A stretch of DNA of 25,275 bases from a virus. Below, piece by piece: positions 1 to 25,275 of the stretch. The notes beneath the pieces are model-generated. The model ran no database searches. It saw only the letters and a list, made by a program, of their open reading frames with translations, and had not been told where the DNA came from. The position numbers were made by a program, and so were the translations under genes. Location: the IMG/VR virus record IMGVR_UViG_3300035190_000771, positions 1-25,275 of that record; one strand, written 5' to 3'. The number at the start of each line of letters is the position of its first letter. Positions within the stretch are counted from its first letter, which is position 1.

Positions 1-234
1 CATTGTGGTGATTGCGTCAATGGGTTCAAACAACAGAGTACGAAGTGATCCACCAATGGTTGGCTGAAACAGCCGTTCACCAAAAGAAGTAGCCATCAGA
101 TTGTGCAGCGATTGCCGTATAGCCGCGTCATCCCGAAGAGCCAACAGGTCATTGGTCTTTGGGCTACGGGTAAAGTTCGGATCTATATCCGAAAATACCG
201 GCTTGGTGCTGTTGCTATTGATCCGTAGTGCCAT
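1..234 (-). CDS. 25: Baseplate wedge protein gp25 (3' end outside window)
   Basis: Seventy-eight N-terminal residues are visible and the frame is open to the window edge. The start ATG at 232-234 overlaps the stop of the upstream gene (TAATG), so translation is probably coupled. The stretch GERLFQPTIGGSLRTLLFEP followed by IDAIT matches the GPW/gp25 family core, in which a short segment ending in LFEP-D-T is conserved. T4 gp25 is about 132 residues, so roughly 55 should lie beyond the edge. Family role: part of the (6)2-7-53-25 wedge that holds the inner baseplate and whose C-terminal part nucleates the sheath. It is the last visible gene of the minus-strand baseplate operon. Family recognition is confident; the missing C-terminus cannot be judged. 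Confidence 0.9.
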   Translation of the reverse strand, partial: MALRINSNSTKPVFSDIDPNFTRSPKTNDLLALRDDAAIRQSLHNLMATSFGERLFQPTIGGSLRTLLFEPIDAITTM

Positions 235-902
235 TACTTGGGTTCTGCTTTATATGATAAGTAAGTGTTTATGTCGTGGACGCTATCTGATATTACCCGT
301 TCCAAGTTTGTCTGCGATACGCCTTCTGTCTCAATTGCATCCAACTGATCCGCAGAACACCAATGGCAGCACACAAAACCAAGAGGAGTCAGCCCGTCCA
401 AGCATCGCAAAGGGGTAATACTAAAGTATTCTACACTATTTATCTCAAGTCCAGAACGAAATGCCGAAGGCGGAAGACTGCTTACAGAAATAATCTTGCT
501 AGCCGATTCGTCCATGTAATGGATGATGTCCACATATCGGGTAAGCAGCACATCCTGCGATTCTAGAATCATGCTTGTGATTCCCCCGATACACGATTCG
601 TGGGTCACTGAAAACCGCTTGATGGAAGTGCCGTCCGCAAACGAGCCGCCGTTGTGAAACTGAAACACCAAACAACGGGAAGCCCGAACAGTGATACGGA
701 GTTCTGTTAGCAGTTCGTGGATTTGACTGTGCCGCTGAACAAATCTTTGTTCCTTGGCTCGCATTGATTTAAGTGAAATATTCTTCTTGCGAAGCACACC
801 GATGATCCCCAAACCCAAGCCAACAGCAAAAACCCCAACTGCTTCACCAATGTATTGCAGACTGTCTTTGGCACTATTCAAATATTCGGTTATTCCACTC
901 AT
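234..902 (-). CDS. Membrane-anchored GAF-like protein of baseplate operon, function unknown
   Basis: A 222-residue protein. Residues about 15-37 form a hydrophobic, Gly-rich segment (AVGVFAVGLGLGIIGVL) followed by positive charges, so it is probably a membrane anchor. Residues about 75-180 hold the pattern RASRCLVFQFHNGG followed by KRFSVTHE, which I associate with GAF-like domains in phage and bacterial proteins; no catalytic residue can be assigned. The start overlaps the stop of the preceding gene (ATGA) and its stop overlaps the gp25 start, so it is made with the baseplate proteins. It could be a virion protein acting at the membrane or a regulator of lysis or entry; the sequence does not decide. 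The domain call is from memory of the family and is moderate. Confidence 0.7.
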   Translation of the reverse strand: MSGITEYLNSAKDSLQYIGEAVGVFAVGLGLGIIGVLRKKNISLKSMRAKEQRFVQRHSQIHELLTELRITVRASRCLVFQFHNGGSFADGTSIKRFSVTHESCIGGITSMILESQDVLLTRYVDIIHYMDESASKIISVSSLPPSAFRSGLEINSVEYFSITPLRCLDGLTPLGFVCCHWCSADQLDAIETEGVSQTNLERVISDSVHDINTYLSYKAEPK

Positions 903-2074
903 CGGGTACTTGTGCCTCCACCCACGCCACCCAATCCCGCGCCTTCAACGGTACTGATGAATTCGGGGCTGATGAGATTGGCATTCATGGTGCCGCCGAG
1001 TTTAAAGCACGGATCGGTGCTGGCTTGATTCACCAAGTTCATCAAAGAACTGATGTCGCTGTACTTGCGGATAAAGTCAACAGCCTGCTGCTGCATTCCT
1101 GCTGCCTGATTGATGACTTCATTGAGTTTGTTGTTTACATCGTCCATTGCCTTGAACGCTTCGTCTAGACCTGATTGCAGATTCTTGACCGCATTGGCTA
1201 GATCGGTTCCAGATCCATCACTGAATTTGTTAAGTACTTTTTCAAGATCCACATTGGCGTTCACAGCGTAGTCAAGACGGAATTTTCCGTTGTCGTTGAC
1301 CACATTCAGTCCAACACCCACATCAACTCCCTCAATACCAAGCGCACACGCAAGATCCGCGTACAGCCCAAGAGAACTGATGATGCTAGTGAGTCCACGA
1401 ACAGTTGTAAACTTGTTGCATTCTTTTTCAAAAGCGTTCACGATTGCCTGTTGGCTGCTCACTGCACTCTGTATGCGGGTGAGTGCAGGAAGAGCCGTGG
1501 TCAGTCCCGTTAATGGATCGTCTGCGCTATCTATAAGTCCCGCCAAGCGATCACCGTTCCTGCCACCAAGTTGTCGGGCAAGACCAATAGCCGCTGCGTT
1601 GGGGTTTTTCAGCATCTCATTAGTAAGCCCAAAGTTGAGAACACCCTGCTCGCCATCGGTCACGGTATTCTTACACGGGCATTCTGGTGCTACACCAGGC
1701 GAAGGTTCTTGTGCTGTATCAGGATCCAAAAATATCGCAGCAGGAGCAGAGGTAGCAGGTGGTGGCGGTGGAGGAGCAGGTTCTGGTGCCACCTTTTGAT
1801 CGGTGGGTGTAGCCTCTGCCTTGGATACTGCTGCGGCAACTGTGGCTTCCACTTTTTTTGTGTTTCCAACATATTCGTTTATACCAACATATCGCTTCTC
1901 TGCGAGATTATAGTAAGCAACAGGTTCCCAATTGTCCTGAAAATAAAGATCCGTGAAGGATTTGCCTGGTGCGGCTTCACGAATAATTCTACCCTTTTGT
2001 TCAATTTTATACTCGTAAATTACTTTATCAGAAAACTCTCTATTTGGTTTGGACCATTGTTCGGTTACAGGCAT
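899..2074 (-). CDS. Probable baseplate or tail structural protein, unknown family
   Basis: A 391-residue protein. Residues 1-70 form a charged domain with several aromatic residues. Residues about 75-130 are an Ala/Pro linker including a run of prolines (EPAPPPPPPATSAP). The rest is mainly helical, with LDEAFKAMDDVNNKLNEVIN and a Gly-rich tail ending GLGGVGGGTSTR. It begins three bases after the PAAR gene stop (TAA TCT ATG) with GGGG as a likely ribosome site, and ends overlapping the next start. Its place directly after the PAAR tip in the baseplate operon suggests a hub, spike or tail-end component. No domain is recognised with confidence. Confidence 0.75.
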   Translation of the reverse strand: MPVTEQWSKPNREFSDKVIYEYKIEQKGRIIREAAPGKSFTDLYFQDNWEPVAYYNLAEKRYVGINEYVGNTKKVEATVAAAVSKAEATPTDQKVAPEPAPPPPPPATSAPAAIFLDPDTAQEPSPGVAPECPCKNTVTDGEQGVLNFGLTNEMLKNPNAAAIGLARQLGGRNGDRLAGLIDSADDPLTGLTTALPALTRIQSAVSSQQAIVNAFEKECNKFTTVRGLTSIISSLGLYADLACALGIEGVDVGVGLNVVNDNGKFRLDYAVNANVDLEKVLNKFSDGSGTDLANAVKNLQSGLDEAFKAMDDVNNKLNEVINQAAGMQQQAVDFIRKYSDISSLMNLVNQASTDPCFKLGGTMNANLISPEFISTVEGAGLGGVGGGTSTR

Positions 2075-2077
2075 AGA

Positions 2078-2344
2078 TTACCCCACAAAAAAAGTGCTTG
2101 ATCCTGTTGGCGTATGACCACAACTTGCTTGACTAGCGGTGGTACATACAGGTATTCCACCAATAACAAAATTTGGATTGCCCTGTATCATTGTTGCTTT
2201 GTTGTGTGGACTATCTCCGTGATCCTGCACAGGATTTCCTTCCAACGAAACAGCAAATCCGTCAACGAAAAAGTACGGGTTGCCTTCAAGTATCGTGCCA
2301 CCCGCAATATCTATGTTGGCTCGGCATACACCAGATCCAGGCAT
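2078..2344 (-). CDS. PAAR-motif spike tip protein
   Basis: An 88-residue protein with the repeated PAAR pattern: EGNPYFFVDGFAVSLEGNPV, then IQGNPNFVIGGIPV, then TGSSTFFVG. His and Cys residues between the repeats (H42, H47, C67, C75, H77 approximately) are the usual metal ligands of the cone. PAAR proteins cap the tip of contractile-tail spikes in phages and type VI secretion, sharpening the needle that pierces the outer membrane. Its position two genes after the gp5-like spike fits. Length is typical of a minimal PAAR protein with no toxin extension. The start overlaps the stop of the upstream 72-residue gene. Confidence 0.9.
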   Translation of the reverse strand: MPGSGVCRANIDIAGGTILEGNPYFFVDGFAVSLEGNPVQDHGDSPHNKATMIQGNPNFVIGGIPVCTTASQASCGHTPTGSSTFFVG

Positions 2345-2562
2345 TAGTAAGTTCCTCCGTCTATCGGACCATTGGGTGATGGATCTTCGTAAAAAGACAG
2401 CACATCAAATCCAGAATTAGCGTCTTCAGGAATGTATCCCGATGTCTGATCCGCTTTGCAAACATAAAACTTGCCGTTACGCTTGACAACATCTCCGTAC
2501 ACATACACAGTGTATTGAGAAGACCCCTCAATGTATTTACGGTGCAAGCCACGGTAGTTCAT
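2344..2562 (-). CDS. Small carbohydrate-binding (CBM5/12-like) protein
   Basis: A 72-residue protein between the spike and the PAAR tip genes. It holds the pattern YVYGDVVKRNGKFYVCKADQ followed by GYIPED, resembling the family 5/12 chitin-binding fold, in which a GDxVxxxGKxYxC stretch precedes an aromatic binding surface. It is likely a virion component on or near the spike, perhaps contacting cell-surface glycans or acting as a structural plug. Start and stop both overlap the neighbouring genes in TAATG form, so its dose is tied to theirs. The similarity is short and the call is tentative; the reading frame itself is secure from the overlaps. Confidence 0.75.
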   Translation of the reverse strand: MNYRGLHRKYIEGSSQYTVYVYGDVVKRNGKFYVCKADQTSGYIPEDANSGFDVLSFYEDPSPNGPIDGGTY

Positions 2563-3653
2563 TAGCCACCGCCCTTCAAGTCAACACGCTTGGGCTTCAG
2601 CACGGGTTCGCCTGAATTCACTTCAATTCGCTTGCCCTGCTGCATCACCATGACATTTTTGTCTGTGATGAACGAGATGGTGCGTCCAGAGAAACCAATA
2701 TCTCCGTCTGCATAAAATTCAATGGTCTTTCCAGATGCCTTCAGTGATCCCTCAACTTGAATATTTACATCGTTGTTTGCAAGTATACTGGTGTTTCCGT
2801 TAATCTGTATATTTGCTCCGTTGTTAATGGTGATGTTCGCGGAACCATCAATCACAAGGTTCAACCCTTCTTTTCCGCGAATGTGAACCTTCTTATGCCC
2901 GTGAACTATTTCGTAATCATTTCCCACGATTCGCTGCACACGAGTTCCGTTTGGGTCTGCTTCCCATCCGTTTCCAATTTCATTGAATGTGCCTGAAGTA
3001 TGGTAATGATGAATTCGTTCAGATCCTGGCGTATCATCATATTCTTCAATGTGCCCACTTTCAGTGTATCGAACATGATTCTTGGGATACACTGCATTGT
3101 ATGGAGTGATAGGTTCATTCCAAACAGAGCCACCCCCAATATCTGGTGTACTTTTAATGTTTGTTGAAGTGTTTTCCACTTTAGCAATGACAGCGGTTAT
3201 CTTGCTAATATCTGTGTCGTTTCGAGCAAGACGATTGGTGTCTGGTTCTTTTACAATTGATATTCCCGGCGGTCCTATTCCGTTGTTCTTTTTTGGATAC
3301 ATTCCGCTTGGATCATTGAATCCCAGTTTTGTGTCAGGAGGATTAAGTGGTATTCCTCCAAACGATCCAATCATCACAGGATCTTGCCCCTCTTCTCCAT
3401 CACGAAAAAATCCAAACACATGGGAACCCTGAAGCAGCCCTGTGGGAGAAGTACCGATACCCGATACCGCAGCACTGGTGATGGGCTGCATGGGATACGC
3501 CCACGGCAGCGCAGCCGTTGGCAGTTCGGTCTTGTCGTCTGTGTGGAAACCGTACACGCGAACACGGCAGCGTCCAAGGAACAGCGGATCGGCAGTGTCT
3601 TCCACTACGCCGTGCCACCACACAAACCCTTCTCGTCCTAGAAATCCCTTCAT
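2562..3653 (-). CDS. 5: Baseplate central spike gp5-like protein without lysozyme domain
   Basis: A 363-residue protein from the ATG at 3653. That start is chosen over an ATG 15 bases upstream because it forms the TAATG overlap with the preceding gene seen throughout this operon and has GGGGG just upstream. Residues about 5-105 are the gp5 N-terminal OB-fold (WWHGVVEDTADPLFLGRCRV, then LPWAYPMQP, then GSHVFGFFRDGEEGQDPVMI). Residues about 225-345 carry short beta repeats (NITINNGANIQINGN, NNDVNIQVEGSL) typical of the triple-stranded beta-helix needle. T4 gp5 has a lysozyme domain between these parts; here there is only a short linker, as in many cyanophage-type relatives. It should form a trimer on the gp27-like hub and be tipped by the PAAR protein. 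Confidence 0.9.
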   Translation of the reverse strand: MKGFLGREGFVWWHGVVEDTADPLFLGRCRVRVYGFHTDDKTELPTAALPWAYPMQPITSAAVSGIGTSPTGLLQGSHVFGFFRDGEEGQDPVMIGSFGGIPLNPPDTKLGFNDPSGMYPKKNNGIGPPGISIVKEPDTNRLARNDTDISKITAVIAKVENTSTNIKSTPDIGGGSVWNEPITPYNAVYPKNHVRYTESGHIEEYDDTPGSERIHHYHTSGTFNEIGNGWEADPNGTRVQRIVGNDYEIVHGHKKVHIRGKEGLNLVIDGSANITINNGANIQINGNTSILANNDVNIQVEGSLKASGKTIEFYADGDIGFSGRTISFITDKNVMVMQQGKRIEVNSGEPVLKPKRVDLKGGG

Positions 3654-4984
3654 TAGACCCCCATGCAATTCCGTGAAAGTTCAAGTTTGCAACTGTACGC
3701 TGTGCCGATGGTGTGCTTCACACTTGTAACCAAATACTCTCCACTCAAGTTTTTGTCGTCCATGTCGGTCAGTACTGCAACATCGGACTGCGGCTTTGGA
3801 ACCTTGATATGCACCACATCGCCCACTCGCCGTCTGCTGTCCCCAAATATCTCAATCATAATCTTCTGTGTCAAAAATGCGTTCATGTGATACTTACGCT
3901 TGAGATACACAGACTCTATCTTTGAGTTGTCCACGATGCCGTTGGATTTACTGTGAACTGTGTATGAGGTTGACGGCAAGTACGAGTACGCCACACCACG
4001 ACCAAACATCCGTTTGGATTCAGGATCCGCCGTTCGAAAGTGCGGTTCGGTTCCCAATTTCTTTATGCTGTCAAAAATGGCGGGTTCAAACAAATCGGCT
4101 ATCCGTTGCTCCTTACGCACCAAATCGTGAACCACCAAACGAGACGACACTATGCCGTTCATTATATTGTTGGCAGCGTCAAATCGGCTCATTTCTTCAA
4201 GCCGTTGTATTTTGTGATATCGGGACGGTAGCGGACTTTTGAATCCTAGATTTTGCAGTTGCCCTTCGGCAATACCAGCATTTGCAGTGGTGTGCAGATA
4301 GGTGACGGGATTTGCTGATCCTTGATCAATAATGGACGACAGACTGGCGAATCGGTAACCGTCTAGTGTTTCGTAAAACAAGAACGGGCTGTACTCGTTT
4401 CCTGTTTTGGTGTACGCTTTAGAGGTAAGCCAATTTATTGCTTTGAAAGGAGTGTACGCATACGGCAACACAAAAGAGTAATTATCCTTTGTGGGTTCAA
4501 TCTGCAACCGATCTTTCCACACACCTTCGGGGAAATGCTTCTTGAAAATTCCCGCCACCATATCCGACACCGTTCCTGACATGGCGTAACCGCAGTAATC
4601 AGAAAAATTAAAGAATCCGCCCTCACTCATCAGGTGCAGCACATACTGCTGTGTTTTTCCTGTGTCCGAAATTTTCTGTGTGTCTAGTTTGTACACACGA
4701 AACAGTAGTTGCACCGGAGCAAAAGCATTAATATCTGACTTGAACGAGATTTCTATTTTCTCGTGTCCAACAATAGGAAACCGCTCAGGAAAGTTGAATG
4801 CGTCTTCGATATGCAATTTGGCAGACAGATAGGGAGAGAATATGTCTTCGTAGATTTCGATATAGCGAAACAGATTCTTGAGGTCTATCTCTTTTCCATT
4901 TATCAACGAGTACATCACAAACTTTTCTAGTTTGTAGTTTCCCGCTGAAAGTATTGAATTACCGTGTCCCGATTGATCAGCCAT
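3653..4984 (-). CDS. 27: Baseplate hub protein, gp27-like
   Basis: A 443-residue protein. The N-terminal part (LRYIEIYEDIFSPYLSAKLH-like: FRYIEIYEDIFSPYLSAKLH, then VGHEKIEISF) matches the tube-like domain of gp27/gpD hub proteins, in which an edge strand precedes a region binding the target of the trimer. A middle helical region (MVAGIFKKHF) and a C-terminal barrel (GDSRRRVGDVVHIKVPKP, then SGEYLVTSVKHTI) fit the same architecture. It lies directly upstream of the spike gene, as gp27 partners do. gp27 forms the trimeric adaptor between the six-fold tail tube and the three-fold spike. Family-level assignment rests on architecture and order, so it is good but not certain. Confidence 0.8.
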   Translation of the reverse strand: MADQSGHGNSILSAGNYKLEKFVMYSLINGKEIDLKNLFRYIEIYEDIFSPYLSAKLHIEDAFNFPERFPIVGHEKIEISFKSDINAFAPVQLLFRVYKLDTQKISDTGKTQQYVLHLMSEGGFFNFSDYCGYAMSGTVSDMVAGIFKKHFPEGVWKDRLQIEPTKDNYSFVLPYAYTPFKAINWLTSKAYTKTGNEYSPFLFYETLDGYRFASLSSIIDQGSANPVTYLHTTANAGIAEGQLQNLGFKSPLPSRYHKIQRLEEMSRFDAANNIMNGIVSSRLVVHDLVRKEQRIADLFEPAIFDSIKKLGTEPHFRTADPESKRMFGRGVAYSYLPSTSYTVHSKSNGIVDNSKIESVYLKRKYHMNAFLTQKIMIEIFGDSRRRVGDVVHIKVPKPQSDVAVLTDMDDKNLSGEYLVTSVKHTIGTAYSCKLELSRNCMGV

Positions 4985-4985
4985 T

Positions 4986-5894
4986 TTATACCCTCAACAA
5001 TGATTCAAGTTCTGCTAGTGCTTCACGCTTGTACCGCGGATGCAGAATCTTTATGGTGCGCTTGTCATCGTTGGTGGTGTTCTCGTATGTGTAGTTGGAC
5101 ACCGCGTATGTGGGCACAGCCGCACCAGAAACACCCATGTATTTGCCGATGTATGTTTCCCAAAAATCAACGGTTCCTGAACCCGAGTACCCAACTCCAA
5201 CGGTTGTGAGGTTGGGGTATTCGTTTTCTGTATGACCAACAACACCACCCACAACAGAATAACTGCCTGTCTGCTGACTCAGAGGATCCACTGTAAACTT
5301 GTCGTTGGCAGCACTTAGTCCACCACTGAACGCAATTTCAAAATGGTGAACTGCCATGTAGGACGGTTCTATCTTTTTGATTCGCACAGAGTGCGAACTG
5401 CCGCCAGATACACCAATAGTGGCAGATCCTGTTGCAAAACCCGTACCGTCAATGGTGAGTTTGCACAGGGTGGGATCGTAATCTTTTATAGCAGTGGATC
5501 GACCGCCCTGTGACAGAGTGCTTCCGCTTTGCACACTGGTCTGATAGAAAAATCCGTCAGAGGTGTTGGTGATGTATACGGTGTAGCCACCGTGTTTGTT
5601 CTGCACATAGTCTTCTACGGCAGATCCTGATTTGTACCATCCGTGATACGGATCAATAATGTTGTTGGTCATCAGCACTAACCAGTGGAATGACGGATCG
5701 CCGTACACACGCTCGGCAATATGTTCAGGACGCTCTCCGTCCTTTATGCTGTACTCTATGAACGCACCGTCACTGCCCCTGATGTCCTCACTCAGCGCAA
5801 CGCGGCGAAGCATATTCGCAACAAACACATAGCGAAAGGTGTCGCCATCGCGGACAGGATACTGCAAAATAGGAAACTTTGAGAAGTACGGCAT
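4986..5894 (-). CDS. 53: Baseplate wedge protein gp53
   Basis: A 302-residue protein. Residues about 45-85 carry the diagnostic gp53 motif: YSIKDGERPEHIAERVYGDP then HWLVLMTNNIIDPYHGWYKS, close to the T4 stretch with PEELANAIYGNP and DPYYGW. gp53 has a LysM-like core and clamps neighbouring baseplate wedges together. T4 gp53 is about 196 residues; the additional 100 here are a Ser/Thr/Gly-rich beta insertion around 110-240 (STAIKDYDP, GTGFATGSATIGVSGGSSHS), probably surface decoration. The C-terminus (KRTIKILHPRYKREALAELE) is helical like T4. The start is at the stop of gp48 and it ends two bases before gp27. Confidence 0.92.
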   Translation of the reverse strand: MPYFSKFPILQYPVRDGDTFRYVFVANMLRRVALSEDIRGSDGAFIEYSIKDGERPEHIAERVYGDPSFHWLVLMTNNIIDPYHGWYKSGSAVEDYVQNKHGGYTVYITNTSDGFFYQTSVQSGSTLSQGGRSTAIKDYDPTLCKLTIDGTGFATGSATIGVSGGSSHSVRIKKIEPSYMAVHHFEIAFSGGLSAANDKFTVDPLSQQTGSYSVVGGVVGHTENEYPNLTTVGVGYSGSGTVDFWETYIGKYMGVSGAAVPTYAVSNYTYENTTNDDKRTIKILHPRYKREALAELESLLRV

Positions 5895-7399
5895 TAGTAT
5901 CCTTTATCTACGGTTTCGCGGGTGAGGATACCCATTTCAGTAAAGTTCAGCGTCATGGTAATAGCAGTAGGTGAGTTGTCAACAAAAGTGCTGAACAGAG
6001 AATTGGGGGTGTAGTCCACCGACATAGAAGTAAGTGAGCAGCGACCAATGCGCGGCAAATACTCGTTTTCTACAAATCCTGCTTGATTCATGTTGGGATT
6101 GGACGACAAGAATCGAACTTCAAATTCCGCAGGAACACGAAGTATGATCTGCACATTTGACTCTTTTTCTCCAACCAACTGCTCATCCCGAGCAGGGTGT
6201 GAGTGATATCGGAATGTCTCAATGATGTCCCGTATGGTCTGTACTTCTGTCTTATTTCGCGGATAGAATTCCCAACTAAACGAGAAGTTTCGGAAATCCT
6301 TTTGCTTGAACAATTTTTCAAGACGAGGATTTACAACTACTCCACGAGCAGCAGCAGCCACTCCTTCTGCTCCAAGCAAACCTGCTAGTTTTTGTCCACC
6401 AACTTCAAGCCCCTGAACAGCCGTGTCAGCAGGAGAACCTAAAGCATTAAACATGGCTTTAACGCCCTTGCCGTCAACATCCTCGTAAGTAAACGAGTCT
6501 TCGTTGTTTACCTTGTTGCAGAACGGCAGATAGATGGAAATCATCTGATCGTACACCGCTTCATTAGTGTACGCTTTTGCTGTTGCAACAATAGCAGCAG
6601 CCAGCCCTGCTCCCACGGCTGCGCCGCCTGCCGCGCCAGGCACCGCACCCACACCACCAAATATCATGCCTGCTGCACCACCGGCTGCTCCACCAAGAAC
6701 AGCACCCGTTGCCGCAGCGTCAATCACACTTGCTTCCGCTACTGTTGTGGTGATTCGATCTTGCACTTGAAGCCGCTCGGTTTCGTCCATTCCCACACGA
6801 CCAGCACCATTATTGAGTTCTGCTTCAATGCTAGACATACGAGACTGTTCTGAAGTAATGGTCTGCTCTAAAACCTGCCGTGCCTTGTCAGGATTGTTTT
6901 GCAACATGGTTGCCATGCTCTCATTGGTGTTGGGATCAACCACCTTGAGCATATTTGGATCATTCATCATTTCCTGCAATGCAGCAATTTTTTCATCGTT
7001 CAGGGGTGTGCTGTACAGCGATTGCGGATCTAACCCACCACCACTAATAAGACTTGCCAATGTGTTCAGATTGCCAATATTTTTGGCAGATTCCATTTTG
7101 GCATTGGTCAGGGACTCGCGGAGATCCTTGGCTTCCCATCTCCAAAACGCCTTGAACTGCATGACATGGGGAACCTGCGCGTTGCCCAAATCCACGGGAT
7201 ACCGCAGAACTGATGGTCTGTTTCGTGATCCGCGCTTTAGTTTAGGAGTTGATTCCAGGCTTTGCAGCACAGGATCCCCTGCCTGTTCAGGAAAAGCAGT
7301 TCCCGTGAATCGTCCAGAGCCAAAACGATTGCTAGACACAAACGGCTTGCCGTTTGATGTGAATGCAGGGTTAACTAGAGATTGTGGAATTTGTGACAT
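5894..7399 (-). CDS. 48: Tail tube cap/initiator protein gp48-like with glycine-zipper insertion
   Basis: A 501-residue protein. The N-terminal VLRYPVDLG near residue 65 and the C-terminal half (FSFSWEFYPRNKTEVQTIRD, then ILRVPAEFEVRFLSSN, CSLTSMSVDYTPN) match the gp48/gp54 tube-initiator family. That family caps the hub, starts tail-tube polymerisation and shares a fold with the tube protein. T4 gp48 is 364 residues; the excess here lies in residues about 95-350, including a Gly/Ala-rich segment at about 228-275 that looks like a glycine zipper. It is the first gene of the baseplate operon, with an AAAGGA ribosome site and a late-type promoter at 7426-7433. The alternative is gp54; no second family member is visible in this window. 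Confidence 0.85.
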   Translation of the reverse strand: MSQIPQSLVNPAFTSNGKPFVSSNRFGSGRFTGTAFPEQAGDPVLQSLESTPKLKRGSRNRPSVLRYPVDLGNAQVPHVMQFKAFWRWEAKDLRESLTNAKMESAKNIGNLNTLASLISGGGLDPQSLYSTPLNDEKIAALQEMMNDPNMLKVVDPNTNESMATMLQNNPDKARQVLEQTITSEQSRMSSIEAELNNGAGRVGMDETERLQVQDRITTTVAEASVIDAAATGAVLGGAAGGAAGMIFGGVGAVPGAAGGAAVGAGLAAAIVATAKAYTNEAVYDQMISIYLPFCNKVNNEDSFTYEDVDGKGVKAMFNALGSPADTAVQGLEVGGQKLAGLLGAEGVAAAARGVVVNPRLEKLFKQKDFRNFSFSWEFYPRNKTEVQTIRDIIETFRYHSHPARDEQLVGEKESNVQIILRVPAEFEVRFLSSNPNMNQAGFVENEYLPRIGRCSLTSMSVDYTPNSLFSTFVDNSPTAITMTLNFTEMGILTRETVDKGY

Positions 7400-7425
7400 G
7401 GATATTCCTTTGAAGATCGGCTACA

Positions 7426-7433
7426 TATTTATG
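7426..7433 (-). promoter_or_regulatory. T4-type late promoter for baseplate operon
   Basis: The minus strand reads CATAAATA, one base from the T4 late consensus TATAAATA, ending 26 bases before the gp48 ATG. A start about 6-7 bases downstream would leave a short leader with AAAGGA. The same geometry is seen at 19220-19227. The site overlaps the beginning of the divergent gp4 gene. Confidence 0.6.
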
Positions 7434-7434
7434 T

Positions 7435-7875
7435 ATGGCATACAAAGGTATTTTTCAACCACAGAACCCCACCAAATACATAGGCGATCCCACCAAGATC
7501 ACATATAGAAGTATGTGGGAGCGCAAGTTTATGAAATACTGTGACAGTAGTTCAAATGTTCTCCGATGGGCATCCGAAGAAGTGGTTATCCCGTACATGA
7601 GTCCAATTGATCACAAACCACATCGCTACTTTGTGGACTTCTTGGTTGAGGTACGCACACCCGAAGGCATCAAGACTTGGCTTGTGGAGATCAAACCCAA
7701 AAAGCAGTGCCGCGAACCCGAAAAGCGAAAAAAGATTACCCGAGGGTATATTACTGAAGTAAAGACATGGGTCACCAATAAAGCCAAATGGGATGCTGCC
7801 AAACGGGTGTCTGATGCCAAGGGATGGGAATTCAAAATATTAACCGAAGACGACTTGTTCAAGAAGAAGCCATGA
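7435..7875 (+). CDS. 4: Head completion protein gp4 (TnsA/PD-(D/E)XK-type nuclease)
   Basis: A 146-residue protein close to T4 gp4 (also called gp50/gp4 or head-completion protein). Family hallmarks are YRSMWERKFMKYCD, IPYMSPIDHKPHRYFVDF and WLVEIKPKKQC. The residues E29, D68, E85 and K87 occupy the positions of a TnsA-like PD-(D/E)XK active site. In T4 the protein is needed to finish DNA-filled heads before tail joining, and the fold suggests it trims DNA ends. The start is the second of two close ATGs because only this frame is coding; the ribosome site is weak. It is divergent from the baseplate operon by 35 bases and its stop overlaps the next start (ATGA). Confidence 0.92.
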   Translation: MAYKGIFQPQNPTKYIGDPTKITYRSMWERKFMKYCDSSSNVLRWASEEVVIPYMSPIDHKPHRYFVDFLVEVRTPEGIKTWLVEIKPKKQCREPEKRKKITRGYITEVKTWVTNKAKWDAAKRVSDAKGWEFKILTEDDLFKKKP

Positions 7876-8465
7876 TAGACGAACAAAAACAAAAAACCGA
7901 TCTTCAAGAACTACTCAAAGAAACCACTGTGGCATTGGGTGGAACGGATCAGACTTACATTCAGTTTGTCCAAATGCTGAACGAGTACAACCAATTAAGC
8001 ATACCAAGTCGCCTCTTGCCGGGCTGCTTGGTGTTTTTCAAATACAAACCTATTAGCGAATCTTTTATTTCTCGTAATACATATTATGATTCGTTTCCTC
8101 TCGTCCTGATCACCGATGTGTATCGCGGCGGATTTGAGGGGGTGAATCTACATTTCATTGCTCCTCAATACAGAAAAGCCTTGTTTGATGCGGTGATGCG
8201 TGGATTGCCCACCATCAAGGCAAATGAGGAGTGGAGAACGCGACTGCGAGTGGATTATGATCGGTTGGAAGCACGGAGAATCTTCAAGTACTACAAGCCG
8301 TGCTATCGAAGGTATCTGTGGAAAGGCATGAAACGCAGACCAGCACTCGTACCTTTTCAGTTGTGGGAAGACATGGTGAACGGAAATTCATATAAGTTTG
8401 TAGGGGCAAAGCCCGTAACCGTATACCGAGACAGCCGAAACGCAGTAATCCGTGGGGGAGGATAA
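7872..8465 (+). CDS. Conserved T4-like phage protein, function unknown
   Basis: A 197-residue protein from the ATG that overlaps the gp4 stop; an in-frame ATG 48 bases upstream lies inside gp4 and is not preferred. The core is GCLVFFKYKPISESF then YYDSFPLVLITDVYRGGFEG and VNLHFIAPQYRKALFD. A motif of this sort (small beta barrel, Tyr-Asp-x-x-Pro-Leu, then Leu-His-Phe/Tyr) recurs in T4-like genomes near head and tail genes. The C-terminal third is strongly basic (RRIFKYYKPCYRRYLWKGMK). Its coupling to gp4 and to the tail tube gene suggests a morphogenesis or DNA-end-handling role. That is inference from position; I do not recognise a characterised homologue. Confidence 0.8.
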   Translation: MIDEQKQKTDLQELLKETTVALGGTDQTYIQFVQMLNEYNQLSIPSRLLPGCLVFFKYKPISESFISRNTYYDSFPLVLITDVYRGGFEGVNLHFIAPQYRKALFDAVMRGLPTIKANEEWRTRLRVDYDRLEARRIFKYYKPCYRRYLWKGMKRRPALVPFQLWEDMVNGNSYKFVGAKPVTVYRDSRNAVIRGGG

Positions 8466-9149
8466 ATGGCACTAGTACCGTCAAACATCAACGAAATGAT
8501 AGAATCAATCAGGCGGTCTGGCGTTGCGTACAGCAATCGCTACGAACTGATGTTTGGTATTCCAAGCGTATTTCCAACAGGCAATCCAGCGGAACTAAAG
8601 AACCTGACAGTTCGTTGTGATTCGGTTACTGTTCCCGGTCGTGGATTTTCAACCACACCGTATCGCTTTTACGGTCCTGCTCGTAATATGCCGTATGAAC
8701 CCATCTACAGCGGAGAGATAAACATATCCATGATCCTGTCTGCGGATTTGCGTGAACGCAAGTTTTTTGAAGACTGGATGAATTTTGTGTGCAGCCGCGA
8801 CAACTTCAAGTTTGGCTACTACGACGATTACATTACCGATTTAGAGATAACCGTATTCAGCAAAGACGAAATACCCACCCACAGGTTCTTTGTGGAAGAA
8901 GTGTATCCCAAGTCTATTGGCGACTTGCAGATGGGATACGACAAGGATAACGACTATCTGCGTCAGGATGTAACCTTATCGTTCCGTAAGTACACGCCAG
9001 AATATATTGGTATGCCTCCCTCCAAACCAACTCCAAACGGTGGTGCTGCTTCCTTCCTGAGTCCAGGCATGAGTAAAATATTCAACATGGGCAAAAACGC
9101 AGGAGGCGATCCGCAGCAGTGGAAGTCGCCAACAAATACTCCAAGTTAA
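8466..9149 (+). CDS. 19: Tail tube protein gp19
   Basis: A 227-residue protein, against 163 in T4. It shows the tube-protein pattern: NRYELMFGIPSVFP near the N-terminus, CDSVTVPGRGFSTTPYRFYG, then ADLRERKFFEDWMNFV and a terminal beta strand YLRQDVTLSFRKYTPEYI. In gp19-type proteins the helix before the F-x-x-W motif and the surrounding beta sandwich build hexameric rings that stack on gp48/gp54 and line the DNA channel. The extra length is mostly a Pro/Gly/Ser-rich C-terminal tail. The ribosome site GGGGGAGGATAA spans the end of the preceding gene, with no gap between them. Confidence 0.88.
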   Translation: MALVPSNINEMIESIRRSGVAYSNRYELMFGIPSVFPTGNPAELKNLTVRCDSVTVPGRGFSTTPYRFYGPARNMPYEPIYSGEINISMILSADLRERKFFEDWMNFVCSRDNFKFGYYDDYITDLEITVFSKDEIPTHRFFVEEVYPKSIGDLQMGYDKDNDYLRQDVTLSFRKYTPEYIGMPPSKPTPNGGAASFLSPGMSKIFNMGKNAGGDPQQWKSPTNTPS

Positions 9150-9153
9150 ACGC

Positions 9154-9160
9154 CTAAATA
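9154..9160 (+). promoter_or_regulatory. Late-type promoter motif before gp26
   Basis: The motif CTAAATA lies in the 41-base gap between the tube gene and gp26, ending 30 bases before the ATG. The ribosome site AAAGGAATACC follows. It differs from the T4 late consensus at the first positions but recurs in this window, including immediately before the tmRNA. Confidence 0.45.
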
Positions 9161-9190
9161 GAAATTGATTATATTGATTAAAGGAATACC

Positions 9191-9901
9191 ATGATGCAAC
9201 TGAATCTCGTTAATGCTTCACTACCACAATACAACATGAGCCTGCCTGTATCGGGCATCACCACAAAATTCAGACCATTTGTAGTCAAGGAGGAGAAAAT
9301 CCTCCTGATGGGTCTACAGTCAAAAAGCATTAATCAAATAAATGATGCCATGCGGAACATCATTCTTGCCTGCACCAACAATGTGGTGGACACACGAAAA
9401 TTGTGTGCTGCGGATGCAGAGTACGCATTTCTACAAATTCGATCCAAATCAGTGGGAGAAGAAGTCAAGCCACAAGTGGTTTGCACCACTTGCTCCAAAG
9501 AAACCGTGATCAAGATTAAACTGGATGAAATCACCATTAAGCCCACAACAAAACCGGTGGTTGATAGCAATATAAAAATAACAGATACCCTTGCTATCGT
9601 GATGCGATATCCATCCATTCACGACATTGACTACAACAAAACAGAAGTAGAGATTGCTTTTGACCTAGCCAAGCGGTGCATCGAATCCGTGATTATTGAT
9701 GAACAGGTCTACCAAGTAAAAGACATCAATCCACAGGAACTCACCGATTTTGTTGACAACATGATGCCTGAGCAGTTTGCAAAAATCATGGATTTCATTC
9801 AGAGCGTTCCTGAACTTTCCTATGAATTCCAATATCAATGCCCCCAATGCTCGGAAACAGTAAAGGTGCAACTAAAAAGTGTATCTGATTTTTTTCGGTA
9901 G
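9191..9901 (+). CDS. 26: Baseplate hub/tail assembly protein gp26
   Basis: A 236-residue protein. SGITTKFRPFVVKEEKILLM and LQIRSKSVGEEV match T4 gp26 (RPF/KPF-x-V-x-x-EK, then I-R-x-KSVGE). Two CxxC pairs (CTTC near 99, CPQC near 219) could form a zinc ribbon. The end, QCPQCSETVKVQLKSVSDFF, parallels the T4 gp26 end with CPKC and ADFF. Family members act in hub assembly. The 0-frame ends just past DFF with Arg then TAG; the last two Phe codons are the slippery site described separately, so this is probably the short form of a pair of proteins. The start could be either of two adjacent ATGs. Confidence 0.9.
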   Translation: MMQLNLVNASLPQYNMSLPVSGITTKFRPFVVKEEKILLMGLQSKSINQINDAMRNIILACTNNVVDTRKLCAADAEYAFLQIRSKSVGEEVKPQVVCTTCSKETVIKIKLDEITIKPTTKPVVDSNIKITDTLAIVMRYPSIHDIDYNKTEVEIAFDLAKRCIESVIIDEQVYQVKDINPQELTDFVDNMMPEQFAKIMDFIQSVPELSYEFQYQCPQCSETVKVQLKSVSDFFR

Positions 9902-9926
9902 CCCTCTGTCATAATGACTTGGGGGC
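9889..9926 (+). promoter_or_regulatory. Programmed -1 ribosomal frameshift signal at end of gp26
   Basis: The heptamer T TTT TTT (9889-9895) is positioned as X XXY YYZ in the gp26 frame (GAT TTT TTT CGG TAG). A 5-base spacer follows, then a hairpin: 9901-9906 pairs with 9921-9926 (GCCCTC with GGGGGC, one G-U), a small U/UU internal loop, then GTCA with TGAC closing a TAA triloop. Slippery run, spacer and structure match known -1 frameshift elements. The -1 frame enters a 62-codon open reading frame that reads like protein. Confidence 0.8.
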
Positions 9927-10083
9927 ATATTACCAAATGAACTTCAATCTCATGCAGCATCACGGGTACTCTCTCGCTGAATTGGAAGGAATGTTACCTT
10001 GGGAGCGAGAGGTATACATACAAATGCTTATTTCTCATCTTAAAAAAGAACAAGAAAAAGCAACCAACAGAAAACCACTGTGA
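9895..10083 (+). CDS. -1 frame extension of gp26 (tail assembly chaperone long form)
   Basis: This is the -1 frame after the slip, from codon TCG at 9895 to TGA at 10081-10083, giving 62 residues and a 297-residue fusion with gp26. It reads SVALCHNDLGAYYQMNF then QHHGYSLAELEGMLPWER and ends in a basic, Lys/Glu-rich tail. The coding look starts before the first ATG of this frame (9937), since CHNDLGAYYQ already resembles the family pattern. That argues for fusion rather than separate initiation, although a 48-residue protein from 9937 cannot be excluded; no good ribosome site precedes it. The placement directly before the tape measure gene is the classical site of the frameshifted chaperone pair (lambda G/GT type). 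It may correspond to T4 gp51; I could not verify that. Confidence 0.75.
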   Translation, partial: SVALCHNDLGAYYQMNFNLMQHHGYSLAELEGMLPWEREVYIQMLISHLKKEQEKATNRKPL

Positions 10084-10112
10084 CCCCTTTACCATGACAA
10101 TGAGGCAGAATC

Positions 10113-12089
10113 ATGGCAAAGAAAATCGTCAGCGATAAACAGATGAGGCAGATGATGGCTTCCCGCCAAGAGCGGGTGGGTGGTCGCTTTGGTGGTTTAA
10201 AGCCTGAGTTCAAGACTCCTCCTGTTGCTGCCGCTAAAGATGTGGCGGTATCAGATGCAGCCGTAGCAGAGAGAATTAATTTTCTACAGGCTATCCTCAA
10301 CGAACGAAAAGCAATGGGGATTGAGACTTCTGAACTAGAAGAGTATGTGGTTGGAACTGCTCAAAAGCAGGGTATGCGTTCTGTTGTTGAAACATTCATA
10401 TCAGAAAACCGTGAGCAGTTTAATCAAGACGATCCAGCAGGAGCGGCTGCGTATGAATTGATGAAGGAAGCGGTTGTGCTTTCCGAATCATCAATGAAAG
10501 CATCCTTTGATGACGCTAAAAAGATATACGCTCAACTACAGTTCATACGAAAGGTAGCAGCAAACGCAAAAGGCAAGAATTCCGCTATTGCTAAACAGAT
10601 GGAAGGCATCATTGCGCCTGTTGAAGCACAACTAAAGAAGCGAACATCTTTTGCTGCGTTTATAAAAGATAAAGCAGAATCATTCAAGAAGACACTCCCT
10701 GAACGCTTGGCTGCAAAAGTGCCGGTCGTTGGTGGTCTACTAAGCGGATTCTTGAGAGATAAACGCGAAGCACAAGAAAGCATTGAACTGTTGTCTGGTC
10801 GCATACAAGAGCAAGTCTCCCGTGGTGGTCAAAGAGGAACAGACCTAGACATTAGTGATGTACGACAGCCCCGTAGAGGTGGCGGAACCGGAATGATGGG
10901 CGGGACTCGTGCATCAGATATTCCAGGGCTTGATGTTGGTGGTGCAGGAAAAGGCATACCGTCAACACTTGGTGCCATCTATAAAGAAGTCACCAAAATC
11001 CGCAGCATCATTGAAAGCAAATTTGCTCCTGTAGAAAGTGATGCCACAGAACTAAAAGCCCGCGAAGCAGAACTAGAAGGCAAGACCGGCGGTAAGGTTT
11101 CCGAAAAAGCAATCAAAATGGTAACAGGGGAAAAGGGTGGTGGCGGATTCCTGTCTTCACTACTGTCAAATCTGCTTGGTTCAGGTCTTGGTACGCTGCT
11201 TGCAAACGGACTTCTGGCTCTTGGTCCAATGATCATAGGAGCGATTGCAGCAATCGGTCCTGCACTCATGGCAGCAATTGCAGGGCTTGGAACGGCTATT
11301 GCAGCCATTGGCAGCACACTGCTAACCGTTGCCATTCCTGCTCTAGTGGCTACTGTGGGAGCAGCCATTGGCGGTGGTTTGGCGTGGCTTATCAACTCAG
11401 GTATTGATGCCATCTTTGGCACAAATCTAGCAGAACTGATGTTTGACAAAGACACCTACACATTCGGTGATGTTGCCCGAGAAAATAAAATAGCAGAACA
11501 AGGCAAGGCTGCTGATGCGCGGATAGAGGCTCAACGAAACACTCCCGAATACACAGCAGCCATGTCTCAGGATCCTCGAATGCTTCCGAAACTCATTTCG
11601 GAAAAAAGAATCACCGGATCTGAGGGTTTGGACATACTGTCTTCGTTTGAATCCAAAAACGGAAGAGGCGAAGACACGGACGCAATTCGTGCAAGAATAC
11701 TAGAAATAGATCCAAAGGCAGTAGGATCAAATATTGGATCTTTTGCCGCTGTGAATGCAGCACAGTCCGCAACTGCTGCTGCAACGATTCCTTCGGTGTC
11801 ATCGGCTGCAACATCGTCTACGGGATCAGATCAATCCACATCAGTGGGTGTTATATCATCGTCTTCGCCAAACACCACAGCAGGTAAAATGTTGAATCAG
11901 TATTCAGCGGAACAAGCAGCACTCAGCAATGCACAATCTGCGGGGACAGCGAGCGTTGGTGGAACCGTGAACAACTCGTCCATGAACAGCAATGTCAGCA
12001 ATGTGGTGAACAACTTTAATGACGATCTGCGTATTCGTAACAATGAACCCACGCAGAAGCAGATGCAGACATTCTCACTTGTACCGTAA
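10113..12089 (+). CDS. 29: Tail tape measure protein (gp29-like)
   Basis: A 658-residue protein. Residues 1-330 are charged and helical (FLQAILNERKAMGIETSELE, then FIKDKAESFKKTLPERLAAK). Residues about 342-440 are a long Gly/Ala/Leu-rich hydrophobic stretch (ALGPMIIGAIAAIGPALMAA), and the C-terminus is Ser/Thr/Asn-rich. A hydrophobic belt between helical regions is the usual look of a tape measure protein, which fills the tube lumen, fixes tail length and leaves first at ejection. T4 gp29 has 590 residues, so tail length should be similar or slightly longer. It directly follows the frameshifted chaperone cassette. Sequence identity to gp29 cannot be judged here; the role is inferred from composition and position. 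Confidence 0.8.
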   Translation: MAKKIVSDKQMRQMMASRQERVGGRFGGLKPEFKTPPVAAAKDVAVSDAAVAERINFLQAILNERKAMGIETSELEEYVVGTAQKQGMRSVVETFISENREQFNQDDPAGAAAYELMKEAVVLSESSMKASFDDAKKIYAQLQFIRKVAANAKGKNSAIAKQMEGIIAPVEAQLKKRTSFAAFIKDKAESFKKTLPERLAAKVPVVGGLLSGFLRDKREAQESIELLSGRIQEQVSRGGQRGTDLDISDVRQPRRGGGTGMMGGTRASDIPGLDVGGAGKGIPSTLGAIYKEVTKIRSIIESKFAPVESDATELKAREAELEGKTGGKVSEKAIKMVTGEKGGGGFLSSLLSNLLGSGLGTLLANGLLALGPMIIGAIAAIGPALMAAIAGLGTAIAAIGSTLLTVAIPALVATVGAAIGGGLAWLINSGIDAIFGTNLAELMFDKDTYTFGDVARENKIAEQGKAADARIEAQRNTPEYTAAMSQDPRMLPKLISEKRITGSEGLDILSSFESKNGRGEDTDAIRARILEIDPKAVGSNIGSFAAVNAAQSATAAATIPSVSSAATSSTGSDQSTSVGVISSSSPNTTAGKMLNQYSAEQAALSNAQSAGTASVGGTVNNSSMNSNVSNVVNNFNDDLRIRNNEPTQKQMQTFSLVP

Positions 12090-12091
12090 AA

Positions 12092-12121
12092 GAAAAGAGG
12101 CACCCCGAAGGGTGCCCCTTT
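12092..12121. terminator. Bidirectional terminator between tape measure and gp32
   Basis: A perfect 7-bp stem GGCACCC/GGGTGCC (12099-12105 and 12110-12116) with a CGAA tetraloop stands between two convergent genes. On the plus strand it is followed by CCTTT; on the minus strand by TCTTTTCTTTT. It should end the tail transcript and the gp32 transcript. Confidence 0.85.
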
Positions 12122-12145
12122 GCTGCGAAACCGAAGGCACAGTAT

Positions 12146-13081
12146 TTAGTCTTCGCTTGCCAACTTCTCAAAGTAAGACAAAGCAGATTCGGTGTCGTCA
12201 TCATCCGTGCTGACGGCTTCCTTCACTGGCTTCTTGGTTGGCTGCGGAGCAGCCTTCTTCACAGCAGGAACATCATCCTCGTCATCAAACGCAGCCTTTT
12301 CTGCACCGCCCTTGGCAAACGATTCTGATGCCGAAGCGCGAATGTTTCCGCCAAGCACCATTTCAAGACGAGCCTTGAGTTCATCGTAAGACTTGAAGTT
12401 CTTTGGATCAGTGAATTCCTTCAGGGAATACTGAGTCTTCCACAACTTCTCAAGAGCAGCGTCATCACCACCAAGCAGTGCAGACGGTGCAGCAAACTCG
12501 CTGCGGTCGTAGTTGGTGTAGCCTTCAACCTGACGAATCTTCAACTTGAAGGTGGCACCGTTCCAAAAGTCAAACGGGTTCATGGGCTTCTCGTCTTGGA
12601 ACTGCGGATTCATGGCTTCCTGAATCTTCTCGAAAATCTTCTTGCCGTAGCGGAACAGGAACACCTTGCCCTCGTTCTGTGGGTTCTTGGGGTCGCTCAC
12701 AACATAAATGTTGCTGATGTACGACAACTTACGCTTGCGATCACGCGCAATCTTCTTGTCGTCATCCGATCCGCTAGCCCACAACTGAGAATTCATTTCC
12801 GATACCGGATCCTTTAGACCAATGGTCGTAAGGGAATTCTCGATGTACCAACCACCCGGACCACGGAAGCCGTGATTCCAAATACGCGCCCACGGCAAAT
12901 CTTCACTATCGGGTGAAGGCAGAAAGCGAATCTCTGCGTAGCCGTTGCCAGTCTTATCGGTTTCCGCTCTCCACATACGGTCGTCCTTGTAGGACTCAGA
13001 CTTCTTTGCCATCTTGTCCATTTCGGTGGCAAGCGTCTGATATGCGTTCTTGGAAGCGGACTTTAGGTCTTTGAATCCCAT
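12146..13081 (-). CDS. 32: Single-stranded DNA-binding protein gp32
   Basis: A 311-residue protein of the gp32 family. Its basic N-terminus leads to GPGGWYIENSLTTIG, DPVSEMNSQLWASG and RKRKLSYISNIYVVSDPKNP, the OB-fold core seen in T4-like phages. The C-terminus is acidic (STDDDDTESALSYFEKLASE), the part that binds replication and recombination partners. T4 gp32 binds zinc through one His and three Cys; this protein has no cysteine at all, so the zinc subdomain is absent or restructured, as in cyanophage relatives. The ribosome site AAGGAG lies 8 bases before ATG. A TACAAT element at 13100-13105 sits 19 bases upstream but lacks a clear -35 box. It follows gp33, as in T4. Confidence 0.95.
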   Translation of the reverse strand: MGFKDLKSASKNAYQTLATEMDKMAKKSESYKDDRMWRAETDKTGNGYAEIRFLPSPDSEDLPWARIWNHGFRGPGGWYIENSLTTIGLKDPVSEMNSQLWASGSDDDKKIARDRKRKLSYISNIYVVSDPKNPQNEGKVFLFRYGKKIFEKIQEAMNPQFQDEKPMNPFDFWNGATFKLKIRQVEGYTNYDRSEFAAPSALLGGDDAALEKLWKTQYSLKEFTDPKNFKSYDELKARLEMVLGGNIRASASESFAKGGAEKAAFDDEDDVPAVKKAAPQPTKKPVKEAVSTDDDDTESALSYFEKLASED

Positions 13082-13185
13082 GCGTGTCTCCTTGTACTAA
13101 TTGTACGATGTGTAGTGTTGTGTGTGATAAAGAAATCAGTCAGGACTATGTATGGATAGTACCATACGGTGGGCACAAGTCAAGA

Positions 13186-13428
13186 TCAAACAGGCAGTTT
13201 TGTCTTTTTCGGAAGCAGATTTAGTTCCTGCCCTTCAGCCTTGATTTTTTCAATGATAGGCTTGCTGAGAAACTTTGCGCCCACTTGTGGCTCAATTCCG
13301 TATTTTTCACATACGGCAATCACAGCATCAATATACGAAACCGTATACTGTTTTGCGTGGTTTTCAACTTCGCGGGGGAATCGTATGTTGTTGATGTCCA
13401 TATCAGCCTTACTTTGAGAAATATACAT
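13186..13428 (-). CDS. 33: Late promoter transcription accessory protein gp33
   Basis: Eighty residues from the ATG at 13428; the frame is open upstream to a TTG at 13485 that would overlap the divergent gene. The C-terminal half, YIDAVIAVCEKYGIEPQVGA then KFLSKPIIEKIKAEGQELNL, lines up with T4 gp33 (YLEATTAFLEENSIP, then FIPSGIIEKIQSEAIDENLL) in spacing and key residues. gp33 bridges host RNA polymerase and the sliding clamp and co-activates late transcription. Its place just upstream of gp32 matches T4. An alternative start at 13401 has a good AAGG ribosome site and would suit the CTAAATA motif at 13443-13449 as promoter. The start is therefore uncertain; the identity is not. Confidence 0.85.
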   Translation of the reverse strand: MYISQSKADMDINNIRFPREVENHAKQYTVSYIDAVIAVCEKYGIEPQVGAKFLSKPIIEKIKAEGQELNLLPKKTKLPV

Positions 13429-13442
13429 AGGTGAGGTATCCT

Positions 13443-13449
13443 TATTTAG
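13443..13449 (-). promoter_or_regulatory. Late-type promoter motif before gp33
   Basis: The minus strand reads CTAAATA, ending 14 bases before the ATG at 13428 and 41 before the alternative start at 13401. If active it favours the downstream start. It is the same motif as at 9154 and 23547. Confidence 0.3.
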
Positions 13450-13484
13450 TCTTTTGATAGACAAGACCATCAGCGGAGAAGCCA

Positions 13485-15200
13485 ATGGCAGCGACTAGCG
13501 ACAATTACAGCATTGTTACCGAAGGTGTCAGTTATACCATAGCCAGCGATTTTGTCAAGCCCTCTGGTGCCGGAGAAACTGCACATCATCAGATTGTCAA
13601 GGTTGCCTACGGTGCCGACGATACCGTAAACTATGTTTCAAATAACGCGCCGCTGCCGGTGGGGTTGTGTGGATCATGGACTCGTTACGATTATTTGGGT
13701 GGTGGAGGCTACTTCAGCCTTGCCACTTCACTTGTGGGAATAGGCGTAACCCTTGCAATTGCAGGTATTGCCAACGCAGAAGCCGTGGGCATCACCGTTG
13801 GAACGCTGACCGTATCCGCAACCGATTTGGATATTCGCAACCTGTACGGTGGCGACAGCAGCGGCAGCACAAGCGGAGCGGACTATGTGGGTGTTCAGGG
13901 TATTGCGGGTGGATATCCTATCGGTATCACCGTAAGCACAGCCCTGCCAGTAACGGTTTCGTCCTTCTCCGATCTTGGTGTATTTGGTGTAAGCGGAGCC
14001 ACAGCCGTTGGTGTGACTTTCAGTACAGTGTCTATTCGTGGATTGACCGCTGCAAGCGATACCATCACCGTGTACGGCGGCGGAACTGCTTCCACCGTGT
14101 CTACAGGACTATTTGGATTCACGGGAACAGACGTTGCGCCCATCTACGCAGAATCCAATGCACTGAATGTAAACATTAAATCATCGGCTGGCATCACGGT
14201 ATCTGCTGCGGATCTTGATATTCGCAACCTAGACTACACTCTCGACACTGTTACCATTGTTGGTCAAGGTGCAACAGACAATCAATCCAAGGCTACAGTT
14301 CCTACCTACATGAACTCTGCTGTTGGTGCAGCGGGAACACTCACCCAAGTGGGTGGCGTAACAGGTGCAGGTTGGTGCGCGGCAGCAATGAATGTGTTCA
14401 TGGTGAACAGCGGCATCACCTTCACGGTGAGCGCAAGTGCCACATTCTCGTCCATCGTGGGCGTAACAGCAGCATACAGCGCATCACTGCCTGTTCAGGG
14501 ATCCAATGAGGCTGCATACGGTGTGTGGGTCACGGGCAGCACCAATGGCGATCCCGTCACAGTACAAGGCTACAGCGGCGGATATCTGCCTGTAGAAGTC
14601 AAGGACTTTACCGCGCAGACAGCCACAATCAACACAGGAATCAGTGATCTAAAAACCAACACCGACTTCCTGATTGCTGCCAAACAAGCACTGTACGATT
14701 CAAGTGTGAGTGTGGGAGCGTTTGACGCACCACAGTCACTAAGCCTACACACCCTTGTCAAGAATGCAGTAAACACCCAACTGCAAAGTCTTGCAAGCAC
14801 AGTAGCCAATGGTGCAGTAACAGTAGCCATCGACTCGTATCCAACACAGCCATCATTCATGGCTCGTACCAATACTGTTGGTTACAGCGCACAAAACCTG
14901 AAAGCATACAACTCAAACGCAGGGTTTACCTGTGCAACAGGTGTTCGTATCAAGGTTTCGCGTATTGCAACAGGGACAAACGCATCACAAAACGAATTCA
15001 TGTGTGTTGGTTCAGTGGATGACGCATCAAATTACGGATCCACTGCTGGAATATATTCGTATGTAATGTCCCACGGCGATGAAATGTTCTTTGAAGTAAA
15101 CAACATCGACAAGATCAATGTGTTCTATCCACCGTATTCGGCTGGATTTGCACCACACAACACAGGAACCGGTATCACATTCTCATTCTACGCTTCGTAA
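13485..15200 (+). CDS. Large virion-type protein with beta repeats, function unknown
   Basis: A 571-residue protein rich in Gly, Thr, Ser, Val and Ala with almost no charged clusters, typical of phage fibre or decoration proteins. An internal repeat is visible: TVSATDLDIRNL near residue 108 and TVSAADLDIRNL near residue 241, each preceded by a GIT segment. Many VGIT/VGVT strands suggest a beta-solenoid or repeated sandwich. The last 120 residues (AYNSNAGFTCATGVRIKVSR, then GDEMFFEVNNIDKINVFY) look like a separate compact domain. The ribosome site is CGGAGA eight bases before ATG. It is followed 10 bases later by another structural-type gene. Probably on the capsid or tail surface; no family is recognised. 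Confidence 0.8.
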   Translation: MAATSDNYSIVTEGVSYTIASDFVKPSGAGETAHHQIVKVAYGADDTVNYVSNNAPLPVGLCGSWTRYDYLGGGGYFSLATSLVGIGVTLAIAGIANAEAVGITVGTLTVSATDLDIRNLYGGDSSGSTSGADYVGVQGIAGGYPIGITVSTALPVTVSSFSDLGVFGVSGATAVGVTFSTVSIRGLTAASDTITVYGGGTASTVSTGLFGFTGTDVAPIYAESNALNVNIKSSAGITVSAADLDIRNLDYTLDTVTIVGQGATDNQSKATVPTYMNSAVGAAGTLTQVGGVTGAGWCAAAMNVFMVNSGITFTVSASATFSSIVGVTAAYSASLPVQGSNEAAYGVWVTGSTNGDPVTVQGYSGGYLPVEVKDFTAQTATINTGISDLKTNTDFLIAAKQALYDSSVSVGAFDAPQSLSLHTLVKNAVNTQLQSLASTVANGAVTVAIDSYPTQPSFMARTNTVGYSAQNLKAYNSNAGFTCATGVRIKVSRIATGTNASQNEFMCVGSVDDASNYGSTAGIYSYVMSHGDEMFFEVNNIDKINVFYPPYSAGFAPHNTGTGITFSFYAS

Positions 15201-15210
15201 TAGGGCATTC

Positions 15211-16614
15211 ATGCTTAATTCAAGCCAACGAAATACCTATTACCATTCACGGCTTCTTCACGACATTACCCCAACCGTGAGAGCCAGTGTATACGGCACA
15301 GACGGGAATAGCGATACCTACATCACAAATAAAATTTCAGTAGTCACTGCTCCTGCATTTGAACGAATATCTTCTAAATTTATCGAACTGAACGATGTAG
15401 AAGAACTAGCAGTTTCAGCGGAAGGACAAATTGCTGCTTTGGTGCAAACACCGGGCGACAACGGAAACCTTCTGTATCGCAGCCGTAAATACTTAAAAGT
15501 GGGTGGTTCGGAACTTGATGAATTCCGAAGTATTATTCTTCTGAATCCACGATCATATTTGACTAATGCAGTGTCAACCATTACAGGTTACACCGCAGGT
15601 AGCCCGTACACCATTGTGAACGGCACACTAACGCTCACGCTGCTGTCAGGAACGGCAGGAACTGCCCTACAAGCGGTTCTGCTGCCTCTTGATACGCCCA
15701 TAGACTACTCTGTGTCGTGGAACAAACCGTCTGAAGCGGCAGCAACAGGTTGGACGGCTGCTGGTGGCGACACAGAACCTGCAACAGAAGGCATAATCTG
15801 CACCGGATCGTGGAGCGGATCACGAGTTTCGTTTGACATCACTCCATTTTTGAATATTTGGGACTCACGCGGCAGTTCTTTGCTTGCCGTAATGATAAAA
15901 ACCACAGAAAACACTTCAGAAATTCTGCAATTCCACTCTTGGGAAAATGAAAACGCTCCAATCGGCGGCGGAAACCTGCTGAACTGCAAATTTTTGGCGG
16001 GTGGCGACAGTAATTCGGTGTCAACCGAAGGAATTCGTGTACTTGTCACAGTTGGAGACACCACAACGGTGACTTTAGCCGATGAAAGCCCCACAGCAGT
16101 ACAGCAGTGGAACTCTTTTGGTGCTGCAACAAGCACAGGAACCACTTTTTCACTGTTTTCTCCCGATACAGAACAGGGTGTTGCGCTTGGAACGGTGATT
16201 TGCACCCTGACCGACCGCGTTAGCAGTGCTGTGGGTTCGCCGCTTGTGGTGTCGGGCATATCTCTTCCTGCGGACATCACCGAATACTACACAACAGCCG
16301 AATTCAGCAGCACATCGCTCATCCCAACAGGCACAAGCATCATAGAACTCACCACGCCATCAGCGCAAACCGTGTCTGATGTAGCCGCGTTGATCGCAGA
16401 CCAAACACTTTTGGTGAATTACATTGCGGGGACAGCGACCAACAACGCGCACTCGTTCACCGTGAAGTTCACAGCAAACGAAACACTAAAACAAGATCGC
16501 GTTAGAATCTACACCAACGAGAACACCGTGTCTGAAAACAGAATTGGTCTGAACACTGAACTCCAAAGAGTGGCGAACCGACCAATTCTTACTACAGATA
16601 TTCTGTTGTCTTAA
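15211..16614 (+). CDS. Virion structural-type protein, function unknown
   Basis: A 467-residue protein from the ATG at 15211. The open frame extends 93 bases upstream into the previous gene, but that stretch is out of its coding frame and the ATG at 15211 has AGGG upstream. Composition is Thr/Ser/Gly/Val-rich. A segment around residues 165-260 (SVSWNKPSEAAATGWTAAGG, then SFDITPFLNIWDSRGSSLLA and ILQFHSWENENAP) resembles a beta-sandwich or jelly-roll binding domain. The C-terminus returns to charged residues (NETLKQDRVRIYTNENTVSE). Together with the preceding gene it forms a plus-strand pair, probably late virion proteins such as fibre or neck decoration. No specific homologue is recognised. 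Confidence 0.78.
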   Translation: MLNSSQRNTYYHSRLLHDITPTVRASVYGTDGNSDTYITNKISVVTAPAFERISSKFIELNDVEELAVSAEGQIAALVQTPGDNGNLLYRSRKYLKVGGSELDEFRSIILLNPRSYLTNAVSTITGYTAGSPYTIVNGTLTLTLLSGTAGTALQAVLLPLDTPIDYSVSWNKPSEAAATGWTAAGGDTEPATEGIICTGSWSGSRVSFDITPFLNIWDSRGSSLLAVMIKTTENTSEILQFHSWENENAPIGGGNLLNCKFLAGGDSNSVSTEGIRVLVTVGDTTTVTLADESPTAVQQWNSFGAATSTGTTFSLFSPDTEQGVALGTVICTLTDRVSSAVGSPLVVSGISLPADITEYYTTAEFSSTSLIPTGTSIIELTTPSAQTVSDVAALIADQTLLVNYIAGTATNNAHSFTVKFTANETLKQDRVRIYTNENTVSENRIGLNTELQRVANRPILTTDILLS

Positions 16615-16618
16615 TTGT

Positions 16619-16816
16619 TTAGGCTTCTACTGCCTCCCGCTTTCGCGGAAGATCTTTAGCCTTTACAGTCTTTGCCCGATTCAACCCATCGGCAAAGCCG
16701 TATGTTTTACCGTCTGCGTATCCCCTAGCGTATCCGTGTGCGTGAATTTTTAGGGTAGCCGCAGTGAAGGCGGCTACAGCCCCAATTCCGTAAAGAGTGA
16801 ATGATAGTGTTTCCAT
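16619..16816 (-). CDS. Small single-pass membrane protein
   Basis: A 65-residue protein with one hydrophobic segment at residues 4-22 (FTLYGIGAVAAFTAATL), then a soluble basic tail. The tail includes a tandem pattern HGYARGYADG / KTYGFADG, suggesting a duplicated short unit, and ends with several Lys/Arg. The ribosome site is ATAGGGT, weak. It converges with the plus-strand structural gene with a 4-base gap and lies downstream of the tRNA pair, so it may be read from the same transcript. It is too short and unspecific to assign to holins or spanins. Confidence 0.55.
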   Translation of the reverse strand: METLSFTLYGIGAVAAFTAATLKIHAHGYARGYADGKTYGFADGLNRAKTVKAKDLPRKREAVEA

Positions 16817-16859
16817 ACCCTATGTTCATTTGTGCTGTGCTTGAACGATTTGTTAACAA

Positions 16860-16941
16860 TGGGAGCGGAGGGATTCGAACCCCCGAAGGCGATGCCAACA
16901 GATTTACAGTCTGTCCTCGTTGTCCACTTGAGTACACTCCC
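16860..16941 (-). tRNA. tRNA-Tyr (GTA)
   Basis: Class II tRNA with a long variable arm. Acceptor GGGAGTG pairs with CGCTCCC; the anticodon stem ACAGA/TCTGT encloses CTGTAAA with anticodon GTA; the T arm has the TTCGAAT loop. Discriminator A; CCA is not encoded. Confidence 0.95.
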
Positions 16942-16951
16942 GACAATACAG

Positions 16952-17024
16952 TGATCCTGACGGGATTCGAACCCGTGTTCTCGCCGTGAAAGGGCGGTAT
17001 CCTAGCCAACTAGACGACAGGACC
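16952..17024 (-). tRNA. tRNA-Glu (TTC)
   Basis: Acceptor GGTCCTG pairs with CAGGATC (one G-U). The anticodon loop CTTTCAC gives TTC, and the T arm is ACGGG/CCCGT around TTCGAAT. The base of the anticodon stem has a C-A mismatch where E. coli has C-G. Discriminator A; no encoded CCA. It lies 10 bases upstream of tRNA-Tyr. Confidence 0.93.
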
Positions 17025-17056
17025 AAAAAAAACGGCGGCTTTTGAATGGAGCCGCC
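17025..17056 (-). terminator. Rho-independent terminator upstream of tRNA-Glu
   Basis: On the minus strand a perfect 7-bp stem GGCGGCT/AGCCGCC with a 9-base loop is followed by G and eight T. It ends transcripts coming from the lipoprotein region. The first tRNA base directly follows, so the tRNAs need readthrough or a promoter that I cannot see. Confidence 0.85.
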
Positions 17057-17125
17057 AAACCATTTCAGACGAGTGCAGTGTGCCACGGTACTCTGATACA
17101 CCGTGTGAAGAATCCCAATTGCTCT

Positions 17126-17290
17126 TCACGCTCCAAGCATTCCTCTCCTGCCAACCCAACTAGTGTCGTATGGGTGTATGCGTATGTACTTCTGGACTTT
17201 AACGGAGTATTTCTTGGCTTTTCCTGCTGTTCCGATGCTTATCAAGCGACCGTGATCTGTGGTAGCAGGAGGGATGGGCGCAATTACCAA
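17126..17290 (-). CDS. Possible small ORF or gene remnant, TTG start
   Basis: Fifty-four codons open from a TTG at 17290 to TGA at 17126. The translation looks protein-like (ATTDHGRLISIGTAGKAKKY then SVKVQKYIRIHPYDTSWVGR), with alternating strands and a basic patch. There is no clear ribosome site for the TTG. A good AAGGA plus ATG lies 19 bases upstream (17309) in another frame and stops after nine codons, so a single-base frameshift could have broken a slightly longer gene. It falls between the lipoprotein gene and the terminator, on the transcribed strand. An 85-codon frame on the opposite strand covers the same DNA but looks random. Weak call. Confidence 0.3.
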   Translation of the reverse strand: MVIAPIPPATTDHGRLISIGTAGKAKKYSVKVQKYIRIHPYDTSWVGRRGMLGA

Positions 17291-17321
17291 TATAAGTGAT
17301 TTAAATTAATCATGTGATTCC

Positions 17322-17621
17322 TTACCAAGCATTAGGGGTGACGAAACCACTCTGCGGATACGGAGGGCTTCCGCCAAATTGGGCAGCAGGAGCAACGCCG
17401 TTGTATCCAAATCCGTAACCATTGTATCCGTACTCACGCACATGAACCGACTGTTCAGCCGTGCCCGTGAAGTTCGGATTGTAGTTGTAACCCTTACTCT
17501 TGTTTTCGTAAACTTCCGTGGAACCATTGGTGTGATGCACGGTGCGAGTAATGTTAGTTTCCGTGGCGCAGCCAACAGCGGACAGGGAAACAGCGGTGAG
17601 AACGATTGCAGCGAAACGCAT
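17322..17621 (-). CDS. Predicted lipoprotein
   Basis: Ninety-nine residues from the ATG at 17621, chosen because AGGAG lies 9 bases upstream and it begins a clean signal peptide; a longer frame starts 36 bases upstream. The signal MRFAAIVLTAVSLSAVGC has a lipobox-like SAVGC with Cys18 as the lipidation site, though the -3 residue is Ala rather than the usual Leu. The mature part is Asn/Thr/Gly/Tyr-rich (HVREYGYNGYGFGYNG). It follows the secreted Gly/Tyr-rich protein by 37 bases and is probably co-transcribed from the promoter at 18163-18190. Phage lipoproteins often act in lysis (spanin subunit) or block superinfection; neither can be shown here. Confidence 0.72.
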   Translation of the reverse strand: MRFAAIVLTAVSLSAVGCATETNITRTVHHTNGSTEVYENKSKGYNYNPNFTGTAEQSVHVREYGYNGYGFGYNGVAPAAQFGGSPPYPQSGFVTPNAW

Positions 17622-17658
17622 TTCAAAATCTCCTAGAGTGCTTGTGTATGAAATCAAA

Positions 17659-18141
17659 TCACCAAACGATTGCGGCTTGCGGGCAGTACGCGGCAGGAGC
17701 GATCACCTGTGGAGCGTAGCACGGATTACCGTAGGTACCAGTAAAGGGGGAGTACGGAACCACGACAGGGGTAATTCCACCACCGTAGTACGGAATCACC
17801 ACAGGACCGTAGCAGCCGCCACCACCGTAGCCGTAGCCGCCGTAGCCGCCGTATCCACCACCGTAGTAACCACCACCGTAGCCGCCACCGTAGTAGCCGC
17901 CATTAGTGTTGGAGTAACCACCCACGCCAACGCCCCAACGAAAATCGTTGTTGGTAATGGTGCGAGTTCTGCTGATGGTGTTTCCGTCAGCACCTGTCTC
18001 GCTGAACTTGTCCTTGTACTTGCCGTAGGAACCACCGATTCCGATGTTCATACCGCTACCGCTGTTCGTCCACTGTGCAGACGCTGCGGTATTAATTGCG
18101 AAAGAAACCAAGACCACTGATCCGAGAGTATTAAAGTTCAT
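17659..18141 (-). CDS. Secreted glycine/tyrosine-rich repeat protein
   Basis: A 160-residue protein with an N-terminal signal peptide (hydrophobic VVLVSFAINTAASA, likely cut after ASA at residue 22) but no Lys/Arg in the n-region. Residues about 80-108 are an almost pure Gly/Tyr repeat (GGYYGGGYGGGYYGGGYGGY). The remainder is Asn/Thr/Ser-rich with three cysteines near the C-terminus. The product should be periplasmic or outer-surface. The ribosome site AAAGGAG is strong and a near-consensus sigma-70 promoter precedes it, so it can be made by the host polymerase early. Gly/Tyr-rich proteins occur in bacterial envelopes and could be a host-derived gene. Function is unknown. Confidence 0.78.
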   Translation of the reverse strand: MNFNTLGSVVLVSFAINTAASAQWTNSGSGMNIGIGGSYGKYKDKFSETGADGNTISRTRTITNNDFRWGVGVGGYSNTNGGYYGGGYGGGYYGGGYGGYGGYGYGGGGCYGPVVIPYYGGGITPVVVPYSPFTGTYGNPCYAPQVIAPAAYCPQAAIVW

Positions 18142-18162
18142 TACGAACTCCTTTCACGCACT

Positions 18163-18190
18163 ATTGTAACAGAACCATTCACCTTGTCAA
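18163..18190 (-). promoter_or_regulatory. Sigma-70-type promoter for secreted protein and lipoprotein
   Basis: On the minus strand TTGACA (18185-18190), a 16-base spacer and TACAAT (18163-18168) stand 22 bases before the ATG at 18141. Both boxes match the host consensus closely. The same layout recurs at 20487-20514 and 21891-21918. Confidence 0.85.
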
Positions 18191-18197
18191 TACACGA

Positions 18198-18326
18198 TCA
18201 CGATGATCGTTTATTTGATTTGGATGCACCCCGTGTGCGATCCACAGCATCACGCCGAATTTTTTCAACAGCATTTCGTAGCAATGAATTTTTCAATGCT
18301 TTTTGACTATTTGAATTTTTAGGCAT
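18198..18326 (-). CDS. Small basic peptide, 42 residues
   Basis: A 42-codon frame from ATG 18326 to TGA 18198 with an excellent ribosome site (TTGGAGGGCATA before ATG). The peptide is strongly basic and polar (KNSNSQKALKNSLLRNAVEK then IRRDAVDRTRGASKSNKRSS), with a likely amphipathic helix over residues 8-28 and a disordered tail. It begins 18 bases after the DUF3293-like gene stop and ends just before the sigma-70 promoter of the next unit, so it is the last gene of its transcript. It could bind nucleic acid or be a host-takeover peptide; no family is recognised. Confidence 0.6.
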   Translation of the reverse strand: MPKNSNSQKALKNSLLRNAVEKIRRDAVDRTRGASKSNKRSS

Positions 18327-18340
18327 TATGCCCTCCAACT

Positions 18341-18347
18341 TATTTAG
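18341..18347 (-). promoter_or_regulatory. CTAAATA motif overlapping a stop codon
   Basis: The minus strand reads CTAAATA across the TAA stop of the DUF3293-like gene, 14 bases before the ATG of the 42-residue gene, with the ribosome site between. It could be a late promoter with a very short leader, or a coincidence of stop-codon context. Confidence 0.25.
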
Positions 18348-19195
18348 GCATTTGCGTCAGACAAATCCTCGTAGATTGTGATCCACTTGGGGTCTTCATC
18401 GCGCCGTAGATACGCAGCCTTTGCAAAATTCCATTCTTCACGCTCTTGGATGCGGTATCCCTTGCGGTGTTTCTTAGAGAACTTCTTGGCAGAGGCTTCA
18501 TCATCAAAGTACTCGTAATTGCCTTGATCGTCCATGCCGCCCCAAACGCCACTAGAAGTCTTCCAGATGTCACCTGGACGGTGGCGTTGGGCAACCTTGG
18601 CTTCTGCTTCCTTGCCCTGCGCGGTCTGCTTGGCGGTGTCGGGCTGTACATTAAACACAAACTTCTTTTCGGCGTGTGCGCCCTTTTTGAGTTGCGAGAA
18701 GAAGTCTACAACCTTGTGCTTGGCAAGTTCAAGATTGTTCTGCCCCTCGCCCTTCTTGAAGCGCATCAGCACCTTGCCTACACCTGCTTCGTCATTGGTG
18801 CCAATGTAGTAGAAGTCCTGATCGTTCTTGTACATCACGGAGTGCTGACCGAATTGGCGACCCAAATCAATGATTTGCTTCTTTGTGATATTGGGAACCA
18901 AAATGCTTAATTCTTCATTGAAGCCTTCGTCGCCCTTGTATCCGCCGCGCAGTTCAATGTAGCCGTGACCCATTGCACGAATTGCCTTCTTGAGTTCATC
19001 GTGCTTGGCTAGATTCTCCTTGTCGGAGTTTGCACCACGGAACGCGCTCACAATACCAAAGTCCTTCTTGTCGTCTTCCACATATTGGAACACGCGGGAC
19101 AGTTTGGATTCAACCAAGGATACTTCCGTGATCGTCTTGTTGTTCAGCGATTCGCACAAGTCTTGAGCATTAAGATATTGGGTGAACTTTTTCAT
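18344..19195 (-). CDS. DUF3293-like protein
   Basis: A 283-residue protein. Residues about 43-135 (DFGIVSAFRGANSDKENLAK, then GHGYIELRGGYKGD, LSILVPNITKKQIIDLGRQF and GQHSVMYKNDQDFYYIGTN) follow the pattern I know as DUF3293: a short alpha/beta domain with a conserved Asn/Glu-rich start, a Gly-Tyr-x-Glu strand and a Gly-x-x-x-Gln-x-Ser/Ala-Val strand. The rest is Lys-rich, with a second small domain at about 205-265 (GDIWKTSSGVWGGMDDQGNY). Function is unknown. The ribosome site AAGGAG and a consensus T4 late promoter (19220-19227) precede it, so it is a late gene. The start overlaps the end of the deaminase gene by 26 bases. Confidence 0.78.
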   Translation of the reverse strand: MKKFTQYLNAQDLCESLNNKTITEVSLVESKLSRVFQYVEDDKKDFGIVSAFRGANSDKENLAKHDELKKAIRAMGHGYIELRGGYKGDEGFNEELSILVPNITKKQIIDLGRQFGQHSVMYKNDQDFYYIGTNDEAGVGKVLMRFKKGEGQNNLELAKHKVVDFFSQLKKGAHAEKKFVFNVQPDTAKQTAQGKEAEAKVAQRHRPGDIWKTSSGVWGGMDDQGNYEYFDDEASAKKFSKKHRKGYRIQEREEWNFAKAAYLRRDEDPKWITIYEDLSDANA

Positions 19196-19607
19196 ACAGT
19201 TTCTCCTTGGATGTTCCCATATTTATAGGAGTTAGTCCTTCCCCGTGCAGCATTACGCCTTCGTTGGTGGTGTACCAAATCTCTTCAAAACAGCCCACAC
19301 ACCACGGCATACACCGCGGACACGGACGCGCCATTCGCATCTGCCCAAACCGATTAAATCGAATATTAAACAGGATCATGCCTTTGGGCTTGCGATGCAG
19401 TTTCAAAAATGCATCAAGTTCGGAGTGCATTTCTCCAAACAGGTATCCGTGCTGCACTGCCATTGGATGGGTCTTGATGATGTTTGTGCCAATGGATTCA
19501 ATGCGCCCCTTGTACAGCACAATACTAATGTGCTTTTTTGGACGGGGAATGTCCAAACACAGGGGATACGCAATACCAAGCAAACGCTGAATCTGTTTTG
19601 CGTTCAT
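19170..19607 (-). CDS. Zinc-dependent deaminase-like protein (cytidine deaminase fold)
   Basis: A 145-residue protein. Residues 26-42 form the opening strands (HISIVLYKGRIESIGTN). H61-S-E63 (GEMHSELDAF) and P95-C96-x-x-C99 (ARPCPRCMPWCVGC) give the two zinc and catalytic motifs of the cytidine-deaminase superfamily; C103 and C106 add a further CxxC. The strand between them, MILFNIRFNRFGQMRM, matches the usual beta-3 strand. Substrate is not clear: a free nucleotide (dCMP-like) or a nucleic-acid base are both possible. The ATG lies only three bases beyond the T-run of a terminator and has no ribosome site, which is odd. The tail overlaps the next gene and contains its late promoter. Confidence 0.85.
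   Translation of the reverse strand: MNAKQIQRLLGIAYPLCLDIPRPKKHISIVLYKGRIESIGTNIIKTHPMAVQHGYLFGEMHSELDAFLKLHRKPKGMILFNIRFNRFGQMRMARPCPRCMPWCVGCFEEIWYTTNEGVMLHGEGLTPINMGTSKEKLYEKVHPIS
19220..19227 (-). promoter_or_regulatory. T4-type late promoter (TATAAATA)
   Basis: An exact TATAAATA on the minus strand, ending 25 bases before the ATG at 19195, with AAGGAG in the predicted leader. It lies inside the end of the deaminase gene and is the best late-promoter match in the window. Confidence 0.75.
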
Positions 19608-19610
19608 ATC

Positions 19611-19645
19611 AAAAACGGCTTACGGGATGTTTCACCCGTAAGCCG
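19611..19645 (-). terminator. Rho-independent terminator after the two-TM gene
   Basis: On the minus strand a perfect 11-bp stem CGGCTTACGGG/CCCGTAAGCCG with an 8-base loop is followed by TTTTT. It closes the transcript of the 130-residue membrane protein gene, directly before the deaminase ATG. Confidence 0.88.
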
Positions 19646-19655
19646 CGAGTAGGGG

Positions 19656-20048
19656 TCACTTCATCTTGCCGCACGGCACCGGAGAGCGGCACTCATCAAC
19701 AGTCTCGTCAAGACGGTCAATGGCAGTCCACAGAGCGCGAACACGCTCCTCGGAATCGCGCTCAACGGTTTCGTGAATGCTATCAATGCGCTGATTGATC
19801 TGATTGGAGTTTGTCCAATGCGAATCATTCACATCATTGATGTGTTCAGCAAGGGCTTCAATGGTCGCCTTCTGCTTGCCGATCACATAAAATGCGCCAG
19901 TCACACAGAAGAAACTATAGAAGCCAAGGAAAGCAACCACCGCGTTGGTGTCGCTTGCCTTACCAGTGAAACCCAAAAGAGCCGCACCACCAAAGCCAAC
20001 CATTGAAATGGCGGCATACGAAACAAACACAGAAGTCTTGTTGTTCAT
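19656..20048 (-). CDS. Two-TM membrane protein with C-terminal coiled coil
   Basis: A 130-residue protein. Two hydrophobic segments at residues about 7-28 (FVSYAAISMVGFGGAALLGF) and 36-57 (AVVAFLGFYSFFCVTGAFYV) form a hairpin. A predicted coiled coil follows at about 60-118 (INQRIDSIHETVERDSEERV), and the tail has two cysteines. The layout resembles small phage membrane proteins of holin or superinfection-exclusion type, but no motif fixes either. The ribosome site AAAAGGAAAG is strong. It stands alone between a hairpin at 20089-20121 and the terminator at 19611-19645. Confidence 0.75.
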   Translation of the reverse strand: MNNKTSVFVSYAAISMVGFGGAALLGFTGKASDTNAVVAFLGFYSFFCVTGAFYVIGKQKATIEALAEHINDVNDSHWTNSNQINQRIDSIHETVERDSEERVRALWTAIDRLDETVDECRSPVPCGKMK

Positions 20049-20088
20049 GTTCTTTCCTTTTTAAAATGAGTCACACAACTTACCCAAA

Positions 20089-20121
20089 GGGGTGGCTACG
20101 CCAATCGGTCGCAGCCACCCC
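20089..20121 (-). terminator. Stable hairpin, probable weak terminator
   Basis: A 12-bp stem GGGGTGGCTGCG/CGTAGCCACCCC, fully paired on the minus strand with one G-U; on the plus strand the same position is an A-C mismatch, so the minus-strand RNA is the selected form. It is followed by TTTGGG, a short T-run. It lies 30 bases after the 84-residue gene. Confidence 0.6.
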
Positions 20122-20150
20122 AAGGGCATCAGTTCCATCGGGAACTTGTA

Positions 20151-20405
20151 TTACGCAGACACAGACACCGAAGCGTCAGCCATGCCGCTGCCAAGACGCT
20201 TGCTCCAACGGGAGAGCAGAATGGCAACACCCTGCTCGGTGCAGCCGAAGGTGTAGGTGCGGCTGTCGTTCTCTTCCGAACGAGCGTTCTTCAGGGCAAT
20301 GTTCGTGCCGCTGATGCGCTTGGCAAAGCGGTCGAACTTGCCGTCCGTGCTGTTGTCATAGAGGTCAACGGTCACGGCAACGGTGTAATTCTTACGGTTC
20401 TTCAT
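20151..20405 (-). CDS. Small protein of unknown function
   Basis: An 84-residue protein beginning MKNRKNYTVAVTVDLYDNST, with alternating strands then a charged helix-like middle (FDRFAKRISGTNIALKNARS) and a Ser/Ala tail. Composition suggests a compact soluble alpha/beta protein. It is preceded by a TTGGAG ribosome site and a 75-base leader from the sigma-70 promoter at 20487-20514, and closed by the hairpin at 20089-20121, so it is a single-gene early unit. No family is recognised. Confidence 0.7.
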   Translation of the reverse strand: MKNRKNYTVAVTVDLYDNSTDGKFDRFAKRISGTNIALKNARSEENDSRTYTFGCTEQGVAILLSRWSKRLGSGMADASVSVSA

Positions 20406-20486
20406 AGCAAAATCTCCAATACGAGCCTCTGAAAATTTACGCTTCGGATGTCGGCTCCAACCATCCTTCCGCGTTTCGATGTCTTA

Positions 20487-20514
20487 ATTGTAGCAGGTCT
20501 ACAGTGTATGTCAA
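20487..20514 (-). promoter_or_regulatory. Sigma-70-type promoter for 84-residue gene
   Basis: Minus strand TTGACA (20509-20514), 16-base spacer, TACAAT (20487-20492), identical boxes to the promoter at 18163-18190. The leader to ATG 20405 is about 75 bases and contains a GGATG/CATCC hairpin. Confidence 0.85.
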
Positions 20515-20548
20515 CCCCTACGGAGCATTTTCTATTATTTGATTGTGA

Positions 20549-21043
20549 TCACCAACGAAAATATTGAGCAGCCACAGCCACACACAAAGCAACCACACCA
20601 ACTACAACAGAAAACACTACTCCAAAAATTAGCGGATGTGAAAATGAAAAATCCGTAATCACTGTAATTGGGTCGTGCTTCTTCCAATACACCTTGGCAT
20701 CATCCAACTTGAAATTAATCCATTCCCAAGCGGAATCAATAAAATTCTTGTTGACTTTAGTATATTCCACGGGGGGTGAAAAAATATACGAATGCGTGTA
20801 CGGGCGAACCTCTTCCGCAGGAGGGGTAACTGTCTGCGTTTCGCCAAGGAACTCTTCGGCGGTTCCTTCGCGCCAAACAGTATTGATAGCGGGTTCGGTG
20901 GTCACGACAACCTTGGGCTTCTGTGTGCGGGGCTTGCGAGGCTTGGGCGCATCGGTGTTGCCAAGACGCTCGTTGCGTTCATCAAGGGTGGCGCGAGTTG
21001 TGCGTTTGCTGACGGGCTTCTTTGTGATCTTCTTCTTTGCCAT
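20549..21043 (-). CDS. C-terminally anchored membrane protein with basic N-terminus
   Basis: A 164-residue protein. Residues 1-45 are Lys/Arg/Pro-rich and probably disordered (KKKITKKPVSKRTTRATLDE). The middle is acidic and aromatic (FIDSAWEWINFKLDDAKVYW). A single long hydrophobic segment closes the protein at about 137-160 (LIFGVVFSVVVGVVALCVAV) before AAQYFRW. The layout puts the N-terminal part in the cytoplasm. It has an AAAGGAAAC ribosome site and lies directly after tRNA-Lys, probably on the transcript from 21891-21918. Function is unknown; the basic domain could contact nucleic acid at the membrane. Confidence 0.75.
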   Translation of the reverse strand: MAKKKITKKPVSKRTTRATLDERNERLGNTDAPKPRKPRTQKPKVVVTTEPAINTVWREGTAEEFLGETQTVTPPAEEVRPYTHSYIFSPPVEYTKVNKNFIDSAWEWINFKLDDAKVYWKKHDPITVITDFSFSHPLIFGVVFSVVVGVVALCVAVAAQYFRW

Positions 21044-21062
21044 TTGTGTTTCCTTTGTATCG

Positions 21063-21135
21063 TGCCTTGGGCGGGGGTCGAACCCGCGACTTAGAGATTA
21101 AAAGTCTCTTACTCTACCAACTGAGTTACCAAGGC
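21063..21135 (-). tRNA. tRNA-Lys (TTT)
   Basis: Acceptor GCCTTGG/CCAAGGC; D arm ACTC/GAGT; anticodon stem AGAGA/TCTCT around CTTTTAA with anticodon TTT; T arm GCGGG/CCCGC around TTCGACC. Discriminator A; no CCA. All arms are perfectly paired. Confidence 0.96.
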
Positions 21136-21141
21136 GATGTG

Positions 21142-21381
21142 TCAGTCAATACCGTCCCATAGTGTGGGAGTCTTGGACAACTCCATGATCTTCTGCTTGT
21201 GAAGCATTTCACCAAGCACTAGATGGAGTCGATCAATCAGATCTTCCACCTCGTCAATACTATATGTATCCACCTGTTCGGCAGTGTCCACGCCCTTGAT
21301 GTGCAGGGCAGGTTCATCGGGGTAGTGTGGATTAATTGTCATAAAGAAATCCATGTCGGTCTTTAGTTCTCGCTTGCTCAT
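21142..21381 (-). CDS. Small acidic protein of unknown function
   Basis: A 79-residue acidic protein (SIDEVEDLIDRLHLVLGEML). It has a short beta-rich start (DFFMTINPHYPDEPALHIKG) and a helical second half. The ribosome site AGGAGAAAC is good. It lies between tRNA-Gly and tRNA-Lys, with 6 bases to the latter, so its mRNA is freed by tRNA processing at both sides. No family is recognised. Confidence 0.7.
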   Translation of the reverse strand: MSKRELKTDMDFFMTINPHYPDEPALHIKGVDTAEQVDTYSIDEVEDLIDRLHLVLGEMLHKQKIMELSKTPTLWDGID

Positions 21382-21396
21382 GTGTGTTTCTCCTAA

Positions 21397-21468
21397 TGCG
21401 GATTGGGAGAATCGAACTCCCGTGACGGGTTTGGAAAACCCGCGTAATAGCCTCTATACGAAACCCGC
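21397..21468 (-). tRNA. tRNA-Gly (TCC)
   Basis: Acceptor GCGGGTT/AATCCGC; anticodon stem CGGGT/ACCCG around TTTCCAA with anticodon TCC; T arm GGGAG/CTCCC around TTCGATT. The 5' base follows the TAA of the zinc-finger gene with no gap. Discriminator A; no CCA. Confidence 0.95.
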
Positions 21469-21684
21469 TTATCGTGATCGTTCACTAATGCGTCTGGCGC
21501 GGCGCAGGTTTTCCGAATCGCTGCTGTCAACCATGACTAGTTCAGGAGCGGTCTTGTGCGACCAATCCATGAATCCAACAAAGGTAGTGCTGCGCGAACA
21601 CTTCACACAGGTAGTGGTGTGGGGCAGAGCCTCTAGACGCGCAGGGGGAATCACTGCATTACAGGTGTCGCAGGTACGGGGCAT
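21469..21684 (-). CDS. DksA/TraR-type C4 zinc-finger protein
   Basis: A 71-residue protein. C5-x2-C8 and C26-x2-C29, with the pattern CDTCNAVIPPARLEALPHTT and TTCVKCS, match the four-Cys zinc finger of the DksA/TraR family, including the I-P-x-x-R-L-x-A-x-P core. DksA and short TraR proteins bind in the secondary channel of RNA polymerase and alter promoter choice. This one is as short as TraR but the finger is N-terminal and there is no clear preceding coiled coil, so polymerase binding is uncertain. The start overlaps the stop of the upstream gene (TAATG), with GGAGACACG as ribosome site. Confidence 0.8.
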   Translation of the reverse strand: MPRTCDTCNAVIPPARLEALPHTTTCVKCSRSTTFVGFMDWSHKTAPELVMVDSSDSENLRRARRISERSR

Positions 21685-21884
21685 TATCGTGTCTCCATAA
21701 CGAAAAGGCTACTCTTCACTACACGACACTGCTGACGGAATTCACCGTCTAGCCGCGCCTTGCGCTCCTTGTGGGTACGCTTGTTGAAACCGAACGGCTT
21801 GCACTGCTGCTGCCGTCCTCGGGCTACTGCTGCGCCCTGCCGCTCGGCTTCAAGATCAATGGGGTCTAGGATTCGCTTTGCCAT
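21684..21884 (-). CDS. Small basic protein, apparently leaderless mRNA
   Basis: Sixty-six residues from the ATG at 21884 (an upstream in-frame GTG at 21890 is less likely). The product is basic and polar (LEAERQGAAVARGRQQQCKP, then KRTHKERKARLDGEF). There is no ribosome site: the -10 box TATACT ends 6 bases before the ATG, so transcription should begin at or next to the A of ATG. It is the first gene of an early unit that runs through the zinc-finger gene, tRNA-Gly, the acidic protein and tRNA-Lys. The family is not recognised. Confidence 0.7.
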   Translation of the reverse strand: MAKRILDPIDLEAERQGAAVARGRQQQCKPFGFNKRTHKERKARLDGEFRQQCRVVKSSLFVMETR

Positions 21885-21890
21885 GCACAC

Positions 21891-21918
21891 AGTATAGCGT
21901 GTGCAGCGGGAGTGTCAA
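21891..21918 (-). promoter_or_regulatory. Sigma-70-type promoter giving a leaderless transcript
   Basis: Minus strand TTGACA (21913-21918), 16-base spacer, TATACT (21891-21896), then GTGTGC and ATG. The normal start point, 6-7 bases after the -10 box, coincides with the ATG. Confidence 0.85.
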
Positions 21919-21931
21919 TAGGCAGATCAAA

Positions 21932-22183
21932 TTAAAATAGACCGTAGACCGAAACACCTGTGGCACACGAAGCACCCGATACTTTAATTGGAAATATTGT
22001 AGATGAACTTGCACCTGCAATCATTCGCATTGAAAAAGTAGAGCCTGTTGCACCCCACGGAAACAAGTCAACATTGGACGGAGTGCCGTTGGTGTTGCTG
22101 AACATGACACCCTTCACTTTATTGGTGAGGGTGGATGCGTATGCACCTGTGGTAATTGTTGTAATCTTATGGTAAATGTCCAT
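21932..22183 (-). CDS. Small virion-type protein, related to C-terminus of next gene
   Basis: An 83-residue Gly/Ser/Thr-rich protein of probable beta structure (GVMFSNTNGTPSNVDLFPWG then SSSTIFPIKVSGASCATGVS). Its last 30 residues resemble the end of the upstream 322-residue protein: both have an SS-x-x-F segment and finish with VSVYGLF or ISIYGLY. This suggests that they share a terminal domain, perhaps an assembly or binding module. The ribosome site is CGGAGA. It follows the larger gene after 19 bases and a CTAAATA motif lies across that gene's stop. It is probably expressed late with the fibre-like protein. Confidence 0.72.
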   Translation of the reverse strand: MDIYHKITTITTGAYASTLTNKVKGVMFSNTNGTPSNVDLFPWGATGSTFSMRMIAGASSSTIFPIKVSGASCATGVSVYGLF

Positions 22184-22199
22184 TAGGTTCTCCGTGTAT

Positions 22200-22206
22200 T
22201 ATTTAG
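22200..22206 (-). promoter_or_regulatory. CTAAATA motif overlapping a stop codon
   Basis: The minus strand reads CTAAATA over the TAA stop of the 322-residue gene, 16 bases before the ATG at 22183. It is the same arrangement as at 18341 and 23547. As a promoter it would give a leader of about 10 bases that retains GGAG. Confidence 0.3.
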
Positions 22207-23171
22207 TAAAGTCCGTAGATTGAAATTTCTGGAGTTGCTACACCGCTATTGTTCGTACTAATCGTGAACGGAGCAATATCAAATAATTGAGATGAATTTG
22301 CGGGAACAATAAACGGAACAGACACAATATTGTAATGATCAGGACTTGCCGCACCCACGGTTGTAGTACTGGATCCAATACCAGTAATAAATTTATTCCA
22401 ATTAGTAGATGTGGGTAAATACGAACCAGGCACAGTACCTTCAATTAATTGCGCTCCCCAAAACACTATTTGTGCTGCGGGTGGAGATCCGCTACCAGAT
22501 CCAAATGCAATATTTTCAAAAGCACTACCTGATCCTTCGTTTGACACAAATGTCCACGACACACGAACGGGAATTTCCGACAGTTGAAAATCTGGAGAAA
22601 AAACACTGCCATTAAGTGATTGGCTGAAATACGAAATTCTCATAGTGGGTGAGGTGGTGTATGCACCGCCTCCAGAATCACCACAAGCCCAAACCGATGC
22701 TGTATAGATTACGCCTTTTGGTAAAAAACTTGTAGACGGGAATGGTTGATACACACCAGAACTTGCGCTCTGATTTTCGGTTCTTGTTATCACACCATTA
22801 GTACTTCCATCAGGCATCAGAATACGAGAATACCGAGCCTGACCTACTATTCCAGTAGTACCACCAGGATTCGTAGTACCAAAGTTAGACCACCCCCGAC
22901 CAGTTGTTGCACCCGCATAGATGTTTTCACTAAAGAAGAAAAAATTCTCAGCAGTGGCGCGTGGGCTGTCGTACAGATACGCATTAAAAGGAATACGAGA
23001 AGCGGTTCTGTTGGTAGCAAGAATTGCTCGCGCTTCTGTTTTACTGTTAATGGTACGAGCGTGATACCAGTTTTTATCTGCTCCTGATGCAAAACAATAG
23101 CCTCGTCCAACTCCATCAATAAAGTCAAACGCATACGCTTTGGAATAAATGTCTCGGTACAGGTCTGCCAT
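22203..23171 (-). CDS. Probable tail fibre/adhesin protein with carbohydrate-binding-like domain
   Basis: A 322-residue protein. Residues about 145-250 form a jelly-roll-like domain: GVIYTASVWACGDSGGG, RVSWTFVSN, then IVFWGAQLIEGTVPGSYLPT. The last pattern (W/F-G-A-Q-L-E/I-G, S-Y-x-P-T) is very common in phage virion proteins with carbohydrate-binding-like folds. The N-terminus (DFIDGVGRGYCFASGADKNW) may attach to the virion. The C-terminal 45 residues resemble the 83-residue gene downstream. The ribosome site GGAGGAAAG is strong, and it follows the tmRNA terminator. It is likely a receptor-binding or decoration protein; the exact place on the virion is unknown. Confidence 0.75.
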   Translation of the reverse strand: MADLYRDIYSKAYAFDFIDGVGRGYCFASGADKNWYHARTINSKTEARAILATNRTASRIPFNAYLYDSPRATAENFFFFSENIYAGATTGRGWSNFGTTNPGGTTGIVGQARYSRILMPDGSTNGVITRTENQSASSGVYQPFPSTSFLPKGVIYTASVWACGDSGGGAYTTSPTMRISYFSQSLNGSVFSPDFQLSEIPVRVSWTFVSNEGSGSAFENIAFGSGSGSPPAAQIVFWGAQLIEGTVPGSYLPTSTNWNKFITGIGSSTTTVGAASPDHYNIVSVPFIVPANSSQLFDIAPFTISTNNSGVATPEISIYGLY

Positions 23172-23203
23172 TCACTTTCCTCCAGTCCTCTATGTAGACC
23201 AAT

Positions 23204-23230
23204 AGAAAAGGGAGCCTTGCGGCTCCCCTT
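23204..23230. terminator. Terminator at 3' end of tmRNA
   Basis: A 7-bp stem GGGAGCC/GGCTCCC (23210-23216 and 23221-23227) with a GCAA loop on the minus strand, followed by TTTTC; on the plus strand it is followed by CTTTC. It ends the tmRNA precursor before the fibre-like gene. Confidence 0.8.
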
Positions 23231-23541
23231 TCAGCCCGTTCAGATGCGGGAGGGCTAGTCCCCACGGCTTCAAGCCGCCATTGCTAGTTTGTTAGCAATT
23301 ATTGTTGCAGCAGTTTTTTTAACGAGGATCCACTACACGCCTCGGGCATCTCCTGCTTCAGTACTCCGCACCAGTCGATTCCGTATCGACCCCGTATTTT
23401 TTGCCCCCGCTGCAAACGGAGGGCTTGACTGCGGGAAGAGGCGGGTGATGCAGTCACTCCGCATTCGCGCATCTTTGTAATGGAGTCGGGGGGAGTCGAA
23501 CCCCCGTGCTGTATGCGTTTTCGTCCACGATCAACAATGCC
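23205..23541 (-). ncRNA. ssrA: Circularly permuted (two-piece) transfer-messenger RNA
   Basis: Read on the minus strand. Acceptor piece first: about 23541 down to 23481, with T arm GGGGG-TTCGACT-CCCCC (23505-23489), then CGACTCC and discriminator A. An 87-base spacer (23480-23394) follows. The coding piece begins at 23393 with GGGGTCG, pairing fully with CGACTCC and placing a G-U at position 3-70, the alanine identity pair. It continues with ATACGGAATCGACTGG, the conserved tmRNA D-domain. Distal helix 2 can form between ATGCC (23349-23345) and GGCAT (23541-23537). Pseudoknot PK1: CGAGG/CCTCG (23344-23340 with 23327-23323) and GTAGT/ACTGC (23336-23332 with 23314-23310). The tag reading frame and a further possible pseudoknot precede the terminator. 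No anticodon arm and no encoded CCA. With SmpB it would rescue stalled ribosomes and tag nascent proteins for proteolysis. Confidence 0.93.
23270..23296 (-). other. tmRNA tag reading frame (ANKLAMAA)
   Basis: The frame GCT AAC AAA CTA GCA ATG GCG GCT TGA encodes ANKLAMAA. The resume codon is placed at GCT (23294-23296) because AATAATT before it matches the E. coli context AATAGTC in spacing and because PK1 ends 13 bases upstream. An earlier GCA in frame would give ATIIANKLAMAA. The Ala-Asn start and the A-x-A-A end are typical of tags. The stop lies in a CGGCT/AGCCG hairpin, as in helix 5 of other tmRNAs. Confidence 0.8.
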
Positions 23542-23546
23542 GTAAG

Positions 23547-23553
23547 TATTTAG
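23547..23553 (-). promoter_or_regulatory. Late-type promoter for tmRNA
   Basis: The minus strand reads CTAAATA across the TAA stop of the upstream gene. A start 6-7 bases downstream falls at about 23541-23540, exactly the first base of the helix-2 strand of the tmRNA acceptor piece. This is the best argument that CTAAATA works as a promoter here. Confidence 0.5.
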
Positions 23554-23951
23554 GCTGGCTCTAGCATTTCGTCTTCGCGGTACTGCCCTCTCCACGCAGC
23601 AAGGGGAATAAACAGGTGCCCCACCTGATTGTCCCACACCCACCATCCACCGCTGACTTCCGCGCAGTACAGCAGCATCTGCCCCTCTGTGGTGTCTTGA
23701 CGCAACGCCAAGTTCCACAGGTAATGCTCTAGTCCAATCATCCACCCTGAGCCGTAGTACTCTTCGCTCAGGTCGCGCATGATGCGTAGCAAAATTTGTT
23801 TATGGATTTCGCGGTCGCTTATTCGCCCGTAGGCGCGGTTTCCGCTTGGTGGCTTTTCTTTCAGGCTTGGCTTTTCCGAAAACAGCCTCCCAACCAGCGT
23901 CCCAAGCCACGCGATCAACCTTCCGATACGAGTCACCTTTTCCTGCGCCAT
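23550..23951 (-). CDS. Protein of unknown function, 133 residues
   Basis: A short N-terminal amphipathic or hydrophobic segment (IGRLIAWLGTLVGRLF) is followed by a Lys/Pro-rich linker and a Trp-rich domain (YGSGWMIGLEHYLWNLALRQ, then SGGWWVWDNQVGHLFIPLAA). The aromatic-rich half suggests a folded alpha/beta domain. The ribosome site GGAAGG lies 5 bases before ATG. It is the gene directly upstream of the tmRNA and its stop overlaps that gene's promoter motif. No family is recognised. Confidence 0.7.
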   Translation of the reverse strand: MAQEKVTRIGRLIAWLGTLVGRLFSEKPSLKEKPPSGNRAYGRISDREIHKQILLRIMRDLSEEYYGSGWMIGLEHYLWNLALRQDTTEGQMLLYCAEVSGGWWVWDNQVGHLFIPLAAWRGQYREDEMLEPA

Positions 23952-23977
23952 GAGTGCCTTCCATTTCTAAACCTCTT

Positions 23978-24193
23978 TTACTGTTGCTTGTCGTCTTTCT
24001 TTAGCAACCGCTTCCACGAGTTCAGGCTACGGTACGCGGATCGAAATAGAGCAAGGGTGAGAGGGGTGTATCCGATACGCCCCCTTTGATCTCGTCTGTA
24101 TTTTTCAAGCCGCGGCAAGTCTCCGCATAAATCATCAAAGGCTTTCGCCAATTCCCGAAGGGCTTGCAGTTCTTCAGCATCTCGGTCACGCAT
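23978..24193 (-). CDS. Small charged helical protein
   Basis: A 71-residue protein rich in Arg, Asp, Glu and Leu (AEELQALRELAKAFDDLCGD then RLEKYRRDQRGR), with a basic C-terminus (SWKRLLKKDDKQQ). It is probably all-helical and could bind nucleic acid or a protein partner. The ribosome site AGGAGGTG is near-perfect. It is followed 26 bases later by the 133-residue gene, so the two are likely co-expressed. No family is recognised. Confidence 0.68.
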   Translation of the reverse strand: MRDRDAEELQALRELAKAFDDLCGDLPRLEKYRRDQRGRIGYTPLTLALFRSAYRSLNSWKRLLKKDDKQQ

Positions 24194-24240
24194 CGCACAC
24201 CTCCTGTACTACGGATACGGTGAGACAAGCGCAGTGCCCC

Positions 24241-24456
24241 TTACGCTTGCGGCTTGGCAGAGAAGCCAAACGGTTGTGGTGTGGGGACAGCGACAGCAGG
24301 GCGATCAAGATTCGCCACCGCATCCGCTACGATGCGATTAATCTGATCGTTAAAGGTTCGGTTGTTCGCGTGAGCCGCCTTGGCAATCTTCAGGAACGCA
24401 GCGTCCCCAATGTTCATGTCAAGGGTAATGCTTGTGGTCTTCTTGGGTGTACTCAT
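24241..24456 (-). CDS. Ribbon-helix-helix-like DNA-binding protein
   Basis: A 71-residue protein. The start TTSITLDMNIGDAAFLKIAK then AHANNRTFNDQINRIVADAV has the strand-helix-helix layout of Arc/MetJ-type regulators: a short hydrophobic strand, a helix, an Asn/Arg-rich turn, and a second helix ending in a hydrophobic face. A Pro-rich tail (VAVPTPQPFGFSAKPQA) follows. Such proteins bind DNA as dimers through the strand; it could repress early phage promoters. The ribosome site TTGGAG lies 8 bases before ATG. It starts two bases after the preceding gene's stop. Confidence 0.65.
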   Translation of the reverse strand: MSTPKKTTSITLDMNIGDAAFLKIAKAAHANNRTFNDQINRIVADAVANLDRPAVAVPTPQPFGFSAKPQA

Positions 24457-24458
24457 GG

Positions 24459-24758
24459 TTAATCTCCAATCTTCTTGCCGTTGAGAGCAAGCAGCGCAAT
24501 CTCACGCCCACATGGGGAAACCCACAGTTCATACGGGTCAACACCCCAATCCATCACTGCTCTCTTCACAAGTTTATTTAGGTCACCGTCCCGATCAATG
24601 ATTTCTGAAATAGCAAAATCCTGAATTTCGTAATTAGGAGTTGCGATTCCAAACATCCACAGTCCGTTGCCTTCGTAATCAATGAAAGCCATCTGATCGT
24701 TTTGCGTGGGGTTGCCGCCGTTGAATTCACTGTCGAAATTGGTGTTGTTGTGGTGCAT
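24459..24758 (-). CDS. Small acidic protein of unknown function
   Basis: A 99-residue acidic protein with an Asn-rich start and a globular core (MAFIDYEGNGLWMFGIATPN, then WGVDPYELWVSPCGREIALL). The first ATG (24758) is 16 bases after the 3' end of tRNA-Ile and has no ribosome site. The internal ATG at 24692 begins the conserved-looking core but also lacks one, so the start is uncertain. It is followed two bases later by the ribbon-helix-helix gene. No family is recognised. Confidence 0.65.
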   Translation of the reverse strand: MHHNNTNFDSEFNGGNPTQNDQMAFIDYEGNGLWMFGIATPNYEIQDFAISEIIDRDGDLNKLVKRAVMDWGVDPYELWVSPCGREIALLALNGKKIGD

Positions 24759-24774
24759 GGTAGTTTTTTTGAAA

Positions 24775-24845
24775 TAGGCGGTTCAGGTGTCGATCCTGAA
24801 TGAACCTGGTATAAGCAGGTCTGCGAAGCCGTCCGCCCACCGCCC
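24775..24845 (-). tRNA. tRNA-Ile (TAT)
   Basis: Acceptor GGGCGGT/ACCGCCT (first pair G-U); short D arm with GCG/CGC; anticodon stem ACCTG/CAGGT around CTTATAC, anticodon TAT reading AUA; T arm TCAGG/CCTGA around ATCGACA, where the usual first T of the loop is A. The small D arm and T-loop change make it atypical. No CCA. Confidence 0.75.
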
Positions 24846-24851
24846 AGTGGT

Positions 24852-25031
24852 TTAGTTCTTGAGAACAGAGATGAACAGCGTGAGCGTGAGCAGCACAGAC
24901 GCAATGGCAGTGGCGCACAGCATCACGGTGACAAGAATGCTCTCAATGTCATCACGGGTGTAGCACGGCACAGGAGCAGTCTTCTTGGCGGTCTTGCTCT
25001 TCTTGGTGGTCTTTTCAATCTGAATCTTCAT
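24852..25031 (-). CDS. Small single-pass membrane protein, 59 residues
   Basis: A 59-codon frame from ATG 25031 to TAA 24852. Residues 1-20 are Lys/Thr-rich (KIQIEKTTKKSKTAKKTAP); residues 31-57 are one hydrophobic segment (SILVTVMLCATAIASVLLTL then TLFISVL). The positive N-terminus predicts N-in topology. The ribosome site GAGGAAA lies 6 bases before ATG, and the ATG overlaps the stop of the upstream gene (ATGA). The stop lies six bases before tRNA-Ile. Function is unknown. Confidence 0.72.
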   Translation of the reverse strand: MKIQIEKTTKKSKTAKKTAPVPCYTRDDIESILVTVMLCATAIASVLLTLTLFISVLKN

Positions 25032-25275
25032 AGGGTTTCCTCAGTAACAGTGATTCGGTTCTTTTGATTGGAGACATGACCACTCGGAGTCTTCACAAAA
25101 TAGTTGCTCCGTTGCCGATCATCGTCATGCCCCAAACGGTAGTTAATTGAGGAGACTCCACGGCTTTGGAGTTCCTGAAAGAGTTGAGGGGACTGAAGTG
25201 TTGCCACCACCATCTCGGAAACGGTGAGGGCATCTGCTTCACTCAAAGGCAGAGGTATGTCGATGTGTAGCCGAT
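25028..25275 (-). CDS. Partial CDS, N-terminus outside window
   Basis: The frame is open from the window edge; the TTG at 25246 is not taken as the start, because residues upstream of it (RLHIDIPLPL) continue smoothly into SEADALTVSEMVVATLQSPQ. About 82 residues are visible, ending in a basic, Ser/Asn-rich stretch. The stop overlaps the start of the small membrane protein by four bases. No domain is recognised from this part. Confidence 0.6.
   Translation of the reverse strand, partial: RLHIDIPLPLSEADALTVSEMVVATLQSPQLFQELQSRGVSSINYRLGHDDDRQRSNYFVKTPSGHVSNQKNRITVTEETL

Follow-up and report, generated by a model that had tools for sequence, protein, structure and literature searches.

The window analysed in this work is a stretch of 25,275 nucleotides of viral DNA (positions 1 to 25,275 of IMG/VR virus record IMGVR_UViG_3300035190_000771), and the locus considered here comprises the gp26 gene, its neighbours and the following features:

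8466..9149, + strand: tail tube protein, the upstream neighbour of gp26 (phrog_45 tail tube, 3.5e-34)
9191..9901, + strand: gp26 open reading frame, predicted short product (TAC-N) of 236 aa (PF12322 and phrog_150 matches)
9889..9895, + strand: slippery heptamer T_TTT_TTT, separated from the 0-frame stop by 3 nt (CGG)
9895..10083, + strand: -1 frame extension, the gp51 or TAC-C part of the predicted 297-aa product, 62 aa plus stop (phrog_634 match, pN/pS)
9897..9934, + strand: putative stimulatory stem-loop, with core stem 9901-9906/9921-9926, inner stem 9908-9911/9915-9918 and weak outer stem 9897-9900/9931-9934
10113..12089, + strand: 658-aa open reading frame, probable tape measure protein (position, long Ala/Gly-rich hydrophobic stretch)

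Profile searches match the gp26 product to PF12322 T4_baseplate (2.7e-54) and to phrog_150 baseplate hub (6.6e-65), and the 62-aa extension by itself to phrog_634 'baseplate hub assembly catalyst', the annotated gp51 family (1.8e-24). A search of the PDB by sequence found no relatives. The gp26 frame (9191-9901) also encodes two CxxC pairs (C98/C101 and C217/C220) of zinc-ribbon-like appearance, partly lost in cyanophage relatives. The 658-aa frame at 10113-12089 has no family match in profile searches, and its name is thus one that we infer; as the next gene on the strand after the extension, it probably occupies the tape measure position.

The gp26 frame closes with the codons GTA TCT GAT (the last at 9887-9889), TTT (9890-9892), TTT (9893-9895), CGG and the stop TAG (9899-9901), so that a run of seven T (9889-9895) falls in the X_XXY_YYZ phase, with a single codon between it and the stop. 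The -1 frame, taken from 9895, opens with SVALCHNDLGAYYQ and closes after 62 codons with a TGA (10081-10083), and the short product would hence have 236 aa and the long one 235+62=297 aa. An earlier note on this DNA had described a T_TTT_TTT in the correct phase at the end of gp26, a -1 frame continuing past it and two products of 236 and 297 residues; the sequence bears out both the heptamer (9889-9895) and the open frame (9895-10083, 62 codons), and the predicted lengths, when recomputed, agree exactly.

The heptamer is conserved among relatives of the window. All 38 close IMG/VR relatives with the site on their contig (69-100% identical) keep GATTTTTTTC and the -1 extension, which is 62 aa long in every case except L010 (41 codons, with a contig end or a stop in frame). 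Wider scans added cyanophage-like and other myoviruses as well as named phages, and genes were collapsed at 90% identity; the non-redundant readable genes whose -1 extension gives a match to the gp51 profile form a set of 116. Excepted from it are the Ackermannviridae phage AG3, contigs ending before the site (L035, L113 and L137), T4-type gp51 genes and Vibrio phage K444, and L074, which has the heptamer and in which an extension was not detected, was left outside the set. Looking for the slippery run and the -1 frame in the gp26 genes of related phages, as the earlier note had proposed, we found an in-phase T_TTT_TTN at the end of the gene in 116 of 116 non-redundant relatives (56 C, 54 T, 5 A and 1 G at the last base), with the 0-frame stop 0 to 27 nt beyond it. 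Of the 27,340 other codon positions in these genes, 14 carry the in-phase motif, and its presence at the end of gp26 can therefore not be put down to chance. The first slip codon is TTT in 116/116 genes, whereas TTT makes up 72% of the remaining Phe codons (p about 4e-17, with related genes treated as independent). The set includes T_TTT_TTA and T_TTT_TTG variants, in which the second slip codon encodes Leu, and hence it is the slippery nucleotides that are kept, not a Phe-Phe pair. All of another 12 named phages likewise combine the heptamer with an open -1 frame; they include Aeh1, S-PM2, P-SSM2, Cronobacter phage S13, Stenotrophomonas phage BUCT608 and the 490-kb Agrobacterium phage Atu_ph07, which keeps both even with an extension too diverged for a match to the gp51 profile. 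A 7-T run within a metagenomic contig might point to a homopolymer sequencing or assembly error that breaks the frame of one intact gene, but the two-frame layout recurs in more than 100 non-redundant records, some of them from isolates in which the run has just six T, and these refute the explanation, which retains a vanishingly small probability.

Within the window's clade, only the -1 frame of the extension shows purifying selection: pN/pS is 0.23 for that frame, as opposed to 2.0 for frame 0 and 1.7 for +1. The value falls to 0.09 over codons 3-14, which lie ahead of any ATG in the clade. These results bear on the possibility that a small gene of its own encodes the second domain, with ribosomes reinitiating on it once they have terminated at the gp26 stop, which is what the annotators of cyanophages assumed in calling it 'gp51'. 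Such loci do exist: in the Ackermannviridae phages AG3 and XF4 and in Vibrio phage K444 the gp51 part is a separate reading frame that starts in a stop/ATG overlap after gp26 (L050, 1585-2390; L051, 1342-2345; L257, 1141-2096), and a check for the heptamer in AG3 and K444 found none. For the window's clade, codon 9 of the -1 frame is a TTG, which could formally serve as another start and to that extent counts against frameshifting, and part of the clade offers an ATG at codon 15, yet the strong constraint spans codons 3-14. Usable starts are absent from 83 of the 116 relatives, which have no ATG, GTG or TTG in the -1 frame upstream of the slip or within the first 6 codons after it; annotated gp51 starts, such as that of S-RIM2, lie 3' of conserved -1 codons; and the heptamer is universal in the set. 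On the evidence of starts and pN/pS, a separate gene with its own start was rejected for the window's clade and accepted for the Ackermannviridae, and as an account of the window it seems highly improbable. The earlier note had set against its own reading the case of relatives encoding the second domain as an own-start gene devoid of the heptamer, an arrangement that is foreign to the 116 relatives, all of which keep the heptamer, and that is found in AG3 and K444. The pattern of selection and start codons thus fits frameshifting, and not a separate gene.

The signals that might stimulate frameshifting differ between the window and most of its relatives. Folding confirms the 5-base spacer and two-part hairpin of the earlier note: the 50 bases past the heptamer (9896-9945) have a minimum free energy of -17.1 kcal/mol (z=-3.1; 1 of 200 shuffles reached this value), and the core and inner stems follow a spacer of 5 nt (9896-9900) that the weaker outer stem, 9897-9900/9931-9934, can close. 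In the window and its near relatives the stem-loop has z values of -1.7 to -3.2, and across 17 relatives 89% of the cells of the core and inner helix are paired, with pair counts that, as regards covariation, are no better than those of shuffles. Synonymous variation is 0.31 over the hairpin codons and 0.34 over the remaining extension, a slight difference, and the constraint is not exceptional. A Shine-Dalgarno (SD)-like five-mer ending 8 or 9 nt upstream of the heptamer is present in 79 of 116 relatives, with a mean anti-SD duplex energy of -6.1 kcal/mol vs -1.6 kcal/mol elsewhere in the gene, and is absent from the window and its clade. It overlies a conserved Glu-Gly pair, of which the Glu is encoded by GAG in 43/66 cases vs 26% overall (p 5e-11, with genes treated as independent). 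The downstream hairpin is specific to the window's clade, and the commoner candidate stimulator is the upstream SD-like element. Outside the window's clade, SD strength and downstream structure show no significant general trade-off (p=0.82), and given this, the lack of covariation and the unexceptional synonymous constraint, the stimulatory role of both stem-loop and SD-like element is one that we infer. In the -1 frameshift of Escherichia coli dnaX, an SD-like element some 10 nt upstream is combined with a slippery heptamer and a stem-loop; dnaX thus shares the SD-like element with most relatives studied here and differs from the window, which lacks it, as well as in heptamer and function.

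The same signals help to weigh a further explanation, namely that the fusion arises through slippage of RNA polymerase on the T run, and not of the ribosome. Homopolymers of 6-8 T are indeed found in many relatives, but many have six T only (T_TTT_TTC, 56/116), the SD-like element at its fixed distance of 8-9 nt is a translational signal, and GAG is favoured over GAA precisely there. Transcriptional slippage consequently appears highly improbable, and ribosomal frameshifting remains the preferred reading.

The comparison with T4 bears on the two products. The short form is homologous to T4 gp26 and the long form to T4 gp51, according to PF12322, phrog_150 and phrog_634 matches, alignment and profile comparison (probability 97.9). 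T4 gp26 (208 aa) ends three residues past the shared slip-site Phe-Phe in the alignment, whereas T4 gp51 (249 aa) aligns with the whole fusion, running through Phe-Phe into the extension, over which a near-identical relative of T4 gp51 (L214) was aligned against FFSVALCHNDLGAYYQMNFNLMQHHGYSLAELEGMLPWERE. The Phe-Phe codons of T4-type gp26 are TTC TTT, which is not slippery, and hence T4 makes its short and long forms from two genes. Gene counts follow suit, with one PF12322 gene in each frameshift genome searched whole and two in each T4-type genome, save for two T4-type records that count three, one with a gene cut by the record ends and the other with a split copy. Both T4 proteins belong to PF12322, gp26 matching the short product of the window and gp51 the whole fusion, and the T4 genes differ in being two, divergently transcribed and devoid of the slippery heptamer. 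The abstract of Vladimirov et al. reportedly describes frameshifting as a conserved trait of several T4-like groups and names genes 26 and 51 as those employed by T4. It is conceivable, and we put it forward tentatively as somewhat short of an even prospect, that the slip site has been kept while its stimulator was exchanged, the common SD-like element at 8-9 nt having been lost in the window's lineage and a downstream stem-loop gained, and that frameshifting was given up by the Ackermannviridae for a stop/start overlap and by T4 for gene duplication, so that several genetic routes would lead to the same protein parts. Stimulator exchange around a fixed slip site would make a testable case of the evolution of recoding signals.

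Heptamer conservation, selection in the -1 frame, the gp51 match and the in-frame fusion seen in T4 gp51 all support the lambda G/GT-like -1 frameshift put forward in the earlier note. Judged from sequence comparison, translation of the gp26 gene very probably uses two frames through -1 ribosomal frameshifting, yielding TAC-N (gp26) and TAC-NC (gp26-gp51) in the manner of lambda gpG/gpGT, and the locus would provide a T4-superfamily phage with its two tail assembly chaperones, their chaperone function being putative. Most ribosomes would terminate at the TAG at 9899-9901 and release the 236-aa gp26, while a fraction would slip one base back on T_TTT_TTT, possibly aided in the window by the stem-loop just downstream, and produce the 297-aa fusion. 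By analogy with lambda, the part common to both forms may cover the tape measure protein, and the domain that only the rare long form possesses may bring in tail-tube subunits. The two systems have in common a -1 slip, predicted for the window, close to the 3' terminus of a known or putative chaperone gene that precedes the tape measure position (a probable one in the window), as well as a short and a long product; the lambda slip heptamer differs from T_TTT_TTT, and the likeness is one of arrangement. The lambda frameshift is the subject of Levin 1993 and Xu 2004, 2013 and 2014, as cited in PMC5009743, a 2016 review in which the G/GT frameshift is described as conserved in long-tailed phages 'except T4'. 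T4 gp51, for its part, is required yet not found in the particle (PMC3004832).

The earlier note did not know this arrangement to be described for the T4-type gp26 locus, and on this point it does not hold. Direct literature searches on gp26, gp51 and cyanophage frameshifting returned nothing, and prior work was traced through a reference list: the TAC genes of T4-like phages were identified by Vladimirov, Gautam & Davidson (2022, Virology 566:9-15), as related in PMC12846349 and PMC10885494, the former ascribing to that work poly-T -1 signals in TAC-N genes of T4-like phages and the latter the presence, in certain T4-like phages, of one gene each for the short and the long form. The locus of the window therefore adds a well-supported example to a system already known in kind. 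As far as those accounts of the 2022 study go, the locus shares with the TAC-N/TAC-NC genes the type of locus and a short form accompanied by a C-terminally extended one, and it adds an uncultured lineage in which a strong stem-loop replaces the upstream SD-like element. Lambda-like recoding for two forms of a tail chaperone would thus extend through most of the T4-superfamily groups sampled, and in many database entries the extension is annotated as a separate gene or left unannotated. A 2010 comparison (PMC3037559) found cyanophage gp51 to lack the first ~200 residues of T4 gp51. The present reading would explain this, the annotated cyanophage gp51 being the frameshifted tail of gp26, and not a gene of its own.

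Several other features of the window deserve mention. A gp5-like baseplate hub frame (2562-3668, - strand) is only 368 aa long and matches parts of the gp5/tail-lysozyme families, the lysozyme part being seemingly absent. The adjacent frames at 21932-22183 and 22203-23171 (- strand), which have no family match, end in the similar motifs VSVYGLF and ISIYGLY. tRNA genes for Tyr, Glu, Lys, Gly and Ile(TAT) are scattered on the - strand (16860-17024, 21062-21135, 21397-21468 and 24774-24846). Both ARAGORN and Rfam RF04321 (71 bits, with a gathering score of 47) detect a permuted, two-piece tmRNA gene with tag ANKLAMAA at 23179-23571 (- strand), a phage-borne permuted form on a T4-type phage contig.

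Follow-up and report, generated by a model that had tools for sequence, protein, structure and literature searches.

The stretch of viral DNA analysed here (the window, 25,275 nt) carries a permuted (two-piece) tmRNA gene on its minus strand at positions 23541-23204. We are confident that the locus as a whole is best explained as a working, phage-owned, circularly permuted ssrA gene that acts in trans-translation late in infection via host partners. The gene itself, its structure, its conservation, its tag frame and a promoter-like box are directly supported. The Rfam permuted tmRNA model RF04321 matched the window at 71.2 bits (E 4.3e-12, gathering cut-off 47 bits) and ARAGORN made a permuted call (tmRNA*) with the tag ANKLAMAA. 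The original prediction of a circularly permuted tmRNA in a phage had proposed searches of this kind and named the lack of any above-threshold model match as its refutation; such a match was obtained, and the prediction is borne out by both programs, by covariation and by synteny in relatives.

Architecture of the two-piece gene

Along the minus strand, on which all features below lie, the acceptor (3') part comes first, followed by an intervening segment and then the coding (5') part, and the locus holds acceptor, T arm, inter-piece helix P2, PK1, tag frame, PK2 and a terminal hairpin. A coding piece with PK1, tag frame and PK2 is typical of two-piece tmRNA architecture (PMC3985003). The 3' (amino-acid acceptor) piece, placed from the RF04321 alignment at 23541-23481, contains the P2 strand GGCAT (23541-23537, same alignment), the T arm (23505-23489, 100% paired in 14 copies and covarying), the acceptor 3' strand CGACTCC (23488-23482) and the discriminator A (23481), with CCA not encoded and TTA next. 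The intervening segment (23480-23394), which is presumed to be removed during processing, is hypervariable among relatives; its place in the arrangement had been predicted correctly, and its length is 87 nt rather than the predicted 88 bases.

The 5' (coding) piece (23393-23204, from the RF04321 match at 71.2 bits and the beta_tmRNA alignment) comprises the acceptor 5' strand, D-domain, P2, PK1, tag, PK2 and terminal hairpin. Its acceptor strand GGGGTCG (23393-23387) forms seven pairs with CGACTCC. All seven pairs and the G3-U70 alanine determinant had been foreseen, and the positions given for CGACTCC, the discriminator A and G1 of GGGGTCG (23393) were right; the G-U pair (alignment columns 89/220) is invariant in 14 copies. 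The P2 strand ATGCC (23349-23345) pairs with GGCAT and joins the two pieces, with compensatory changes at 5/5 pairs and 100% of cells paired in 14 copies. PK1 (23344-23306) has two stems, CGAGG/CCTCG (23344-23340 and 23327-23323), which is 100% paired in the alignment and covaries, and TGTAGTGG/CTGCTGCA (23337-23330 and 23313-23306), with 8 pairs in the window. PK2 (23263-23233) likewise has two stems, GGGG/TCCC (23263-23260 and 23251-23248) and AGCCC/GGGCT (23256-23252 and 23237-23233), the latter compensatory at 3/5 pairs; in the copy alignment PK2 is missing from two relatives, L108 and L109. The piece closes with the hairpin GGGAGCC-GCAA-GGCTCCC followed by TTTTCT (23227-23204, from the beta_tmRNA alignment), which has covarying pairs and is a probable terminator, and which a simple terminator scan did not flag as one.

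An explicit structure of 61 pairs, every one of which forms in the window, was scored for covariation on 14 aligned copies (that of the window and 13 from related phages). Cells were paired in 91.7% of cases and 22/61 pairs had changed on both sides (compensatory). With partners slid by 1-3 columns, 41-49% of cells were paired and 0-7 pairs had double changes, and 0/500 shuffles matched the observed values for paired cells or double changes. Because the window sequence was the source of the structure, the paired-cell share leans in its favour; the compensatory changes are not explained by that alone. The second stem of PK1 was 45.7% paired in fixed alignment columns; taken sequence by sequence it formed 8 pairs in both the window copy (shuffle p 0.04) and that of the relative L107 (p 0.002), and was no better than shuffles in several other rows.

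The intervening segment is the least conserved part of the gene. One relative (L091) is short of about 64 nt of it, which the near-identical tmRNA of L097 retains, and in L108 and L109 it measures less than 20 nt; this variability fits a segment that would be removed during maturation. A riboswitch, like the one reported beside the ssrA of phage Melnitz, was sought in it with Rfam, and no riboswitch match was found. Weak Rfam matches to Atu_C8, sX4, mascRNA and SAM-II lay far under their own cut-offs and were rejected.

Tag frame, promoter-like box and proposed action

The tag frame (23296-23270, ARAGORN) reads GCT AAC AAA CTA GCA ATG GCG GCT TGA, or ANKLAMAA*. Tags across relatives are ANRMAMAA, ANRLAMAA, ANKLAMAA, ANQLAMAA and ANNTLALAA (ANQLAMAA, ANNTLALAA and some others were translated by eye from the alignment) and always end in A(M/L)AA; in one relative (L105) ARAGORN gives a longer frame, ATTMIANKLAMAA, whose last eight residues are the same. 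Changes in the tag among relatives are mostly third-position (synonymous) or conservative, as expected for a translated tag. A 6-pair hairpin, TTGCTA/TAGCAA (23298-23281), spans the resume codon and tag and is compensatory at two pairs in relatives; judged by eye, the tmRNAs of phages Melnitz and BUCT-ZZ01 might form comparable short hairpins.

A T4-late-promoter-like TAAATA box (23552-23547) lies 11 nt before the RNA and is conserved in relatives. TAAATA stands 11-12 nt ahead of the RNA in 13/14 copies, the exception (L104) having TAGATA, and persists even in copies in which no upstream frame, long or short, terminates at it. The T4 late promoter, TATAAATA, was the reason for testing this hexamer; compared by sequence only, the window box CCTAAATA has 6/8 letters of that consensus. 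In the window TAAATA ranked first among hexamers 15-45 nt before gene starts, with an uncorrected p of 1.3e-4 that would fail correction for all hexamers. A sigma-70 promoter search found none. The conserved box suggests that the tmRNA is likely transcribed late in infection; a late-infection role had been proposed in the original prediction, the "late" of which draws support from this box.

From these features we infer the timing of transcription, processing, charging, SmpB use, tagging and benefit to the phage. Late in infection, a T4-type late promoter would give a short transcript running from about 23545-23541 to the hairpin near 23204. The 87-nt intervening segment would be excised by RNase P and 3' processing enzymes of the host, CCA would be added to the acceptor piece and the two pieces would be held together by the acceptor stem and P2. 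The RNA would then be charged with alanine by virtue of G3-U70, bind host SmpB, enter ribosomes stalled on broken messages and append ANKLAMAA, so that ribosomes would be recycled and truncated proteins targeted for degradation. We found no SmpB gene among 18 related contigs, which as fragments are not proof of absence; with CCA not encoded, this implies that host SmpB and a CCA-adding enzyme would be needed. The phage presumably relies on its host for SmpB, RNase P and alanyl-tRNA synthetase.

Two other roles can be considered. The lineage may have fixed a specialised late-infection tmRNA, with a late promoter, a covarying hairpin that covers the resume codon and a short 8-residue A-N-x-(L/M)-A-M-A-A tag without the acidic stretch that host tags usually have, and this tmRNA would redirect tagging. 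We regard this as unlikely; if true, redirected tagging could evade host adaptors or alter the fate of tagged proteins, beyond what an extra host-like tmRNA would do. Less probable still, and in our view distinctly doubtful, is that the RNA acts as a decoy: by binding SmpB or stalled ribosomes it would lower host trans-translation rather than perform it. The same has been proposed for mycobacteriophage DS6A, whose tmRNA has no tag and little besides a tRNA-like domain, and tmRNA is inhibited by a similar RNA (PMC4131195); the lack of an SmpB gene in the 18 contigs also means that host SmpB must be drawn on. However a decoy would have no need of the tag frame, stop codon and first PK1 stem, which are conserved, or of the A(M/L)AA end kept throughout.

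Conservation and descent in the phage lineage

The window encodes gp32 and baseplate hub and wedge genes. We searched 48 related viral records, gathered as relatives through either gp32 or the gene that follows the tmRNA, and RF04321 scored above its cut-off in 19 of them, including one from nearly the same phage as the window (G001). Most relatives are fragments and none is classed as at least 90% complete. All gp32 records (16/16) whose sequence upstream of gene 32 exceeds 10 kb carry the tmRNA in the same orientation, 8.2-13.4 kb away, although some of these 16 are identical at the tmRNA gene and so not all are independent; the gp32 records without a tmRNA all have less than 10 kb upstream. 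Distance between tmRNAs tracks distance between gp32 sequences (Mantel r 0.82, permutation p 0.0002, 13 records), which argues that the tmRNA gene has descended with the lineage.

These results bear on whether the locus could be a host gene, captured recently or in decay, that lacks a function in the phage. Phages can acquire ssrA, a common integration site (PMC9004378), but the same site in 16/16 testable relatives, divergence congruent with gp32, the compensatory pairs and the lack of an integrase among the window proteins searched make this very improbable, and we consider it largely refuted. That the similarity is fortuitous, or that a tRNA fragment was mistaken for tmRNA, is barely conceivable: the T arm by itself is tRNA-like and there are a few weak tRNA-like cross-hits with the cyano model, but the whole-model E value of 4.3e-12, the agreement of two independent programs, the matches in relatives and covariation in both pieces refute it.

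A DNA search of a phage collection at 1e-5 found nothing similar to the locus. The gene directly downstream of the tmRNA (22203-23171, minus strand) is strongly divergent among relatives L091-L108; its product is about 80 aa (MSYLFNEA...) in several of them, against 310-340 aa in the window phage and those closest to it, and that of the window has no match in Pfam or PHROG. Elsewhere in the window the protein of 18344-19195 (minus strand) has matches to DUF3293 and to the S-adenosylmethionine lyase family (PF23780, E 7.7e-10), a family known for phage anti-restriction enzymes.

Known phage tmRNAs, subtype and host

Two-piece tmRNAs are already published in phages, including in the T4-like phage Melnitz, so the locus is not a new kind and the novelty implied in the original prediction was overstated (PMC9004378 and our own detections). 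ARAGORN has identified 53 two-piece forms among 133 unique phage tmRNA structures, mostly aquatic (PMC9004378), and the latest database holds 79 unique sequences of phage tmRNAs, all forms included (PMC11915505). We detected permuted tmRNAs with RF04321 in Melnitz (113.4 bits), HTVC008M (90.6 bits) and BUCT-ZZ01 (111.9 bits), the window copy lying farther from the model by score than all three; none was detected in Syn33, P-SSM7, phiM12, ACP17 or V45v66.

Melnitz, a Methylophilales phage, resembles the window phage in being T4-like (Kyanoviridae) with a circularly permuted ssrA and TAAATA before the RNA. It differs in its tag (ANDNYVPVDYALAA), in encoding CCA and in having an alpha-like tmRNA, reported to adjoin a glutamine riboswitch (PMC9004378). 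Its record (MZ577097.1) has a perfect T4 late box, TATAAATA, just before the tmRNA, with TAAATA at -11 in the matching place. The Melnitz ssrA promoter was called early by its authors, who had looked for early promoters with BPROM (PMC9004378); we see the box as late-type, at odds with that reading, and the conserved box in the window lineage points to a late-infection role, the opposite of the early one proposed for Melnitz. In the Melnitz group only 17/47 contigs carry a tmRNA (PMC9004378), whereas in the window lineage the two-piece tmRNA is a fixed, syntenic feature of one T4-like lineage: a real, conserved phage RNA that is probably expressed late.

HTVC008M (Pelagibacter phage) and BUCT-ZZ01 (Synechococcus phage) are also T4-like with permuted tmRNAs, for which the record features listed hold no annotation; their tags are ANFNEYALAA and ANDETFSMALAA respectively and both, unlike the window, are without an upstream TAAATA box. 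The tmRNAs of the mycobacteriophage Bxz1 group and Bacillus phage G have the standard one-piece form. These phages are unrelated to the window phage and share with it a phage-borne ssrA (PMC4131195).

The original prediction also proposed searches with the alpha, cyano and beta models, and none passed its own cut-off, only the general RF04321 doing so. Beta_tmRNA (RF01850) gave 47.7 bits over the full model length at 23204-23584 (cut-off 84 bits), cyano_tmRNA (RF01851) 28.0 bits (cut-off 70 bits) and alpha_tmRNA (RF01849) 23.1 bits as a partial match (cut-off 50 bits). The beta model came top, always below its cut-off, in every copy for which it and another clade model were reported, and the subtype is thus nearest beta, though under the beta cut-off. 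The betaproteobacterial model includes the tag and the terminal hairpin, arranged as in the window; the window differs in its tag of only 8 aa, in not encoding CCA and in its score below 84 bits.

The host may be betaproteobacterial or cyanobacterial, the tmRNA being a hint only as an indicator of host range. That it narrows the host range, as had been suggested, is not clearly so, given that the clade models are all sub-threshold and that the tmRNA class of Melnitz differs from that of its host (PMC9004378). The window's gp32 is closest to Synechococcus phages and Melnitz comes first in the match list for gp5. No photosystem genes were found in the relatives searched, which is not decisive for cyanophage status because the cyanophage BUCT-ZZ01 was also without them in the same search. 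A scan of bacterial genomes with a 5'-piece pattern returned only the one-piece tmRNA of Streptococcus and a Planctomycetales contig, nothing two-piece, and thus no host source. The match in the latter, a MAG contig (WVZU01000191.1, 1845-1867), has neither a tmRNA nor an Rfam call near it and may reflect chance, phage DNA or a fragment.
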